This document shows, one piece after another, positions 1 to 64,000 of a stretch of DNA of 64,000 nt. The DNA lies in the NCBI RefSeq assembly GCF_003569915.1, contig NZ_KZ984456.1, positions 1 through 64,000 of the forward strand, in the 5' to 3' direction. The translations under genes were made by a program, and so were the position numbers. This stretch comes from Comamonas testosteroni (lineage in GTDB: Bacteria > Pseudomonadota > Gammaproteobacteria > Burkholderiales > Burkholderiaceae_C). The notes under the pieces are model-generated. The model made no database searches. It had not been told where the DNA came from and was given only the letters and a program-made list of their open reading frames with translations. The first letter of the stretch is position 1. Each line of letters starts with the position of its first letter.

Positions 1-112
1 TGCACATCCGAGCTTCAATCCTCAATCAATTTACCGCTCTGGGCACGCCCCAGACAGTCGCTGCTGCGTAAATCTATTTGGGATTGGGGATGCCTTGGCC
101 TATGGCCGATTT

Positions 113-472
113 ATGCAACAAAGCCTGACTGATACAGGTCAGGCCGCCGCATGCCCAAACGATTCTTCTCCTGCTGCTCATGACAAGGCTGCTGCTGGTA
201 CGCCCTTGTTTGCCCTGGGCCAGTTATTAGCGACACCTGGGGCATTGGAGCTTCTGGAAACCCATGAACTGACAGCACTGCCGTTTGTGCTGCGCCATGT
301 GTCGGGCGATTGGGGCGATATATGTGCTGAAGATCGCCAAGCCAACGCTGACGCTTTGCAGTACGGCTACAGGCTGATGTCGGTGTATGTGATTTCCAAG
401 ACAGAACGCTTATGGATCATCACGGAGGCTGACCGCAGTAGCACCACGCTGTTGTTGCCCGAGGAGTACTGA
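113..472 (+). CDS. Small conserved protein of the accessory/plasmid type, function unknown
   Basis: About 119 residues. The C-terminal half, ending ERLWIITEADRSSTTLLLPEEY-like in two short blocks (RLWIITEADRS, TTLLLPEEY), matches from memory a family of about 100-residue proteins common on plasmids and integrative elements. Database entries often mislabel it as a restriction subunit; no catalytic motif is visible. The homologous part starts near FALGQLLATPGALELL, so the N-terminus is uncertain. An in-frame TTG at 95 behind GGGGA and an ATG at 113 are both possible. The stop codon overlaps the start of the next gene (TGATG at 470-474), which implies translational coupling. It may be a partner or chaperone of the peptidase-like protein downstream, but that is inference. 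Confidence 0.6.
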   Translation: MQQSLTDTGQAAACPNDSSPAAHDKAAAGTPLFALGQLLATPGALELLETHELTALPFVLRHVSGDWGDICAEDRQANADALQYGYRLMSVYVISKTERLWIITEADRSSTTLLLPEEY

Positions 473-1095
473 TGCTGGGGCGGCACTTTGTGGTGCACTC
501 GCAGCTGAGTGTGGGCCGCTCAGGTGCAATGGCCTATCAAAACAAGCTGCTGCTGCGCCAGGGCGAAAACGACATGGCTTGCGGGCACCACTGCGTGTTG
601 ATGGCTTTGATGCTGTTGGGCCAGGTGTCACGCGATGCCCTGTATGAAGGCGACCTTGATGCACGGCTGATGGAGGTCAGCGCCATGGGCCAAGCTTTGT
701 ACTTTAGCGGCTGTAGCAGTGCAGCCATCAGAGAGCAGTTTGCCCCGTTTTCTGAGCAACTGCAGTGCCGCCAACTGCGCCGCAATGTCGAGGCCCGCAC
801 AGTGGCTGCACTGGAATCTGACCATGTGTGCCTGGTGCGCTTCACTTCGCCCAGCTACAGCCATTGGGTGCTGGCAGTGGGTGTGATGTATGCCGATGGC
901 AAGCCACATTCCTTGCTGGTGCTCGATCCCTTGATGGACGGTGTGCCGCTCACTCCTTGGAATGCCTTGCTGGAGCATTGGGGTAGTAAAAAGCTGCGCA
1001 ACACCAACGCCCGCTGGTCAGAAAAAGCCACCTTGGACAAGGTGGTGCAAGTCGGTTTGCGCAGCCGCCGTGGTACAGCCATTGCGCTGGCTTGA
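472..1095 (+). CDS. C39/papain-like cysteine peptidase-fold protein
   Basis: 207 residues. The N-terminal segment has Q30, then C37-G-H-H-C41 followed by a hydrophobic helix ending in LLG, which follows the C39 pattern Q-x(n)-CGxxC-x2-M-x4-G. A histidine follows in SHWVLAVGV (H131) and an aspartate in VLDP (D152), giving a Cys-His-Asp arrangement in C39 order. C39 enzymes cut Gly-Gly leader peptides during bacteriocin export, but here there is no transporter domain and no signal peptide, so a cytoplasmic peptidase or peptidase-like binding protein is more likely. The start overlaps the stop of the preceding gene by one base. The fold assignment is by motif only. Confidence 0.6.
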   Translation: MLGRHFVVHSQLSVGRSGAMAYQNKLLLRQGENDMACGHHCVLMALMLLGQVSRDALYEGDLDARLMEVSAMGQALYFSGCSSAAIREQFAPFSEQLQCRQLRRNVEARTVAALESDHVCLVRFTSPSYSHWVLAVGVMYADGKPHSLLVLDPLMDGVPLTPWNALLEHWGSKKLRNTNARWSEKATLDKVVQVGLRSRRGTAIALA

Positions 1096-1213
1096 GTTTC
1101 AGTTTCTCGCTCTCTTTCTTCTGATTTCCCTTGTGCACGTTGTGCGCCTGGTGCTTGGCTTTTAAAGCTGCACTCAGGTGCCGTTGCGGCGTGCCTGTTT
1201 TGAAAGTTTGACC

Positions 1214-2497
1214 ATGCACCCTTATCACTTGAGGTGGTACCGCTACCGGCGTTTGTTGGCAGCGGTGATGACATTGCCTGCGCTGGATACCTCAACCCCT
1301 GTTCCGCATGAATTCAGCGGCCAGTGGCCGTGCTGCTTCAATGGCTGTGCAGAAGCTGGCCGCTATGTACATGCAGCCAAGCCATGCATGGAGCCGCAAT
1401 CAGCCATGGTGCTCGAACTGGCTGATGCAGCTTTGCAGGGGGTTGAGCCAATCAGCCAGCGCACCGCTGCATGGCAGGCATTTGCACGGTGTGCCTTGCC
1501 CCAGTTGGGTTTGGGCAGTTTGGCGCGGCTGGTAGCACTGCTGCAGCAATACGGGTCTGATGAAGATGCTGAGCTAGCGGTATTGCTGTGGCAAGGAGAA
1601 ATCACCCAGCAAGTAGCAGAACTCAAGGCTGTGCAGCGTTTGCGCCGCCTGGTCGCATTCTTGCAAAGCCAGGGCATCACGGATACAGCCCGTTGGTTGC
1701 AGTGGCGGGATTCGGCAGATGCGCAAGCGGTTGTGCACGGTGCACCGCATCAAGCGCCAGACACGGTTCACGCTTTGCTGTGGCACTTGGACAGCGGGCG
1801 CTGTGATGTGCCATGGGTGCTGACGTTTGCAAGGCGGGTGTTGGGTCAAGGTCCCGCGCATGGTCATGTCATGCTGGCTATTCAAGAAATGGCCGAAGCC
1901 ATGAACCTGAGTGCCAAGGCTTTAGCCAGGCGCATTGCTTGGCATGAACGGCTGTTTCAAGCTTTGGGCGACGTGCCCGAATTTCGACTTGCGTGGTGGC
2001 GGTGCGTGAAGCGCACTTTGCAAGCACAGCTGACCAACGCTACATCGGTCAAACTGCAAGTGCAGGGAGTCAAAGAGCCTTTGTCGCTGTCGTTGGCCGT
2101 GCACCTGCGCCAGGGGCAACCCATGCTGACGATTCAGCTGCCCCGTGCATTTGGTGCTGCGCCAGCATGGCCCAACTTGACCATGGTGCAGCTACGGCAA
2201 GAGGGCTGGGGGACTGGGCTGGGGCTACGCTTGCTGCTGCAAGGCGAAGGCGCGTTGCCAGCTCAGCTGCAGCTGAACATCGCAAAACGCTGGAAAGCAG
2301 CGCAACTGCAGCAGCCCATGTTTGAGCGCATCAGTGCTACCAAGTGGAAAATCAGCTGCTGCTGGTGTGATGGGCTTTGGAAGCCTTCAAACCTTGATCA
2401 GGCAGAGGTTCTGACTTGGGCCATCGACACGGCGCTGCAGGTGATGGAATATGTGCTGATGCTCAAAGGAATGTTGAGCTGTGAAAGTGTGGCGTGA
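1214..2497 (+). CDS. Hypothetical protein, third gene of the C39-like cassette
   Basis: About 427 residues from the ATG at 1214; an in-frame GTG at 1178 would add 12. I do not recognise the family. The N-terminal part carries a cysteine cluster (PCCFNGC, then AKPC) and the C-terminus has another (SCCWCDGLW), which could bind a metal or form disulfides. The middle is helical and leucine/alanine rich, and there is no signal peptide or membrane segment. It follows the peptidase-like gene by roughly 120 bases on the same strand, so it may share the transcript. Codon use is ordinary for the window, with somewhat more mixed third positions than the core genes. Confidence 0.5.
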   Translation: MHPYHLRWYRYRRLLAAVMTLPALDTSTPVPHEFSGQWPCCFNGCAEAGRYVHAAKPCMEPQSAMVLELADAALQGVEPISQRTAAWQAFARCALPQLGLGSLARLVALLQQYGSDEDAELAVLLWQGEITQQVAELKAVQRLRRLVAFLQSQGITDTARWLQWRDSADAQAVVHGAPHQAPDTVHALLWHLDSGRCDVPWVLTFARRVLGQGPAHGHVMLAIQEMAEAMNLSAKALARRIAWHERLFQALGDVPEFRLAWWRCVKRTLQAQLTNATSVKLQVQGVKEPLSLSLAVHLRQGQPMLTIQLPRAFGAAPAWPNLTMVQLRQEGWGTGLGLRLLLQGEGALPAQLQLNIAKRWKAAQLQQPMFERISATKWKISCCWCDGLWKPSNLDQAEVLTWAIDTALQVMEYVLMLKGMLSCESVA

Positions 2498-2569
2498 GCA
2501 ATGGCCTGCTAGAGCGCTGTATGGTTTTGACTGGTATAAGTAGCGATGAACCATGGAGGATCATGAACA

Positions 2570-2815
2570 ATGAACCACTCTCGAATGAGCGAAGAGTCCA
2601 TGCAGCGCATGGAAGCACGCATTCCCGAGTTGGCTGGGAGCGCGTTGAAGCTGGCTTATTTGCAAGCACTGACGACCAACGGCAAGGTTATGGAAGCGCG
2701 TCACGGCCAGTTGGTTGAAACCACTGCTGAAGGTAGTGTGCGTGTCATTCGCAATATCGCCAAGCCAATACCCGTGCGTGTGGGCGAGAAGCGTGTGCGG
2801 ACATCTAAGGCATGA
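2570..2815 (+). CDS. Probable antitoxin partner of the zeta-like toxin
   Basis: 81 residues, highly charged and helical at the N-terminus, ending in a basic tail (VGEKRVRTSKA). The start at 2570 is supported by GGAGGA at 2555-2560; a second in-frame ATG lies at 2585. The gene overlaps the downstream P-loop kinase gene by ATGA at 2812-2815, the usual coupling in type II toxin-antitoxin pairs. Small proteins of this size, unrelated to classical epsilon, commonly precede COG4185-type zeta-like kinases. The antitoxin role is inferred from position and size only. Confidence 0.6.
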   Translation: MNHSRMSEESMQRMEARIPELAGSALKLAYLQALTTNGKVMEARHGQLVETTAEGSVRVIRNIAKPIPVRVGEKRVRTSKA

Positions 2816-3546
2816 GTGCACCCATTCCTCGCCTGCGAATGTTCGCAGGGCCAAATGGCTCCGGCAAAAGCACGATCAAGGACATGCTTCCGCAGCAATG
2901 GCTTGGTATCTACGTTAATGCAGACGAAATCGAAAAGACTATCCGTGCCGATGGCTACTTGAGTTTGGCTGAGTTTGCAGTCGAGGCTACTGCGCAAGAA
3001 TTGCAAGCGTTCTTGCAGGCGTCTACGCTGCTGGAAAAAGCTGGGCTTATAGCGCAAGCCTCACAGTTGGCCTTGGTTGACGGGCGTGTGGTGTTTGGCC
3101 CCGTGGCGGTCAACTCATACTGGGCATCGGTACTGGCCGACTTTATTCGCCACAAGCTGTTGGCATCGAAGGCATCCTTCACGTTTGAGACGGTGATGTC
3201 ATCGCCTGACAAAGTGGCATTTTTGCAGAAGGCGCAGCAGGTGGGCTATCGCACCTACTTGTACTTTGTGGCGACGGAAGATGCTGACATCAATGTGTCG
3301 CGAGTGAAGTACCGCGTGCAAGTTGGTGGCCACCCTGTGGCGGAAGACAAGATCCGTAGTCGCTATGTGCGCTCGTTGGAGCTGCTGCCGCAGGCCGTGA
3401 CATACGCTGACCGAGCTTATATTTTCGACAACTCAGGGGCTGAGCGGGTGTGGGTGGCCGAAGTGACGGATGGCCTGGAAATCGAAATGAAAACTGATGA
3501 AATGCCTGCCTGGTTCAAGGCGGCGTTGTGGGATAAGTTTGAGTAG
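2812..3546 (+). CDS. Zeta-toxin-like P-loop kinase (COG4185 family)
   Basis: 244 residues. The Walker A motif is at residues 13-21 (GPNGSGKST, K19), directly after a hydrophobic strand. It is followed by YVNADEIE, the zeta/COG4185 signature in which the Asp lies near the substrate pocket. FTFETVMSS at about residue 125 and the arginine-rich lid (VKYRVQVGGH, then KIRSRYVRSLELL) also fit the family. Zeta toxins phosphorylate UDP-N-acetylglucosamine and block cell-wall synthesis; the actual substrate of this branch is unknown. The gene is coupled to the small upstream gene. The pair lies at the border between accessory DNA and the nad genes. Confidence 0.8.
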   Translation: MSAPIPRLRMFAGPNGSGKSTIKDMLPQQWLGIYVNADEIEKTIRADGYLSLAEFAVEATAQELQAFLQASTLLEKAGLIAQASQLALVDGRVVFGPVAVNSYWASVLADFIRHKLLASKASFTFETVMSSPDKVAFLQKAQQVGYRTYLYFVATEDADINVSRVKYRVQVGGHPVAEDKIRSRYVRSLELLPQAVTYADRAYIFDNSGAERVWVAEVTDGLEIEMKTDEMPAWFKAALWDKFE

Positions 3547-3794
3547 GGTGTTGATGCATCAAGTGGTGCGCAACGGTGATAATCAAGGCTTGTTGATGGG
3601 TGCATGTAGCAGGTGGGGTGAGCCTAGCCTGCTGGCTCGTTGGTGTGGCGCGGAAAGCGTGCTTCGGCCGACTTTAGGCACCTGTTTTTTAGTGGGTATG
3701 AAAGCGGGTACGGATAGGGGTAATATGACTGAAAAGCTAGTATTGGCGCGGGCTACACCCTTGTTCTTCCTGTTCAACGTCTAAGGCCCAGCCT
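3547..3794. other. Intergenic region with a possible leader peptide before nadQ
   Basis: No conserved gene is visible. The only notable item is a 19-codon reading frame at 3725-3784 (starts MTEKLVLARAT) whose stop lies just before the nadQ start. It has a GGGG stretch upstream. It may be chance. Confidence 0.3.
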
Positions 3795-4733
3795 TTGAGC
3801 GAGACAGAGCTGCACTCTGTACAGGCCGATCTGGTGGCGGTGCTGGTTGCCGTCACCAATGGTCAGCCCCGCATCCTGACCACCGGATCGGGGCTGATGT
3901 TGCCTGCCGGCCCGTTTACCAGCAACCACCGCTCGCTGCAGGTCAGCCTGCGTGCCTGGGTGGAGAAGCAGACCCACCACCCGCTGGGTTTTGTGGAGCA
4001 GCTCTACACCTTTGCCGACCGCGACCGCTCGCAGGAGATTGGCATGCGAGCCATCTCCATCAGCTATCTGGCGCTGACGCGCGAGCTTGACGAGGCGGGT
4101 CAGGGGCAGCCTGGCTGGCAGGACTGGTACCGCTACTTTCCGTGGGAAGACTGGCGCGACGGCATGCCTGCCGTGGTGGCCGAGCATATTGCACCAGCGT
4201 TGACTTCGTGGGCTGAGAGTGCTTCGGATAGTGTAGCTAGAGGCGCAAGATGGCAGCGGGCTGCCATGACTTTTGGACTTGATGGCCATGAGTGGAATGA
4301 GGAACTGGTGCTGCAGCGCTATGAGCTGCTCTTCGAGGCCGGTTTTGTGCCCGAGGCCCTGCGCGCGGGTGCCAATGCCCCGGCTGCGCAGTTGATGCCG
4401 GGTTTCGCCATGAGCAACGACCATCGCCGCATTCTGGCCACCGGCATGGCGCGGCTGCGTGCCAAGATCAAGTACCGGCCTGTGGTGTACGAGCTGATGC
4501 CCGATGAGTTTTCTCTGCTGCAGCTGCAGCAGGCCGTGGAAGCGCTGGCAGGCCGCAGCCTGCACAAGCAGAACTTCCGCCGCCTGATCGAGCAGCAGGC
4601 GCTGGTCGAGGAAACCGGCCAGATGACGGCCGCTGGCGCAGGCCGCCCGGCCAAGCTATTTCGCTTTCAGCGCAATGTGATGCTGGAGCGCGCAATTGCG
4701 GGCAATAAGTTGCCGTTGGCCCGCACGCACTGA
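3795..4733 (+). CDS. nadQ: NadQ-type Nudix-fold transcriptional regulator of NAD synthesis
   Basis: 312 residues. The N-terminal two thirds form a Nudix-like domain (AVLVAVTNGQPRIL at the start, LPAGPFTSNHRSLQVSLRAW near residue 35, FVEQLYTFADRDR near 72) without an intact catalytic Nudix box. The C-terminal third (FSLLQLQQAVEALAGRSLHKQNFRRLIEQQALVEETG, in short blocks) is the winged-helix domain of COG4111. NadQ represses nad genes in several proteobacteria. It stands just upstream of nadC on the same strand, with candidate operators between them. The start is an in-frame TTG preceded by AAGG at 3783-3786; no better ATG exists before the conserved part. Confidence 0.8.
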   Translation: MSETELHSVQADLVAVLVAVTNGQPRILTTGSGLMLPAGPFTSNHRSLQVSLRAWVEKQTHHPLGFVEQLYTFADRDRSQEIGMRAISISYLALTRELDEAGQGQPGWQDWYRYFPWEDWRDGMPAVVAEHIAPALTSWAESASDSVARGARWQRAAMTFGLDGHEWNEELVLQRYELLFEAGFVPEALRAGANAPAAQLMPGFAMSNDHRRILATGMARLRAKIKYRPVVYELMPDEFSLLQLQQAVEALAGRSLHKQNFRRLIEQQALVEETGQMTAAGAGRPAKLFRFQRNVMLERAIAGNKLPLARTH

Positions 4734-4757
4734 ACGGTTTTTGCTGCTTGCCCTCCG

Positions 4758-4780
4758 AGCCGTCTTTGTGACGGCTTTGC
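4758..4780 (+). terminator. Probable terminator after nadQ
   Basis: AGCCGTC at 4758-4764 and GACGGCT at 4770-4776 form a 7-bp stem with a 5-base loop, followed by a short T-rich run. Confidence 0.5.
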
Positions 4781-4790
4781 TTGACCTGAC

Positions 4791-4811
4791 TAATGCTCAG
4801 CCTTAGCATAA
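4791..4811. promoter_or_regulatory. Candidate NadQ operator 1
   Basis: Imperfect 21-bp palindrome with TAATGCT on the left and AGCATAA on the right (16 of 21 positions symmetric). The left half TAATGCTCA recurs as an inverted half-site in the second candidate operator. Confidence 0.45.
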
Positions 4812-4830
4812 GTCTATTGCCGCAAAGCCT

Positions 4831-4862
4831 GCGCGATGAGGGAGACAGTCATCGCGCTTTTT
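4831..4862 (+). terminator. Terminator-like hairpin in the nadC leader
   Basis: GCGCGATGA at 4831-4839 pairs perfectly with TCATCGCGC at 4849-4857 (9 bp, 9-base loop), followed by TTTTTATTT. It lies upstream of the preferred nadC start and between the two candidate NadQ operators. It may insulate nadC from nadQ transcription or act as an attenuator. Confidence 0.55.
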
Positions 4863-4874
4863 ATTTCTATACAA

Positions 4875-4891
4875 ATACTCAAAATGAGCAT
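4875..4891. promoter_or_regulatory. Candidate NadQ operator 2, overlapping the nadC start
   Basis: ATACTCA-N3-TGAGCAT palindrome (12 of 17 symmetric positions). It overlaps the ATG at 4884, so a bound repressor would block initiation of nadC. It resembles the ATRCTCA-type NadQ motif as I recall it for this family. Confidence 0.5.
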
Positions 4892-5753
4892 TAATCGAAT
4901 TGAAGCCCTGCCTGTGCCTGCCTTGCCCGATGTGATGCTGGAGCCGCTGGTGCGCATGGCCTTGCTGGAAGACCTGGGCCGCGCGGGCGACCTGACCACG
5001 GACACCATTGTTCCTGCCGGTGCGACAGACGAGCTGCGACTGGTGGCACGTCAGGACGGTGTGCTGGCCGGGCTGGATCTGGCGCGTTTGGCGTTCACGC
5101 TGATGGATGGCCAGATGCAGTTTGACGTCAGCAAGGCCGATGGAACGCTGCTTGAGCCCGGTATGGAGATCGCCCGCATCCGGGGCAAAAGCCGCGCCAT
5201 CCTGACGGCGGAGCGCACGGCGCTCAACTATCTGTGCCACCTGAGCGGCGTGGCGACGGCCACGCATTCCATTGCCGAAGCCATCAAGCCCTTTGGCACC
5301 CGTGTGACCTGCACGCGCAAGACCATGCCCGGCCTGCGTTCGTTGCAGAAGTACGCTGTGCGCGTGGGGGGCGGCAGCAATCACCGCTTTGGTCTGGATG
5401 ATGCGGTGCTTATCAAAGACAACCATATTGCGCTGGCCGGTGATGTGGCCACCGCCGTGGGCCGCGCCCGCGCCGGTGTGGGCCATATGGTCAAGATCGA
5501 GCTGGAAGTGGACACGCTGGCCCAGCTGGAAGTCGCGCTGCAACTGGGTGTGGATGTGGTGCTGTTGGACAATATGAGCCTGGATGACCTGCGCACCGCC
5601 GTGGGCATGTGCAAGGGCAGGGCGGTTACCGAAGCCTCAGGCCGCATCACGCCAGAAACCGCGCCGGCGGTGGCTGCGACAGGCGTGGACCAGATTGCCG
5701 TGGGCTGGCTCACACATAGCGCGAAGGTGCTGGATATTGGGCTGGACGCATGA
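4884..5753 (+). CDS. nadC: Nicotinate-nucleotide pyrophosphorylase (quinolinate phosphoribosyltransferase)
   Basis: 289 residues. It converts quinolinate and PRPP to nicotinate mononucleotide in de novo NAD synthesis. Family blocks are in order: LLEDLGRAGDLTTD near the N-terminus, TAERTALNYLCHLSGVAT, the arginine-rich TCTRKTMPGLRSLQKYAV, GGGSNHRFGLDDAVLIKDNH, EVDTLAQLEVAL, and EASGRITPE near the end. An earlier in-frame ATG at 4836 lies inside the terminator stem and adds 16 non-conserved residues, so 4884 is preferred. No clear Shine-Dalgarno precedes 4884, so translation may be leaderless. NadQ probably controls it. Confidence 0.93.
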   Translation: MSINRIEALPVPALPDVMLEPLVRMALLEDLGRAGDLTTDTIVPAGATDELRLVARQDGVLAGLDLARLAFTLMDGQMQFDVSKADGTLLEPGMEIARIRGKSRAILTAERTALNYLCHLSGVATATHSIAEAIKPFGTRVTCTRKTMPGLRSLQKYAVRVGGGSNHRFGLDDAVLIKDNHIALAGDVATAVGRARAGVGHMVKIELEVDTLAQLEVALQLGVDVVLLDNMSLDDLRTAVGMCKGRAVTEASGRITPETAPAVAATGVDQIAVGWLTHSAKVLDIGLDA

Positions 5754-5762
5754 CATTGAATT

Positions 5763-5846
5763 CCTCCTGAGGGGCTTTGCCGCTTCCCTCAAAGGGGAGG
5801 ACAGCCTTGCGGCATCGCAGCGGGCCGCTAGGCTCTTGCGCGTTGT
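5763..5846 (+). repeat. Dispersed extragenic palindromic element, copy 1
   Basis: Begins ten bases after the nadC stop. It shows CTCCTGAGGGGCTTTGCCGC, then GGGGAGGACAGCCT and a GGCTCTTGCGCG tail, a diverged copy of the element found at 15278, 34592, 45087 and 45249. Confidence 0.6.
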
Positions 5847-5923
5847 CTCTGGCTTGTGTTGCGCTTGGGTGTACCTGCGGTGATTGCCAGCCTGTCAATC
5901 GAACTTAATCACCTGAACCATCA

Positions 5924-5953
5924 AAAGGCCCGAGCGGATATCGGGCCTTTTTT
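5924..5953 (+). terminator. Intrinsic terminator
   Basis: AAAGGCCCGA at 5924-5933 pairs with TCGGGCCTTT at 5941-5950, followed by TTT. It closes the nadC transcript; the stretch 5754-6074 otherwise contains only the palindromic element. Confidence 0.75.
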
Positions 5954-6074
5954 CTGGTGGATAGGAATGACCGGAATTTGTCGCGCTGCCAAACCTGTGT
6001 CACAGTCCGGCGCTAATTTGCTGCCTGTGCCAAGCAGGATCCTCTGATAACGCATACAACAGGGAGGACGCTCC

Positions 6075-6767
6075 ATGACCTTCAAGCCTTTTTTCATCAT
6101 CGCCATGGCGGCTGTTTCGGCGGCTGCACATGCTGCGCGACCCATGAACACCGATGATGCGCGCATTGTGGATGCCAAGGCCTGCCAGCTCGAGAGCTGG
6201 ATCAAGCACCCCAAGGGGCATGCCGAATTCTGGGCGCAGCCCGCCTGCAACTTCACGGGCAATCTGGAACTGACCATGGGCGCGGCGCTCAGTCGCATGG
6301 ATGGCAGCACGCGCGCGAGTGCGCAGATGCTGCAGGGCAAGACGCTGTTCAAGACCATGGAGCCCAACGGCTGGGGTTGGGGGTTGGCTGCGGGCATGGC
6401 ACGTGACCCGCGCCGGGATGCGGGGGGCGGCCATGATATGTATGCCTATATGCCGACCAGCTTTTCCTTCAGCGATGACAAGTTTGTGCTGCACACCAAT
6501 GTGGGCTGGCTGCGTGAGCAGGGTTCGCGCAGCAATCGCCTGACATGGGGACTGGGCAGCGAGACCCAGTTGCAGGAGCGTACCTGGCTGATTGCCGAGA
6601 CCTACGGGCAAAACCGTGGCAAGCCTTTTTTCCAGTTCGGCGTGCGCCACTGGCTGGTGCCTGATCGTGTGCAGATCGATGCGACCTATGGCAACCGCAT
6701 GGGAGAGGGCAGCGAGCGCTGGTTTTCTCTGGGCTTGCGCCTGCTGACTCCCGCTTTTCTGCCCTGA
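6075..6767 (+). CDS. Exported hypothetical protein, probably an outer-membrane beta-barrel
   Basis: 230 residues. It has a signal peptide of about 20 residues (MTFKPFFIIAMAAVSAAAHA, cut after AHA). The mature part has alternating polar/hydrophobic strands rich in Gly and aromatics (WGWGLAAGMA, FVLHTNVGW, RLTWGLGSET, FFQFGVRHWLV, WFSLGLRLL), the pattern of a small outer-membrane barrel. One cysteine pair (ACQLES, PACNF) may form a disulfide. A good ribosome site (GGGAGG at 6062-6067) supports the start. No specific function is recognised. It converges with the DedA-like gene, whose stop is adjacent. Confidence 0.65.
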   Translation: MTFKPFFIIAMAAVSAAAHAARPMNTDDARIVDAKACQLESWIKHPKGHAEFWAQPACNFTGNLELTMGAALSRMDGSTRASAQMLQGKTLFKTMEPNGWGWGLAAGMARDPRRDAGGGHDMYAYMPTSFSFSDDKFVLHTNVGWLREQGSRSNRLTWGLGSETQLQERTWLIAETYGQNRGKPFFQFGVRHWLVPDRVQIDATYGNRMGEGSERWFSLGLRLLTPAFLP

Positions 6768-7295
6768 TCAGAACAGGCGGCTGATGATCTGGTGCAGACC
6801 GGCTGTCATCAGTGCATAGCGCAGAAACTTGCCAATCGCCATATAGAAGACGCAGGGCCAGAAGGGCAGGCGAGCCCAGCCTGCCACGGCGCATAGCGGG
6901 TCGCCCACCACGGGCAGCCAGCTCAACAGGCAGGCCTTGGCCCCGTATTTGCGCAGCCAGTAGCGGGCCAGCCGGTGCGAGCGCGACTGGTGGTGCATGC
7001 TTTTTTTCGCAGGCTCGCCATCCTTGTGGTGGCGCAGTTGGCGGGCCTTGCGCCAGGCTTTGTGTGCGCCCAGGCCCATCCACCAGCTGATGGCCCCGCC
7101 AATGGTGTTGCCCGCAGTAGCCACCAGCACGGCGGGCCAGAACAGGTGAGGGCTGGCCGTGACCAGGGCGGCGACCACTGGCTCGGAGCCCAGCGGCAGC
7201 AAGGTCGCCGAGATCAGGGCGACGACAAAAACCGTGCTCAGGCCCAGCTCGGGCAGGGCCAGCCATTGCAGCAACTGTTGAATCCACGCTTCCAT
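6768..7295 (-). CDS. YqaA/DedA-family membrane protein (VTT domain)
   Basis: 175 residues from MEAWIQQLLQWL. The sequence LISATLLPLGSEPVVAALV and GNTIGGAISWWMG are the YqaA hallmarks, and the re-entrant RYWLRKYGAKACLLSWLPVVGDPLCAVAGWARL segment (written here as its key parts KYGAKACLLSWLPVVGDPL and AGWARLPFWPC) matches the DedA superfamily core. Members are inner-membrane proteins implicated in lipid scrambling or membrane potential maintenance. A longer open frame continues upstream to 7451 but is not conserved and overlaps the promoter of the divergent gene, so 7295 is chosen. Confidence 0.8.
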   Translation of the reverse strand: MEAWIQQLLQWLALPELGLSTVFVVALISATLLPLGSEPVVAALVTASPHLFWPAVLVATAGNTIGGAISWWMGLGAHKAWRKARQLRHHKDGEPAKKSMHHQSRSHRLARYWLRKYGAKACLLSWLPVVGDPLCAVAGWARLPFWPCVFYMAIGKFLRYALMTAGLHQIISRLF

Positions 7296-7387
7296 AGGGC
7301 GGTTAGTGTAGGGGGCGGCGGGTATTTGCTGCATTGAAATATCCTGCCGGTGCAATGGCGTATCGTGTCGGCTCAGGAGGATTGGAC

Positions 7388-8152
7388 ATGAGCTTTCACC
7401 CGCGTTTGGCATGGGCATGTGCTGCTTTGATTTTGATAGCTGGATGTGCAAACAACACCAGCACTAAAGAGGTGTTGGGGTCCAAAGGGGCGGCCCAGGC
7501 CGACCTGGTGCCGCTGGCTTCGCTGGCGCCCGGTGTGAAGCAGGACATGCGCTATGCCACACGGCATAACTTCATGGGCAAGCCCATTGCGGGTTACGAG
7601 GCTGGCGTCTGCTGGCTCAGCCGCACGGCAGCGCAGTCACTGGCAGCGGTGCAAAAAGAGCTGGCCGAGCAGGGCCTGAGCCTCAAGGTCTATGACTGCT
7701 ACCGCCCCCAGACGGCGGTGAACGACTTTGTACGCTGGGGCAAGGACATGGCCGACCAGAAGAACAAGGACATGTACTACCCGCGCGTGCCCAAGAGCGA
7801 GCTGTTCAAGCGCGGCTATATCGCTGAAAAATCCGGCCACAGCCGCGCCAGCACGGTGGACATGACGCTGATGGTGGTGGATGGCAAGCGTGCCAGCAAG
7901 CTGGTGAGGGGACCGCTGGCGGACGGCATCGACGTGGACATGGGCACGCCTTTTGATATGTTTGACGAGCAGTCGCATACCGACAACGCCCAGCAATCGC
8001 CCGATGTGCAGCACAACCGCCGCTGGCTGCGCAGCCTGATGCAGCGCCATGGCTGGAAGAACCTGCCCGAAGAGTGGTGGCACTACACGCTGGTGAATGA
8101 GCCCTATCCCGATCAGTATTTCGATGTGCCTGTAAAGCAGCCCGCGCGATAG
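7388..8152 (+). CDS. D-alanyl-D-alanine dipeptidase, lipoprotein (peptidase M15D, VanX/DdpX-like)
   Basis: 254 residues. A lipoprotein signal ends in the lipobox LIAGC (C20). The M15 zinc site is visible as H151 and D158 in SGHSRASTVDM and H232 in EEWWHY, with the catalytic Glu preceding. R106 in YDCYRPQ is the substrate/transition-state arginine of VanX. The enzyme hydrolyses D-Ala-D-Ala; chromosomal DdpX-type members recycle peptidoglycan dipeptide in the envelope rather than give vancomycin resistance. The start at 7388 has AGGAGG at 7375-7380; the longer frame from 7334 is not supported. The bases encoding the signal contain a copy of the TTTTGATAGCTG repeat motif (7431-7442). Confidence 0.88.
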   Translation: MSFHPRLAWACAALILIAGCANNTSTKEVLGSKGAAQADLVPLASLAPGVKQDMRYATRHNFMGKPIAGYEAGVCWLSRTAAQSLAAVQKELAEQGLSLKVYDCYRPQTAVNDFVRWGKDMADQKNKDMYYPRVPKSELFKRGYIAEKSGHSRASTVDMTLMVVDGKRASKLVRGPLADGIDVDMGTPFDMFDEQSHTDNAQQSPDVQHNRRWLRSLMQRHGWKNLPEEWWHYTLVNEPYPDQYFDVPVKQPAR

Positions 8153-8185
8153 TGACTTGCGCGGCAGGGGGATGTGAGTATTTTG

Positions 8186-8220
8186 TGGGTTGCCCAAATT
8201 TTGAGCAGTTATAATCGCCC
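8186..8220 (+). promoter_or_regulatory. Candidate dusB-fis promoter
   Basis: A perfect -10 hexamer TATAAT at 8210-8215 is followed by a GC-rich discriminator (CGCCCCC). The -35 is poor (GTTGCC or TTGCCC at 8189-8195). A GC-rich discriminator is known for stringently controlled fis promoters. Confidence 0.45.
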
Positions 8221-8282
8221 CCTCTTTTCCTGCTCCCGGTCTGCGTGAGGCCCACTCCTTGCGCCGCCGCTGAAACTCCCCC

Positions 8283-9347
8283 ATGCCCGCCCTGCACATT
8301 GGTCATATTCCATTGGCAAATCGTCTGTTTGTCGCTCCCATGGCGGGTGTGACGGACCGGCCATTTCGCCAATTGTGCAAGGCCTTGGGCGCCGGCTACG
8401 CGGTCAGCGAGATGGTGACCAGCCGCAAGGATCTGTGGAATAGCCTCAAGACCAGCCGCCGTGCCAACCACGAAGGTGAGCCTGGGCCTATTTCGGTACA
8501 GATTGCCGGCACCGAGGGGCCGATGATGGCCGAGGCCGCTGTTTACAACATCGAGCGCGGCGCGCAGATCATCGATATCAATATGGGCTGCCCGGCCAAG
8601 AAGGTCTGCAACAAATGGGCGGGTTCCGCCCTGATGCAGAACGAGCCTCTGGCCGTGGAAATTGCCCGCGCCGTGGTGGAGGCCGCACGCCCCTACAACG
8701 TACCTGTGACGCTGAAAATGCGCACCGGCTGGTGCGATGAGCACAAGAACGCGATTGTGCTGGCCAGGCAGTTTGAGGATGTGGGCATTCAGATGCTCAC
8801 CGTGCATGGCCGCACGCGCGAGCAAGGCTACAAAGGCTTTGCCGAGTACGACACGATTGCAGCCGTCAAGCAGGCCGTGAAAGTGCCGGTGGTGGCCAAT
8901 GGCGATATCAACAGCCCTGAAAAAGCCCGCGATGTGCTGGCCTACACAGGCGCGGACGCCATCATGGTGGGCCGTGCGGCGCAGGGCAGGCCATGGATAT
9001 TTCGTGAGATTGCGCATTTTCTGGCCACGGGCGAGCACATGGCACCACCGCTGGTGGCCGAGCTGCGCCGCCTGCTGCTGGACCATCTGCAGGATCACTA
9101 CAGCCTGTATGGCGAGGGAGTCGGCGTGCGCAGCGCCCGCAAGCATATTGCGTGGTATCTGCGCGCCCTGCCGGGCGGGGAAGAGTTCAGAAAACACATC
9201 AACACCATTGAGGACTGCGCGGTGCAATGGCAGGCCGTTGCCGACTATCTGGATGCCTTGGCGCAACAGATGGACCGGATTCCGGCCGCCACGGCCGCTG
9301 CCCCAGAAGGCAGCGCGCTGGAAGAACCCGCAGGAACGACTGCATGA
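8283..9347 (+). CDS. dusB: tRNA-dihydrouridine synthase B
   Basis: 354 residues. FMN-dependent enzyme reducing uridine in the tRNA D-loop. It has LFVAPMAGVTDRPFRQL at the N-terminus, the NMGCPAKKVCNKWAGSAL segment with the catalytic cysteine (KVCNKWAG), KMRTGW, LTVHGRTREQGYKG, VVANGDI and the FMN phosphate site GADAIMVGRAAQGRPW. The length is typical of the DusB subfamily with a short Ala-rich tail. The stop overlaps the fis start (ATGA at 9344), the conserved dusB-fis operon of gamma- and betaproteobacteria. Confidence 0.95.
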   Translation: MPALHIGHIPLANRLFVAPMAGVTDRPFRQLCKALGAGYAVSEMVTSRKDLWNSLKTSRRANHEGEPGPISVQIAGTEGPMMAEAAVYNIERGAQIIDINMGCPAKKVCNKWAGSALMQNEPLAVEIARAVVEAARPYNVPVTLKMRTGWCDEHKNAIVLARQFEDVGIQMLTVHGRTREQGYKGFAEYDTIAAVKQAVKVPVVANGDINSPEKARDVLAYTGADAIMVGRAAQGRPWIFREIAHFLATGEHMAPPLVAELRRLLLDHLQDHYSLYGEGVGVRSARKHIAWYLRALPGGEEFRKHINTIEDCAVQWQAVADYLDALAQQMDRIPAATAAAPEGSALEEPAGTTA

Positions 9348-9577
9348 GCAACCAGAACCTAGAACAATGCGTTCGCGATAGCCTGGAGGGCTACTTCCGC
9401 GATCTTGAGGGCGAAACACCGGCCAACGTCTATGACATGGTGATCCGTCTTGTTGAAAAGCCGTTGCTGGAAGTGGTCATGAACCACGCTGACAACAACC
9501 AGTCTCGCGCCGCGGAATGGCTGGGCCTGAACCGCAACACCCTGCGCAAGAAACTGGTGGATCACCAGTTGCTCTGA
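9344..9577 (+). CDS. fis: Fis family nucleoid-associated transcriptional regulator
   Basis: 77 residues, the usual beta-proteobacterial Fis size. The C-terminal helix-turn-helix NQSRAAEWLGLNRNTLRKKL is almost identical to the Fis consensus. The N-terminal part (LEGYFRDLEGETPANVYDMV) forms the dimer helices. Fis bends DNA and regulates rRNA and growth-phase genes. The gene is translationally coupled to dusB and lies directly upstream of purH. Confidence 0.95.
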   Translation: MSNQNLEQCVRDSLEGYFRDLEGETPANVYDMVIRLVEKPLLEVVMNHADNNQSRAAEWLGLNRNTLRKKLVDHQLL

Positions 9578-9597
9578 ACGGAATTACTCACGAATCT

Positions 9598-9640
9598 ATA
9601 GCTGCAAGTCTTTAATCAATAAGGACTTGCAGCTTGTTTT
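9598..9640 (+). terminator. Hairpin between fis and purH (terminator-like, extragenic repeat type)
   Basis: GCTGCAAGTC at 9601-9610 pairs perfectly with GACTTGCAGC at 9624-9633, followed by TTGTTTTT. The TATAGCTGC start and the central AATCAATAAGGACT resemble the dispersed element at 28777, 33243 and 52439. Confidence 0.65.
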
Positions 9641-9664
9641 TATCCCAACTTTACATTGACGCCC

Positions 9665-11263
9665 ATGAAAGCTCTGATCTCCGTCTCTGACAAGACCGGC
9701 ATCGTTGAATTTGCGCAAGCCCTGCACGCTCTTGGCGTGCAACTGCTGTCCACTGGTGGCACCGCCAAGCTGCTGGCCGACAAGGGCCTGCCCGTGACCG
9801 AAGTGGCCGAAGTCACCAAGTTCCCCGAAATGCTGGACGGCCGCGTCAAGACCCTGCACCCCATGGTGCACGGCGGCCTGCTGGCCCGCCGCGACTTCCC
9901 CGAGCACATGGCGGCTCTCAAGGAACATGGCATCGAGACCATCGATCTGCTGGTGGTCAACCTCTACCCGTTTGAAGCCACCGTGGCAAAGCCTGGTTGC
10001 ACGCTGGCTGACGCCATCGAGAACATCGACATTGGCGGCCCCGCCATGGTGCGCTCTGCCGCCAAAAACTGGAAAGACGTGGGCGTGGTCACTGCTGCCG
10101 ACCAGTACGACGCTGTGTTGGGCGAACTGAAGGCCACCCATTCCCAAGGTTGCAAGCTCAGCAACAAGCTGCGTTTTGAGCTCTCGGTAGCGGCGTTCAA
10201 CCGCATCAGCCAGTACGACGGTGCCATCAGCAACTACCTGTCGTCGGTGAAGTTTGAAGACGAAAAGCTGAGCGAAGAATACGTGCCCGAGCGCGCTGCC
10301 TTCCCCGGCCAGTTCAACGAGCAGTACCTGAAGGTGCAAGACCTGCGCTACGGCGAGAACAGCCACCAGCAAGCCGCCTGGTACCGCGATCTGGCTCCCG
10401 CAGCCGGCTCGCTGGCCACCGGCGTACAACTGCAAGGCAAGGAACTGAGCTACAACAACATTGCCGACGCCGATGCCGCCTGGGAATGCGTGAAGAGCTT
10501 TGAGGTGCCTGCCTGCGTCATCATCAAGCATGCCAACCCCTGCGGCGTGGCCGTGGGCGCCAACCCCTTTGAGGCTTATTCCAAGGCCTTCCAGACCGAC
10601 CCCACCAGCGCGTTCGGCGGCATCATCGCCTTCAACCGCCCTGTGGACAAGGCTGCTGCCGAAGCTGTTTCCAAGCAGTTCGTTGAAGTGCTGATGGCTC
10701 CTGAGTTCAGCGCCGAAGCGCTGGAAATCTTCAAGGCCAAGGTCAATGTGCGCCTGATGAAGATTGCACTGCCCGCCAACTACGGCAGCGTGCGCAATGC
10801 GCTGGAAACTAAGCGCGTGGGCTCGGGCCTGCTGCTGCAATCGGCCGACAACCATGAACTGAAGCTCGAAGAGCTGAAGGTCGTGACCGTCAAGCAACCG
10901 ACGCAAGAAGAACTGCAAGACCTGCTGTTTGCCTGGAAGGTCGCCAAGTTCGTCAAGTCCAACGCCATCGTGTTCTGCAAGAACGGCATGACCATGGGCG
11001 TGGGCGCTGGCCAGATGTCGCGTCTGGACTCGGCTCGCATCGCCTCGATCAAGGCTGAAGCGGCCAAGCTGAGCCTGAAGAACACGGTCGTGGCGTCGGA
11101 CGCTTTCTTCCCGTTCCGCGATGGTCTGGATGTGGTGGTGGATGCTGGCGCGACTTGCGTGGCACAGCCTGGCGGTTCCATGCGTGACCAGGAAGTGATT
11201 GATGCGGCGAACGAGCGTGGCGTGGCCATGGTCTTCACCGGCGTGCGCCACTTCCGCCACTGA
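9665..11263 (+). CDS. purH: Bifunctional AICAR transformylase / IMP cyclohydrolase
   Basis: 532 residues, full length. It catalyses the last two steps of IMP synthesis. The N-terminal MGS-like cyclohydrolase domain begins [11 protein letters not shown] and has the STGGTAKLL loop and [13 protein letters not shown]. The C-terminal transformylase domain carries the catalytic lysine-histidine in [13 protein letters not shown], then [13 protein letters not shown] and [12 protein letters not shown], ending GVRHFRH. An ATG three codons earlier (9656) is possible, but 9665 gives the conserved MKALISVSD start. The fis-purH order is common in Burkholderiales. Confidence 0.96.
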
Positions 11264-11271
11264 TCTTGGCT

Positions 11272-11405
11272 GCGGTAAATACAGGTCTTCATACTTCGTT
11301 GCCACGCAGGCCGCGCGCAGTCTCGCCGTAGCGCTGCTACTGTCTTCGACTGCGACGCCTCGTCTGAACCGCGAATCTAAAGATTCGCTGACCTGTCTTT
11401 ACCGC
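11272..11405. repeat. Long inverted repeat enclosing smaller hairpins
   Basis: GCGGTAAATACAGGTC at 11272-11287 matches the inverse of GACCTGTCTTTACCGC at 11390-11405 in 15 of 16 positions. Inside lie two more hairpins: GTAGC-GCT-GCTAC at about 11328-11340 and GCGAATC-TAAA-GATTCGC at 11371-11388. The block fills the gap between purH and the cytochrome gene and contains no conserved gene. Confidence 0.6.
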
Positions 11406-11462
11406 TGAAGACATCTATCTTCGGCTCGCCTTTGCGGGCCGATCTGCATTTTCGAATGAGCT

Positions 11463-11906
11463 ATGACTGATCCTATCGATGACGAAGAAAACTACCCGCC
11501 CCGTCCGCGCTGGATTGGCTGGCTGATCGGGCTGGTCATGGCGGCTAGCGCGCTGGGGGTGGCCAATATTGGCTGGCGCATCATGCGGGTCAGCACGGCA
11601 GAAAAAGCGGCGGATGCGCTGGTGGCGGCCCAGCCTGATCTGGCGCAGGCTCGCAAGCTGACCGAAGGGGCAGACTGCATGCGCTGCCATGGTCTGGAGC
11701 GCAAATTTGTGGGCCCGGGCTTTAACGAGATTGCGCAGAAGTACGCGGCTCAGGCCGATGCGCAAAGCTATCTGGCGGGCAAGATTCGCAGCGGTAGCGT
11801 GGGCGTGTGGGGCAGTGTGATCATGCCGCGCCACCCGCAGGTCAGTGAAGAAGATGCGCTGCAGATGGCGCGCTGGGTGATGTCGGCGCAGCCTTTGAGC
11901 AAATAG
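11463..11906 (+). CDS. Membrane-anchored class I c-type cytochrome
   Basis: 147 residues. An N-terminal cytoplasmic stretch with prolines is followed by one membrane helix (WIGWLIGLVMAASALGVANI, residues 17-36) that acts as an uncleaved anchor. The heme motif is C72-M-R-C75-H76 and the distal ligand is M121 in VIMPRHP, giving a small periplasmic monoheme domain of the cytochrome c551/c5 size. It probably shuttles electrons to a terminal oxidase or other oxidoreductase. No partner gene adjoins it, so the specific donor and acceptor are unknown. Confidence 0.85.
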   Translation: MTDPIDDEENYPPRPRWIGWLIGLVMAASALGVANIGWRIMRVSTAEKAADALVAAQPDLAQARKLTEGADCMRCHGLERKFVGPGFNEIAQKYAAQADAQSYLAGKIRSGSVGVWGSVIMPRHPQVSEEDALQMARWVMSAQPLSK

Positions 11907-11932
11907 ACAAACAGGTTGCAGAGGTGATACCC

Positions 11933-11965
11933 AAAGGCTGAAGGCGCAATGCTTTCAGCCTTTTC
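11933..11965 (+). terminator. Intrinsic terminator after the cytochrome gene
   Basis: AAGGCTGAA pairs with TTCAGCCTT across a 10-base loop and is followed by TTCTCTTT. Confidence 0.7.
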
Positions 11966-12012
11966 TCTTTCGGCCTACGGCGCAGGCCAGGCTTGCATTT
12001 CATAATCCGCGC

Positions 12013-12696
12013 ATGACCGAACCCGTGACCGCATCGCGCAGCAAGCCATCGTTTCCCCATGCCCCAGGTGCCCGCAAGCAGCGCGGCTTTGTCTTCTGGG
12101 CGGTCTGGGTGCTGATTGCGTCGTATGCGGTCTACCCCACGGCCAACTGGCTGGCCAGTCTGCGCGATCACCGCTATGACTTCATCACGCCCTGGGACGC
12201 GATGATTCCGCTGGTGCCGGAATTCATCTTTGTCTATTTTTCCTTTTTCCCCTTCCTGGCCCTGCCGTTCTGGCTGGTGGGCCAGCCCGATATTTCAGCG
12301 CTGGGCAAGCGCCAGATTGCGGGCACGCTGATCTGCGGTGTGATCTTTGTGCTGTTTCCCGGCAATCTGGCCTTTGACCGCGTGATTCCCGAGACCGAGC
12401 CCTACCGCAGCATTTTTTCCGCCATGTTCTTTGTGGACAAGCCGCACAATCTGCTGCCTTCGCTGCACATCGTCTATACAGCGCTGACGGGTACGGCCAT
12501 CTGCAAGGCCCAGTGGCCCAGAGGGCGCTGGTGGCTGTGTCTGCTGATCGTGGTCTGGAGCGTGGCGATTTGCGCTTCCACCATGCTGGTGCACCAGCAC
12601 CATATTCTGGATGTGGTGACCGCGCTGATGCTGGTGGCGCTACTCTGGGTGGTGATTCGCCCGGCCAATGTGCCGCCAGAGCCTTCAAGAATCTGA
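12013..12696 (+). CDS. PAP2-superfamily membrane phosphatase/phosphotransferase
   Basis: 227 residues with about five to six membrane helices. The PAP2 motif set is present in the inositolphosphotransferase-like form: NLLPSLHIVYTAL (central histidine) and STMLVHQHHILDVVTAL (third motif with His and Asp). Such enzymes dephosphorylate phosphatidic acid, undecaprenyl pyrophosphate or related lipids at the inner membrane. The exact substrate cannot be read from sequence. The gene stands alone between terminators. Confidence 0.8.
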   Translation: MTEPVTASRSKPSFPHAPGARKQRGFVFWAVWVLIASYAVYPTANWLASLRDHRYDFITPWDAMIPLVPEFIFVYFSFFPFLALPFWLVGQPDISALGKRQIAGTLICGVIFVLFPGNLAFDRVIPETEPYRSIFSAMFFVDKPHNLLPSLHIVYTALTGTAICKAQWPRGRWWLCLLIVVWSVAICASTMLVHQHHILDVVTALMLVALLWVVIRPANVPPEPSRI

Positions 12697-12783
12697 AATC
12701 CGGCTTCCCCCTGCTGCCTTTGAATCCTGCTTGAGTGAGTGATTGCTTGCAGGATTACGCTGCGCTTTCAGCGAGCTGCGCAG

Positions 12784-12817
12784 GCATCGTGAGCAGCGAT
12801 GCTGGCTAGTCTTTTTT
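12784..12817 (+). terminator. Possible terminator before the permease gene
   Basis: GCATCG at 12784-12789 pairs with CGATGC at 12797-12802, and a TTTTTT run follows after ten bases. Apart from this and a small CTGCAG-rich palindrome, 12697-12980 shows no gene. Confidence 0.35.
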
Positions 12818-12980
12818 GCGCAGGGTCTGCAGGCTGCCCTGCAGAAAACATGCACCTCAGGCGGTGATGCCGCAGGGAAGCTGCACGCTCAGGCTCGAAT
12901 ATCTAGGATGCCATTTTGATGACCAAACAGGGCCGGGCTGCATGCCACAAGCGTGCGCCAGAGAGGCTCTGGAGATTTGC

Positions 12981-14465
12981 ATGCAGTGGCTGAAAACCAA
13001 AACCATTGAACAGGCCATGGCCGACTCCGACGAGCCGGGGCGCCAGCTCAAGCGTACGCTGGGCGTTTTCGATCTGATGATTCTGGGCGTGGCAGTGGCC
13101 GTCGGCGCCGGTATCTTTTCCGTAGGTGCGCGGGCCGCAGGCAGCTTTGCCGGGCCTGCGGTGATCTTCTCCTTCATTCTGGCCGCAGCGACCTGCGCGC
13201 TGGCCACCATGTGCTATGCGGAGTTCGCGTCCAGCGTGCCTGTCACCGGCAGTGCCTACACCTATACCTATCTGACGCTGGGCGAGGGCGTGGCCTGGAT
13301 CATTGGCTGGAATCTGCTGCTGGAGATGATCTCGGCCGGGGCCGTGATCGCCAAGTACTGGGGCATTTATCTGTCCACCATCTTTGCCACGGCGGGTGTG
13401 CATGTGCCCAGCACCGTGCATCTGGGCGGCGTGGCCATGGAGTGGGGACCGTTTGTCATCGTGACCATCTTCACGGCGCTGCTGATGCTGGGCACCAAGG
13501 TCTCGGCCAAGGTCAACAATGTGTTCACGCTGATCAAGATCGCCATCACGCTGTTTGTGATCGTCGTAGGCTTTAGCTATATCGATGTGAAGAACTATGC
13601 GCCGTTTGTGCCGCCCGCACAGCCGCCGGTGGCGGGCCATGGCGTGACGGCTGATATCTGGGGTCAGCCCATGCTGGCCTGGCTGTTTGGTGCGCAGCCC
13701 AGCCAGTACGGCTGGCTGGGCGTGATCTCGGGAGCCTCGCTGGTGTTCTTTGCCTTTATCGGTTTTGACGTGGTCGCCACCTCGGCCGAGGAAGTCAAAG
13801 ACCCGCAAAAGACGCTGCCGCGCGGCATCTTTGGCGGCCTGCTTATGGTCACCGTGCTCTATATTCTGGTCACGCTGGCGCTGACCGGCATGGTGCCCTA
13901 TACCGAGCTGGCCAAGGCTGAGAATCCGTCGCTGGCCACCGCTTTCGTCAATGTCGGTGCTACCTGGGCTGCACAAGTCATTGCCGTGGGCGTGCTCATG
14001 GGGTTGACCACCGTGGTGATGGTGCTGCTGATGGGATCGGCCCGCATTCTGCTGGCCTTGTGCCGCGACGGCCTGCTGCCGCGCAGCTGGAGCGTGACCT
14101 CGGCCACGCGCAAGACGCCGGTGCGCCTGCAACTGCTGGTGGGCGTGATCATTGCCGTGTTGGCGGGCTTTACCCAGGTGGAGATGCTTGAAGAGATGAT
14201 CAACATCGGCACGCTGTCGGCCTTTGTGCTGGTCAGCATCGGCATTCTGGTGCTGCGCAAAAAACGCCCCGATCTGCCGCGCGGTTACCGCGTGCCACTG
14301 GTGCCTCTGGTGCCCTTGCTGTCGGCACTGCTGTGCACCTATCTGGCGCTGAACCTGACCACACTGACCTGGGCGCGCTTTCTGGGCTGGATGGCAATCG
14401 GGGCCTGCATCTACATTGCCTACGGCATGCGCCACTCGAAGCTGGCACATCCTGAAAATGCCTGA
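12981..14465 (+). CDS. APC-superfamily amino acid permease (CAT/YhdG-like)
   Basis: 494 residues, about 12-14 membrane helices. The N-terminus reads LKRTLGVFDLMILGVAVAVGAGIFSVG, the first helix of cationic amino acid transporter-like permeases with the unwound GAGIF motif. FFAFIGFDVVATSAEEVKDPQKTLPRGI (shown by its parts GFDVVATSAEEVKDPQKTLP) is the conserved APC loop. It likely imports an amino acid with protons; the substrate is not determined. The start at 12981 gives the family N-terminus; the open frame extends upstream to 12816 without homology. Confidence 0.88.
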   Translation: MQWLKTKTIEQAMADSDEPGRQLKRTLGVFDLMILGVAVAVGAGIFSVGARAAGSFAGPAVIFSFILAAATCALATMCYAEFASSVPVTGSAYTYTYLTLGEGVAWIIGWNLLLEMISAGAVIAKYWGIYLSTIFATAGVHVPSTVHLGGVAMEWGPFVIVTIFTALLMLGTKVSAKVNNVFTLIKIAITLFVIVVGFSYIDVKNYAPFVPPAQPPVAGHGVTADIWGQPMLAWLFGAQPSQYGWLGVISGASLVFFAFIGFDVVATSAEEVKDPQKTLPRGIFGGLLMVTVLYILVTLALTGMVPYTELAKAENPSLATAFVNVGATWAAQVIAVGVLMGLTTVVMVLLMGSARILLALCRDGLLPRSWSVTSATRKTPVRLQLLVGVIIAVLAGFTQVEMLEEMINIGTLSAFVLVSIGILVLRKKRPDLPRGYRVPLVPLVPLLSALLCTYLALNLTTLTWARFLGWMAIGACIYIAYGMRHSKLAHPENA

Positions 14466-14477
14466 TCCAGCTTCGCA

Positions 14478-14516
14478 TTCATAGAGTTTGAGTGTTTTAG
14501 TACTCAAGTCTATGAA
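14478..14516. repeat. Imperfect hairpin downstream of the permease
   Basis: TTCATAGAGTTTGAGT at 14478-14493 pairs with ACTCAAGTCTATGAA at 14502-14516 with one bulge. It is followed by an inverse TTTTGATAGC repeat core (14531-14543). Confidence 0.5.
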
Positions 14517-14543
14517 TATCATGGACTGATTGCTATCAAAATA

Positions 14544-14577
14544 AAAGCCCTGCGACAAATATGCCGCAGGGCTTTTT
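14544..14577 (+). terminator. Intrinsic terminator
   Basis: AAAGCCCTGCG pairs with CGCAGGGCTTT and continues into a T run at 14573-14577. Confidence 0.75.
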
Positions 14578-14597
14578 CATTGGGTAGAGTGGAGGTC

Positions 14598-15200
14598 ATG
14601 ACAACCGAACCCGCTGAAGACGGCCAGCACCGCTGCCGCTGGTGCCTGGCAACGCCGCTGTATGTGAACTACCACGACCTTGAATGGGGCTTTCCGGTAG
14701 GCAGCGACCAGCGCCTGTTTGAAAAGCTCTGTCTGGAAGGCTTTCAGTCCGGCCTGAGCTGGCTGACCATTCTGAACAAGCGCGAGAATTTTCGCGCTGC
14801 ATTTGTGGGCTTTGACTTCCATAAAGTCGCCCGGTTTGATGAGGCCGATGTGCAGCGCCTGCTGCAGGACGCAGGCATTGTTCGCCATCGCGGCAAGATC
14901 GAAGCCGTGATCAACAATGCGCAGCGCGCTATCGAAATGGTAGAGGTTGAAGGCTCTCTGGCAGCGTTCTTCTGGCGCTACCAGCCTGCCAAGCCATCGA
15001 CAGGCACGGAGATTCAGGCGCAGACGGCGGAATCTCTGGCCCTGTCCAAAGAGCTGAAAAAGCGCGGCTGGAAGTTTGTTGGCCCCACCACCATGTATGC
15101 GCTGATGCAGGCCATGGGTATGGTCAACGATCACGCGCCGGGCTGCGTGACGCGTGCTGCGGTGGACAAGGCGCGCAAGGCTTTCAAGCTGCCGAAATGA
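14598..15200 (+). CDS. tag: DNA-3-methyladenine glycosylase I
   Basis: 200 residues. It excises 3-methyladenine from alkylated DNA. It aligns closely with E. coli Tag as I know it: C-x2-C near the N-terminus (CRWC), NYHDLEWGFPV, EGFQSGLSWLTILNKRENFRAAF (key part GLSWLTILNKREN), DAGIVRHRGKIEA, KKRGWKFVGPTTMYALMQA and the zinc ligands in NDHAPGC. The start at 14598 has GGAGG at 14591-14595. It is a single-gene unit between two terminators. Confidence 0.94.
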   Translation: MTTEPAEDGQHRCRWCLATPLYVNYHDLEWGFPVGSDQRLFEKLCLEGFQSGLSWLTILNKRENFRAAFVGFDFHKVARFDEADVQRLLQDAGIVRHRGKIEAVINNAQRAIEMVEVEGSLAAFFWRYQPAKPSTGTEIQAQTAESLALSKELKKRGWKFVGPTTMYALMQAMGMVNDHAPGCVTRAAVDKARKAFKLPK

Positions 15201-15203
15201 ACA

Positions 15204-15230
15204 AAGCCCCGCTCGTTTGACACGGGGCTT
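15204..15230. terminator. Terminator after tag
   Basis: AAGCCCCG at 15204-15211 pairs with CGGGGCTT at 15223-15230. There is no long T run. Confidence 0.55.
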
Positions 15231-15277
15231 CGAAATACATGAATCGTCGAATGGGGCGCGCTGCATGTCAGGGACAT

Positions 15278-15362
15278 CGAGCAAGGGCCGCCCCGCAGCG
15301 AGGATGTCGTCCCCCTCCCGCGTAGCGAGAGAGGGGGAAGCCGCGTAGCGGCTCAGGGGGAG
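15278..15362 (-). repeat. Dispersed extragenic palindromic element, copy 2 (inverse)
   Basis: The inverse strand reads CTCCCCCTGAGCCGCTACGC, then a CCCCCTCTCTCGCTACGCGG block and a GGCCCTTGCTCG tail. Its CCCCCTGAG end abuts the hemL stop, so it is downstream of hemL on the hemL strand. Confidence 0.75.
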
Positions 15363-15366
15363 GTCT

Positions 15367-16671
15367 TCAAAGTAATTTGAAGACTTCGCGCGCCGCCTCA
15401 ATCGTGCGGTCGATATCTTCCTCAGTGTGAGCGGCGCTCACAAAGCCTGCTTCATACAGCGCAGGCGCAAAGTAGTGACCGCGGTCCAGCATGCCGTGAT
15501 AGAACTTGTTGAACACCTTGCCATCGGTCTTCATGACTTCGGCATAGGTCTTGGGCAGCTCGGGCAGGAAATAGAAGCCAAACAGGCCGCCTTGCCAGTC
15601 CACACTGAAAGGAATGCCTGCGGCTTTGGCTTCGGACTTCAGGCCTTGCATCAGGTGGCCGGTCTTCAGGTGCAGATCGGCGTGGAAGCCGGTGCGGCTG
15701 ATCAGCTCCAGCGTCTTCAGGCCGCAGGCCGTGGCAATCGGGTTGCCCGATAGCGTACCGGCCTGGTAGACCGGGCCCAGCGGCGAGAGCTTTTCCATGA
15801 TCTCGCGGCGCGCGCCAAAGGCGGCCATCGGCATGCCGCCGCCAATGACCTTGCCCATTACCGTGATGTCAGGCTTGAAGCCTTCAATCTCCTTGGCATA
15901 CAGGCTTTGAGCACCGCCCAAAGCCACGCGGAAACCGGTCATGACTTCATCGTAGATCAGCAGCGCGCCATGTTCTTTGGTCAGTTCGCTGATACGACGC
16001 GTGAAATCCACCGAAGCACGCACAAAGTTCATATTGCCGGCAATCGGCTCCATGATCACGCAGGCGATCTCGCTGCCCATCTTGGCAAACGCTTCTTCCA
16101 GCTGGGCTACGTCGTTGTATTCAAGAACGATGGTGTCCTTGGCCACATCGGCAGGCACGCCCGCTGACGACGATGCGCCAAAGGTGGCCAGACCGGAGCC
16201 CGCCTTGACCAGCAACGCATCCGCATGGCCGTGGTAGCAGCCGTTGAACTTGATGATCTTGTTGCGGCCCGTGTAGCCGCGCGCCAGGCGCAGCGCGCTC
16301 ATGCCCGCTTCGGTGCCGGAGCTGACCATGCGCACCATGTCCATGCTGGGCATGAGTTCACGGATTTTTTCGGCCAGCACGACTTCGCGTTCGGTAGGTG
16401 CTCCGTAGCTGAAGCCTTCGAGCACGGCCGCCTGCACGGCTTGCACCACTTCGGGGTGGCCGTGGCCCAGAATCATCGGGCCCCAACTGCCGATGTAGTC
16501 GGTGAACTGCTGCTCGTTCTGGTCCCAGAAATAGGGGCCCTGGGCGCGCTGCACAAAGCGGGGAGTGCCGCCCACAGCGGCAAAAGCGCGCACGGGCGAG
16601 TTCACGCCGCCAGGGATCACGGCCTTGGCGCGTTCAAACAATGCAATATTCAAGTCAGTGTTTTGTGTCAT
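15367..16671 (-). CDS. hemL: Glutamate-1-semialdehyde 2,1-aminomutase
   Basis: 434 residues. It converts glutamate-1-semialdehyde to 5-aminolevulinate for heme synthesis in the C5 pathway. The N-terminus reads [16 protein letters not shown]. The segment [38 protein letters not shown] and the PLP lysine in [17 protein letters not shown] are all present, as are [11 protein letters not shown] and the usual C-terminus. The start overlaps the end of the thiD-like gene by 17 bases, so the two are co-transcribed. Confidence 0.95.
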
Positions 16672-17620
16672 GAGAGGGCATCACAAAGCCTTCGATGGGC
16701 TTTGTCTCAGGTTCATCAGTGGAAGGTTCGGCCTCGTCGGCCTCTTCGTCGTCGTCTTCTTCGGGCTGGGCCCAGAACAGACGGTCGGGCACATAGTGGC
16801 CCATGCCGGGCCTAAAGCCTGCATCCAGGCTGTGGTCCAGGTATTCCAGCGCTTCCAGCGTGGCCACGCCCAGGTCGTTGCCGGTGGCCAACAGGGCTGT
16901 GAGTGCGGCGGACAGCGTATCACCGGCACCGGTAAAGGTGGCGTCAAACATCTCGTACTTGCTGTTGCCCAATACGGTCTGGGCCGTGGTCAGCACGTTG
17001 TCCACAAACTGGTCGGGCAAAGGCACGCCAGTGACCAACACATAAGGCACTTCCAGGGCTTCAGCGGCCATGGCGATGTCGCGCGGTGTGGGGCTGCGGC
17101 TGTGCTCCCAGTCTGGTAGCAGCCAGCGCCACAGGGTATTGTGGTTTCCAACCAACACCGAGGTTTGAGGCAGGACAAGTTCTTTGAATGCGTCCAGATA
17201 CTGATCCTGCTTGTCGTCCTCCCACCAGGACAGGTCTGGCATGTAACTGATGATGGGAATGTCCGGATAGTCCGAGGAAATCTCCGCGATGACCGCCAGA
17301 TTGGCCGGGCCACCCACAAAACCGACCTTGATGGCCGCGACCGGAATGTCTTCGAGCACAGCGCGAGCCTGCTCGGTGACGGCTTCGTCATCGAGAGGAA
17401 AGTGCTCATAAATACGCGCCGTATCACGGGCATAGGCGCCGCAGGTCACGGGCAGGGCGTGGCCGCCCACGGAGGAAATCGTCGAGATGTCGGCAGACAG
17501 TCCACCGGCGCCGCTGGGGTCGCTGCTGTTGAAGATCAGCACGCAGACGGGAGCTGTTTCAGCAGCTTGTTCTTCGCTGGTGGAACGCAGGGAGGAGGGA
17601 GTGTTGGGGTTGAGTGCCAT
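16655..17620 (-). CDS. thiD: Hydroxymethylpyrimidine/phosphomethylpyrimidine kinase
   Basis: 321 residues, PfkB-like ribokinase fold. [15 protein letters not shown] near residue 30 is the ThiD substrate/ATP loop, AIKVGFVG follows, and [18 protein letters not shown] carries the catalytic Asp and anion hole. It phosphorylates HMP and HMP-P in thiamine synthesis. The C-terminus has an extra acidic tail ([19 protein letters not shown]) not needed for catalysis. The start MALNPN at 17620 is chosen; the frame extends to 17686 but would run into the divergent rubredoxin promoter. It overlaps hemL by 17 bases, an arrangement common in this order. Confidence 0.87.
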
Positions 17621-17714
17621 GGCGAACCCCAGTGTGCACCCGGGAATGCAAGGGTGAGAGCCGGGGTTATGACTAGATACAATCATTGCATTCTATGTGA
17701 AGCCCCTTTAAGCT

Positions 17715-17888
17715 GTGACCGACCCTAAAACTTGGATGTGTTTGACCTGTGGCTGGCTCTATGACGAGGCCCAGGGAAGCCCTGAACACGGTATTGCACC
17801 AAACACGCGCTGGGAAGACGTGCCCATGAACTGGACCTGCCCGGAATGCGGTGCGCGAAAAGACGATTTTGAGATGGTGGAAATCTGA
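17715..17888 (+). CDS. Rubredoxin
   Basis: 57 residues with a GTG start. Two CxxC pairs bind one iron: MCLTCGWLYDEAQG near residues 8-21 and TCPECGARKDDFEMVEI at the end. WEDVPMNWTCPECG is the classic rubredoxin core. If translation began at the internal ATG (17736) the protein would have 50 residues; the GTG form gives the MTDPKTW N-terminus usual in Burkholderiales. It is a small electron-transfer protein. It is divergent from thiD and 51 bases upstream of pilG, a pairing often seen in this order. Confidence 0.93.
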   Translation: MTDPKTWMCLTCGWLYDEAQGSPEHGIAPNTRWEDVPMNWTCPECGARKDDFEMVEI

Positions 17889-17939
17889 GCGGGTTCACCG
17901 CGCTATCCACAAAGAAAGATATCTGGGAGGAGTTTCACC

Positions 17940-18344
17940 GTGACAGCATCCAGTGCGCCCCTGAGGGTTCTGGTGGTGGATGACAGCAACACCATTCGCC
18001 GCAGCGCGGAAATCTTCCTCAAGCAAGGTGGCTACGAGGTGCTTCTGGCCGATGATGGCTTTGATGCCCTCTCCAAGGTCAACGACTACCAGCCCCAGCT
18101 TATCTTTTGCGACATTCTGATGCCCAAGCTCGATGGCTATCAGACATGCGCCATCATCAAGCGCAATGCCCGCTTTGCGAGTACGCCTGTGGTGATGCTG
18201 TCCTCCAAGGACGGTGTTTTCGACAAGGCTCGCGGCCGCATGGTCGGCTGCCAAGACTATCTGACCAAACCGTTTACCAAAGATCAACTGCTGCAGGCCG
18301 TGGAACAGTTCGGCAGGCAGTCTGCAGGTGTGGGAGCTGCATGA
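17940..18344 (+). CDS. pilG: Type IV pilus response regulator PilG
   Basis: 134 residues, single CheY-like receiver. The acidic pocket is VVDDSN, the phospho-acceptor is D58 in LIFCDILMPKLDG, and the lysine is in YLTKPF. The start is GTG behind AGGAGG-like sequence at about 17925-17932. PilG receives phosphate from ChpA and controls pilus extension and cAMP levels in Pseudomonas. The stop overlaps the pilH start by ATGA at 18341. Confidence 0.92.
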   Translation: MTASSAPLRVLVVDDSNTIRRSAEIFLKQGGYEVLLADDGFDALSKVNDYQPQLIFCDILMPKLDGYQTCAIIKRNARFASTPVVMLSSKDGVFDKARGRMVGCQDYLTKPFTKDQLLQAVEQFGRQSAGVGAA

Positions 18345-18706
18345 TGACAATTCAAAAAGTATTGGTCGTAGATGATTCCAAGACAGAGCTGATGGCTCTG
18401 AGCGATATGCTGCAAAAGCAGGGCCTGCAGGTGCGTACCGCCGAGAACGGCGAAGAAGCGCTGCAGCGTCTGGCCGAAGACAAGCCTGATCTGATCCTGA
18501 TGGATGTGGTCATGCCCGGTCAAAATGGCTTTCAGCTGACCCGTGCCATCTCGCGAGATCCTCTGTATGCCGATGTGCCCATCATCATGTGCACCAGCAA
18601 GAATCAGGAAACAGATCGCGTCTGGGGCATGCGGCAAGGTGCCAGGGGCTATATCACCAAGCCCGTGGATGCAGCCGAGCTGCAAGCCAAGATCGCAGCT
18701 CTGTAA
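18341..18706 (+). CDS. pilH: Type IV pilus response regulator PilH
   Basis: 121 residues, single receiver domain. VVDDSKTEL, the acceptor D55 in LILMDVVMPGQNG, CTSKNQETDRVWGMRQGA and ITKPV are present; the last two are PilH-specific. Two tandem ATGs (18341, 18344) are possible starts; the first overlaps the pilG stop. In the Pil-Chp system PilH opposes PilG, possibly as a phosphate sink for retraction control. Confidence 0.92.
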   Translation: MMTIQKVLVVDDSKTELMALSDMLQKQGLQVRTAENGEEALQRLAEDKPDLILMDVVMPGQNGFQLTRAISRDPLYADVPIIMCTSKNQETDRVWGMRQGARGYITKPVDAAELQAKIAAL

Positions 18707-18721
18707 AAGGCGGCGCTGCCC

Positions 18722-19249
18722 ATGGCGAACCGCGAAGCCCTCCGAGATCTCCAATCCCGTCTGGCCGGCCGCCTGCAGGCAGCACGCAGCGAAGGCGTCA
18801 ACGTCGCTGCCTGGCTGGCGGTGCAAGCTGGTGGTCGTGACTATCTGCTGCCCTTGACCCATTCGGGCGAGATCTTCCCTTGGACCGGCGTTCAGCCGGT
18901 TCCCTATACGCAGCCCTGGTTCCTGGGGATTGCCAATTTGCGCGGCGCCTTGATGGGCGTGGTCGATATTGCGCAACTGCTCGGTCACGGCCATGTGCGC
19001 AACGAGCAGGAATTGCTTGAATGCAGCCTGCTGGTCTTCAACCCGGCGCTGGAAACCAATGCCGCCCTGCTGGTGGACAAGCTGCTGGGCCTTCGCGCGG
19101 CAGATGCCTTCACTCAAACCGAGCCGCCCCCCGAACGTTCTCCAAGTTTCTACGGCGCTGTCCATGTGGATGGCACAGGCCGCCGCTGGCAGGAGCTGCA
19201 ACTGCAGCGTCTGTCTCAAACCGCCAAGTTTTTGAGCATTCGTGCCTGA
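18722..19249 (+). CDS. pilI: CheW-like coupling protein PilI
   Basis: 175 residues with one CheW domain: GGRDYLLPLTHSGEIFPW, then FLGIANLRGALMGVVDIAQLLG, which is the CheW core. It links the PilJ receptor to the ChpA kinase. It sits 15 bases after pilH and 19 bases before pilJ in the same operon. Confidence 0.9.
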   Translation: MANREALRDLQSRLAGRLQAARSEGVNVAAWLAVQAGGRDYLLPLTHSGEIFPWTGVQPVPYTQPWFLGIANLRGALMGVVDIAQLLGHGHVRNEQELLECSLLVFNPALETNAALLVDKLLGLRAADAFTQTEPPPERSPSFYGAVHVDGTGRRWQELQLQRLSQTAKFLSIRA

Positions 19250-19268
19250 AGTTTCTGGATACAGCGCT

Positions 19269-21506
19269 ATGTCTTTTGCAAACAAAGTGAATCAGTGGTT
19301 CCAACGCAAGCCCGTGGCTGAGGCAGCGAGTGCCAGCGCGATGGGCGATACGATCGTGCAGGATATGTATGACGGAGCGCTCAACAGCGTGCAGGGAGCC
19401 CCCTCCATCATCGGTATGGATGAAGAAACCCGTACCGACGAGCTGGTCAGCCTGCCGATTCTGGGCAGAGCCACGGTTGCCAAGCACCAGCGTACGCTGT
19501 TCACGGTGCTGGGAGGCTCGGTGCTGGTGCTGGTGGTGTTGTCAGCATGGATGCTGCGCGAGGCCAACAACTCCAACCAGCAGCTGGCGGCCACTGGCCA
19601 GGCCCTGATGCAGTCACAGCGACTGGCCAAGTCGGTTTCGCTGGCCATGACGGGCGCGGCACAGGCCTTCAACGATGTGAAGGACAGCTCTGGCGTGCTG
19701 GCGCGCAACGTGCGCGCGCTGACATCGGGTGACTCGGATATGGGCGTGAACGCTGTGAGCGATAGCCTGCAGGGCGACGCCGCAGGCATCAGCACCCTGA
19801 CCGAGCGCGCGGAAAAAAGCGCATCGCTGATTCTGGGTCAGCAAAAGATTCTGACGCAGGTGGGAGAGGCGCTGCGCACCATCAACCGCCAGTCTTCGGA
19901 CCTGCTGGAAACCGCAGAAACCATTTCCTCGCTCAAGCTGCAGCAGGGCTCCAGCCCTGCCGAGATTGCCGCTGCCGGTCAGCTGGTGATGTTGACCCAG
20001 CGTATCGGTAAGTCTGCCAACGAGTTCCAGACCCTCGAAGGCGTGAGCCCCGAGGCCGTGTTCCTGCTGGGCAAGGACTTGAACTCCTTCAAGGAAATTG
20101 CTGAAGGTCTGCTCAACGGCAGCAGCGAGCTGCGCCTGCCTGCAGCGCGTGACGCGCAGGTGCGCGAGCAACTGCAGACACTGATCAAGCAGTACGACGA
20201 CACCCGCAGCCAGGCCAGCGCGATTCTGGGCAATCTGCAAGGCCTGGTGTCTGCGCGTGAAGCCCAGACCACCATCAATAACGATAGCGAGCCGCTGCGT
20301 GTGCAACTGGAGCAGTTGAAAGGCGCGCTGCAGGGCGTGGGCGGTGCCAACATTGGCCAGCTCGGTGCTCTGGCGCTGGCCCTGTTGGTGGCTCTGCTTT
20401 GCGGCGTGGGCATTTCCCGCGTGCAACTGATGGACAGCCGTGCACGCCAGAAGGAAGCCGAACGCCACCAGATGGATGCCCGTTTGCAGGAGCAGGAAGC
20501 CAAGCGCATCAACGACGCCAACCAGGCCGCCATTTTGCGTTTGATGAACGAGCTGCAGTCGGTCGCTGAAGGTGACTTGACCCAGGAGGCCACCGTGACG
20601 GAAGACATCACCGGCGCGATTGCCGACTCGGTGAACTACACGGTGGAAGAGCTGCGCGCTCTGGTGGGCTCGGTACAGAACACGGTCACCCGCGTGGCGC
20701 AGACGACGGAGCAGGTGGACGTGACCTCCACCGAGCTGCTGGCCGCATCCAATGAACAGCTGCACGAAATTCGCGAAACCGGCAAGTCGATTCTGGATAT
20801 GGCCGGTCGTATTAACGATGTGTCGGCTCAGGCGCAGGAATCGGCTCTGGTGGCCCGCCAATCGCTGCAGGCTGCCGACTCCGGTCTGCAGGCGGTGCAG
20901 AATGCCATCGGCGGTATGAACTCCATCCGTGACCAGATTCAGGACACCTCCAAGCGAATCAAGCGTCTGGGTGAATCCTCGCAGGAGATTGGTGAAATTA
21001 CCGAACTGATTTCGGACATTACCGAGCAGACCAACGTGCTGGCGCTGAATGCCGCCATTCAGGCCGCATCGGCCGGTGAAGCCGGTCGTGGCTTCTCGGT
21101 GGTGGCGGAAGAAGTGCAGCGACTGGCTGAACGCTCGGGTGATGCGACGCGTCAGATTGCGGCGCTGGTGAAGGCCATTCAGACCGACACCCAGGATGCC
21201 GTGGCCGCTATGGAGCGCTCAACTCAGGGTGTGGTGGAAGGGGCGCGTCTGTCCGACTCCGCCGGTACGGCCCTGACCGAAATCGACAGCGTGTCACGTC
21301 GCCTTGCCGAGCTGATTGAAGTGATTTCGAACTCCACCTCGCGTGAAGCCAATCTGGCCAACGGCGTGGCGGAAAACATCCAGCACATTTTTGCCGTGAC
21401 CGAACAGACTGGTGAAGGTACGCGCACCACTGCCCAGCAGGTGCGGGAACTCTCTCATATGGCTGAAGAGCTGCGTCAATCGGTCTCTCGTTTCAAGATT
21501 GCCTGA
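19269..21506 (+). CDS. pilJ: Type IV pilus methyl-accepting chemoreceptor PilJ
   Basis: 745 residues. The first membrane helix is near residue 80 (LFTVLGGSVLVLVVLSAWML) and the second near residue 365 (LGALALALLVALLCGVGI). Between them lie two type IV pili-methyl-accepting (PilJ) domains rich in helices. A HAMP-like linker follows, then the signalling domain with the hairpin tip EITELISDITEQTNVLALNAAIQAA shown by its parts DITEQTNVLALNAAIQA and GEAGRGFSVVAEEV. The start MSFANKV is chosen over an unconserved codon at 19242. PilJ senses pilus-surface interaction and activates ChpA. Confidence 0.92.
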   Translation: MSFANKVNQWFQRKPVAEAASASAMGDTIVQDMYDGALNSVQGAPSIIGMDEETRTDELVSLPILGRATVAKHQRTLFTVLGGSVLVLVVLSAWMLREANNSNQQLAATGQALMQSQRLAKSVSLAMTGAAQAFNDVKDSSGVLARNVRALTSGDSDMGVNAVSDSLQGDAAGISTLTERAEKSASLILGQQKILTQVGEALRTINRQSSDLLETAETISSLKLQQGSSPAEIAAAGQLVMLTQRIGKSANEFQTLEGVSPEAVFLLGKDLNSFKEIAEGLLNGSSELRLPAARDAQVREQLQTLIKQYDDTRSQASAILGNLQGLVSAREAQTTINNDSEPLRVQLEQLKGALQGVGGANIGQLGALALALLVALLCGVGISRVQLMDSRARQKEAERHQMDARLQEQEAKRINDANQAAILRLMNELQSVAEGDLTQEATVTEDITGAIADSVNYTVEELRALVGSVQNTVTRVAQTTEQVDVTSTELLAASNEQLHEIRETGKSILDMAGRINDVSAQAQESALVARQSLQAADSGLQAVQNAIGGMNSIRDQIQDTSKRIKRLGESSQEIGEITELISDITEQTNVLALNAAIQAASAGEAGRGFSVVAEEVQRLAERSGDATRQIAALVKAIQTDTQDAVAAMERSTQGVVEGARLSDSAGTALTEIDSVSRRLAELIEVISNSTSREANLANGVAENIQHIFAVTEQTGEGTRTTAQQVRELSHMAEELRQSVSRFKIA

Positions 21507-21564
21507 AATTGCATAACGTCCTCTTCAACATTGCACGGACCTTCTCAGGTCAAGGAAATTGAGC

Positions 21565-24500
21565 ATGTCAGTGGTTGACGACTCGCCAACACGTGCAGCG
21601 AGCCCTGCACCCGCCGAGCAAGATCTGGGCCCTTTGGCCTGGGTGCTCGATGAAGTGCGAAAGTCGCTGGAAGCTGCGACCAAGGCCGTAGGCCGTTTTG
21701 TGCGGGATGCCGATGCGGCACGCCAGTCGGATCTGGAAACGCTGGACACCTCGGCGCTGCGCATTGCCCGCCAGCAATTGCATCAGGCATGCGGCGCGCT
21801 GGAGATGGTGGGCATCAGCGGCCCTGCGCAGGTGCTGCGCGGCATGGAAGCGGCCGTGAACCGCTTTGTGCAACGCCCCGAATACTGCCCCCTGGAAGCG
21901 GCCACTACGCTGGAGCGCACGCATTTTGCGCTGATGGAATATCTGGAAGCCGTGCTCGCAGGCAAGCAAGTTTCCGCCGTGGCGCTGTTTCCTCAGTACC
22001 GTGATACACAGGTATTGGCGGGCAACGACAAGGCCCACCCTGCGGATCTTTGGCCTTCCGAGCGCCGTGCGCGCGAGCCGCGCTGGGCGACGGCTGTGCC
22101 CGATCCTCTGGCCTATGGCCCTGAAGCCCGCGCCATGCTCGATGGTGTGGTGCTGCGCATGGTCAAAAGTGATGACCGGGAAGCGGCCGCACAAATGCGT
22201 GAGCTGTGCCTGCGCTTCGCCGCCGGTCAGCCCGAAGATATTGGTGCGCGCAGCTTCTGGAAGATTGCAGCGGCCTTCTTTGATGGTCTCGCTCGCGGCC
22301 TGATCACGGCGGACCTCTATGTCAAGCGCATGGCTTCGCGCGTGCTCATGCAGTACGCCAGCATGGCCAAGGGTGACAGCCTGCCACCCGCGCGTCTGCT
22401 GCAGGACTTGATGTTCTTCTGTGCCCAGGCCAAGCCGCGCGAGCAGGCGGGTCCGGTGCTGCAGGCAGTGCAGGAGGCCTACTCCATGCAGGCCATGCCA
22501 CTGGTGGATTATCAGGTGGCCCGCTTTGGCCGCTATGACCCCGCCGTGCTGGTGCAGGCGCGCAAGCGTATTGCTGCCGCTGCCGAGACCTGGTCTGCTG
22601 TCGCTGGTGGCGAGCGCGCCAAAATTCGCAACATGGTCGATCAATTCGGCCAGGTTGCGGAATCACTGGTCAAGCTGCAGCCTGCCAGCCATGGCCTTGC
22701 ACGCGGCCTGATTCGTGTGGCGGAAACCGTGGATCGCATCGGCGAGCCGCCGCCGGCCGAGCTGGCCATGGAAGTGGCGACGGCCGTGCTGTATCTGCAG
22801 GCTTCGTTCATGACCGGAGGCCATGACGAGCAGACCCAGGCCATTCAGTCCAGCGTGCTGGTGCAGCGGCTGGATGCAGCCTTGCACGGTGCGCCTTCCC
22901 AGCCGCTGGAATCGTGGATGGAAGAACTGTACCGTCAGGCCAGCGATCAGCAGACCATGGGATCCGTGGTGGGCGAGTTGCGTGTGACGCTGGGTGAGGC
23001 AGAGAAGAATCTGGATCAGTACTTCCGCAACCCAGGCGACGCCTCGGTGCTGGCCCCTGTGCCGGGCCAGATGTCGCAGATGCGCGGCGTGCTCATGGTG
23101 CTGGGCTTTGACCAGGCGGCGACTGCCATGCAGCGCATGCGCGAGACCGTCGAGCACCTGATGCTTGGCGAAGTCACTCAGCAGAGCCGTCCCCGCATTT
23201 TCGACAAGCTGGGCAGCAGCCTGGGCGCCATGGGCTTTTTGATCGACATGCTCAGCTACCAGCGCAACATGGCGCGCAAGCTGTTTGTGTACGACGAGGA
23301 AAAGGATGAGTTGCGCATCGTCATGGGCCAGAACCGTGGCCGTGGACCTGCGCTTGCCGCGCCTGCGGTGGACATTGCCACCGATGTGGCTGCGCCGGTG
23401 GCCGTGACCGCAATGCCCCCTGCCGCTGCCGAGGCCGTTGCTCCGGAGCCGGTTGCAACAGCGCCTGCCGCCCCTCAGGTGCCAGCCGTCGAACCGGTGC
23501 CCGAGCCAGCGCCTGCACCAGTGCTTGAAGATGCTATGCCTGTCATAGCACCTAGCCTAGATACTGTAAAGACAGAAGCCGTATTGGAGCCTCAAACTCC
23601 GCCGCAGCCGCAAATGCCGGAACCTGCACCAGTTGCGCTGCCTGCGGATCTGTCTGCAAGCTTCCCGGCCCTGAGCGAAGCCGAGGCCAATCCTTGGGCG
23701 CAGACCGAACCGGCCTCGCTGGCGGATCTGGAGCCGCCTGCGGCTGCTCCTGCAGGCTCCGATGCGCTGGCCGATGCCATGGCCCAGGTCCTTGCGGGCA
23801 TGCAGTCCGGCAAGACAACGGTGGACGAAGCGCAGAGTCTGGAGTTTGCTCTGGACTTCTCGGCCCCTGCGCCTCAGTCCGCGCCGCAGCCCCAGCCTGC
23901 TCCTGTGGCACAGCCTGTAGAGCTGAGCGCGCAAGATCTGGATGGCGACGACGAATTGCTGGGCATCTTCCTCGAAGAAGCCCGTGAAGTGGTGGACAAC
24001 GGCCTGCAAGCCTTGCTGACCCTGGCCGATGAGCCGGCCAACCTGAGCGAGCAGACCACGCTGCGCCGCGCCTTCCACACGCTCAAGGGCAGCTCCCGCA
24101 TGGTCGGGCTGGACGAGTTTGGCGAAGCAGGCTGGGCCATGGAGCAGATGCTCAATGCCTGGCTGGCTGAGCAGCAACCCATGCCTGAGCCCATGCAGGC
24201 TCTGGCCAGAGATGCCCTCAAGGCCTTTGGTGCCTGGGCGCAGGACCTGGAGCTGCACCAGGCGCAGAACTGGTCGGCCACGCCCTTCCGCGCGGCAGCC
24301 GATGCCATGCGCATGCATGGCGAGCGCGCCGAAGTGGCCCTGGTGCCACGCCGTGGCGCACGCGAAGAGCTGGTCGAGCCAGTGGCCGAGCCATTGCTCG
24401 AAACAGCCGAGGCGGTAGAGCCAGTCGAACCCATCGAACCCATCGAACCGGTTGAGCCTGTACTGGCTCTGGATTCCCAGCCTGAGCCGGTCCTTGAAGC

Positions 24501-27500
24501 TCCTGAGCTTGAAGTCCCAGCCGAAGCCGCAGCAGATGAGCGGGTCGAAGCAGCGACATTGCCTGAGCTGGAATGGACGCCCGAGATTCCCGCGCTGGAG
24601 TTCCCGGACCTTGTGCCGCAAGAGCCCGCTGCATCGCAAGCTGCGCTTGAAGTGCAGCCCGAGCCAGTGCCTGAGCCAAGTTCAGATCTGCCAGTGCCGC
24701 CTGCGTCTACGCTGGACCTGTCTTCCGATCTGGCTTTTGACGATCTGCCCGATCTGCAACTGCCCGAGGCTGCACAAGCGCCTGAGTCTGAGAGCACGGA
24801 CGCTGTCCCACCGGCTGCCGATGTGGTCGAAGAGCTGGACTTTGCGGCGTTTGAAGCGGCGATGCGCGAAAGCGAGCAAGCCGCCATTGCAGCGCAGGCC
24901 GAGCCCATTTCGGCTGAACCAGTTCAAGCCGAGCCAGTTCAAGCCGAGCCAGTTCAAGCCGAGTCTCTTTTGCCCGAACCTGTTGCTGCCGAGCCTGAAC
25001 CCGTTGCAGAGCTGGCATTGCCCGAAGAGCAGCAGGCACAGGCTGACGAGGATGAAGGCTACAAGAATATCGATGGCCTGCGCATCAGTGCGCCGCTGTA
25101 CAGCGTCTATCTGAACGAAGCCGATGAATGGTCGGCCCGGCTGGACAGCACGCTGCAGCACTGGGTTAAGCAGCCGCAGCAGGAGATTCCTGACGATGCG
25201 ATCGCGCTTGCGCATTCGCTGGCGGGCAGCTCCGGCACCGTCGGTTTCAAGGCCTTGTCCGAGTTGGCGCGTCTGCTCGAACATGCCCTGCTGCACTTGC
25301 AGCCCCAGCGTTTCGCCAGCGAGCCGCATATTCGCCAGTGCCTGGATGCATCGGACGAAATTCGCCGTTTGCTGCACCAGTTTGCTGCCGGTTTCCTCAA
25401 GACGCCGCTGCCCGCAGTGGAAGACGCGCTGCGCGAAATTCTGGCCAGCGATGTGCAAGCCGCCGAGCAATCCGAGGCAGGTGCTGACGACGAGCTGATG
25501 GGGCTGGATACCGAGTGGCCCGATGCGGCTCTGACCGCGCCCAGCGACCCCAAGGATCAGCCGCTGGACTTTGCGGCCGAAGTGATCGAGCCCGCAGAAT
25601 CGCTGCAGGTGCCGGAGCTGGCCGCAGAACCTGAGCCTGAGCTTGAGCCTGAAGCCGCCGAACCTCAGCCATCGCAGGCTGAGGTGGAGGCTCACGCCGA
25701 TCAGGTGCTGGATGTGGCCGAGCCTGCTGCTCTGCAGGCACCTTACTCGTTGGTGCCTAGTGGCCATAGCGTGGATCAGGAAGCCGAGTTGCAGCGCCGC
25801 ATCGACGAAGCGATTGCACTGGCTGTGCACGCCGATGACGATGAGGATGACATTGATGTGCTCGATCAGGTCGATCCCGATCTGTTCCCCATCTTTGAAG
25901 AAGAAGCCGTGGACCTGCTGCCCAAGCTGGGCGCTGCGCTGCGCCGCTGGCATGGCCGTCCTGCATTGGAAGATGCGCGCAACGAAACCCTGCGTGCGCT
26001 GCACACCCTCAAGGGCAGTGCCCGTCTGGCCGGTGCCATGCGCATGGGTGAGATGGCGCATCGGCTGGAATCCGCCGTTGAGCGTGTGGACCAGGAAAAG
26101 CCGACGGCCGACAGCATCGAGCCGCTGCTGAGCAGCTTTGACGCGCTGCAGGCCAGCTTTGATGTGCTGCGCATGGCCGGCGAGCAGGTGCCCGAGCAGC
26201 CGCTGGACCAGCTGGAAGACTCGCTGGCCCAGGCGCCTCTGCACCTGGGAGCGGGCGAAGCGCAAGTCGAGGCCCATGCTGAAGATGCCGCTGACGAAGA
26301 CACAGAGGTTGCCGCTGCTGCGCCGGTCGCCATCCAGATGCCTGCGCCCGTGGTGCCGCGTGCCACTTCGCAGCAGACCGTGCGTGTGCGCGCCCAGTTG
26401 CTGGACCGTCTGATTTCTCAGACGGGTGAAGTGCTGATCGCCCGCTCGCGTGTGGACTCGCGCCTGAACCAGGCACGCAGCGCGCTGAACGATCTGACCG
26501 GTAACCTGGAGCGCTTGCGTGCCCAGTTGCGCGATATCGAGGTGCAGGCCGAAAGCCAGATGCAGTCGCGTCTGGCCTTGTCCAAGGACACGGCCGTGGG
26601 CTTTGACCCGCTGGAGTTTGACCGCTTCACCCGCGTGCAGGAGTTGACCCGCATGATGGCTGAGTCGGTCAACGACGTAGCGACCGTGCAGCGTAATCTG
26701 CAGCGGGATCTGGCAGCGGCCGAAGACGACCTGGTCGCCCAGGGCCGCCAGGCGCGTGATCTGCAGCGCGACCTGCTGCGCACGCGCATGGTGGAGTTCG
26801 ACTCGTTTGCCGAGCGTCTGTACGCTGTGGTGCGCCAGACCTCCAAGGAGATGGGCAAGCAGGTGCGCCTGAACATTCTGGGCGGCACCATCGAAATGGA
26901 CCGCGGCATGCTCGAGCGCATGATGCCGGCCTTCGAGCATCTGCTGCGTAACTGCGTGGCCCACGGCATCGAGTCGCCCGAGCAGCGTGCTGCGCTGGGC
27001 AAGCCTGCGGTTGGCACGATCGAAATCATTCTGAGCCAGGAGCGCAATGATGTGGCGCTGTCGGTCGAGGACGATGGTGCGGGCCTGAATCTGGAGCGCA
27101 TCCAGAGCAAGGCCATCAGCCTGAACCTCTGGCAGGCTGGCCAGTACATGAGCATGGAAGACGCAGGCCGTCTGATCTTCGAGCCGGGCTTCAGCACGGC
27201 CACCGAAGTGACCGGCGTGGCGGGTCGCGGTATCGGCATGGACGTGGTGCGCTCCGAAGTGAATGCGCTGGGCGGCCGTATCGAAACCCACTCCGAAGAA
27301 GGTCGTGGCAGCGCTTTCCGGCTGGTGCTGCCGCTGACAACAGCGGTGACGCAGGTGGTCATGCTGCGCATGGGCTCAATCTCCATGGGCGTGCCCGCCA
27401 ATCTGGTGGAAATCGTGCGCCGTGTGCCCGTGGAAACGCTGGAGGAAAGCTATCGCCAGCACCAGTTCCAGGACGGCAGCGAAGTCATGCCCTTCTACTG

Positions 27501-28302
27501 GGCTGGTGCGCTGTGGCAGGCCTCGCTGCGCAGTGATGAAAACGTGGGCCGTACACGTCCCGTGGTGATCGTGCGAAGCGCTTCGCAGCGCGTGGCACTG
27601 CACGTGGACGAAGTGCTGGGCAACCAGGAAGTGGTGATCAAGAACCTGGGCCCGCAGCTCTCGCGTCTGCCTGGTCTGACCGGCATGTCCGTGCTGCCCT
27701 CGGGCGCGGTGGTACAGATCTACAACCCCGTGGCGCTGGCGACAGTGCACGGCGACAGCGTGCGCGCCATGCTGGCCAAGGCTGAGCAGGCCGCCGCCGA
27801 AGGCGAGCTGCAGGCTCAGGCGGCAGGCGCCGGTCTGCTGGGTGCCGAAGGTGGCCAGACCACGGTGCCCATGGTGCTGGTAGTGGACGATTCCATCACC
27901 GTGCGCCGCGTCACGCAGCGTCTGCTGCAGCGTGAAGGCTACCGTGTCACGCTGGCTGCCGACGGCTTGCAGGCCATGGAGCGACTGCAGGACGAGCGCC
28001 CAACGATTGTGCTGTCGGACATCGAGATGCCGCGCATGGACGGCTTCGACTTGCTGCGCAATATTCGCGCCGATCACAAGCTCGAAGGCCTGCCGGTGAT
28101 CATGATCACTTCGCGCATCGCCCAAAAGCACCGCGAAATGGCACGCGAGTTGGGAGCCAACCACTATCTGGGCAAGCCGTACTCTGATGAAGAGCTGCTG
28201 GGCCTGATTCAGCATTACGCCCTGCAGCGCAGCGGTCCGGCGCCTGAGCGCAATCCGCTCAGTGAGCCGGTGGCGGATGAATCGGGGGCGGCTGCCGAGT
28301 AA
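21565..28302 (+). CDS. chpA: Hybrid chemosensory histidine kinase ChpA
   Basis: 2245 residues, a CheA-type hub of type IV pilus chemosensing. Histidine phosphotransfer-like units are seen at H73 (QQLHQACGALEMVG), H838 (FHTLKGSSRMVG), H1217 (ALAHSLAGSSGTVG) and H1480 (LHTLKGSARLAG), plus at least one degenerate unit near residue 510 with no histidine (MSQMRGVLMVLGFD). The ATPase has the N-box LLRNCVAHGIE (N1796) and the DDGAGL G-box (D1837). A CheW domain follows, then a receiver with D2152 (LSDIEMPRMDG) and K2204. Long Pro/Glu/Ala linkers occur at about 600-790 and 930-1160. P. aeruginosa ChpA is slightly longer with more phosphotransfer units. A TTG six bases earlier is possible. Confidence 0.93.
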   Translation: MSVVDDSPTRAASPAPAEQDLGPLAWVLDEVRKSLEAATKAVGRFVRDADAARQSDLETLDTSALRIARQQLHQACGALEMVGISGPAQVLRGMEAAVNRFVQRPEYCPLEAATTLERTHFALMEYLEAVLAGKQVSAVALFPQYRDTQVLAGNDKAHPADLWPSERRAREPRWATAVPDPLAYGPEARAMLDGVVLRMVKSDDREAAAQMRELCLRFAAGQPEDIGARSFWKIAAAFFDGLARGLITADLYVKRMASRVLMQYASMAKGDSLPPARLLQDLMFFCAQAKPREQAGPVLQAVQEAYSMQAMPLVDYQVARFGRYDPAVLVQARKRIAAAAETWSAVAGGERAKIRNMVDQFGQVAESLVKLQPASHGLARGLIRVAETVDRIGEPPPAELAMEVATAVLYLQASFMTGGHDEQTQAIQSSVLVQRLDAALHGAPSQPLESWMEELYRQASDQQTMGSVVGELRVTLGEAEKNLDQYFRNPGDASVLAPVPGQMSQMRGVLMVLGFDQAATAMQRMRETVEHLMLGEVTQQSRPRIFDKLGSSLGAMGFLIDMLSYQRNMARKLFVYDEEKDELRIVMGQNRGRGPALAAPAVDIATDVAAPVAVTAMPPAAAEAVAPEPVATAPAAPQVPAVEPVPEPAPAPVLEDAMPVIAPSLDTVKTEAVLEPQTPPQPQMPEPAPVALPADLSASFPALSEAEANPWAQTEPASLADLEPPAAAPAGSDALADAMAQVLAGMQSGKTTVDEAQSLEFALDFSAPAPQSAPQPQPAPVAQPVELSAQDLDGDDELLGIFLEEAREVVDNGLQALLTLADEPANLSEQTTLRRAFHTLKGSSRMVGLDEFGEAGWAMEQMLNAWLAEQQPMPEPMQALARDALKAFGAWAQDLELHQAQNWSATPFRAAADAMRMHGERAEVALVPRRGAREELVEPVAEPLLETAEAVEPVEPIEPIEPVEPVLALDSQPEPVLEAPELEVPAEAAADERVEAATLPELEWTPEIPALEFPDLVPQEPAASQAALEVQPEPVPEPSSDLPVPPASTLDLSSDLAFDDLPDLQLPEAAQAPESESTDAVPPAADVVEELDFAAFEAAMRESEQAAIAAQAEPISAEPVQAEPVQAEPVQAESLLPEPVAAEPEPVAELALPEEQQAQADEDEGYKNIDGLRISAPLYSVYLNEADEWSARLDSTLQHWVKQPQQEIPDDAIALAHSLAGSSGTVGFKALSELARLLEHALLHLQPQRFASEPHIRQCLDASDEIRRLLHQFAAGFLKTPLPAVEDALREILASDVQAAEQSEAGADDELMGLDTEWPDAALTAPSDPKDQPLDFAAEVIEPAESLQVPELAAEPEPELEPEAAEPQPSQAEVEAHADQVLDVAEPAALQAPYSLVPSGHSVDQEAELQRRIDEAIALAVHADDDEDDIDVLDQVDPDLFPIFEEEAVDLLPKLGAALRRWHGRPALEDARNETLRALHTLKGSARLAGAMRMGEMAHRLESAVERVDQEKPTADSIEPLLSSFDALQASFDVLRMAGEQVPEQPLDQLEDSLAQAPLHLGAGEAQVEAHAEDAADEDTEVAAAAPVAIQMPAPVVPRATSQQTVRVRAQLLDRLISQTGEVLIARSRVDSRLNQARSALNDLTGNLERLRAQLRDIEVQAESQMQSRLALSKDTAVGFDPLEFDRFTRVQELTRMMAESVNDVATVQRNLQRDLAAAEDDLVAQGRQARDLQRDLLRTRMVEFDSFAERLYAVVRQTSKEMGKQVRLNILGGTIEMDRGMLERMMPAFEHLLRNCVAHGIESPEQRAALGKPAVGTIEIILSQERNDVALSVEDDGAGLNLERIQSKAISLNLWQAGQYMSMEDAGRLIFEPGFSTATEVTGVAGRGIGMDVVRSEVNALGGRIETHSEEGRGSAFRLVLPLTTAVTQVVMLRMGSISMGVPANLVEIVRRVPVETLEESYRQHQFQDGSEVMPFYWAGALWQASLRSDENVGRTRPVVIVRSASQRVALHVDEVLGNQEVVIKNLGPQLSRLPGLTGMSVLPSGAVVQIYNPVALATVHGDSVRAMLAKAEQAAAEGELQAQAAGAGLLGAEGGQTTVPMVLVVDDSITVRRVTQRLLQREGYRVTLAADGLQAMERLQDERPTIVLSDIEMPRMDGFDLLRNIRADHKLEGLPVIMITSRIAQKHREMARELGANHYLGKPYSDEELLGLIQHYALQRSGPAPERNPLSEPVADESGAAAE
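24916..24960 (+). repeat. Tandem repeat 3 x 15 bp inside chpA
   Basis: Three near-perfect copies of a 15-bp unit encode EPVQA-EPVQA-EPVQA in the second acidic linker. A shorter 9-bp-type repeat (VEPIEPIEP) occurs at about 24418-24455. Confidence 0.85.
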
Positions 28303-28318
28303 GGTTAGCTATTGATAG

Positions 28319-28405
28319 AGAAGCGGCTTGCGCTGGTCTCGAATGGGTTTTGAGGTGATTTGGCCTTGAAATCTATTTGGGACTTGCTCAAGCCGCTTCT
28401 GTTTT
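28319..28405 (+). terminator. Inverted repeat after chpA, possible terminator
   Basis: AGAAGCGGCTTG at 28319-28330 is perfectly inverse to CAAGCCGCTTCT at 28389-28400, followed by GTTTTAC. The 58-base spacer is long for a standard terminator. Confidence 0.45.
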
Positions 28406-28439
28406 ACGTGTGTGATCTTGGATTTGGTGCATTGGCTTT

Positions 28440-29130
28440 TTTGAGTTCAGAGGGCGGGTCTCGGCCCGCCAGCCGAGGTACTTTCTTTCGGCCGGCGATC
28501 CGGTGCTTCGCCAAAAGAACAGTAGCCAAAGAAAAGGCGACCCGAGTGTCTGCGTCCCTTCGGCTTCGCCTACGGGCAAACCTGCGTCACGCAATTCAGA
28601 CTGTGGTGCCGCCCAACTCGCTGCGCGGCACGCCGCTCCGCTCAGACAAACGGCGGCAAGTCAGAGCACGAAGCAACGCTGTCCTGCGGCAGCGTTGCCC
28701 ACAGTCTGAATTGCGTGCCGCAGGCGCAGCCAGACGGGTGGGATCGGGCGGCCTGCAAGAGTTGTGACGAAATTGGCTTCTAGTCCAAGTATTGAATACG
28801 GTAGCAGCTATCAAATTTGAAAGAAGCTATCCCGATCCTGTATTTGGTATTGCCCCTTGTGTCCACGCCTGTGACGGCGGCCTCTTGTTGCGCGCGGCTG
28901 CACCGCAGAGTGCAGACGCATCGTCATCACTTTTACGGCAACGTGTTTGAACGGAGAGCGAAGCTCGCAGTGAGTTTTGCCGTACAGCAACAAGAGGTTG
29001 ACGGCGCAGGTTGCCCGCAGGCGAAGCCGGAGGGACGTGGACTGTAGGGGCTGGCTCTTTGCCTACTTTCTGGCGACAGAAAGTAGGTCGCCTGCCGGGG
29101 CGAAATCCCGGCCTCTGTAGCAAGCCAAGA
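28440..29130. repeat. Composite inverted-repeat block between convergent chpA and phrB
   Basis: No gene is supported between 28303 and 29141. The left half has GGCGGG/CCCGCC, a CTTTCTTTCGG segment and an 18-bp perfect inverted repeat, ACGCAATTCAGACTGTGG at 28589-28606 against 28699-28716. The right half has an 11-bp inverted repeat CCTCTTGTTGC at 28881-28891 against 28987-28997, a GGCGAAGCCGGAGGGACG segment that is inverse to the left half's CGTCCCTTCGGCTTCGCC, and TACTTTCTGGCGACAGAAAG with its hairpin at about 29068-29090. The halves are thus diverged inverse copies of one element. Short open frames here are not conserved. Confidence 0.65.
28777..28821 (-). repeat. Dispersed TTTGATAGCTGC hairpin element (inverse copy)
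   Basis: Read on the minus strand it is TCAAATTTGATAGCTGCT, then TATTCAATA, then GACTAGAAGCC. It is nearly the same as the copy at 52439. Confidence 0.7.
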
Positions 29131-29141
29131 AGCCAAAAACT

Positions 29142-30632
29142 TCAAGACTCCTTCTTCAAAATCCCATACCGAGCCAGCGTCCTCTCCCGTGCCTGCGCAT
29201 GGTCCACAACGGGCAATGGGTAATCAGACCCCAAAGCAAGCCCAGCCTCCACCAGCTCAATCGGCTTAGCCAGCCACGGCGCATGCCGCAGCTTGGCTGG
29301 CAGCGCAGCCAGCTCCGGCACATAGCGGGCGATGAACTTGCCTTCGGGGTCGAACTTTTCGCTTTGCGTGATGGGGTTGAAGATGCGAAACCAGGGCTGG
29401 GCATCACAGCCCGTGGACGCGGCCCACTGCCAGCCGCCGTTGTTGGCGGCCAGGTCAAAGTCATTGAGCTTTTCGGCAAACCAGGCCTCGCCACACCGCC
29501 AATCAATGCCCAGGTCTTTGACCAGAAAGCTGGCCGTGACCATGCGCAGCCGGTTGTGCATATAGCCGCTGGTGTTCAACTGGCGCATGGCTGCATCGAC
29601 CAGCGGGTAGCCGGTACGGCCTGCGCACCAGGCGGTGAACAGTGCGTCGGCTTCGGGGCCTGCTTCCCATTCAATCGCGTCATACGCAGGTTTGAAGCTG
29701 CGCTCCACCACATGCGGGTGGTGGGCCAGAATCTGAAAATAAAAATCACGCCAGATCAGCTCGCTCAGCCATGTCGCCGCACCTTCGCGGGCAGCAGCGG
29801 GCCAGTCCCCGTTGTGCGCGGCCTCATGAGCCAGGCGCGCCAGCTCGCGTATTGAGACCGTGCCAAAGCGCAGATGTACGCTGAGGTAGCTGGGGCCTTT
29901 GAGCGCCGGAAAGTCCCGCGCCGCCTTGTACTGTGGCAATCGGGGCAGAAAGTCGGCCAGCAACTGGCGCGCACCGCTCGTACCGGTGGGCAGGCGCAGA
30001 CCCGCCAAAGTGTCGGAGGCAAAGCCCAGCGCTGCGGCGGTGGGGACGGGGCGGCGCTCTGTTTCCGGCAGATCGGTCAGCTTGGCGGCCAAGTCGCGCT
30101 CGCTGGGGTAACTGGACAGATAAAACGGCGTGACTTTCTTGAGCCAGGCGTTTTTGTAGGGTGTGAATACCGAAAATGGGGACAGGCTCTGGGTCAGCAC
30201 CTCGTCACGGCCAAAGATGCGGTGGTCTTTGTAGCGCAGCAGCAGGCGGCCATCGGCTTTGAGACTGCGCGCAACCTGTGCATCGCGCGCCAGTGCGGCG
30301 GGTTCGTCATCGTCATTGCAGAAGACGGCGGCCGCGCCCAGTTGCTGCGCCAGTGCCGGGATGATGTCCTGCGGCAGCCCTCGACGGGTGATCAGACCGG
30401 CTCGCGGGCGGCCTGCGGTGGTGCGCAAAGCGGCGTCCAGTTCGGCCAGGCTCTGGCAGATGAACTCCACGCGGCGGTCGGCGCGGGGCAGGGCGTTGAG
30501 GATGCTGTCATCGAAAACAAAGACGCAATACAGCTTTTCGCAGTGCTGCGCAGCGTGGTAAATCGCGGCATTGTCGGACAGGCGCAGGTCGCGCCGCAGC
30601 CAGATCAAGCCCACAGGGTACATAGGAGTCAT
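29142..30632 (-). CDS. phrB: Deoxyribodipyrimidine photo-lyase (CPD photolyase)
   Basis: 496 residues. Light-driven repair of cyclobutane pyrimidine dimers with FAD and an antenna. The N-terminal antenna domain begins GLIWLRRDLRLSDNAAIYHA. The C-terminal FAD domain has the WLSELIWRDFYFQIL block, WCAGRTGYPLVDAAMRQL, GYMHNRLRMVTASFLVKDL and the class I core DFDLAANNGGWQWAASTGCD (the N of NNGGWQW is family conserved). Starts at 30632 or 30623 are possible. The start lies only 22 bases from the divergent algH start, so the promoters must overlap. Confidence 0.95.
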   Translation of the reverse strand: MTPMYPVGLIWLRRDLRLSDNAAIYHAAQHCEKLYCVFVFDDSILNALPRADRRVEFICQSLAELDAALRTTAGRPRAGLITRRGLPQDIIPALAQQLGAAAVFCNDDDEPAALARDAQVARSLKADGRLLLRYKDHRIFGRDEVLTQSLSPFSVFTPYKNAWLKKVTPFYLSSYPSERDLAAKLTDLPETERRPVPTAAALGFASDTLAGLRLPTGTSGARQLLADFLPRLPQYKAARDFPALKGPSYLSVHLRFGTVSIRELARLAHEAAHNGDWPAAAREGAATWLSELIWRDFYFQILAHHPHVVERSFKPAYDAIEWEAGPEADALFTAWCAGRTGYPLVDAAMRQLNTSGYMHNRLRMVTASFLVKDLGIDWRCGEAWFAEKLNDFDLAANNGGWQWAASTGCDAQPWFRIFNPITQSEKFDPEGKFIARYVPELAALPAKLRHAPWLAKPIELVEAGLALGSDYPLPVVDHAQARERTLARYGILKKES

Positions 30633-30654
30633 GGATCGCCGGTAAAATCGCCGT

Positions 30655-31254
30655 ATGTCTGCAGAATCTGCGCCTATCAACTTGACGCACCACTTCCTGA
30701 TTGCCATGCCGGGGCTGGAAGATGAGTCGTTTTCGCGCAGTGTGGTCTACCTGTGCGAGCACAGCGAGCGTGGCGCGCTCGGTCTCATTATCAATAAGCC
30801 TTCCAAGCTGAGCCTGGAAGGCCTGCTACAAAAAGTGGACTTGGGCCTCAAGCGCGAGGATTTGCGCGAGGCGCAAGTCTATTCCGGCGGCCCGGTGCAG
30901 ACCGATCGCGGTTTTGTGCTGCACGAGCCCATGGTGATCGAGGGCGCACCCGAGAACGAATCGGCCTATGCCTCGACCATGACCATTCCCGGGGGTCTGG
31001 AAATGACCACGTCCAAGGATGTGCTCGAAGCCTTGTCCGATGGCGCTGGCCCCAAGCGCGTGCTGGTCACGCTGGGTTATGCGTCCTGGGATGAGGGCCA
31101 GTTGGAGTCTGAAATCGGCGAAAACGCCTGGCTGACCGTCGAGGCCGACCCGGAAGTGATCTTTTCCACCCCGGTGGAAGAACGCTATGACAGAGCGCTG
31201 GGCCTGCTGGGCCTGCAGCGCTGGATGCTCTCTCCCGAAGCGGGACGCGCATGA
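30655..31254 (+). CDS. algH: YqgE/AlgH family protein
   Basis: 199 residues. NLTHHFLIAMPGLEDESFSRSVVYLCEH is the family N-terminus (shown by HFLIAMPGLEDESFSRSVVY), followed by GALGLIINKP, VYSGGPVQTDRGFVLH and GYASWDEGQLESEI. The biochemical role of YqgE is not settled; it is usually next to ruvX, as here. The stop overlaps ruvX by ATGA at 31251, the first link of a coupled operon. Confidence 0.93.
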   Translation: MSAESAPINLTHHFLIAMPGLEDESFSRSVVYLCEHSERGALGLIINKPSKLSLEGLLQKVDLGLKREDLREAQVYSGGPVQTDRGFVLHEPMVIEGAPENESAYASTMTIPGGLEMTTSKDVLEALSDGAGPKRVLVTLGYASWDEGQLESEIGENAWLTVEADPEVIFSTPVEERYDRALGLLGLQRWMLSPEAGRA

Positions 31255-31742
31255 GCGATATTTCCTCTTCCAACAAGGCCGCCGATGCGGCCTTTTCCTC
31301 GGCTGAAAAACCGGCTGCGGCGGCGCCGCTGCCTCAAAAGCCCGAGGTGCCTGCGCATTTCCAGCAGTTCCTGGGTTTTGACTTTGGCATTAAGCGCACG
31401 GGCTGTGCCTCTGGCAATCGGGTGCTCGGCGGGGCTAACCCGCTGCCCACCATCAAGGCCGAAGGTGCGGACGCCCGTTTGCAGGCCGTGGAAAAGTTGG
31501 TCCGTGAGTGGCAACCCAATGCGCTGGTCATTGGCGTGCCCTACCACCCTGATGGCGCAGCGCACGAGAACACGGCGCGCGCCCTGAAATTTGGCCGCCA
31601 GCTCAGAAGCCGCTTCCAATTGCCGGTGTATGAGGTGGATGAACGCTACAGCACGACCGAAGCCCTGGCGGGTGGCGCACGCGACGCCGACGCGGCTTCG
31701 GCCTGCATCATTCTTGAACAGTTTTTGAGGAGTCTCCCATGA
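31251..31742 (+). CDS. ruvX: Holliday junction resolvase-like YqgF/RuvX
   Basis: 163 residues with an RNase H-like fold: LGFDFGIKRTGCASGN (first catalytic Asp), ALVIGVPYHPDG, and YEVDERYSTTEA with the second acidic site, ending DAASACIILEQFL. YqgF family members process the 5' end of pre-16S rRNA. The N-terminus carries an extra Ala/Pro-rich stretch of about 35 residues. Both ends overlap their neighbours by ATGA. Confidence 0.92.
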   Translation: MSDISSSNKAADAAFSSAEKPAAAAPLPQKPEVPAHFQQFLGFDFGIKRTGCASGNRVLGGANPLPTIKAEGADARLQAVEKLVREWQPNALVIGVPYHPDGAAHENTARALKFGRQLRSRFQLPVYEVDERYSTTEALAGGARDADAASACIILEQFLRSLP

Positions 31743-32269
31743 GTGAAACCATTGCAGGAAACCAGTCGGGACAAGGTAGCCTGATCCTTGACGCCGAAGC
31801 CCTGTACAGCGAGCTGCTGCGCGGCGTGCAGCGCATCATGGGGCCCAATACCCGCCTGGCGGGCATTACCTCGGGCGGCGCATGGCTGGTCGAGCGTCTG
31901 CACAAGGACTTGAACCTCAAGGGCAAGCCCAGCGTGCTGTCCTCGGCACTGCACCGCGATGACTTTGCCCAGCGCGGTATGGCCACCAGCGCGCAGACGC
32001 AAATTGCGTTCGACGTGAATGGCGCTGATGTGCTGATTCTGGACGATGTGCTCTACACCGGCCGCACCGTGCGCGCCGTGATCAACGAGTTGTATGACTA
32101 TGGCCGACCCGCTTGCGTGCGTCTGGCTGTTCTGGTGGACCGTGGTGGGCGCGAGCTGCCCTTCCAGGCCGACTTTGCCGCAGCCCGCGTGGCGCTGCCG
32201 GCGGACCGTTCCCTGGCGCTGGCGCGCGATGAGGGCGGTGTTTTCCACTTTCGCATTCAAGAGGCCTGA
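31739..32269 (+). CDS. pyrR: Bifunctional pyr operon regulator / uracil phosphoribosyltransferase PyrR
   Basis: 176 residues with the type I PRTase PRPP loop [16 protein letters not shown] and [15 protein letters not shown] near the N-terminus. Members act as regulators of pyrimidine genes, by RNA binding in Bacillus and less clearly in proteobacteria, and as uracil PRTases. It is coupled upstream to ruvX and lies two bases before pyrB. I see no obvious PyrR-type anti-antiterminator in the short leader. Confidence 0.92.
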
Positions 32270-32271
32270 TC

Positions 32272-33234
32272 GTGCTGTACAAGCGCAACCCCCAACTCAA
32301 CAAGAATGGCGAGCTGATTCACCTGCTCTCCACCGAAGGTCTGTCCAAGGACATCCTGACCCACATCCTCGACACGGCCAGCAACTTCGTCAGCGTCAAT
32401 GACCGCGAAGTGAAAAAGGTGCCGCTGCTGCGTGGCAAGAGCGTGTTCAACCTGTTCTTTGAAAACAGCACGCGCACCCGCACCACCTTCGAGATTGCTG
32501 CCAAGCGCCTGTCGGCTGACGTGTTCAACCTCGACATCTCGCGCAGCTCGGCCAGCAAGGGCGAGACCCTGCTAGACACCATCGACAACCTCTCGGCCAT
32601 GGCCGCCGATATCTTTGTCGTGCGCCACAGTGAATCGGGTGCGCCCTATCTGATCGCCAAGCATGTGGCTCCGCATGTTCACGTGGTCAACGCCGGCGAC
32701 GGCCGCCATGCTCACCCCACGCAGGGTCTGCTGGACATGTACACCATCCGCCACTACAAGCAGGACTTCAGCAACCTGCGCGTGGCGATCGTGGGCGACG
32801 TGCTGCACTCGCGTGTGGCGCGCTCGGACATCCACGCTTTGACCACGCTGGGCGCGGCCGAGGTGCGTGTGGTCGGCCCCCGCACACTGGTGCCTTCGGA
32901 TATGTCCAGCATGGGCGTGCGCGTCTTCCACAACCTGGAAGAGGGCATCAAGGACTGCGACGTCATCATCATGCTGCGCCTGCAAAACGAACGCATGAGC
33001 GGCGCGCTGCTGCCGTCCAGCCAGGAATACTTCAAGAGCTTTGGCCTGACCGAAAAGCGCCTGGAGCTGGCCAAGCCCGACGCCATCGTCATGCACCCCG
33101 GCCCCATCAACCGCGGCGTGGAGATCGACTCCGCCGTGGTGGATGGCCCGCAGGCCGTGATCTTGTCGCAGGTGACTTTCGGCATTGCAGTGCGCATGGC
33201 GGTCATGTCCATCGTCGCCGGTAACGAAGCCTGA
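32272..33234 (+). CDS. pyrB: Aspartate carbamoyltransferase catalytic subunit
   Basis: 320 residues, GTG start. It forms carbamoyl-aspartate in pyrimidine synthesis. [19 protein letters not shown] carries the carbamoyl phosphate loop (STRTRT), [12 protein letters not shown] the SxxKGET loop, [29 protein letters not shown] and [13 protein letters not shown] the aspartate-binding region. The N-terminal extension of about 20 residues and the linked pyrC' gene match the Pseudomonas-type dodecameric ATCase, which lacks PyrI. No pyrI is present here. Confidence 0.95.
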
Positions 33235-33242
33235 TTATGTTT

Positions 33243-33289
33243 TTGATAGCTGCCAGTGCTTATGCTGTAAGGACTGGCGGCCCATTTGG
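33243..33289 (+). repeat. Dispersed TTTGATAGCTGC hairpin element in the pyrB-pyrC' gap
   Basis: TTTTGATAGCTGCCAGTGCT followed by ATGCTGTAAGGACTGGCGGC. GCCAGT and ACTGGC form the stem. It fills the 64-base gap and could slow or partly stop transcription into pyrC'. Confidence 0.65.
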
Positions 33290-33298
33290 TGCCAAACC

Positions 33299-34591
33299 AT
33301 GAAGATTTTGATTCGCAATGGCCGGGTGATGGACCCGGCACGAGGTTTCGACCAGCAGGCCGATATCGCTATTGATGGCAACAAAATTGCAGCCATTGGC
33401 GCTGCGCCTGCCGGTTTTGTGGCTGATCGTGAAATCGACGCCAAGGGCAACTGGGTGCTGCCCGGTCTGGTCGATCTGGCCGTGCGTCTGCGCGAGCCCG
33501 GTCATGAGCATGAAGGCATGCTGCAGTCCGAAATGGCAGCCGCCGTGGCCGGTGGCGTCACCAGCCTGGTCTGCCCGCCTGATACCGACCCCGTGCTCGA
33601 CGAGCAGGGTCTGGTGGAAATGCTCAAGTTCCGCGCCGAAAAGCAGCACAAATCGCGTCTGTTCCCCATGGGCGCGCTGACTGTGGGCCTCAAGGGCGAG
33701 ACGCTGACCGAGATGGCCGAGCTGACCGAATCGGGCTGTGTGGCTTTTGGTCAGGCCGATGTGCCGCTGCCCAGCATCACCACGCTCAGCCGTGCTCTGG
33801 CTTATGCCAACACCTTTGGCTATGCCGTGTGGCTGCGCCCGCAGGACAAGGACCTGGGCAAGGGCGTGGCCGCCAGCGGCGCACTGGCCACCCGCATGGG
33901 TCTGGCTGGCGTGCCCGTGGCTGCCGAGACGATTGCGCTGCACACCATTTTCGAGCTGATTCGTGGCTCGCAAACGCGTGTTCACCTGTGCCGCATTTCC
34001 AGCGCTGCTGGTGTGGAACTGGTGCGCCGTGCCAAGGCCGAAGGTCTGAACGTGACGGCTGACGTGTCCATCAACTCGCTGCTACTGACGGAAAACGATA
34101 TCGGCTACTTTGACAGCAACGCCCGCGTGGTGCCCGTCCTGCGCCAGCAGCGTGACCGCGATGCGCTCAGCGCTGCGCTGGCCGATGGCACGCTCGACGC
34201 TCTGGTGTCCGACCACTGCCCGGTGGATGAAGACGCCAAGGTGCTGCCGTTTGCCGAGTCCGAACCTGGTGCCACCGGTGTGGAGCTGCTGCTGTCCGTC
34301 GCCGTGAAGTGGAGCCGCGACTACAACGTGCCTTTGGAGCGCGCACTGGCCGCGATCACCTCGGCCCCCGTGGCCGTGCTGGGCAATGCGCTGGGCGAGC
34401 AGCAGGCGCTGCTGGGTCAGCTGAACGTGGGCGGCGTGGCCGACCTGTGCATTGTGGACCCGGCTGCCGAATGGACGGTCGAGCCCAAGGCGCTGCAAAG
34501 CCAGAGCAAGAGCACACCGTTTGGCGGCTATGAGCTGCCTGCACGTGTGACCTGCACCATCGTTGATGGCGCTATCGCTTATCAACGTTGA
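33299..34591 (+). CDS. pyrX: Dihydroorotase-like protein PyrC' (probably inactive, structural ATCase subunit)
   Basis: 430 residues, an amidohydrolase-fold dihydroorotase paralogue. In active enzymes the first metal motif is D-x-H-x-H-x-R. Here it reads VD59-L-A61-V-R63-L-R-EPG, so both histidines are replaced, and the later TDHAPH site reads SDHCPV. The rest of the fold is present. In Pseudomonas such PyrC' proteins lack dihydroorotase activity but are needed to assemble the PyrB dodecamer, so I infer the same role here. A separate active pyrC should exist elsewhere. The start MKILIRNGRV at 33299 is chosen; the open frame begins earlier at 33185 inside pyrB. Confidence 0.88.
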   Translation: MKILIRNGRVMDPARGFDQQADIAIDGNKIAAIGAAPAGFVADREIDAKGNWVLPGLVDLAVRLREPGHEHEGMLQSEMAAAVAGGVTSLVCPPDTDPVLDEQGLVEMLKFRAEKQHKSRLFPMGALTVGLKGETLTEMAELTESGCVAFGQADVPLPSITTLSRALAYANTFGYAVWLRPQDKDLGKGVAASGALATRMGLAGVPVAAETIALHTIFELIRGSQTRVHLCRISSAAGVELVRRAKAEGLNVTADVSINSLLLTENDIGYFDSNARVVPVLRQQRDRDALSAALADGTLDALVSDHCPVDEDAKVLPFAESEPGATGVELLLSVAVKWSRDYNVPLERALAAITSAPVAVLGNALGEQQALLGQLNVGGVADLCIVDPAAEWTVEPKALQSQSKSTPFGGYELPARVTCTIVDGAIAYQR

Positions 34592-34682
34592 CACCCCCTG
34601 AGGCGCTCCGCGCCTTCCCCCTCTCTCGCTACGCGGGAGGGGGACGACGCCCTCGCCGCGAGGCGGCTCTTGCTCGGCGTCT
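34592..34682 (+). repeat. Dispersed extragenic palindromic element, copy 3
   Basis: Starts at the pyrC' stop: ACACCCCCTGAGGCGCTCCG, then CCCCCTCTCTCGCTACGCGG, GGGGGACGAC and GCGAGGCGGCTCTTGCTCGG. The inner segments can form two hairpins. It keeps an open frame upstream of the acyltransferase, which must not be read as its N-terminus. Confidence 0.8.
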
Positions 34683-34746
34683 CTTTGTTGGGTCACGCCA
34701 GTTTTTGGCTGCGCTGTACTATGTCGCGGTAATTCTTCACGAACTC

Positions 34747-35508
34747 ATGGCAAACGGCTTGCACAAAATCAAAAACAGTCTGCGTGCCATCTGGCGCGGT
34801 TTGCGGCTGCTGGCCCATGTGGGCAAGGGCGCGTGGATTGTGGCGTTTCGCTTCCCGCAGCTGCATTACTGGCAGCAGCATGAGCATGTGCAGGCCTGGG
34901 CCGCCACCTTGATGCTGCGCGCTGGCGTGCAGTTGCAGATCAAGGGCGAGCCTCCGGTCAAAGGGCCGGTCATGCTGGTCAGCAACCATATCTCCTGGTT
35001 GGACATCCCCATGATGCATGCGGCGCGCCACTGCCGTTTTATCTCCAAGTCCGACGTCAAAGGCTGGCCCATCATCGGCACGCTGGCTACGGCGGCGGGC
35101 ACGCTCTATATCCAGCGCAGTTCGCGCCGCGATGCCATGCGCATGGTCACGGACATGGAAGCCGCCTTCAAGCGCGGCGAGATTCTGGCCGTCTTTCCCG
35201 AAGGCACCACGGGCGACGGGCGCGAGCTGCTGTCGTTTCACTCCAACTTGCTTGAAGCGGCCGTGCAATGCGATGCCCCCGTGCAACCCGTGGGCCTGCG
35301 CTTTGTCGATGGCAAGACGGGCGAGACCAGCTACGCGGCGACCTATGTGGGCGATGAGACGCTGCTCGGCTCCGTCTGGCGTGTGCTCAGCTCGGACCAG
35401 TTACAGGCCGTGGTGCATTACGGCAAGCCAGAAACCGCCCAGGGGCGTGACCGCCGTGTCTGGGCCAAGGATTTGCACGCCGAGGTGGACAAGCTGCGCC
35501 AAGGCTAG
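34747..35508 (+). CDS. plsC: 1-acyl-sn-glycerol-3-phosphate acyltransferase (PlsC-like)
   Basis: 253 residues. It transfers an acyl chain to lysophosphatidic acid in membrane phospholipid synthesis. The four acyltransferase motifs are visible: NHISWLDI (H and D catalytic pair), the GTLYIQRSSRRDAM block, VFPEGTTGDG, and PVQPVGLRF. The N-terminal region holds a hydrophobic segment for membrane association. An open frame extends upstream through the palindromic element to 34588 but is not part of the gene; the ATG at 34747 is the best start. Weak SD (CACGAAC). Confidence 0.88.
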   Translation: MANGLHKIKNSLRAIWRGLRLLAHVGKGAWIVAFRFPQLHYWQQHEHVQAWAATLMLRAGVQLQIKGEPPVKGPVMLVSNHISWLDIPMMHAARHCRFISKSDVKGWPIIGTLATAAGTLYIQRSSRRDAMRMVTDMEAAFKRGEILAVFPEGTTGDGRELLSFHSNLLEAAVQCDAPVQPVGLRFVDGKTGETSYAATYVGDETLLGSVWRVLSSDQLQAVVHYGKPETAQGRDRRVWAKDLHAEVDKLRQG

Positions 35509-35543
35509 CTTGCGAGCCGCACAATTCCGTGTAGGCTGTGCCG

Positions 35544-36452
35544 ATGCACGCCAGAGTTCTGCGCTATCTCGATGAAGTGGTTCGCCGCGGCTCCATCCGT
35601 AAGGCAGCCGAGCACCTGCATGTTGCCCCAACGGCCGTGAATCGCCAGATTCTCGATCTGGAGGCAGAGCTGGGTGCACCACTGTTTGACCGTATTCACA
35701 AACGTCTGCGCCTGACACCTTTGGGCGAGATGGTGCTGAGCCATGTGCGCAGCACCTTGCGTGAGCATGCGGCGCTGCGCGAGCGCATTGCCGACTTCAA
35801 AGGCATGCGGCGCGGTGAGATCACCGTGGCTGCGACCTCGGGACTGGCGGGTTCCCTGCTGCCATCGCTGGTGCACGACTTTCGCAGCACCCATCCGGGT
35901 ATGGCCGTGCGTGTCATTGATCTGCCAACAGAAGCCATTGTGTCTGCCGTGGAAGCGGGCGAGGTCGATCTGGGTCTTGCCTACGATCTCTCTCATAGAC
36001 CCGGGCTGCGCATACTGGCTGCCAGCGAATGGCAGATAGGCGCTGTTCTGCCGACCAAGCACCCGATGGCACGCCAGTCCTCGCTGCTGCTCAGCGAATG
36101 TGTCGGGCATCCGCTGATATTGCCGGCGCCGTCTCTGACCATCCGCAGCTTGCTCAACGAAGTCTTTGTGCGCAGCGCCATCGAGGTCACCCCGGTGGCA
36201 GAGTCCACCTCCATGGCCTTGATACAGCGCCTGGTCATGCTCGGTGACGGCATTGCCTTGCTCAATGCGCTGGATGTGCTGGAGGAGCTCGATCGCGGAT
36301 CGCTCAGTTTTGTGCCGCTTCGTGATGCACATCTGCAGCGCCAGACCTTGACGCTGTTCGGGCGCAAGGGGGCAGAGCCTAGCGCTGCGGCTGCACTCAT
36401 GGCGCAAAGCATTGAATCAGCGCTGGCGCGGCTTTACGCCAGCAAGCATTGA
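35544..36452 (+). CDS. LysR-family transcriptional regulator
   Basis: 302 residues. The N-terminal winged helix-turn-helix is typical: LRYLDEVVRRGSIRKAAEHL then APTAVNRQILDLEAELGAPLF. The effector domain follows (GEITVAATSGLAGSLLPSLV at the start of the domain). A GTG two codons earlier is possible. It lies upstream, on the same strand, of a purine-type deaminase and an NCS2 permease, so it may control purine use; the effector is unknown. The 19-bp palindrome just after its stop may be its operator or that of another regulator. Confidence 0.88.
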   Translation: MHARVLRYLDEVVRRGSIRKAAEHLHVAPTAVNRQILDLEAELGAPLFDRIHKRLRLTPLGEMVLSHVRSTLREHAALRERIADFKGMRRGEITVAATSGLAGSLLPSLVHDFRSTHPGMAVRVIDLPTEAIVSAVEAGEVDLGLAYDLSHRPGLRILAASEWQIGAVLPTKHPMARQSSLLLSECVGHPLILPAPSLTIRSLLNEVFVRSAIEVTPVAESTSMALIQRLVMLGDGIALLNALDVLEELDRGSLSFVPLRDAHLQRQTLTLFGRKGAEPSAAAALMAQSIESALARLYASKH

Positions 36453-36457
36453 TTTTC

Positions 36458-36476
36458 TGTCCACATTTTGTGGACA
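36458..36476. promoter_or_regulatory. Perfect palindrome, candidate operator upstream of the deaminase gene
   Basis: TGTCCACATTTTGTGGACA: 8-bp perfect arms with a 3-base centre. It sits six bases after the LysR stop and about 80 bases before the deaminase ATG. Confidence 0.5.
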
Positions 36477-36555
36477 CACTTGGCTGAATTTGGCGCTATC
36501 GCGCGCATGGGTGCCTCTCTAGACTTGCGTTTCTTGTTTAGAGAGGAAGAGACCC

Positions 36556-37944
36556 ATGAGCCTGATTGCCCTGAATGCCGACGTACTGGTCACCATGGAT
36601 GCGCAGCGCCGCGAGATCAAAGACGGCGCGCTGGTGGCCGACGGCCCCGCCTTGCTGTGGGTAGGTGCAACGGCTGATCTGCCAGAGCCATACCGCCGCA
36701 TGGCCGACGAGGGCGCGGCAAAGGTGCTGGACATGCGCGGCAAGGTCGTGACTCCGGGGCTGGTCAACACCCACCACCATATGTACCAGAGCCTGACGCG
36801 TGCCGTACCTGCCGCTCAGGACGCCGAGCTGTTCTCATGGCTGCAGAACCTCTACATGCTGTGGTCGCATCTGACGCCCGAGATGATCCATGTCTCAACC
36901 CAGACGGCCATGGCCGAGCTCATGCTGTCGGGTTGCACCACGACCAGCGACCATCTCTACCTTTTCCCCAATGGTTCACGCCTTGATGATTCCATCGCTG
37001 CGGCGCAGCAGATGGGCATGCGCTTTCACGCGGCGCGAGGCTCCATGAGTCTGGGGCGCAGCAAGGGTGGTTTGCCGCCCGACGTGGTGGTCGAGGAGGA
37101 AGAGGCCATCTTGCGCGATAGCCTGCGGCTGATTCAGCGCTACCACGACGGCTCGCGCCACTCCATGCTGCGTGTGGTGCTGGCGCCATGCTCGCCCTTC
37201 TCGGTGACGCGTGAACTGATGCGCGAATCGGCTGTGCTGGCGCGTGCTCACGGTGTGTCGCTGCACACCCATCTGGCCGAGAACGACAACGACGTGGCTT
37301 TTTCGCGTGAAAAGTTTGGCCTGACCCCGGCGCAATATGCCGAAGACTTGGGCTGGGTGGGCCGCGATGTCTGGCATGCGCATTGCGTCAAGCTCGACCC
37401 CGAAGGCATTGCGCTGTTTGCGCGCACCGGCACCGGTGTGGCGCATTGCCCTTGCTCCAATATGCGCCTAGCCTCGGGCATTGCCCCCATCCGCAGCATG
37501 CGCGACGCGGGCGTGCCCGTGGCCCTGGGCGTGGACGGCAGCGCCTCCAACGACGGCGCCCACATGCTGGGCGAGGTGCGCCAGGCCATGCTACTGCAGC
37601 GCGTGGGCTACGGGCCGGCAGCCATGAGTGCCAGAGAGGCACTGGAGATCGCTACGCTGGGCGGAGCGCGTGTGCTCAATCGCGACGATATCGGCGCGCT
37701 GGCCCCTGGCATGTCGGCTGACTTTGTGGCCTTCGACATGGAGAGCGTGGCCTATGCGGGTGCCGGTCACGACCCCGTGGCGGCGCTGGTGTTCTGCACT
37801 CCGGCCAATGTGTCCAGCAGCGTCATCAACGGCCGTGTGGTGGTCGAGGATGGCCGCTTGCTGACTGCCGACCTGCCTGTGGTGCTGGGCCAGCATCGCA
37901 ATCTTGCGCGCAGCCTTTTTGAGCGGGCAGCCGCAGGGCATTGA
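36556..37944 (+). CDS. Amidohydrolase, 8-oxoguanine deaminase type (ATZ/TRZ family)
   Basis: 462 residues, subtype III amidohydrolase. The metal site is seen as NTHHHMYQSLTRAVP (H-x-H), HTHLAEND, HAHCVKLD and the Asp of GVDGSASNDGA. The N-terminal beta domain begins LNADVLVTMDAQRRE and the C-terminal part ends with the composite-domain APGMSADFVAFD. Closely related proteins deaminate 8-oxoguanine to urate, and others act on s-triazines. With the NCS2 permease downstream, a purine substrate is likely. Confidence 0.88.
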   Translation: MSLIALNADVLVTMDAQRREIKDGALVADGPALLWVGATADLPEPYRRMADEGAAKVLDMRGKVVTPGLVNTHHHMYQSLTRAVPAAQDAELFSWLQNLYMLWSHLTPEMIHVSTQTAMAELMLSGCTTTSDHLYLFPNGSRLDDSIAAAQQMGMRFHAARGSMSLGRSKGGLPPDVVVEEEEAILRDSLRLIQRYHDGSRHSMLRVVLAPCSPFSVTRELMRESAVLARAHGVSLHTHLAENDNDVAFSREKFGLTPAQYAEDLGWVGRDVWHAHCVKLDPEGIALFARTGTGVAHCPCSNMRLASGIAPIRSMRDAGVPVALGVDGSASNDGAHMLGEVRQAMLLQRVGYGPAAMSAREALEIATLGGARVLNRDDIGALAPGMSADFVAFDMESVAYAGAGHDPVAALVFCTPANVSSSVINGRVVVEDGRLLTADLPVVLGQHRNLARSLFERAAAGH

Positions 37945-38197
37945 GTTCTTTTCGGTGAAGGTCATTGCTTGCAATTGGCGATGGCTGATATCGATTGAAG
38001 AGAAGGGGGCTGGGGGCTGACGTCAGGTGACTTGGAGTTCCAGAAGTTTCTTTGAAATGCTGGCAGAACCATACGGCGCCGCGCATAGGCTGTATCGGTG
38101 ATGAGGTATGAGAACTCTTGCTTGCGTGCGTAGTCTTGTGGCCTTCGTGGGGAGGCCATTCCAAACGATTGCATACCAAAAAACAGGAGACAAAACC
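37945..38197. other. Intergenic region before the NCS2 permease
   Basis: No gene, terminator or repeat is convincing here. The open frame beginning at 38108 is an upstream extension of the permease frame and not conserved. An AGGAGA ribosome site at 38185-38190 serves the permease. Confidence 0.4.
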
Positions 38198-39544
38198 ATG
38201 GACAAGCTGCTTTACGGGGTGGAAGACCGTCCGCCCAGCCTCATCACCACCACGCTGCTTTCGCTGCAGCATTTGCTGGCCGCGCTGGGCGGCATCATCG
38301 CCGTGCCACTGGTGTTCGGCGGAGCACTCAAACTGCCCGCTGATCAGATCGTGGCTCTGGTCAATGCGACGCTGCTGGGCTCGGGCATTGTCACCATCAT
38401 TCAGTGTCGTGGTGTGGGGCCGGTCGGCATACGCCTGCCTTGTGTGATGGGCACCAGCTTTGCCTTTGTAGGTGCGGGCATCAGCGTGGGTCTGGAGCAT
38501 GGCGTGCCGGGCATCCTGGGCTCGTCGCTGGTGGGTTCGCTGGTGATGATTGTGGGCAGCTTTTTCATGCCGGTGATTCGTCGCTTTTTCCCGCATACGG
38601 TGACCAGTGTGGTGGTGACCATGATCGGCCTGTCACTGACACCGGTTGCCGTGGACTGGGCAGCAGGCGGTGTGCACAGCGGCAACTACGGCGCAGCCAG
38701 CAATCTGGCCATTGCTGGCTTTGTGCTGGCGCTGGTCATTGGCTTTGTGCAGTGGGGCAGGGGCATCATCTCGGCATCTGCGGTGGTGATGGGTATTGCC
38801 TGCGGCTATCTGCTGTGCCTGTTTCTGGGTCTGATCGACTTCACCCAGGTTCGCAATGCCGCGATCTTTGCCATCCCACAGCCGCTGCATTTCGGCATGA
38901 GCTTTCCCGTCTCCGGCATCGTCGCCATGTCGATCGCCTTTCTGGTGACGATTGTGGAAACGACCGGAACCTTCATGGCTCTGGGTGAGGCTACGCGCAC
39001 TCCCATCCACGGCAAGCGACTGGCTCGCGGCATGTTGTGTGATGGCGTGGGCTCGGCCTTTGCTGCCGTGATGTCCAGCCCTCCAGTCTCGACATTTGCG
39101 CAGAATGTGGGCGTGGTCTCGCTGACCGGTGTGGCCAGTCGTCATGTGGTGATGCTGACAGGTGTGATGCTGTTGCTGGCGGGGCTGTTCCCCGTGCTGG
39201 GGGCGCTGGTGGTGACCATTCCTCAGCCCGTGATGGGCGGCGCGGGCCTGATGATGTTCGGCATGATCGTGGTGGCGGGCATTCGCATGCTCAGCAGCTG
39301 CGCCCAATCACGCCGCAGCAGTCTCATCATCGCCGTATCTCTGGGCTGCGGCCTGGCCGTGACGGTACGCCCTGATCTGCTGTCCAAGATGCCTGCGTTT
39401 GTGCGCGAGGTGTTTGGCTCGGGCATTACCGTGGGTGCGCTGGTGGCCGTCGGTCTGAACCTGTTGCTGCCGGGGCGCGAGGTTGATGCCCATGATGAAG
39501 AGCCGGACACAGCGACGACTGCGGTTGCAGGCGCCGCTGCCTGA
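38198..39544 (+). CDS. NCS2-family purine (uracil-xanthine type) permease
   Basis: 448 residues with about 14 membrane helices. The N-terminal block LLSLQHLLAALGGIIAVPLVFGG is the NCS2 first helix, with the QH motif. IVETTGTFMALGEATRT in the middle corresponds to the substrate-binding motif of xanthine/urate transporters, and SRHVVMLTGVMLLLAGLFPVLGALV precedes the last helices (shown as GVMLLLAGLFPVLGALV). It probably imports xanthine, urate or a related purine by proton symport. It follows the deaminase gene by 253 bases. Confidence 0.9.
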   Translation: MDKLLYGVEDRPPSLITTTLLSLQHLLAALGGIIAVPLVFGGALKLPADQIVALVNATLLGSGIVTIIQCRGVGPVGIRLPCVMGTSFAFVGAGISVGLEHGVPGILGSSLVGSLVMIVGSFFMPVIRRFFPHTVTSVVVTMIGLSLTPVAVDWAAGGVHSGNYGAASNLAIAGFVLALVIGFVQWGRGIISASAVVMGIACGYLLCLFLGLIDFTQVRNAAIFAIPQPLHFGMSFPVSGIVAMSIAFLVTIVETTGTFMALGEATRTPIHGKRLARGMLCDGVGSAFAAVMSSPPVSTFAQNVGVVSLTGVASRHVVMLTGVMLLLAGLFPVLGALVVTIPQPVMGGAGLMMFGMIVVAGIRMLSSCAQSRRSSLIIAVSLGCGLAVTVRPDLLSKMPAFVREVFGSGITVGALVAVGLNLLLPGREVDAHDEEPDTATTAVAGAAA

Positions 39545-39564
39545 AGGCCAGGCTTTTAGAGCGC

Positions 39565-40566
39565 TCAGAGCGTCATCTTGCTGTCGATGATGACCTTGCG
39601 CCAGCGCGCAAGGTCCTTGGCGATCAGGTCGGCAAAGACCTGGGGTGTGCTGGGCATGGGCTGGGCACCCTCGTTTTGCAGGCGCTCCAGAATGGCAGGG
39701 CTTTTGAGTGAGGCATTGATCTGGCTGTTGATCTTGCTCACCACATCGGCAGGCATATTGGCGGGGCCCACCACGCCATACCACTGGTCGGCTTCAAAGC
39801 CGGGCAGGCCTGCTTCGGCCACGGTGGGCACATTGGGCAGGGCGGCAATGCGCTGCGGGGATGAAACCGCAATCGCCTTGATCTGCCCTGAGCGAATCTG
39901 CGCCAGCACCGCTGGCACGCCCGTGAACAAGGCCTGAACCTGGCCTGCGACCAGATCGGTGACCGCAGGGGCGGTGCCTTTGTACGGCACATGCTGCATC
40001 TTCAGGCCCGCCTGCAGCGCCAGATACGCCATGGTCATATGCGCGGCGCTGCCATTGCCGCCGGAGCTGTAGTTCACCGCGCCGGGGTTGGCCTTGGCGT
40101 ATTTGATGAAGGACTGCAGATCCGTGACGGGCAGGGAAGGGTGAACCACCAGCACATTGGGCACGCGCGCCACCCAGGCCAGCGGGGTGAAGCTCTTGAT
40201 CGGGTCGTAGGGCAGCTTGGGGTAGAGCGTGGGCGTGACGGCCAACGTGCCCACATGGCCCATCAGTAGCGTATAGCCATCGGGCGCGGCCTTGGCTACG
40301 CGATCCGCACCAATGCTGCCGCCAGCGCCTGCCACGTTTTCGGGCACCACGCTCTGGCCCCAGGCCGTCGTCAGCTCATGGCCAATGGCGCGGCCCAGAA
40401 TGTCGGCAGAGCCACCGGGTGTGAACGGGATCACCATGCGTATGGCTTTGCTGGGGTAGGCCTGTGCAAAGGCAGTGCCCGAAAGCCCGCCGATAGCTGC
40501 GGCCCCGGCCCACTGCGCCCATTGGCGGCGGGTCAGCGTGAACTGATCTGGCTCTTGTGTAGGCAT
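39565..40566 (-). CDS. Bug-family periplasmic substrate-binding protein (tripartite tricarboxylate transporter type)
   Basis: 333 residues. A twin-arginine-like signal (TLTRRQWAQWAGAAAIGGLS, cut near TAFAQA) precedes the Bug fold: YPSKAIRMVIPFTPGGSADILGRAI (key part IPFTPGGSADILGRA), GAGGSIGADRVAKAAPDGYTLLMG and PNVPTVAEAGLPGFEADQW. These proteins bind carboxylates and other small solutes in the periplasm; Burkholderiales carry many without cognate TctAB, and none is adjacent here. The ligand is unknown. A good ribosome site (GGAG) precedes the start. It converges with the purine permease. Confidence 0.9.
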   Translation of the reverse strand: MPTQEPDQFTLTRRQWAQWAGAAAIGGLSGTAFAQAYPSKAIRMVIPFTPGGSADILGRAIGHELTTAWGQSVVPENVAGAGGSIGADRVAKAAPDGYTLLMGHVGTLAVTPTLYPKLPYDPIKSFTPLAWVARVPNVLVVHPSLPVTDLQSFIKYAKANPGAVNYSSGGNGSAAHMTMAYLALQAGLKMQHVPYKGTAPAVTDLVAGQVQALFTGVPAVLAQIRSGQIKAIAVSSPQRIAALPNVPTVAEAGLPGFEADQWYGVVGPANMPADVVSKINSQINASLKSPAILERLQNEGAQPMPSTPQVFADLIAKDLARWRKVIIDSKMTL

Positions 40567-40690
40567 GTTGTCTCCTGCGTGTTTTTGATTTGCTCGCAGA
40601 GCAGTCTAGGGCAAGCCTGCCCGCACGGTACCAGCGCTTGCGGCATAGCAGCTATGCGGCCTGCGGGTCTAAGTGCCCTAAACTTTCACC

Positions 40691-41122
40691 ATGACTATTC
40701 CCGAAGACACCCCCGTGAACCGCCCCGATATCACCATCTTCCACAACAACCGCTGCAGCAACTCGCGCGGTGCGCTGGCGCTGCTGCGCGAGCGCGGGAT
40801 TGAGCCCAATATCGTGGACTACATCGCCATGCCACTGACTGCGCCCGAACTGGCCGAGCTGGTCGCGCATCTGGGCGTGCCTGTGCGTGAGCTGCTGCGC
40901 ACCAAGGAAGCGCAGTACAAGGAGCTGGGGCTGGACAACGCGGCCGTCAGCGATGCGCAGCTGATTCAGGCCGTCGCTGCCCACCCGGTGCTGCTGAACC
41001 GCCCCATCGTGGTCACGCCCAAAGGGGCCAAGCTGTGCCGCCCGCCCGCCCGAGCTGGTGCTGGAACTGCTCTGATTGACTCGATTCAAGTCAAACAGCC
41101 TTTAAGTCTATATATCCAATAG
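40691..41122 (+). CDS. ArsC-family arsenate reductase-like protein with frameshifted C-terminus
   Basis: 143 residues. The thioredoxin-like ArsC signature is present: ITIFHNNRCSNSRGALALL (C22), with VRELLRTKEAQYKELGL and VLLNRPIVVTPKGAKLCRPP further on. The usual family ending after RPP would be ELVLELL and stop. Here a third copy of the tetranucleotide CCCG at 41041-41052 shifts the frame, so translation reads ARAGAGTALIDSIQVKQPLS and adds about 16 residues. With two copies the stop would fall at 41073-41075. The core is intact, so the protein may still work. Many ArsC/YffB-like proteins are not true arsenate reductases. Confidence 0.8.
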   Translation: MTIPEDTPVNRPDITIFHNNRCSNSRGALALLRERGIEPNIVDYIAMPLTAPELAELVAHLGVPVRELLRTKEAQYKELGLDNAAVSDAQLIQAVAAHPVLLNRPIVVTPKGAKLCRPPARAGAGTALIDSIQVKQPLSLYIQ

Positions 41123-41127
41123 GCTGA

Positions 41128-41148
41128 ATGCTCTGTTTTTAAGAGCAT
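41128..41148 (+). terminator. Possible terminator hairpin after the ArsC-like gene
   Basis: ATGCTCT pairs with AGAGCAT around a GTTTTTA loop; no T run follows. Confidence 0.3.
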
Positions 41149-41244
41149 CTGGCCAAAAGCTTCGTTCCTAAGTCTGGCCTAAGTGTTGCGGTTCAAACTG
41201 CCTTTCAACGACACCGCTTGTGGTGTATCTCTGAAAGGTTTGCC

Positions 41245-42795
41245 ATGAACACATTTCTGTCCACACCGCGCCGACTGGTCATGGCGCTGGTCGCTGCCGG
41301 AGCCATTGGCGCGCTGGGCGCAACCGGCGCGGGACTGGTGGGCGCACGCAGCGATGCGCATGCTCAGGCTGCAGCGACTTCTACATCTATTCCTGCTGTA
41401 GTCAGCAATCTGCCTGCGGTCAGTGCTCCTGATTTTGCGAGCATCACGGCCCGTAACGGCGCCGCCGTGGTCAATATCAGCGTGGTGGGTTCATCGCGCT
41501 CCATGGGGGGTGACGAGGGCGATGAGGCGGCCGAGCGTCAGGGCTCGCGTCAGGCTCCGCAGGGCATAGATCCCGACGATCCCTTCTTTGAATTCTTCCG
41601 CCAGTTCGGCTTGCCCGGAATGCCCGGCGGCATGGGTTCCGGCCCGCGCGCGCAGCAGCCCGATACGCCCATGCGCGGCGAAGGCTCGGGCTTTATTGTC
41701 TCCAGTGACGGTGTGATTCTGACCAACGCCCATGTGGTGCGCGGCGCCAAGGAAGTGACCGTCAAGCTCACCGACCGCCGCGAATTCAGCGCCAAGGTGC
41801 TGGGCTCGGACCCCAAGACTGATGTGGCCGTGCTCAAGATTGAGGCCAAGGGCCTGCCCACGGTCAAGCTGGGCCAGACCAGCCAGCTGCGCGTGGGCGA
41901 CTGGGTACTGGCCATTGGCTCGCCTTTTGGCTTTGAAAACAGCGTGACGGCGGGCGTGGTCAGCGCCAAGGGCCGTTCGCTGCCCGATGATTCCTTTGTG
42001 CCCTTCCTGCAGACCGATGTGGCCATCAACCCCGGCAACTCGGGCGGCCCGCTGTTCAATGCGCAAGGCGAGGTCGTGGGCATCAACAGCCAGATCTACA
42101 CCCGCTCGGGCGGGTATCAGGGCGTGTCCTTTGCCATTCCCATCGAGCTGGCAACGCGGGTGCAGCAGCAGATTCAGACCAATGGCAAGGCGCAGCACGC
42201 CAAGCTGGGCGTGAGTGTGCAGGAGGTCAATCAGGCGTTTGCCGACTCCTTCAAGCTCGACAAGCCCGAGGGCGCGCTGGTGGCCAGTGTGGACAAGAAC
42301 GGCCCCGCCGCCGCAGCTGGGCTTGAGCCCGGCGACGTGGTACGCAAGGTCGATGGCACGCCCATCGTCAGCTCGAGCGATCTGCCCGCATTCATTGGTC
42401 AGGCGCTGCCAGGGCAGAAGGTGTCATTGGAAGTGTGGCGCAAGGGCGAAGCCAAAACGCTGAGTGCCACGCTGGGCGACGCCAGCGACAAGGCCAGCAA
42501 GACGGCCCAAAGCGCACCCGATGCAGGCAAGGGCAAGCTGGGCCTGGCGCTGCGCCCGCTGCAGCCTGAGGAGAAAAAGCAGATTGGCGTGGAGTCCGGG
42601 CTGGTCGTGGCCCAGTCCAGCGGCCCGGCAGCGGCAGCAGGCATTACTCAGAATGATGTGCTGCTGTCCATCAATGGCACGCCTGCGGCCAATGTGGACG
42701 AGGTGCGTGCCGCAGTCGCCAAGGCCGATAAAACCGTGGCCGTGCTCATCTGGCGTGATGGCAACAAGATTTTTGTGCCCGTGCGGCTGGGTTGA
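41245..42795 (+). CDS. DegP/HtrA-type periplasmic serine protease (Do family)
   Basis: 516 residues. A signal peptide of about 40 residues ends DAHAQA. The trypsin-like domain has the triad H163 (LTNAHVV), D193 (PKTDVAVL) and S266 (PGNSGGPL), with GEGSGFIVSSDGVILTNAHV as the family start. Two PDZ domains follow at about residues 305-395 and 420-510. A glycine/proline-rich stretch (FFEFFRQFGLPGMPGGMG) precedes the protease domain, as in MucD-like proteins. It degrades or refolds damaged envelope proteins. No anti-sigma genes adjoin it. Confidence 0.93.
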   Translation: MNTFLSTPRRLVMALVAAGAIGALGATGAGLVGARSDAHAQAAATSTSIPAVVSNLPAVSAPDFASITARNGAAVVNISVVGSSRSMGGDEGDEAAERQGSRQAPQGIDPDDPFFEFFRQFGLPGMPGGMGSGPRAQQPDTPMRGEGSGFIVSSDGVILTNAHVVRGAKEVTVKLTDRREFSAKVLGSDPKTDVAVLKIEAKGLPTVKLGQTSQLRVGDWVLAIGSPFGFENSVTAGVVSAKGRSLPDDSFVPFLQTDVAINPGNSGGPLFNAQGEVVGINSQIYTRSGGYQGVSFAIPIELATRVQQQIQTNGKAQHAKLGVSVQEVNQAFADSFKLDKPEGALVASVDKNGPAAAAGLEPGDVVRKVDGTPIVSSSDLPAFIGQALPGQKVSLEVWRKGEAKTLSATLGDASDKASKTAQSAPDAGKGKLGLALRPLQPEEKKQIGVESGLVVAQSSGPAAAAGITQNDVLLSINGTPAANVDEVRAAVAKADKTVAVLIWRDGNKIFVPVRLG

Positions 42796-42820
42796 TCAAA
42801 CCTGCACCCGGTGAGTACCC

Positions 42821-42857
42821 AAAAAAAGCCGTCTCATCAGGAGCACGGCTTTTTTTG
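42821..42857 (+). terminator. Strong intrinsic terminator
   Basis: AAAAAAGCCGT and ACGGCTTTTTTT form a stem flanked by A and T runs, so it can work in both directions. Confidence 0.85.
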
Positions 42858-42863
42858 TACACA

Positions 42864-43108
42864 ATTTGAATTGATTCATCTCAAAAATAATCGCAATCTT
42901 TGTTCTGGATCGGGATTTCCCCATGGAATTGTCACGTTTCATTAAGTAACGAGTTTGAATAGGTGTATTGAAATAGACTGACTCTCTAAGCGCCCATTCG
43001 TCTGAATGGCGGGTTTTGAGCGTCGGATTGCACAATTCGCTAGCCACCCTTGCGCAAATAACAAAGACGCTCTGCCAACAGGTGCGGAGCGTAGCGAGGG
43101 AGGCTTCT
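42864..43108. other. AT-richer intergenic region before the ABC-phosphatase gene
   Basis: No gene is supported; the long open frame from 43016 is an upstream extension of the next gene's frame. The stretch probably holds the promoter of that gene, but I cannot name a convincing -35/-10 pair. Confidence 0.35.
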
Positions 43109-44646
43109 TTGGATCAGCAGCAATACAGCATGCAGGCATGGGGCCTGGGTACATCTTTCGGCCCGCGTGTCATCCTGGCTGAGGTGGACTTTGCGCTGCC
43201 TGTGACCGGTGTCACGGCCCTGCTGGGCCCGGCGGGTACCGGCAAATCCACGATGCTGCGAACGCTGGCAGGGCTGAACGATAGCAACCCGCGCTTTCGC
43301 CGCTGGGGCAAGGTGCAAATCGGGGGCCAGCCGCTCACTCAGAACAACCGGCCTCAACTGGTGCAGCAGCATGCGCGCCTGATGCGGGCCAATACGCTGG
43401 ACGCGCTGATCGAAATGGCCCGCCAGCGTGAACAGCGCTCGCCGCTGCAGTGGCGTGAATGGGTAATCGAGCAATTGCAGAAATACGGCTTTGCCGAGCT
43501 GATTCATATGCTGGACAAACCCACGATGGAGCTCAGCAGCGCGCCGTAGCCCTGCTGCGCGAGGCCTGGGCCAAGCCCGCCGTGCTGATGGTGGATGAGC
43601 CCACGGCCGATCTTGAAGGCTATGAGGCTTTTTTGCTACTCGATGTCATCAAGCAGGTGGGCCAGCACAGCAGCGTGCTGCTGATCACCCATCAGCAGCA
43701 GCATGCGCAGGCCGTGGCCCAGCAGATGATGCTGCTGGCCGGTGGCCGCATTCAGGAAGCGCGGCCCATGGCCGAATTCTTGCAGCGTCCCAATAGTGCT
43801 GCTGGTCAGCAGTTTGTGCGTACCGGAAGCTGCCATGTACCCATGCCCGGAACGCCCTTGCATGAGTTGGCGGACGATGTGCTGCCTCCGCCCCCGTTGC
43901 CTACTGCTGCGCTGGCTGCCATTGCCGAATTTGCGCAGCCCGAGGATGCGGTACCCGTAGAGGCTGCCGTCGAGGCTTCGGCTGAGCCCGTGCCAGCAGC
44001 CGAAGCTGAACCTGAACCTGCGCCTGTGGAGGCTGCCGCCTCTGTATTGCCTGTGCCTGACCAGAGCAGCCCGGTGCTGGCGCCAGCCCGGGCCTTTCAG
44101 CCGCGTCCGGTCAGCGCCTCGGTGTTGATGGAGATGCAGCCTTTGACACCAGCGCAGGATGCCGTACCCGCCAGCCGTGGCCCCAGCGGCTTTGCATGGC
44201 TGGTGCCGGGGCGCCTGGCTGGGACCCCCTGGCCGGGTGTGGTGCATGACATGGACGCCGACCTCAAGGCCTTGCGCCGCTGCGGTGTGACCCTGCTGAT
44301 CACCTTGACGGAGAAAGACTTTCCGCAGGAGGCGCTGGCGCGCAATGGCCTGAAGAACCTTCACCTGCCCGTCTATGACCACGAGTCGCCCAGCGTGGCG
44401 CAGGTTCAGATGCTGCTGGCGCGCATGTCCGCCGCGCTGCGCCGCGGTGAGGTGCTGGCCGTGCACTGCCTGGCGGGGCTGGGTCGTACCGGCACCGTGC
44501 TGGCTGCCTGGCTGGTGCGCGAGGGTCTGACGGCCGAAGAAGCGCTGCGCCGCGTGCGCCTGATCGATGCGCAATACGTGCAGTCACAGGTGCAGGAGGC
44601 CCTTCTCTACGAATACGAGAACGCTCTGCTGCAAAAGATGGTTTGA
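43109..44646 (+). pseudogene. PstB-like ABC ATPase fused to a DUSP23-like protein phosphatase, split by a frameshift
   Basis: The first part (43109-43549, TTG start behind GAGGGAGG at 43096-43103) has Walker A GPAGTGKST and LAGLNDSNPRFR, resembling PstB. It stops inside the ABC signature at ELSSAP. The second part continues in another frame with QQRAVALLREAW, Walker B VLMVDEPTADLEG and the switch histidine ITHQQQ. After a Pro/Ala/Glu linker comes a cysteine-phosphatase domain: FAWLVPGRLAGTPWPG, LLITLTEKDFP and the P-loop VHCLAGLGRTG, very like human DUSP23. Restoring 10 bases (one CAGCAGC copy plus GGC) would give LSSGQQRA and one 515-residue protein. Spans both frames; the phosphatase half may still be translated from an internal start. 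Confidence 0.78.
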
Positions 44647-44677
44647 GAATTAAACATAACGTGAAAGTGAGGACGTA

Positions 44678-45082
44678 ATGAGTTTGGATACTGTACTGAC
44701 GCAGGCTGTGGCAACGGTGCCAGAGTGCCTGGCCGCCGGCTATGTGGATGCTGCCTCGGGCATGCTGCTGTCGATCCGCACCGTGGATTCCCATCCGCGC
44801 GAAGTGATCGACCTGGTGGCTGCTGCAACCGCCGATCTGTTCAACGGCCCCAATGTGTCGATGATCGAGACGCTGTTCAAGCGCTCGCGCGGCATTACCG
44901 ACGACGGTCACCACTATTTTCAGGAGATCATCATCAACAGTGACAACCTGATCCACGTCTTTCTGCGCAGCAAGGCCGTGCCCGACTATGTGGCCGTCTT
45001 TGTCTGCCGCCGCACGGCCAATCTGGGCATGGCGCTGACCAAGGCGCGTATGGCGATGCCGGGCATCGAAGCCGCGGTGTGA
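44678..45082 (+). CDS. Roadblock/LC7-like conserved protein
   Basis: 134 residues. The sequence has VPECLAAGYVDAASGMLLSI, a central LVAAATADLFNGPNV helix, HHYFQEIIINSDNLIHVFLR and YVAVFVCRRTANLGMALTKAR. This fits the roadblock/profilin-like alpha-beta pattern of bacterial MglB-like proteins that pair with small GTPases or act as scaffolds, but no GTPase gene is nearby. From memory a conserved Burkholderiales family has this sequence without known function. It follows the ABC-phosphatase gene by 31 bases, so joint function is plausible but unproven. Confidence 0.7.
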   Translation: MSLDTVLTQAVATVPECLAAGYVDAASGMLLSIRTVDSHPREVIDLVAAATADLFNGPNVSMIETLFKRSRGITDDGHHYFQEIIINSDNLIHVFLRSKAVPDYVAVFVCRRTANLGMALTKARMAMPGIEAAV

Positions 45083-45086
45083 TGGA

Positions 45087-45162
45087 TACCCCCTGAGCGG
45101 CTTCGCCGCTTCCCCCAAGGGGGACAGCAGCCTCGCCGCGAGGCGGCTCTTGCTCGCTGCTT
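45087..45162 (+). repeat. Dispersed extragenic palindromic element, copy 4
   Basis: ACCCCCTGAGCGGCTTCGCC, then CCCCCAAGGGGGACAGCAGC and GCGAGGCGGCTCTTGCTCGC, just after the roadblock-like gene stop. It faces copy 5. Confidence 0.85.
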
Positions 45163-45172
45163 CTGATTTTTA

Positions 45173-45234
45173 GGGCGCGCCAGTTTTGAACGGCGCGCCC
45201 TTTGCTTTTTTGCGCATGGTTCAAAACTGGCGCG
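45173..45234. terminator. Hairpin pair with mutually exclusive stems between two palindromic elements
   Basis: Stem A is GGGCGCGCC (45173-45181) with GGCGCGCCC (45192-45200), followed by TTTGCTTTTTT, a plausible terminator. Stem B is CGCGCCAGTTTTGAAC (45176-45191) with its perfect inverse at 45219-45234. The two use the same bases at 45176-45181, so only one can form. Confidence 0.7.
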
Positions 45235-45248
45235 ACCCATCAGCGGGA

Positions 45249-45351
45249 CACCGCGCAAGGGCCGCCCCGCCGCGCTGGTGTCGTCCCCCTTCCCTAGCGC
45301 GAAGCGCGTAGAGAAAGGGGGAAGGCGCGTAGCGCCACAGGGGGTATCCTC
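45249..45351 (-). repeat. Dispersed extragenic palindromic element, copy 5 (inverse)
   Basis: Inverse strand reads ACCCCCTGTGGCGCTACGCG, then CCCCCTTTCTCTACGCGCTT and GGCCCTTGCGCG. It lies immediately upstream of the response regulator, so that gene's promoter must lie inside or before it. Confidence 0.8.
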
Positions 45352-45356
45352 CAGTT

Positions 45357-46016
45357 ATGCGGATGCTGCTTGTAGAAGATGACTCCATGATCGGCCAGGC
45401 CGTGCTCGGCCTGCTGCGCGGTGATGGTTATGTGGTGGACTGGGTTCAGGACGGAGCCCAGGCCGATACGGCGCTGCGCGGTCATCAGTACGATCTGGTG
45501 CTGCTGGATCTGGGGCTGCCGCAGCTCGATGGCTTGCAGGTGCTGCGCCAGTTGCGTGCGCGGCGTGATGCGACGCCGGTGCTGGTGGCGACTGCGCGGG
45601 ACGCGGTGCGTGACCGCATTGCGGGGCTGGATGCCGGGGCGGACGACTATGTCATCAAACCCTATGACATGGACGAACTGCTGGCCCGCATTCGGGCGCT
45701 GACGCGGCGCGCGGCGGGGCATCTGGAATCGGTTTATGAGCATGGCGCGGTCATGCTCAATCTTCAGACGCGCGAGGCCAGCGTGAATGGTCAGGCCGTT
45801 CAGCTCTCCGGGCGTGAATGGGCGGTGCTGCAGGCATTGCTGGCGCGGCCCGGCAGCACGCTTTCGCGCCAGCAGCTGGAGGACAAGCTCTACGGTTGGG
45901 GCGAGGAAGTCAGCAGCAACGCCATCGAGGTCTATATCCACGGCCTGCGCAAAAAACTGGGCGCGGCTGCCGTGCTCAATGTGCGCGGCGTCGGCTATAT
46001 GGTGCCCAAGCCATGA
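45357..46016 (+). CDS. OmpR-family response regulator (QseB/PmrA-like)
   Basis: 219 residues. The receiver domain has LLVEDDSMIG, the acceptor D51 in LVLLDLGLPQLDG and the lysine in YVIKPYDM. The C-terminal winged helix is at about residues 125-219 (LSGREWAVLQALLARPGS, SSNAIEVYIHGLRKKLG, VRGVGYMV). It overlaps the sensor kinase start by ATGA at 46013. The regulon is unknown; QseB-like systems in Burkholderiales often respond to envelope signals or metals. Confidence 0.92.
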   Translation: MRMLLVEDDSMIGQAVLGLLRGDGYVVDWVQDGAQADTALRGHQYDLVLLDLGLPQLDGLQVLRQLRARRDATPVLVATARDAVRDRIAGLDAGADDYVIKPYDMDELLARIRALTRRAAGHLESVYEHGAVMLNLQTREASVNGQAVQLSGREWAVLQALLARPGSTLSRQQLEDKLYGWGEEVSSNAIEVYIHGLRKKLGAAAVLNVRGVGYMVPKP

Positions 46017-47395
46017 GCGCGCAAAAAAGCAGGCTCAGCCTGCCCACCTCGCTCGGTGGCCGTCTGCTGCTGTTCATTGGCACAGCCATGGCGCTGGTGG
46101 CCGTGCTGCAGGGCACGTTGGCCTATCGCAATGCGCTGGAGCAGACGGACACCCTGTTTGACTACCAGATGCAGCAGACCGCGTTTGCGCTGCGCGCCGG
46201 TTTGCCGGTGGACGCCAAGGGCCGCCCCGAAGGCACGCCGCCCGAGGACGAAAACAACGAATTCATCGTGCAGGTCTGGACCAATGAAGGTCTGCGCATT
46301 TTTGAATCGGCGCTGGGCGCCGCCCTGCCGCAGATGGCCGTGCTGGGCTTTGCAGATATTCCGGCGCGCGGAACGACGTACCGGGTGTTTTCGCTGCAGA
46401 CGCGCTCGCAGGTCATACAGGTGGCGCAGGACATGCGCGTGCGCAAGCTACTGGCGCGAGAAGCCGCCTGGCGCAGCCTGCTGCCCGTGGTCCTGCTGCT
46501 GCCGCTGCTGGCGCTGGCCGTGTGGTGGGTGGTGCGCAGCTCGCTGGCTCCGGTGCAGCGCGTGCGCAAGGAACTGGCCGCGCGCCAGCCGCAGGATCTG
46601 GCGGCGGTGAATGCCGATGGCCTGCCCGACGAAATGCGCCCGCTGGTGGCAGAACTCAACAGCCTGCTGCAGCGCGTGCAGCAGGCGTTTGAAGCGCAGC
46701 AGCATTTTGTGGCCGATGCAGCGCATGAGCTGCGCTCGCCGCTGGCTGCGCTCACGCTGCAGCTTCAGGCGCTGCGCAAAGCCCCTGGTGAAGCGGCGCG
46801 TGAAGCCGCGCAGAACGATCTGGCCGCAGGCATTGAACGCGCAAGACGGCTGGTAGAGCAGTTGCTGGCACTGGCCCGCCAGGAGGCGGGGTCTGCGGCA
46901 GAGGCACTGAGCAAGAACGAGCCTGTGGACCTGCGCGCACTGGCCCAGCAGGCCCTGGCCGATACCGCCGAAGCCGCGCAGGCCAAGGGGCTGGACATGG
47001 GCCTGAGCGAAGACCCGCAGCAGCAAACCGCCTTCAGCGTGCCAGCCGATGCACAGGCGCTGGCTGTGCTGCTGCGCAATCTGCTCGACAACGCCATCAA
47101 ATATGTGCCCGCCGGGGGCCGTGTTGATGTGGGCTGGCTGCAGGATGCCCAAGGCCGCGCGCTGGTAGTGGAAGACTCCGGCCCCGGCATCGCGGTGGCA
47201 GAGCGCCAGCGCGTGCTGCAGCGCTTTGTGCGCGGGCAGGGCGTGAACGCAATGACTGGTGGTGTGGCAGGTGGCAGCGGCCTGGGACTGGCGATTGTGC
47301 AGACGATCGCGCAGCGAAACGGGGCCGAATTGCTGCTGGATGAGTCCCCAACTCTGGGTGGGCTGCGCGTCAGAGTGCGGTGGCCCAGAGCTTGA
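46013..47395 (+). CDS. Sensor histidine kinase (QseC-like)
   Basis: 460 residues. Two membrane helices flank a periplasmic domain: the first near residues 18-36 (LLLFIGTAMALVAVLQGTL), the second near 155-172 (LLPVVLLLPLLALAVWWVV). The dimer/phosphoacceptor box is FVADAAHELRSPLAAL with H238. The ATP-binding domain shows LLRNLLDNAIKYVP, VVEDSGPGI and GGSGLGLAIVQTIAQ. It is the partner of the upstream regulator. The input signal is not evident; the periplasmic domain has no metal-binding motif that I can see. Confidence 0.92.
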   Translation: MSAQKSRLSLPTSLGGRLLLFIGTAMALVAVLQGTLAYRNALEQTDTLFDYQMQQTAFALRAGLPVDAKGRPEGTPPEDENNEFIVQVWTNEGLRIFESALGAALPQMAVLGFADIPARGTTYRVFSLQTRSQVIQVAQDMRVRKLLAREAAWRSLLPVVLLLPLLALAVWWVVRSSLAPVQRVRKELAARQPQDLAAVNADGLPDEMRPLVAELNSLLQRVQQAFEAQQHFVADAAHELRSPLAALTLQLQALRKAPGEAAREAAQNDLAAGIERARRLVEQLLALARQEAGSAAEALSKNEPVDLRALAQQALADTAEAAQAKGLDMGLSEDPQQQTAFSVPADAQALAVLLRNLLDNAIKYVPAGGRVDVGWLQDAQGRALVVEDSGPGIAVAERQRVLQRFVRGQGVNAMTGGVAGGSGLGLAIVQTIAQRNGAELLLDESPTLGGLRVRVRWPRA

Positions 47396-47406
47396 TCGCA
47401 CTATCG

Positions 47407-47455
47407 ACTTATCAAAAATGATAGCTATTGGCGTAATTGTTACATAGACTAGGTG
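47407..47455 (+). repeat. Dispersed TTTGATAGCTGC hairpin element, diverged copy
   Basis: TCAAAAATGATAGCTATTGG followed by ATAGACTAGGTGGC, matching the start and end blocks of the copies at 33243 and 52439. Confidence 0.55.
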
Positions 47456-47555
47456 GCAAAAATGCCTCAAATTCTGAGCATGAGCTTTTGACGGATGGTT
47501 ACCAAAGCAGTCTTTGCTTAAACTCGGGTACAGCACAAGACCGGGAGCCAGCCTC

Positions 47556-48578
47556 ATGCCTTCGATTGTTCAGCGCCTGTCGCGGACGGCGACCACCTCG
47601 CAGACTTTGCCTGCGCTCACACGTCCTTTGCTGGAAATCATGGTCGATGTCACCGAGCTCGACTCGGCCTACCTCACCACCATCGACGAAGAGCGCGGTG
47701 TGCAGAACGTGCTGTACTCGCTCAACACCGGCGAGATGCAAATCCCCGAAGGGCTGGAAGTGCCCTGGAACGACACCCTGTGCAAGCGCGCGCTGGACGA
47801 AGGCCGCACCTACACCGGCAATGTGGGTGAGTGCTGGGGGGACTCCGACGCGGCCCGCGCTTTGGGCATACAGACCTATGTCAGCACCCCCGTGCGCTTT
47901 GCGTCCGGCAGGCTCTACGGCACGCTGTGCGCGGCCAGCAACCAGTCCGTCAAACTGGCTGATGAAGCCGAAGACGTGCTGCGCCTGTTTGCCCGCATCA
48001 TTGCCGGCTTTGCCGAGCGCGAACAACTGGTCAGCTCCCTGCAGCGCGCCAATGCCGAGCTGGCTTCGCTGGCCATGCTCGATGCCCTGACCGGTCTGCC
48101 CAACCGCCGCTGCGTCACCGAAGAACTCAACCGCCTCATCAGCCACTGTCGCCGCACGCGCGAATGGGTGCTGGTCGGATTTGTCGATCTGGACCACTTC
48201 AAGCAGATCAACGACCAGTTCGGCCATGAAGCGGGGGACTGCCTCATGCGCACCATGGCCGAACAACTGAGCGCCGCGCTGCGCGGCAGCGACATGCTGG
48301 CGCGTTTTGGTGGCGATGAATTCGTCATGGTCGGTATCGGCCCGCAGATGGACAGCGATGGCGACGAGGTCGTCAAAGACCTGCAGCAACGCCTGTCTGC
48401 CGCTTCCCTGCTTGAATTCACGCTGTCTGATGGCCGCAAGATCAGCTACGAAGGCGCCAGCGTGGGCATGGTCTGCCTGAGCCCGGACGACACCGATGTG
48501 GACGACGCGCTGCAAAAAGCCGATGCCGCCATGTACCGCGTCAAGACCGCAAGGCAGAAGAAAGTGGCAGCGGCTTGA
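47556..48578 (+). CDS. GAF-GGDEF diguanylate cyclase
   Basis: 340 residues. The N-terminal half is a GAF-type sensor (ELDSAYLTTIDEE, WNDTLCKRALDEG, YVSTPVRFASGRLYGTLCA). The C-terminal GGDEF domain starts LDALTGLPNRR and has the active motif ARFGGDEF. An inhibitory RxxD site (RGSD) lies exactly five residues before GGDEF, so product feedback is expected. It makes cyclic di-GMP; the GAF ligand is unknown. The start MPSIVQRL at 47556 has GGGAG nearby; an earlier TTG at 47514 is less likely. Confidence 0.92.
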   Translation: MPSIVQRLSRTATTSQTLPALTRPLLEIMVDVTELDSAYLTTIDEERGVQNVLYSLNTGEMQIPEGLEVPWNDTLCKRALDEGRTYTGNVGECWGDSDAARALGIQTYVSTPVRFASGRLYGTLCAASNQSVKLADEAEDVLRLFARIIAGFAEREQLVSSLQRANAELASLAMLDALTGLPNRRCVTEELNRLISHCRRTREWVLVGFVDLDHFKQINDQFGHEAGDCLMRTMAEQLSAALRGSDMLARFGGDEFVMVGIGPQMDSDGDEVVKDLQQRLSAASLLEFTLSDGRKISYEGASVGMVCLSPDDTDVDDALQKADAAMYRVKTARQKKVAAA

Positions 48579-48617
48579 GGTTTGTCTGACTGGCTTTCAG
48601 GCCAACCCGCTCAAAGT

Positions 48618-49070
48618 TCAGCGCGCAGGCTTGACCATGTCGATATGCGCAATGCCGTCTTCGTCATAAATCTCGCCCACCGGCTCAAAGCCCAATGAGC
48701 CATAGAACTTCTGCAGATGCGCCTGCGCGCCAATGCGTATGCCCTGCCCGGGGAATTGCGCCTCGGTAAAGCGAATCGCCTCCGCCACCAGCGCATAGCC
48801 AATCTTGAGGCTGCGGAATTTCTGCAGCGTGATCACGCGGCCTATCGATGGCTCGGTGAACTTCAGGCCCGGCTCCACCACGCGGCAATAAGCGGCCAGC
48901 TCGCTATCGCGCATCACACGCAGATGCCAGCAGCGCGGGTCAACCCCGTCCGCATCCTGATAGGCGCAGTTCTGCTCCACCACAAACACGGCCTCGCGCG
49001 CCATGGTGATTTCGTACATCTCCAGCGCGCTCAGGGCGTCGAAGTGCTTCCAGTTGAATTGCAGGGTCAT
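48618..49070 (-). CDS. ElaA-like GNAT N-acetyltransferase
   Basis: 150 residues. FNWKHFDALSALEMYEITMAREAVFVVEQ, shown by LEMYEITMAREAVFVVEQ, is the ElaA family start; the central part GRVITLQKFRSLKIGYALV corresponds to the acetyl-CoA-binding beta-bulge, although the usual Q/RxxGxG/A loop is weakly conserved (RSLKIGYAL). FYGSLGFEPVGEIYDEDGI is the C-terminal family block. Substrate unknown. A perfect inverted repeat lies 11 bases upstream of the start. Confidence 0.85.
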   Translation of the reverse strand: MTLQFNWKHFDALSALEMYEITMAREAVFVVEQNCAYQDADGVDPRCWHLRVMRDSELAAYCRVVEPGLKFTEPSIGRVITLQKFRSLKIGYALVAEAIRFTEAQFPGQGIRIGAQAHLQKFYGSLGFEPVGEIYDEDGIAHIDMVKPAR

Positions 49071-49080
49071 GGCGTTTGTG

Positions 49081-49110
49081 ATGGTGCAAAGGTCGTGATT
49101 TTTGCACCAT
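49081..49110. promoter_or_regulatory. Perfect inverted repeat upstream of elaA-like gene
   Basis: ATGGTGCAAA at 49081-49090 is the exact inverse of TTTGCACCAT at 49101-49110, spacer 10. It may be an operator or a leader hairpin. Confidence 0.5.
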
Positions 49111-49171
49111 TCAGCAACGCAAAAAGTACCTCAAAAGGTGTTTTTGAATCGAGGTGGTCCACTGCGGTGTA

Positions 49172-49450
49172 CTAGGGGCAACTGACGAGTTCCTTGTCCT
49201 TAGTGTAGTGACAATACATCTGCAACGCAGGATTCCATTCATAAAGCAAACCTGCATTTGGCAGAAGAACTCCCTGCTGTACCTCTGCAATAGCTCTTAA
49301 AAGATCACAGGAAGGCGCACCACGCATTTCATAATCAGATTTTGCCTTTTCCTTTTCACACTCTTTGATTAAATCGGGGATGTCATCAATGGTGAGGCAT
49401 AATCCACTGAAAGGCAGAATGGATAGAAATAATATCGTCCATTTTTCCAT
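49172..49450 (-). CDS. Small exported hypothetical protein in an AT-rich islet
   Basis: 92 residues. An N-terminal signal peptide (MEKWTILFLSILPFSGLCLT) is followed by an acidic/basic helical stretch and four further cysteines (IKECEKEKA, PSCDLL, MYCHY, LVSCP), which could form two disulfides. I recognise no family. Base composition is clearly more AT-rich than the neighbours. It starts 18 bases after the stop of the RTX-like remnant on the same strand, the position of an immunity gene. That role is inference only. Confidence 0.5.
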   Translation of the reverse strand: MEKWTILFLSILPFSGLCLTIDDIPDLIKECEKEKAKSDYEMRGAPSCDLLRAIAEVQQGVLLPNAGLLYEWNPALQMYCHYTKDKELVSCP

Positions 49451-49468
49451 GGAAAAATTAATTTTTCA

Positions 49469-49633
49469 TCATTGCTGTAGGAGATTTAGAATATCCGCAA
49501 GGGAGTTCACAACTTGGTAATTTTTAATATCAGAGCCTTGATAAATCACTTGATACGAACCAAAGTCAACGACCTTTGAAACTTGATTGCCGTAAAATAA
49601 ACCATCATTGCCTCCAAGTATTGCGATTGAAAT
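49469..49633 (-). pseudogene. C-terminal remnant of an RTX-like protein
   Basis: An open stretch of 54 codons without a start codon, preceded by a TGA in frame. It reads ILGGNDGLFYGNQVSK, then VIYQGSDIKNYQVVNSLADI and ends LLQQ. GGNDGLFYG resembles one RTX nonapeptide (GGxGxDxLx). It looks like the tail of a large secreted protein left after deletion. The rest of the gene is absent upstream. Confidence 0.5.
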
Positions 49634-49636
49634 TCA

Positions 49637-49817
49637 ACGTTGTTTTAAGCATACCTTATCAATATTGAATCATGGCTATGTAGATATACCTTCTGATTAG
49701 AATCAAGGAAGATTTATCAATGCATTGTCAATCATTAAAATGATTCTGATAATGAAAAATTTATGAAAATTAATAGTTCCATGATTGAGGTGATGTCGCT
49801 GTCAGGGACAGACAAAG
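49637..49817. other. AT-rich non-coding part of the islet
   Basis: No gene on either strand. A weak Fur-box-like run of hexamers (GATTCT-GATAAT-GAAAAA) lies at 49742-49759. This is the most AT-rich stretch in the window. Confidence 0.35.
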
Positions 49818-49851
49818 AAAAACCCGCATCCTTGGGGAGGGTGCGGGTTTT
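49818..49851 (-). terminator. Terminator of the tRNA-Arg transcript
   Basis: AAAACCCGCA and TGCGGGTTTT form a perfect stem with A and T runs on both sides. Confidence 0.8.
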
Positions 49852-49884
49852 CAGGTGTTCTGGGAGGATCAGAGATCCATCACA

Positions 49885-49959
49885 TGGTCCCTCCAACAGG
49901 AATCGAACCTGTATCTAGCGCTTAGGAGGCACTCGTTCTATCCATTGAACTATGGAGAG
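49885..49959 (-). tRNA. tRNA-Arg(CCT)
   Basis: The minus strand folds as a cloverleaf. The acceptor is CTCTCCA with TGGAGGG (one T-G pair), the D stem GTTC/GAAC, and the anticodon stem AGTGC/GCGCT holds the loop C-T-CCT-A-A. The T arm is ACAGG-TTCGATT-CCTGT, and the 3' end ACCA is encoded. It reads AGG codons. The AT-rich islet lies directly beyond its 3' end, as for integrated elements that use tRNA genes. Confidence 0.93.
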
Positions 49960-50011
49960 GGGTCGCTGGATTCTACCCGCGTTGGTGGCTTCGGAATTCC
50001 AAGCCGGGGTT

Positions 50012-50971
50012 TTAGGCCGCTGCCGGGTTGACCTCTACCGAGACATGCACCAGCTCCTCATGAATTGATAGCAGGGAGCGTATGTAATCTGCGGACAGTG
50101 GCGCAGAACCTTGCACGGCGACGATCACCGCGTACTGGTTCTTGCCTACGCGCCAGACATGTAGGTCGGTGATGGTGGCGGGCAGCGGGCCGTCTGCAAT
50201 GGCTTCGCGCACTTCTTCGACGACCGGGGCGTCCATTTCCGCATCCAGCAGCACGCGGCTGCTGTCGCGCAGCAGGCCCAGCGCCCAGCTGGCGACGAGC
50301 ACGGCACCCACAATGCCCATGACGGGGTCCAGCCAGCCCAGGCCCCAGTACATGCCACCCAGCAGGGCGATGATGGCCATGACGGAGGTGGCTGCATCGG
50401 CAACCACATGCATATAGGCGGAGCGCAGATTGAGGTCGCCATGCTCATGTGCGTGGCCGTGATCGTGGTGCGCATGGTCATGATCGTGGCCGTGATGATG
50501 GTGGTGTCCATCCTTGAGCAACCAGGCACAGGCCAGATTGACCAGCAGGCCGAGCACAGCCACGCCAATGGCTTGCTCGTAATGGATGGCGGCAGGGGAG
50601 ATCAGCCGCTGCACGGACTCGAACACCATGATGGCCGCAACCAGCAGCAAGAAGATGGCGCTGGTGTAGCTGGCCAGAACTTCCATCTTCCAGGTGCCAA
50701 AGCTAAAGCGGCGGTCCGCCGCGAACTTGCGCGCTGCGGCATAGGCACCTACGGACAGGCCCAGCGCCAGCGCGTGGGAACTCATATGCCAGCCATCGGC
50801 CAGCAGCGCCATGGAGTTGAAGTAGTAGCCCGCAGAGATCTCGGCCACCATCATGACCAGCGTGAGCAGCATGGCGAGCTTGGCGTTTTTCTCTCCCAGC
50901 GGGTTGCCTTCGTCAAAGATGTGGGAGTGCTGGCGCGGGTGGCTGGGCTGGCTGCTGGATAAGGTGGTCAT
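50012..50971 (-). CDS. dmeF: Cation diffusion facilitator DmeF-like (Co/Ni efflux)
   Basis: 319 residues with six membrane helices. Helix 2 has the metal-site Asp in LLADGWHMSSHALAL, and helix 5 has HVVADAATSVMAI. Between helices 4 and 5 is a histidine-rich loop (DGHHHHHGHDHDHAHHDHG), which DmeF-type CDF proteins carry. The C-terminal cytoplasmic domain is present (ITDLHVWRVGKNQYAVIVAV). It exports divalent metal by proton antiport. The divergent neighbour is an RcnR/DmeR-type repressor with an operator between them, which favours cobalt/nickel over zinc. Confidence 0.88.
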   Translation of the reverse strand: MTTLSSSQPSHPRQHSHIFDEGNPLGEKNAKLAMLLTLVMMVAEISAGYYFNSMALLADGWHMSSHALALGLSVGAYAAARKFAADRRFSFGTWKMEVLASYTSAIFLLLVAAIMVFESVQRLISPAAIHYEQAIGVAVLGLLVNLACAWLLKDGHHHHHGHDHDHAHHDHGHAHEHGDLNLRSAYMHVVADAATSVMAIIALLGGMYWGLGWLDPVMGIVGAVLVASWALGLLRDSSRVLLDAEMDAPVVEEVREAIADGPLPATITDLHVWRVGKNQYAVIVAVQGSAPLSADYIRSLLSIHEELVHVSVEVNPAAA

Positions 50972-50993
50972 GGGGCTGCTTTGGATTGATTTT

Positions 50994-51014
50994 ATATACT
51001 CTACCCCAGTATAT
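50994..51014. promoter_or_regulatory. RcnR/DmeR-type operator between dmeF and dmeR
   Basis: Perfect 7-bp arms ATATACT and AGTATAT around the GC tract CTACCCC. This is the TACT-(G/C tract)-AGTA layout known for RcnR-type metal repressors. It lies 22 bases before dmeF and 35 before dmeR, so it can control both. Confidence 0.8.
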
Positions 51015-51049
51015 TTGTGGCCAGCAACCAGGCCTTAAAATTGCCACTT

Positions 51050-51325
51050 ATGTCGCATACAGTTTTGAATAAAAAGCCTTTGCTGGCGCGCATCAGGCGC
51101 ATCAAGGGACAGACGCAGGCGCTGGAGAACGCGCTCGAAGAAGGGCAGGAATGTGCCGTGGTGCTGCAGCAGCTGGCCGCCGTGCGCGGCGCGGTGAACG
51201 GCCTGATGCTGGAACTGCTTGAAGGCCATATGCGCGAGCATCTCAGTGATGCCGATGTGCCCGCCGAGCAGCGCGAGCAGGACCTGGAGCTGGTCGTGAA
51301 AGTGCTGCGCTCTTATGTGAAGTAA
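51050..51325 (+). CDS. dmeR: RcnR/FrmR/DmeR-family metal-sensing repressor
   Basis: 91 residues, all-helical. The family block KPLLARIRRIKGQTQALENALEEG (key part ARIRRIKGQTQALENAL) is followed by CAVVLQQLAAVRGAVNGLM with the metal-binding cysteine, and by LLEGHMREHL with a histidine. N-terminal His3 (MSHTV) is the RcnR ligand that marks Ni/Co sensors. It represses dmeF until metal binds. The start at 51050 gives MSHTV; an earlier in-frame ATG at 51017 would overlap the operator flank. Confidence 0.88.
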   Translation: MSHTVLNKKPLLARIRRIKGQTQALENALEEGQECAVVLQQLAAVRGAVNGLMLELLEGHMREHLSDADVPAEQREQDLELVVKVLRSYVK

Positions 51326-51331
51326 TGCGGC

Positions 51332-52138
51332 CTAGCTGGGCAGCTTCAACTGAATATCGGTCAGCTGCCACGGGCTCATGCGGCTGCCCAGCAAGTCCTT
51401 GAAATGCACGGTTTGCGCGGTGATGCCAGACAGGTTTTTGCGCATATATGTCCACTTGCCCAGCTTGAGTTCGCGGGCATAGTCTTCCCAACTGGTATAG
51501 CGCTGCTGCACTTGTTCAACCAAAGGGCGAAGCTGGGATTGGCCCAACTCCACAGAGATGGCATCGACTTCGATGGCGCAGAGCAGGGTGTGGATGCGCT
51601 CGCACAGGCGCACGATGGAGATGGCCTGTTCTTCGGTTTCGACTTCAGAGTCTGGTTCGACCCGACCACTGAGCAAGATGGGCAGGGACTGCACAAAGTC
51701 CAGTGGTGCATCGGGAGCCAGATTCAGAGCACTGCGCAGATAGTCCAGCCAGTCCTGCACCTCGTTTTGCGCACGCTGGTATTGATCGGCATGGAGCCTG
51801 TGCACCATGTACAGGCCATAGTCATTGAAGCTATCCGTCAGCAGCACGATGGGCATGTTTAGCCGGTAGCTGCGCAGCGGCTGGGCCATGGCCACGGCCA
51901 GCCGCAGCACCGGTGGCTGCTGCTCGACTTCGGCGCGAATCTGCGTATAGGTTTTTTCGTTGTCTTCTCCCACGCTTTTGGCCGCAAACACCATGATGGC
52001 CCAGCCGCCGCCAAACACGGCCGTGCCCAGCACATTGAGCGGCCAGCCGCCCCAGCGGTGAAAGAGCGCAAAGAGCAGGGCGCAGCCGATGAGGCTGATG
52101 ACGGTAGCGCGAGCGGTGGACATGGGTTTTTTGCTCAT
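51332..52138 (-). CDS. Hypothetical membrane-anchored protein
   Basis: 268 residues. Two adjacent hydrophobic segments at the N-terminus (VISLIGCALLFALF and VLGTAVFGGGWAIMVFAA) anchor a cytoplasmic or periplasmic helical domain. The rest has LRLAVAMAQPLRSYRLNMPIVLLTDSFND in short form and an acidic centre. I recognise no domain. It is followed by a small gene on the same strand upstream (52157-52426), so they may form a pair. It converges with dmeR, with only six bases between stops. Confidence 0.5.
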   Translation of the reverse strand: MSKKPMSTARATVISLIGCALLFALFHRWGGWPLNVLGTAVFGGGWAIMVFAAKSVGEDNEKTYTQIRAEVEQQPPVLRLAVAMAQPLRSYRLNMPIVLLTDSFNDYGLYMVHRLHADQYQRAQNEVQDWLDYLRSALNLAPDAPLDFVQSLPILLSGRVEPDSEVETEEQAISIVRLCERIHTLLCAIEVDAISVELGQSQLRPLVEQVQQRYTSWEDYARELKLGKWTYMRKNLSGITAQTVHFKDLLGSRMSPWQLTDIQLKLPS

Positions 52139-52156
52139 CGCGCCTTCCTTGGTGTC

Positions 52157-52426
52157 TCAGCAGTGCTGCTTCATGGCCTTGATGGCGGGCAGAACCACGG
52201 GGTGCGCAGCAACCCAGTGGCAGCCCAGAAATGCGGCAATCGTGCGCCCTTGCAGCAGTTGGGACAAGCGGTCCTGCGCGGCGGCTTGCAGCAGCTCATG
52301 GGCCTGGTTCATGGCGTGTTCGCTAGCTGCTGCGCAAGGCTCACCCAGCTCGGCCGTCCATTCCTTCTGAATGGCCGAGATGAGCTGCCCGGCAGCAGCT
52401 TCAAGCGGCGTGCGCTGGCGTGGCAT
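52157..52426 (-). CDS. Small hypothetical protein
   Basis: 89 residues from MPRQRTPLEAAAGQ; the frame extends to 52471 through a repeat element. It is helical and Ala-rich with three cysteines (GEPCAAA, LGCHW, KQHC). No family recognised. It is 18 bases upstream of the 268-residue gene on the same strand. Confidence 0.5.
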   Translation of the reverse strand: MPRQRTPLEAAAGQLISAIQKEWTAELGEPCAAASEHAMNQAHELLQAAAQDRLSQLLQGRTIAAFLGCHWVAAHPVVLPAIKAMKQHC

Positions 52427-52438
52427 GGTGAAATTGAA

Positions 52439-52486
52439 TATCAAAATTGATAGCTGCTTGCCTATATTCAATAAGGACTAGAGGCA
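52439..52486 (+). repeat. Dispersed TTTGATAGCTGC hairpin element
   Basis: TATCAAAATTGATAGCTGCT, then TATTCAATAAGGACTAGAGGC. It lies immediately after the tamB stop (minus strand) and matches the inverse copy at 28777. Confidence 0.75.
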
Positions 52487-52489
52487 TGT

Positions 52490-55400
52490 TTAGTCTTTAC
52501 GCAAGGTGTAGACCAGGTCCAGTGCACTGGTCATGCCGGTCTGGGCGCGCAGGGTGACGTTGCGCGAGAGGTCGTAGAAGATGTAGATCAACCCCATGGC
52601 CCCGGACAGGCTTTGCTCATAGGTCAGGTACAGCTTGTCCGACAGGCGCTTGCCCATGGTCAGCGCGGCGCCGGCCGTGCTGCCGTCGCCGCCGCCCTTG
52701 AAGCCGACTTCGTCCAGCCCCAGGCTGCCTGCAATCTTGCCGCTGCTGCTGTTGCCGCCTGCCAGCAAGGCCATGGCGGCCTGCTGCAGCATGGCACTGC
52801 TGCCACCGCCCTGGGCCGGGTCGCGGCCCATGACGACCCAGGAGAGCTTTTCCGCATCCGGCAGGTCGGGGTCGGAGTACAGCAGCACGCGAGGTGCGCT
52901 GGCTGTGCCCAGCACCTGCACACCGGCTTTGACGGCGATGTTGGGGCGCAGCGCCAGAATGTCCAGCGATGGGTTGTTATAGGGGCCGTTGAAGCGGATC
53001 AGCCCGTTTTCCACATTCAGCGACTGGCCCCAGGCGCGGTAGCGGCCTTGCTCGGTGCGGATTTCGCCCGTCACGCTGGGCGGCCCGCCAACGTAGTTGG
53101 CACCCTTGACCTCCAACTCGCCGAGCAGGCGCGTGTTGATGCCATAGCCCTGCAGCGCAAAGTCGCGGCCCAGATTGAGCTTGACGAGTATGTCGGGGAC
53201 CTTGCGCGGTGTGGCGCGGGCCTGCTCCTTGCGGGCCGTGCGCTCGGCGCGCTGGCGCTCTTCTTCCTCGGCCTTGCGCGAAGCCGCGGAGTGCACGACC
53301 ACGTCCTTGTCCAGTGAGGGCGCAGACTCCTCGGGCAGGATGATGGAGGCGCGGTCCACCGTCAGGTCGCCACGCAGCGTGAACTGGCCTTGCTCCAGCC
53401 GGGCCTGCATATCGCCGGAGACGCTGACTTGCCGATCGGCGCGCACCAGCACCTGCAGCTTGCGGGCCTTGGCCTGCAGATTCATGCTCAGCCCGCTTTC
53501 ACTGCTCTGGCCGGGCGGTGTGAACTGGGCATAGCCCGTGCCGGTCAGCGTGCCGCCATCCTCAGGCGCAGCCGTCAGATTGCCGCTGTAGCCCAGAATG
53601 CGCGCGCGGCTGCCTTTGCCGCCGCGGATGCGCAGCTCGGTAATGTCCAGCCGTGTGCCCTGCAATTTGGCGCGCAGGATGCCGTTTTGCAGATCGATGC
53701 CGTCGAGCAGCGACTGAATGCTCAGCTCGTCGGCATTGATATTGCCCTGCCAATTGGGGTTGGCCAGCGTGCCACCGATGGTGGCATCGGCCGCCAGCGT
53801 GCCCTTGACACGCCAGCCCGGCGGGGCAAACAGCGCCCAGAGGCCGATGTCGGGCATTCTGGCGTGCAACTGGCCGGACAGGGGCGCAGTATCCGGCAAC
53901 GACCATCCACCTTGCTGGTAGCTGAGCTGGGTGCGCAAATCGGCATTGATGGTGCCCGCGCGCTCGCTGTCCCAGATCAGCTTGGCGGTGACCTGGCTGC
54001 CCTGTGCCTGCACGTTCAGGCGCACGTCCTTGATGCGCGTGCGCATGCCCGTGCCATTGATGGTGCGGGTTCGCGTGCCGCCTGCGCGGGTGGCCGTGGG
54101 GCCGATGGTCTGGATGACCGTGGTGCCGTTGCCGCCGTCATCGACGGCCAGACGCAGATCACCAGCGGCCCGCTCTATGGTCAGGTCGGCCTTGAGGTCC
54201 TTACCCAGCGTGTCCAGATTCCAGCGGCCATTGAAGCTCAGATCGCCGGACAAGCCCGCAGCGGCCAGCGGCGGATCATCATCGCCGACCGCGAAAGCAT
54301 CCACCCAGGCCAGGGCCAGACCTTGGGCCTTGCCGCTGGAGCGCACGCCCCACTGGGCATTGCCAAGCCGTGTGACGGTGCTTTCATCCCAGGACAGCAG
54401 CACGGGGGCCAGTGGCTCGCTGCTGGTGCGGCGCAGGCTCTGGCTGGGCGGCTTGACCTGCAGGCTGCCCGGGCTGAGTTTGTAGACCGTGCTCAGCACC
54501 GTGCTGCCGCTGGTGCGCTGGCTGATCTGCACGGGTGCGCCGGGCACCAGCTCAAGCCCCCAGGGGCCGGGCTTGTCCTTGCCGGGCTTGAGCGTGGCTT
54601 GCAGCTTCTCCAGTGTGGCTTGCCAGTCCAGCGGCGCCGCGCCTCGGCCACCGGCAAGGCCGGCCTGCAGGGCGGTGTCCAGCTGCACGCTCTGACCCGC
54701 CTGCTGCGCTTGGGCGGTCAGGGTGATATTGGCGTTTTCGGGGCTGCCTTTGAGGGCGAGCTGCAGCGTGGGCATGACGATGGCCTTGTCCGCCGCCGTG
54801 CCTGCGGGCTGGTAGCGGATTTTCTCGCCCTGCACCTGGGCATTGATGCGCAGGCCGCTGGCAGGAATCTGCGCGCCATGGGCGGCGCTCAGGCGCTTGA
54901 GCAGGTTTTCCCAGCCGCCATCGAGCTGCAGTTGAGCATTGGCAGAGCCATCCAGCCGGGCACCGCCCAGCGGGTCTTTGAGGCCCGGCAGCTTGCGCAG
55001 CCACTGCGCCAGTGTGTTCAGCGATGACAGCTGCAAGCTGCTGTGCGCGTTGCCACTCGTGGGGCCCATTTCGCCGCGCAGGTCCAGCTTGGCTCCGGGG
55101 GCATCGGCCTTGAGTATGGTCTTGGCCTGCCGGGTTTCGGTGTTGAACTCCAGCACCTGGGCGTTGATGCGCGCCTGCAGCGCTTCGATATCCAGCTTTT
55201 CCAGCTGCAGCAGCGGCGCATGCCACTGGCCCTTGGCAGCCAGAGTCTGGATGCGCAGGGCATTGGCTGCACCCGAGCCTGCGGCCTTCAGGTCCATATT
55301 GAACGCGATGATGGGCGCGGGCGCTGGGCCAGCCGATCCATCGGCGTGGATTGGCAGGGGCGCGGGCTCGGTGCGGGCGGTGATGCTGCCACGCAGCGGG

Positions 55401-56785
55401 GCGGCTTCCAGGGTGCTGTAGATGTCGGCGGGGTTGAGCTGATCCACATCGACCTGGCCGCCGAAGTTGAGGTTGCCCGGATTCCCGTCCGAGAAGAAAT
55501 TGCCGCTGAGCTTGACCGAGCCTTTGCCGATGTCGATCTGGGAGTCGGAAACCCGCCACTGCCCACCATACAGATTGGCCTGAACCTGCAACTGGCGCAC
55601 GGGCAGGCGCTGCTTGTCCCAGGGGCCGGGCAGGGCGTTGCGGAAGTTGGCGCTCAGATCCATCGTGGGCTGCGCATAGGGCGGCGGGGTGGGCTCACCC
55701 ACGGCGCTGGCAGAGTCCGCCACGGCAGCCGCACCCGGGGCGGCCTTGAGTTCACCGGTCAGCAAGGTGCGCGGGCCTTGCGGCCAGAAGGCGGCCACAT
55801 CCACGTTCTTGAGCATGGCATCGGCGGACAGCAGCGGCTGATCCTGCCAGGGCATGATGCTGGCCCGGATATCCGCCAGAACCAGTTGCTCTTCTTTTGG
55901 TAGCTGCTTGCGCTTATTTTTGCTGGACTCGGGGGTGTTTTGATCTGAATCCTTGATCTGCGCCTCTGCATGGGCCCGGATTTGCAGCTTGGCAGCTTTT
56001 GTCGCCAGCGTGCCTTCCACCTGCGCATTGGCCAGTACCTTGATCAGGTCGGCGGCCTTGCCATCCTTGGCCTGCAAGGGGTTGGGGGTCTGCAGCTCGC
56101 CTTGCAGCTCGGCCTTGAGCTGCATGGGGGCGGCACCTTGCAGGCGCGCAAACAGCTGGTAGTCACCGTCGGCCACCAGCAGGCGGTTGATCTGCAATTC
56201 GTGATGAGTGCCGGTGTATTCGTAAACGCCGGTCAGCTCCTGCACAGCTACTTCAGGCGGGCCTTGCCAGTGGATCTGATCGACCTTGAAGGGCAGCTCG
56301 ATCTTCACGGGCAGCGTCAGCGACTGCAGCGGCTCGCTGGGTTTTTTGTCGGGGTCTGGCGTGCTGGCGATATTGACTTCGGCGATATGCACCGTACCCA
56401 GCTTGAGTGCACGCGAGAAGACCAGCGGGCGGAATTGCCAGCCGATTTTTGCGTCCTTGACTTCGACCTTCATGGTCGGGCTTTGCCATTGCAGCCAGCC
56501 GATATGGCCGCCGTTCTTGACGCTGCCGGTCACATCCTTGGCCACCAGCGTCTGGTCGGCAGGCATCCAGCCCGCCACGCGCCTGAGCGTGTGGTTCAGC
56601 GAGTCATCGCGGCCAATCCACCACAGCAGGCCTGCCACGGCCATGACCAGCACCAGCACCAGCGCGCCCAGCGTCCAGCCGATGGCGCGCAGCCAGCGGC
56701 GGCGCTTTCGGGTGGGCTGCGCAGTGGCAGGCTGCGCGGTGGCGGGCGCGGCGTCAGATGGTTTGCGTATTTCTTGTTCTGCCAT
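52490..56785 (-). CDS. tamB: Translocation and assembly module subunit TamB
   Basis: 1431 residues. One N-terminal membrane helix (AIGWTLGALVLVLVMAVAGL, about residues 33-52) anchors it in the inner membrane. A very long periplasmic beta-rich region follows, of the AsmA/TamB lipid-channel type. The C-terminal DUF490 domain is at about residues 1090-1431 and ends DLSRNVTLRAQTG, then DLVYTLRKD. It works with TamA in outer-membrane protein assembly and lipid transport. The N-terminus repeats ATAQP. At about residues 285-295 the codons SKNKRKQLPKE come from a half copy of the dispersed TTTGATAGCTGC element. It begins two bases after tamA. Confidence 0.93.
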   Translation of the reverse strand: MAEQEIRKPSDAAPATAQPATAQPTRKRRRWLRAIGWTLGALVLVLVMAVAGLLWWIGRDDSLNHTLRRVAGWMPADQTLVAKDVTGSVKNGGHIGWLQWQSPTMKVEVKDAKIGWQFRPLVFSRALKLGTVHIAEVNIASTPDPDKKPSEPLQSLTLPVKIELPFKVDQIHWQGPPEVAVQELTGVYEYTGTHHELQINRLLVADGDYQLFARLQGAAPMQLKAELQGELQTPNPLQAKDGKAADLIKVLANAQVEGTLATKAAKLQIRAHAEAQIKDSDQNTPESSKNKRKQLPKEEQLVLADIRASIMPWQDQPLLSADAMLKNVDVAAFWPQGPRTLLTGELKAAPGAAAVADSASAVGEPTPPPYAQPTMDLSANFRNALPGPWDKQRLPVRQLQVQANLYGGQWRVSDSQIDIGKGSVKLSGNFFSDGNPGNLNFGGQVDVDQLNPADIYSTLEAAPLRGSITARTEPAPLPIHADGSAGPAPAPIIAFNMDLKAAGSGAANALRIQTLAAKGQWHAPLLQLEKLDIEALQARINAQVLEFNTETRQAKTILKADAPGAKLDLRGEMGPTSGNAHSSLQLSSLNTLAQWLRKLPGLKDPLGGARLDGSANAQLQLDGGWENLLKRLSAAHGAQIPASGLRINAQVQGEKIRYQPAGTAADKAIVMPTLQLALKGSPENANITLTAQAQQAGQSVQLDTALQAGLAGGRGAAPLDWQATLEKLQATLKPGKDKPGPWGLELVPGAPVQISQRTSGSTVLSTVYKLSPGSLQVKPPSQSLRRTSSEPLAPVLLSWDESTVTRLGNAQWGVRSSGKAQGLALAWVDAFAVGDDDPPLAAAGLSGDLSFNGRWNLDTLGKDLKADLTIERAAGDLRLAVDDGGNGTTVIQTIGPTATRAGGTRTRTINGTGMRTRIKDVRLNVQAQGSQVTAKLIWDSERAGTINADLRTQLSYQQGGWSLPDTAPLSGQLHARMPDIGLWALFAPPGWRVKGTLAADATIGGTLANPNWQGNINADELSIQSLLDGIDLQNGILRAKLQGTRLDITELRIRGGKGSRARILGYSGNLTAAPEDGGTLTGTGYAQFTPPGQSSESGLSMNLQAKARKLQVLVRADRQVSVSGDMQARLEQGQFTLRGDLTVDRASIILPEESAPSLDKDVVVHSAASRKAEEEERQRAERTARKEQARATPRKVPDILVKLNLGRDFALQGYGINTRLLGELEVKGANYVGGPPSVTGEIRTEQGRYRAWGQSLNVENGLIRFNGPYNNPSLDILALRPNIAVKAGVQVLGTASAPRVLLYSDPDLPDAEKLSWVVMGRDPAQGGGSSAMLQQAAMALLAGGNSSSGKIAGSLGLDEVGFKGGGDGSTAGAALTMGKRLSDKLYLTYEQSLSGAMGLIYIFYDLSRNVTLRAQTGMTSALDLVYTLRKD

Positions 56786-56787
56786 GC

Positions 56788-58695
56788 TTAAAACGTAAAG
56801 CCCAGACGGAAGTGCAGGCGCAGGTTCTTTTCCTGAAGGCCGTAGGCGATATCGGCCTGAATCGGGCCGACCGGGCTTTTCCAGCGCAGGCCCGTGCCCA
56901 CGCCTACGCGCATGTACATGCGGTTGGGGTCATCGCCTACCGTGCCCGCGTCGATGAAGGTGGCGTGCTCGAAGTCCTGCGAGTTGCCCTTGAGGGTGAT
57001 CGGGCGCTGGTACTCCAGGCTGCCCATGGCCATGTAGCGCCCGGCGATGACGCGCCTGTTTTCGGTACGCGCGCCAATGGTCTGGTAGCCATAGCCGCGC
57101 ACGGTGTTGTCGCCACCGGTCAGGAACATGATGGTGGTGGGCAGCTCCACATCTTTCTTGGCAATGACGGCACCTGCGTTGACCTTGAACTGCAGGCGGC
57201 TGTAGCGCAGTGTCTCTTCATCGCGCTTGCCAAGCTGCAGCAGGTACATCCAGCGGCCGGTGAGGCGGCCAAAGGGCGTTTTTTGCGGGTTCAGCGTCGT
57301 GCCCGCTCCGGCTTCCAGGGCCAGGCCATAGCCCTTGGTAGGGGCCAGGTTGTTGTCGAAGTAGCGCGACGTCCAGCCATAGTTGGCCAGCAGCGATGAG
57401 GCGCCGGGCGGTGCGCCTTCGCCCTGGGTCTTGGCGTAGTCGTACTGCAGGTAATAGTTGCGCTCGATGTGCTCTTCGGCCTTGGAGCGGCCAAAGCGCA
57501 GCTGCGCGCTGTTGGTGTCGAAGTCACCGGTTGGCGCTCGTTCGAGCTTGCCACCTGCAAACCAGCGCCACAGGTCTTCGCCGGGCAGGCCCACGAGCTG
57601 GGTGGAAATCATCGGGTTCTTGCGGTCCAGCTGCAGCTTGGTGACCGCGCGCCAGTCCAGCCCCGGCACCTTGTTGTAGATATGGTCGATGGACAGGCGC
57701 GGGCCGGTGTCGGTGCTCACGCCCACACCAAACACCCATTTCTGCATCTTGGCTTCGCGCACTCTGGCGATCACGGGCGAGGTGACTTCGGCCCCCTGGC
57801 TCTTGATGTCCTGGTCGAGCTTTTGCTCGGACTCGCCCTGCGTGGGCGCATCCGCCAGCGTCAGAAACACCGAGTCGTAATAGCCGCTGCTGACCAGACG
57901 CTGCTGCGCATCCAGCATGCTTTGCTGGTTGTACTCCTTGCCCTCGGGCAGGCGGCCGATGCGCGCCGTGCCCACGGGGTCATAGCGCTCGGCACCCTCG
58001 ATCTTCAGGGGGCCGAACGTGTAGGCCGGGCCCGGGTCGTAAGTGACGTTGACATTGGCTTTGCTGGTGTCGGCATCGATGTCGGCCAGGCTGGTGTCGA
58101 TGCGTGCCAGCGGGTAGCGGCGCTGCTGCAGCTCGCGCAGGCCGCCGCTTTTGGCGCGGCTCCAGGCGGATTGCGAAAACTGCTCTCCGGGCTTGAGCGG
58201 CCAGGTGTCTTCAATCTGCTGGCGCTGGGCCGCACCGAGAGGGTCATGGGCGTTGATGCCGGTAAAGCGCACCTGCGACTGATCGATCATGGTGGCCGGG
58301 CCGGGGTTGACCTTGACGACGACCTTGCGCGGCTCCGCCGCTTCGGGCGTGTCGGTCAGCTCCACGGTCACCGTGGGGCTGAAATAGCCCAGCGTGCCGA
58401 TCAGCTCGCGCACATTGGCGTCGGTGGCCCCCAGCAGGCGCGTCAGCTCGCGCCGCTGCATATCGGGCTGGTAGCGAAAGCGGCGCAGCTCAAGATGGGT
58501 TTCCAGCAGTTCGCGGATTTCCTTGGGGGCATCGACTTCGAGTGAAAAAGCGGGCGGGCCGCTGGTGTCGATGCCCATGGCTTCGACTTCTTTGTCTTTG
58601 GGCGATAAAAGGCTGCAGCCGCTGAGCAGTAAGGCGGCTCCCAAAAGCAAAGCCGGCCTCAGGGCCGGCTTCTTCGAGGGCAATGTCTGGGGCAT
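56788..58695 (-). CDS. tamA: Translocation and assembly module subunit TamA (Omp85 family)
   Basis: 635 residues. The signal ends in a lipobox-like LLLSGC, so the precursor may be lipidated, as in several betaproteobacterial relatives. Three POTRA-like domains lie at about residues 40-300 (ELIGTLGYFSPTVTVEL, the ARIDTSLADIDADTSKANVNV strand shown by its part DTSKANVNVTYDPG). The C-terminal Omp85 barrel includes LTGGDNTVRGYGYQTIG, the family L6 motif (VRGY), and ends LRLHFRLGFTF with the terminal aromatic. It is an outer-membrane insertase partner of TamB. Confidence 0.93.
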   Translation of the reverse strand: MPQTLPSKKPALRPALLLGAALLLSGCSLLSPKDKEVEAMGIDTSGPPAFSLEVDAPKEIRELLETHLELRRFRYQPDMQRRELTRLLGATDANVRELIGTLGYFSPTVTVELTDTPEAAEPRKVVVKVNPGPATMIDQSQVRFTGINAHDPLGAAQRQQIEDTWPLKPGEQFSQSAWSRAKSGGLRELQQRRYPLARIDTSLADIDADTSKANVNVTYDPGPAYTFGPLKIEGAERYDPVGTARIGRLPEGKEYNQQSMLDAQQRLVSSGYYDSVFLTLADAPTQGESEQKLDQDIKSQGAEVTSPVIARVREAKMQKWVFGVGVSTDTGPRLSIDHIYNKVPGLDWRAVTKLQLDRKNPMISTQLVGLPGEDLWRWFAGGKLERAPTGDFDTNSAQLRFGRSKAEEHIERNYYLQYDYAKTQGEGAPPGASSLLANYGWTSRYFDNNLAPTKGYGLALEAGAGTTLNPQKTPFGRLTGRWMYLLQLGKRDEETLRYSRLQFKVNAGAVIAKKDVELPTTIMFLTGGDNTVRGYGYQTIGARTENRRVIAGRYMAMGSLEYQRPITLKGNSQDFEHATFIDAGTVGDDPNRMYMRVGVGTGLRWKSPVGPIQADIAYGLQEKNLRLHFRLGFTF

Positions 58696-58699
58696 CGCC

Positions 58700-59887
58700 T
58701 TATTTTGACAGCATGCGCATGGCGTCTTCGAGGCCTTTGAGTGACAAAGGGTACATGCGGTCCCCCATCAGTTGCTGGATGATGCTGATGCTCTGGCGGT
58801 ACTGCCAGACGCCCTGCGGCTCGGGGTTGATCCACGCGAAACGCGGGAAGGCATTGGTCAGGCGCTGCAGCCACTCGGCACCGGGCTCCTCGTTCATGTA
58901 CTCGACGGAGCCACCCGGCTGGAGGATTTCGTACGGGCTCATGGTCGCATCGCCTACAAAAATCAGTTTGTAGTCCTTGTTGTACTTGCGGATGATGTCC
59001 CACGTGGAGAACTTTTCCGCAAAGCGGCGCCGGTTGTTTTTCCACATGAAGTCATAGACGCAGTTGTGGAAGTAATAGAACTCCAGGTGTTTGAGCTCGC
59101 TTTTCACAGCCGAGAAAAGCTCTTCCACGCGCTTGATGTGCTCGTCCATGGTGCCGCCCACATCCATGAGCAGCAGCACTTTCACATTGTTGTGGCGCTC
59201 CGGAATCATCTTGATGTCCAGATAACCGGCGTTGGCAGCCGTGGAGCGGATGGTGTCTGGCAGATCCAGCTCCAGCTCGCTGCCCTGGCGTGCAAACTTG
59301 CGCAGACGGCGCAGCGCCACCTTGATGTTGCGCGTGCCCAGCTCCTGCGTATCGTCGTAGTCACGGTAGGCGCGCTGCTCCCAGACCTTGACGGCACTCT
59401 TGTTGCGCCCTGGCCCGCCAATGCGGATGCCTGCCGGGTTGTAGCCGCCATGGCCGAAGGGGCTGGTGCCGCCCGTGCCAATCCACTTGCTGCCGCCCTC
59501 ATGGCGCTCTTTTTGCTCTTCCAGGCGTTTTTTGAGCGTCTCCATCAGCTCATCCCAGCCCATGGCCTCGATCTTGGCCTTGTCTTCGGCGCTGAGCTCC
59601 CGCTCCAGCAGCTTTTGCAGCCAGTCCTGTGGAATTTCCTTGGTCAGATCGGCCAGCATTTCCACGCCCTTGAAATAGGCGGAAAACGCGCGGTCGTACT
59701 TGTCGTAGTGCTTCTCGTCCTTGACGAGGATGGTGCGACCCAGGTGATAGAAGTCGTCCAGACTCCAGCGGTCCTCGCTCTTGGGGCCGATGACGCCCGC
59801 ATTCAGCGCTTCGAGCAAGGCCAGAAACTCCTTGACGGACACCGGTAGTTTGGCAGCGCGCAGAGTGTAGAAAAAATCGATCAGCAT
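58700..59887 (-). CDS. VWA-domain protein (CoxE/YehP-like), partner of MoxR ATPase
   Basis: 395 residues. The von Willebrand A region is at about 235-395 with the metal motif in the variant form LLLMDVGGTMDEHI (DxGxT in place of DxSxS), then YYFHNCVYDFMW and IFVGDATMSPYEI. The N-terminal part is helical, with the family's GGTSPFGHGGYNPAGIRIGG loop. Such proteins act with MoxR ATPases to insert metals or remodel complexes; the MoxR gene is at 61512. No cytochrome or other client gene is adjacent. Confidence 0.88.
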   Translation of the reverse strand: MLIDFFYTLRAAKLPVSVKEFLALLEALNAGVIGPKSEDRWSLDDFYHLGRTILVKDEKHYDKYDRAFSAYFKGVEMLADLTKEIPQDWLQKLLERELSAEDKAKIEAMGWDELMETLKKRLEEQKERHEGGSKWIGTGGTSPFGHGGYNPAGIRIGGPGRNKSAVKVWEQRAYRDYDDTQELGTRNIKVALRRLRKFARQGSELELDLPDTIRSTAANAGYLDIKMIPERHNNVKVLLLMDVGGTMDEHIKRVEELFSAVKSELKHLEFYYFHNCVYDFMWKNNRRRFAEKFSTWDIIRKYNKDYKLIFVGDATMSPYEILQPGGSVEYMNEEPGAEWLQRLTNAFPRFAWINPEPQGVWQYRQSISIIQQLMGDRMYPLSLKGLEDAMRMLSK

Positions 59888-60024
59888 GGGCGGGGCAAGG
59901 TGGGTAGGGGCACCAGAGGTGCAGTTTCTCGATCTTGTGCGATGGTTTGCTGCGGCGTCAAGCTTGAGCAGTTGAGTCGGCGACAGCCGTTATGCTGGCT
60001 GCATTACCCCGACATGGAGATCGT

Positions 60025-60615
60025 ATGGCACTGTCAACTACACCACTGCATTACCCCGGACTGAAGATCGATTGCGATTACTGCGGCCACCGTTCGTCAG
60101 CGCAGGCGCTGGCCTGCGAAGAATGCAAGCGCGCTTTCAAGTTTCGCCGCAAGAATGCGAGCCAATGGACGGGGCAGGAGCTTTATTCATGGATGTATGC
60201 CTATAGCTTTCAGCTCGATGAAAAAGTGCAGGCCCAGGGCTATGAGTCTTTGCCACGCAACGAGCAGATGCACTATCTGGTGGGCTACTTCTACACCCAG
60301 GTGCTCAATGGTGGCGTGGGCCAGTATTTTTTCAATCCATCGGGCGTGACATCGCCACAGCTGGTGCAGGCGCTTAAGGACATGGGGGCGGTGAAGCTGG
60401 CGGCCTTGCTGGAGCCCGTGGTGCAGCAGTTTCCCGATGGCCAGCCGCCCGAGGCCATGGAGGCGCGAGCGGCCTGCATGGATGCCATGGGCGATGAAGA
60501 TTTTTGGGAAGCGCTGGACGAAAAAGTCACAGCCCTGGTGGATTCCAAGGATTCTCCCGAAGATCTGCTGGCGCTGCTGTATGCGGCCTGCGCGGCGCAG
60601 GCGGGGAAAAATTGA
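60025..60615 (+). CDS. DUF4375/DMP19-like protein with N-terminal zinc ribbon
   Basis: 196 residues. The N-terminus has CDYCGHRSSAQALACEEC, two CxxC pairs like a zinc ribbon. The rest matches the DMP19-like DUF4375 fold: LPRNEQMHYLVGYFYTQVLN, then GGVGQYFFNPSG and ALKDMGAVKLAALLE. Its biochemical role is unknown; some DMP19-fold proteins mimic DNA, but the conserved surface here has not been tested. GGAG at 60016-60019 supports the ATG at 60025. It lies on the opposite strand between the moxR group and the VWA gene. Confidence 0.75.
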   Translation: MALSTTPLHYPGLKIDCDYCGHRSSAQALACEECKRAFKFRRKNASQWTGQELYSWMYAYSFQLDEKVQAQGYESLPRNEQMHYLVGYFYTQVLNGGVGQYFFNPSGVTSPQLVQALKDMGAVKLAALLEPVVQQFPDGQPPEAMEARAACMDAMGDEDFWEALDEKVTALVDSKDSPEDLLALLYAACAAQAGKN

Positions 60616-60645
60616 AGCCTTTTAGCCCTCTAATCCAGAGACTAT

Positions 60646-61254
60646 TTAGGCATGCTGCTCTAAAAGATATAGCAACTGGGCACGGGCGTCAGGCCATTCA
60701 CCGCTGCGCATGGAGTACATCACCGTGTCGCGGATCGTGCCATCGCGGCGCAGCGCGTGGCCGCGCAGCACGCCGTCTTTCTTGGCACCCAGCCGCTCAA
60801 TGGCGCGCTGGCTGGCAAAGTTGAAGTTGTCCGTGCGCCAGCCCACCACATGGCAGCCCAGTGTGCCAAAAGCATGAGCCAGCAGCAGCAGCTTGGCCGA
60901 GGTGTTGACATGGGTGCGCTGCACGCTTTTGGCGTACCAGGTGTAGCCAATCTCCACGCGGCGCACGGCAGGCACGATGTCGTGATAACTGGTGGTGCCC
61001 AGCACCTTGCCCGTGACTTCATCGATGACGGCAAACGCAAAGCGGTGGCCTTGTTCGCGGCCCAGCAGGGCTGCTTCGATATAGCTGCGGGTTTCCTGCG
61101 GCTCGGGCACGGAAGTCACGCGAATCTTCCACAGCTCACCATCGGCGGCAGCGGCCATCAGGCCTGCTTCATGCTCCAGAGCCAGTGGCTCCAGCAGCAC
61201 GCCGCGGTCGCGCAGGGTGACAGGTTCTACAAAAGCCATGTCTTGCCAATTCAA
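60646..61254 (-). CDS. RimJ/RimL-type GNAT acetyltransferase
   Basis: 202 residues. LEPLALEHEAGLMAAAADGE opens the domain, FAFAVIDEVTGKVLGTTSYHDI forms the central strands (key part AVIDEVTGKVLGTTSY), and RRVEIGYTWYAKSVQRTHVN with NTSAKLLLLAHAFGTLGCHVV is the acetyl-CoA region. RTDNFNFASQRAIERLGAKKDGVLR is the RimJ/L hallmark (key part NFNFASQRAIERLGAKKDG). Substrate unknown. Its start overlaps the stop of the preceding 77-residue gene by four bases. Confidence 0.87.
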   Translation of the reverse strand: MNWQDMAFVEPVTLRDRGVLLEPLALEHEAGLMAAAADGELWKIRVTSVPEPQETRSYIEAALLGREQGHRFAFAVIDEVTGKVLGTTSYHDIVPAVRRVEIGYTWYAKSVQRTHVNTSAKLLLLAHAFGTLGCHVVGWRTDNFNFASQRAIERLGAKKDGVLRGHALRRDGTIRDTVMYSMRSGEWPDARAQLLYLLEQHA

Positions 61255-61484
61255 TTCGTTGAAGAAGAAGGCACGCGGCTGGCGCGCCAGCGCCGGGCCA
61301 GCTTCAGGCCCAGCCCGCCGCCCAGGCCCACCAGCGCAATGGCGGCAATGCTGCCCGCGCCGTAACCCTGGGCAAACAGATCCAGCCCCAGCAGATGAGC
61401 AATACCCCAGCCCAGCAGAGCACCGCCGACAAAGCCGACGGCGTCGGAGCTGCCCTCCAGCAGCAGTTGTTGTGCAGTGCTCAT
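61251..61484 (-). CDS. Small two-helix membrane protein
   Basis: 77 residues. Two glycine-rich hydrophobic segments (VGFVGGALLGWGIAHLLGLD and GSIAAIALVGLGGGLGLKLA) flank a short loop, and the tail is basic then Ser-rich. No family recognised. It is coupled to the acetyltransferase downstream and lies 27 bases after the moxR stop on the same strand. Confidence 0.6.
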   Translation of the reverse strand: MSTAQQLLLEGSSDAVGFVGGALLGWGIAHLLGLDLFAQGYGAGSIAAIALVGLGGGLGLKLARRWRASRVPSSSTN

Positions 61485-61511
61485 GGGCAGTCTCCTCCTG
61501 TGGATATTGTT

Positions 61512-62354
61512 TTAGCGGTTGCGCTGGTTCATGAAGACCAACTTTTCAAACAGACTCATGTCCTGCTCGTTCTTCAGCAGCGCGCCCACCATGGGTGGCA
61601 CGCTGACCTTGCCGTCTTCCGACTGCAGCGCCGAGGCCGGTATTTCCTCGGCCACCAGCAGCTTGAGCCAGTCGATCAACTCACTGGTCGAAGGCTTTTT
61701 CTTCAGACCGGGCAGATTGCGCACATCGTAGAACACCTTCATCGCGGCGCTGAGCAATTCTCCCTGCAGCTTGGGGAAATGCACGGCCACGATCTGGCGC
61801 ATGGTGTCCGCTTCGGGGAACTTGATGTAGTGGAAGAAGCAGCGGCGCAAGAACGCGTCAGGCAGCTCTTTTTCGTTGTTGGACGTGATGAACACCAGAG
61901 GCCTGTGCTTGGCGCGAATCATCTCGCGCGTTTCGTAGCAGTAGAACTCCATGCGGTCGATTTCACGCAGCAAGTCGTTGGGGAACTCGATGTCGGCCTT
62001 GTCGATTTCGTCGATCAGCAGCACCACCGGCTCATCGGCCATGAAGGCCTGCCAGAGCACGCCCTTGACGATGTAGTTGGTGATGTCCTTGACCTTCTCG
62101 TCGCCCAGCTGTGAGTCGCGCAGGCGGCTGACGGCATCGTATTCATACAGACCCTGCTGGGCCTTGGTGGTGGACTTGATATGCCACTGCAGCAGCGGCA
62201 TCTTCAGTTCGGAAGCCACTTCCTCGGCCAGCATGGTCTTGCCGGTACCGGGCTCACCCTTGATGAGCAGAGGACGCTGCAGGGTGGCGGCAGCATTGAC
62301 AGCCAGCATCAGATCCTGCGTGGCAACGTATTTGTCGGAACCTTGAAACTTCAT
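61512..62354 (-). CDS. MoxR-family AAA+ ATPase
   Basis: 280 residues. Walker A GEPGTGKT (residues 33-40), Walker B VVLLIDEIDKAD, sensor 1 VFITSNNEKELPDAFLRRC with the arginine finger (LRRC) are all clear. The start MKFQGSDKYVATQDL at 62354 is chosen; the frame extends to 62531 across the divergent promoter. MoxR proteins act as chaperones with VWA partners. The VWA gene lies at 58700-59887 on the same strand, separated by other genes. Confidence 0.92.
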   Translation of the reverse strand: MKFQGSDKYVATQDLMLAVNAAATLQRPLLIKGEPGTGKTMLAEEVASELKMPLLQWHIKSTTKAQQGLYEYDAVSRLRDSQLGDEKVKDITNYIVKGVLWQAFMADEPVVLLIDEIDKADIEFPNDLLREIDRMEFYCYETREMIRAKHRPLVFITSNNEKELPDAFLRRCFFHYIKFPEADTMRQIVAVHFPKLQGELLSAAMKVFYDVRNLPGLKKKPSTSELIDWLKLLVAEEIPASALQSEDGKVSVPPMVGALLKNEQDMSLFEKLVFMNQRNR

Positions 62355-62470
62355 GGGCGGTATCAGCGTAAGTATTGATAAACGTGTCAGATTCTCACTG
62401 CCATAATCGTTTGCACTGCAGCAAGACATTTGAGCACCCGTCTGAACTCTTGAAGGATTGTGCGCGCAAA

Positions 62471-63133
62471 ATGATAAAAACTTGGACCACGGTATTAGCA
62501 GTTGTTGTCGCATCAGTGACCGGCATGGCACAGGCCCAGGCCGTCAAGGGCGACGCAAAAGCAGGCGAAGGCAAGATTGCCATGTGCATCGGTTGCCACG
62601 GTATTCCCGGGTATCAGGCCAGCTTCCCTGAGGTGTACAAGGTGCCCATGATTGGTGGGCAGAACGAGACCTATATCGTCTCGGCCCTGAACGCCTATAA
62701 AAAAGGGGACCGCAAGCACCCGACCATGCGCGGCATTGCGGACTCGCTCAGTGATCAGGACATGGCCGACGTTGCCGCGTTCTACGCTGGCCACGGTAAA
62801 ACCAAGGACGGCAAACCCAAGGAAGCCAATGCCGCCGTCACGGCGCTGCTGCAAAAAGGAGCATGCTTTTCCTGCCATGGCGAAGGCTTTTCCAAACCGA
62901 TTGACCCGTCCTACCCCAAAGTTGCCGGCCAGTATTCGGACTATGTGTTCCGCGCCCTGCAGTCTTACAAGATCGAAAACAATCCCCATATTGGTCGCAG
63001 CAACGGCGTGATGGCCGGTATCGCCAAGCAGTTCAAGAACGATGAGCTGCAGCAGCTGGCCAAGTACATAGGCAGTCTGGACAGTGAGCTGAAAGTGGTG
63101 GATCAGCCGCACTTCCGACTAGGCCAGAAATAA
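62471..63133 (+). CDS. Diheme cytochrome c4-type protein
   Basis: 220 residues. A signal peptide ends MAQAQA. Two class I heme domains carry CIGCH and CFSCH; the methionine ligands are likely in HPTMRGIA and SNGVMAGIA. This is the cytochrome c4 layout, a periplasmic soluble or membrane-associated electron carrier to terminal oxidases. The start at 62471 gives the signal; the frame extends upstream to 62375 with no homology. It is divergent from moxR. Confidence 0.92.
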   Translation: MIKTWTTVLAVVVASVTGMAQAQAVKGDAKAGEGKIAMCIGCHGIPGYQASFPEVYKVPMIGGQNETYIVSALNAYKKGDRKHPTMRGIADSLSDQDMADVAAFYAGHGKTKDGKPKEANAAVTALLQKGACFSCHGEGFSKPIDPSYPKVAGQYSDYVFRALQSYKIENNPHIGRSNGVMAGIAKQFKNDELQQLAKYIGSLDSELKVVDQPHFRLGQK

Positions 63134-63166
63134 GCCCTCTTCACTCAGCAAGAGCCCATTCAGCAA

Positions 63167-63188
63167 AAAGCCCGCATCTGCGGGCTTT
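63167..63188 (+). terminator. Terminator after the cytochrome c4 gene
   Basis: AAAGCCCGC and GCGGGCTTT form a compact stem followed by GCTTTATT. It also sits at the end of the convergent DUF1841 gene. Confidence 0.7.
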
Positions 63189-63191
63189 GCT

Positions 63192-63644
63192 TTATTGAGC
63201 GCTTTTAAAACTACCGTCAGAGGTAGCAAGACGCTGCACCCCGGCGACATAGGCTTCCCCATCAGGCGGGCGGCCTGAGCGCTGGCTTTCCCACAGCATC
63301 TGACCCAGGCACTCCATGGCCGCATGGTGGGCGTCATGCAGGTCGCGCTTTCGGGTCAGCAGCTCCACGGCCTGGCGGATGCCGCGTGGCGAGTCCACGC
63401 TGCACTGCTCGCTGATGGACAGGTGCATGGACAGGTGCAGAAACGGGTTGGTGCGCTCGGGCTCGGCGTCGTAGTTGCGCGCCAGGGCCGCATCCACGTC
63501 GGAGAGTTCATCAAAATACTCGGGGTGCTCGGCAATCCACAGGCTGGCCAGCGTCTCGATGGCCTCCATCGGGCCACCGCTGATCATCTTGGCGCGCACA
63601 CCGCAAAAAAATCGCCGTACGTCGGCTTGACTGGGGTTGAACAT
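63192..63644 (-). CDS. DUF1841 family protein
   Basis: 150 residues. MFNPSQADVRRFFCGVRAK is the family N-terminus; EHPEYFDELSDVDAAL, NPFLHLSMHLSISEQ and HDAHHAAMECLGQMLWESQR follow. The family is conserved in betaproteobacteria with no known function; the histidine-rich helices suggest possible metal binding. It lies 16 bases downstream of the antiporter gene on the same strand and is likely co-transcribed. Confidence 0.88.
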   Translation of the reverse strand: MFNPSQADVRRFFCGVRAKMISGGPMEAIETLASLWIAEHPEYFDELSDVDAALARNYDAEPERTNPFLHLSMHLSISEQCSVDSPRGIRQAVELLTRKRDLHDAHHAAMECLGQMLWESQRSGRPPDGEAYVAGVQRLATSDGSFKSAQ

Positions 63645-63660
63645 GATGGCGCGCAGCGTA

Positions 63661-64000
63661 TCACGGCTGTTGCCTGTCGGCTGGCCTGTGGTCTTGATCG
63701 TCCTGCAAGGGCGCGGGCTGTGTGTCTGCGCCGTTTTTCAGCAAAGCCGCGCGTTCCTTGGCCATCTGCTCCACCAGTTGCTGGCGGCCTTGCTTGGCCA
63801 CGGCAATCAGTTGGTTCTGGTCCTTGTAGTGGGGGTACATACGCTCGGCCAGCGCCAGGTTGTGCTCCCGAAAACGCTCGGTCATGCGCTTGGCCTTGGC
63901 GGGGCTTTCGCCAATCAGCTCCAGCACGGACTGGGCGGAGACCAGACTGGACTCGAACACCTCGCGCTGGGCATGGGCCACTCCCTGGTCGCGCAGACGG
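63661..64000 (-). CDS. KefB/KefC-type potassium:proton antiporter, C-terminal end (partial)
   Basis: Only the last 112 residues or so are in the window. RLRDQGVAHAQREVFESSLVSA, then LELIGESPAKAKRMTERFREHN in short blocks, fits the end of the RCK/TrkA-N ligand domain and the tail of glutathione-gated CPA2 antiporters. The C-terminus is a polar tail (LLKNGADTQPAPLQDDQD). The gene continues beyond the right edge; an internal ATG at 63981 is not the true start. Confidence 0.75.
   Translation of the reverse strand, partial: RLRDQGVAHAQREVFESSLVSAQSVLELIGESPAKAKRMTERFREHNLALAERMYPHYKDQNQLIAVAKQGRQQLVEQMAKERAALLKNGADTQPAPLQDDQDHRPADRQQP

Follow-up and report, generated by a model that had tools for sequence, protein, structure and literature searches.

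The stretch of DNA analysed here (64,000 nucleotides of Comamonas testosteroni, hereafter the window) is part of contig 18 of a 4.94-Mb draft assembly of 92 contigs. At 43109–44646 it holds one gene that is spread over two overlapping open reading frames (ORF1 and ORF2; Table 1). An htrA-type protease gene lies on one side of this locus, and the other flank carries, as judged by eye, two-component-system-like genes. Immediately downstream sits a small intact partner gene (c1) with its own GAGG-type site. Between c1 and the response regulator gene, a palindrome-rich and repeat-like segment was also seen by eye.

Table 1. Features of the split gene and its surroundings, in window coordinates.
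Feature	Position	Strand	Basis or remark
htrA-type protease gene	41218..42795		
Start region of the fusion gene: Shine-Dalgarno-like GAGG, TTG start codon	43100..43111	+	sequence
ORF1: Walker A and Q-loop half (the first) of the ABC ATPase domain	43109..43549	+	Pfam ABC_tran (residues 24–130, E 9.7e-10); TTG start at 43109, TAG stop at 43547–43549
Walker A	43226..43252	+	ORF1
ORF2: remainder of the ABC domain, linker, DUSP23-like phosphatase	43459..44646	+	frame –1 relative to ORF1
Deletion junction in the C-loop; single copy left of the CAGCAGCG direct repeat	43532..43547	+	comparison with G438
Walker B	43582..43602	+	ORF2
ATG in the ORF2 frame	43588	+	38 nt beyond the ORF1 stop
Switch His codon	43690..43692	+	ORF2
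Dual-specificity phosphatase domain	44185..44622	+	Pfam PTP-SAK (E 2.1e-20), DSPc (E 1.5e-11)
General-acid Asp codon	44377..44379	+	ORF2
HCLAGLGRT	44464..44490	+	ORF2
Partner gene c1, intact; encodes 134 aa with a predicted roadblock/LC7 (MglB-like) fold	44678..45082	+	
Palindrome-rich, repeat-like DNA	45083..45345		by eye

The Pfam ABC_tran match is divided between ORF1 and ORF2, and the phosphatase motifs run uninterrupted in the latter (DSPc scoring 44.6 bits vs. a Pfam cut-off of 33.5). Both frames overlap by approximately 90 nt. The likeness of ORF2 to the fusion protein starts only at the junction (ca. 43534–43541), and the GC content by codon position changes phase at ca. 43530–43590. 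The initial annotation had described an ABC ATPase fused to a DUSP23-like phosphatase, with Walker A in one frame and Walker B, the switch histidine and the HCxxGxGRT motif in the next. The open reading frame coordinates and Pfam matches agree with that division, and the family profile matched both PstB (9k3x, E 2e-30) and DUSP23 (2img/4erc, E 5e-26). DNA and protein searches of the window's genome revealed no second, intact copy of the fusion, and a search of a plasmid set with the 43300–43700 region returned no match.

To place the split gene among its relatives, a DNA search was run over 61 genomes. It matched 40 of them, often over short ABC stretches; apart from the window's genome, 21 genomes gave a usable match. 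In each of these 21 relatives the gene is a single open frame with both domains, with a length of 460–522 codons from the start chosen by script; this start (picked by pattern) is a TTG at the same place in 15 and a GTG in the 6 divergent ones. A protein search subsequently located the fusion gene in 32 of 53 genomes of the genus. All 31 other gene-bearing genomes cross the C-loop in one open frame (22 with one near-full-length match, 8 divergent ones in which a single open frame gives two matches, and G438, of which the match ends at residue 222, i.e., the end of the locus, yet is open across the C-loop), and only the window's genome is split. Relatives sharing the two-frame layout, which the initial annotation had named as the observation that would count against a break, were looked for in these 31 genomes and not found. 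A scan of named genomes showed the fusion in Acidovorax, Giesbergeria, Hydrogenophaga, Methylotenera, Acidocella, Frateuria and others as well. Of the 48 loci returned, three with a match to the ABC domain only (L076–L078) were dropped. The 45 kept comprise 40 that passed a simple fused-frame test, two fused loci with a Walker A variant (L040 and L061) and three showing only the phosphatase end, cut at the locus edge (L066, L074 and L075); 36 of the 45 entered the motif alignment of fused relatives. Sequence comparison confirms that the gene normally encodes one fused ABC ATPase–phosphatase protein, of which the window copy appears to be a broken member.

The nature of the break emerged from the letters of G438. 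In this intact relative the junction reads CAGCAGCG-TG-CAGCAGCG, i.e., the repeat is doubled at offset 10, within the C-loop codons CTC AGC AGC GTG CAG CAG CGC GCC GT. The window's 16 letters at 43532 (CTCAGCAGCGCGCCGT) equal the 26 letters of G438 minus 10, and removal of ten letters from G438 gives the window letters wherever it starts among 9 equivalent positions, which is what an 8-base direct repeat predicts. In the coding DNA of 23 relatives, offset-10 repeats of at least 8 bases start at ca. 9e-5 of positions. Among the closest relatives (G430, 78% DNA identity; L035, 77%), L035 carries a perfect 2 × 10 bp tandem of AGCAGCGTGC at the junction, and L131 is apparently the same locus as L035. 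Offset-10 repeats of 7 and 8 bases occur in L130 and G438, respectively, and in the other relatives listed the repeat is at most 5 bases. The loss of ten bases between direct repeats is thus well supported by these alignments. It matches the site and size of the gap that had been proposed from the window alone, and also the idea of a direct-repeat deletion, with the repeat being CAGCAGCG plus TG instead of CAGCAGC. The proposed restoration to LSSGQQRA via an added GGC did not stand: the family C-loop is of the LSxVQQR type (codons for L-S-x-V-Q-Q-R or near kin), GTG, CTG, ATG or the like (Val, Leu or Met) occupies the glycine position, GGC occurs in no relative seen, and the second LSGGQ glycine is missing in 36/36 aligned relatives. 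The window C-loop is additionally cut by the deletion.

With regard to the age of the break, the window departs at three real sites (Y70I, L217M and A347P) among 163 columns that are invariant in the 21 relatives (the script listed seven departures, of which residue 1 was an alignment artefact and three fell at the junction trimmed from both pieces). When each relative was left out in turn, it showed 0–7 departures, mostly 0–1 (with 4 for L015, 7 for L016, 7 for L020 and 2 for L022). The dN/dS ratio before and after the break was 0.135 and 0.130 vs. L035, and 0.196 and 0.098 vs. L031, compared to 0.159 and 0.087 for the same two parts of the intact L035–L031 pair, although dS is near saturation and a break of modest age would escape detection by this measure. 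An old pseudogene was rejected, as no decay was seen in either the invariant columns or dN/dS. Because both halves look normally constrained, the break seems to be either recent or an error of the draft assembly.

In the latter case, the organism would have the ten bases and an intact gene, and assembly or base-calling would have dropped the bases at a short tandem repeat. A draft of 92 contigs, the normal constraint on both halves, an intact and highly conserved c1, and a site that is intact in all 31 other genomes would all fit such a loss. However, the fusion gene is the only gene in the window that is split vs. both G029 and G015 (33 and 40 orthologues, respectively), and an 8-base repeat at a 10-base offset is far shorter than the words usually employed in assembly. 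We regard an assembly loss as unlikely, and a repeat-mediated 10-base deletion in the cell as probable. Four further apparent splits occur in the window, each vs. one relative only. Two of those vs. G029 involve N-termini alone, and a third (34741–36464, vs. G029) was rejected, since it lies antisense to two longer plus-strand frames with protein-like sequence. The fourth, a minus-strand frame at 17762–18350, is seemingly split vs. G015 only and may be antisense.

Two other accounts would leave the two-frame layout functional. Programmed –1 frameshifting, or two functional proteins made from separate starts, could exploit the overlap of the frames and the ATG in the ORF2 frame, but is very improbable. 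No in-frame slippery heptamer was found in 43459–43549 (as the window alone had already suggested); AAACCCA at 43517, the sole XXXYYYZ string there, does not sit in frame. In addition, the layout recurs in 0/31 other genomes, a –1 shift would produce a protein with three residues too few around the C-loop, and no good ribosome-binding site was seen by eye upstream of 43459 or 43588. Recoding was accordingly rejected on the heptamer and the layout. Similarly, on–off switching of the gene within the population by a contingency tandem repeat could be read from a 10-bp unit that is not a multiple of three, from the two perfect units of L035 and from the shorter repeats at the same offset in L130 and G438, but two repeat units mutate slowly, one unit cannot slip back, and the other listed relatives lack a comparable repeat, making this account just as hard to credit. 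Even jointly, recoding and switching deserve little weight.

In the intact family, the Walker A Gly-Lys-Ser and the Walker B Asp-Glu are present in 36/36 aligned relatives, the Q-loop Gln in 35/36 and the switch His in 33/36, and the general-acid Asp and HCxxGxGRT of the phosphatase are invariant in all 36 fused relatives. In the intact L031, ABC_tran (PF00005) scored 60.6 bits vs. a cut-off of 25. The nearest structures by sequence include DppD, PstB and amino-acid importer ATPases, next to the dual-specificity phosphatase 25xa and DUSP23. The earlier label "PstB-like" captures the nearest kin, though not membership: PstB (TIGR00972) is the best NCBIfam model for L031 at 102.8 bits, well short of its cut-off of 343.2, and the window pieces score 45.9 and 49.9 bits against it. 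The fusion family shares with PstB and importer ABC ATPases the Walker A, the Walker B with its catalytic Glu (36/36), the Q-loop Gln and the switch His, but differs in the absent second LSGGQ Gly, in the phosphatase domain it carries, and in having a recognised permease-like neighbour in 8 loci only. It likewise shares HCxxGxGRT and the general-acid Asp with DUSP23-type phosphatases (PF00782; PTP-SAK, PF22784), but here this module is the C-terminal domain of an ABC protein and not a lone enzyme. In ABCB10, changing LSGGQ to LSGVQ lowers hydrolysis, and in other ABC proteins such C-loop changes are reported to affect hydrolysis and not binding (both in PMC4459825). By analogy, an ATPase in which Val, Leu or Met replaces the crucial glycine of the C-loop would be expected to bind ATP, turn it over slowly and thereby serve as a switch, a role to which we give slightly less than even odds. 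Two further candidate roles were rejected. For a defence system, PADLOC gave no match to c1 and only weak, ATPase-type ones to the fusion, the best being mad3 (E 8.8e-12, in the ATPase region). For a "polymorphic toxin" phosphatase, the Pfam name Tc-R-P is a fold-family label, and nothing toxin-like was recognised among the neighbour genes.

The c1 gene, unmentioned in the initial annotation, accompanies the fusion in 42/45 loci (with L067, L072 and L073 having the fusion without c1), and other neighbours vary; within the genus, c1 and the fusion occur in the same 32/53 genomes. A roadblock fold was predicted for c1, a call that rests on one model. Searched by sequence, c1 found no Pfam or PDB match (some rows being weak and at chance level), and Robl_LC7 of Pfam matched 0/27 members at E 1 or better. 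According to PMC4316618, roadblock proteins are predicted NTPase regulators, an idea that goes back to Koonin and Aravind (2000, cited therein). In Delftia sp. PS-11, two c1 copies were observed, one either side of the fusion (L039:4331–4732 and 6507–6908); G439:C22:231298–233875 matches the L039 coordinates and looks like the same locus.

The constancy of this pair bears on what the intact fusion does. It could power an importer as its ATPase subunit and carry a phosphatase tail, and the roadblock neighbour would then be incidental. The importer ATPases among its nearest ABC structures and the PstB model would suit such a role, as would a gene near the pair in 8 loci (cluster c7), which from its sequence we take to be permease-like. 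Nevertheless, the window's neighbours include no recognised permease, the pair persists in 42/45 loci while other neighbours change, and the C-loop is degenerate in 36/36. An importer subunit is quite unlikely, and it seems reasonably likely that the fusion and c1 work as one regulatory unit. In three loci (L052, L055 and L069), two from Hydrogenophaga and one from Frateuria, the pair lies near two genes (cluster c13) that are presumably pilT/pilU-like, pointing to a possible tie of the pair to type IV pili.

A further association was found outside the locus. On contig 30 of the window's genome (G000, L111:4700–6142), and hence on another contig than the fusion–c1 pair, three genes stand in a row: one for a Ras-like GTPase, one with Robl_LC7 and a small third one. 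The third is roadblock-like by eye, and Pfam sees no roadblock domain in it. The GTPase was identified via its homologue L106 (Pfam Ras 25.9 bits vs. a cut-off of 21.6; 57% identity); the window genome's own GTPase is at or just below the Pfam cut-offs (Ras 20.4 vs. 21.6). The GTPase gene is present in 29/32 fusion-bearing genomes of the genus vs. 0/21 without the fusion, Robl_LC7 in 29/32 vs. 0/21 (being absent from a partly different set), and the third gene in 30/32 vs. 0/21. The exceptions are G021 (complete, 2 contigs) and G438, which have the fusion and c1 and gave no GTPase or Robl_LC7 match, G024 (no GTPase match) and G005 (no Robl_LC7 match). Since the genus genomes are related, this co-occurrence may reflect few events. 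As a separate observation, G002 holds a second GTPase copy with one TGA inside the frame (G002:C1:328829–329344).

At the class level, a c1 search of 369 genomes matched 23, of which G200 (E 1e-4, partial) was dropped as spurious. The remaining 22 comprise 8 with a close form and 14 with a distant form only. Robl_LC7 occurs in 71/369 genomes: in 8/8 with close-form c1 vs. 63/361 others, and in 21/22 bearing any c1 (the exception being G092) vs. 50/347 others. Nominal Fisher values for the co-occurrence data as a whole, genus included, were 6e-12, 1e-15 and 1e-6, with kinship ignored. The fusion adjoins the close-form c1 in all 8 genomes (the window's copy being the broken one), and Robl_LC7 lies less than 2 kb from c1 in four of these (G184, G370, G420 and G425). 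In G425 the Robl_LC7 match falls at a row consisting of the fusion, c1, a gene of ca. 211 codons, a GTPase gene (ATP_bind_1, 37.2 bits vs. 27) and the start of another gene. Moreover, 11 of 17 distant c1 homologues (from 15 genomes) directly adjoin a Robl_LC7 gene, with a GTPase-like frame in front for nine of those eleven, two of which were tested by Pfam (the neighbours of L090 and L091 were judged from Robl_LC7 match coordinates only). These data tentatively place the fusion–c1 pair in the same pathway as the GTPase operon, at somewhat below even chances.

MglA/MglB and conservon systems are already known (PMC13343842; PMC9481161). The pair described here differs from these modules in that the gene paired with c1 encodes an ABC ATPase–phosphatase and not a GTPase, and in that c1, which is not known to have GAP or GEF activity, goes unrecognised by Robl_LC7. 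No paper naming an ABC–DUSP–roadblock unit was found in the open-access literature searched. Each domain is known, and the linkage evidence suggests that the pairing of an ABC–phosphatase with a roadblock protein is a variant of GTPase/roadblock-type signalling. More speculatively, and with a good deal less than an even chance, the pair would be an undescribed module that combines a slow ATP switch with a naturally disabled C-loop, an MglB-like regulator and a built-in phosphatase, as an arm of a proteobacterial Ras-like GTPase/roadblock system.

Taken together, our preferred explanation (with a probability of roughly 70%) is a recent repeat-mediated break of the fusion gene, the intact form of which would be a regulatory unit with c1. 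Slipped-strand mispairing or short-repeat recombination between the two CAGCAGCG repeats would have removed ten bases in the C-loop codons, putting the halves in different frames, so that translation should stop at 43549 and the full protein be lost. The ATPase half encoded by ORF1, ending before Walker B, should be dead, and the phosphatase half would be made only from weak internal starts, such as the ATG at 43588, which could restart weakly. The likely outcome would be loss of the fusion, perhaps with a little free phosphatase half. In intact relatives, the c1 roadblock protein would sense or tune the state of the ATPase, and the phosphatase would have its phosphorylated substrate in the pathway of the Ras-like GTPase/roadblock operon.

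As a repeat-mediated deletion, the break is nothing unusual, and it may exist in one assembly only. Roadblock proteins have a known role in regulating small GTPases, and the present analysis links one of them to an ABC ATPase–phosphatase in several bacterial groups. If the pair cooperates, roadblock regulation would reach ABC-type ATPases in bacteria, and bacterial Ras-like pathways would gain a phosphatase in their vicinity. The protein family with its marker residues, and the GTPase operon that occurs with it, open this idea to tests in common laboratory strains.
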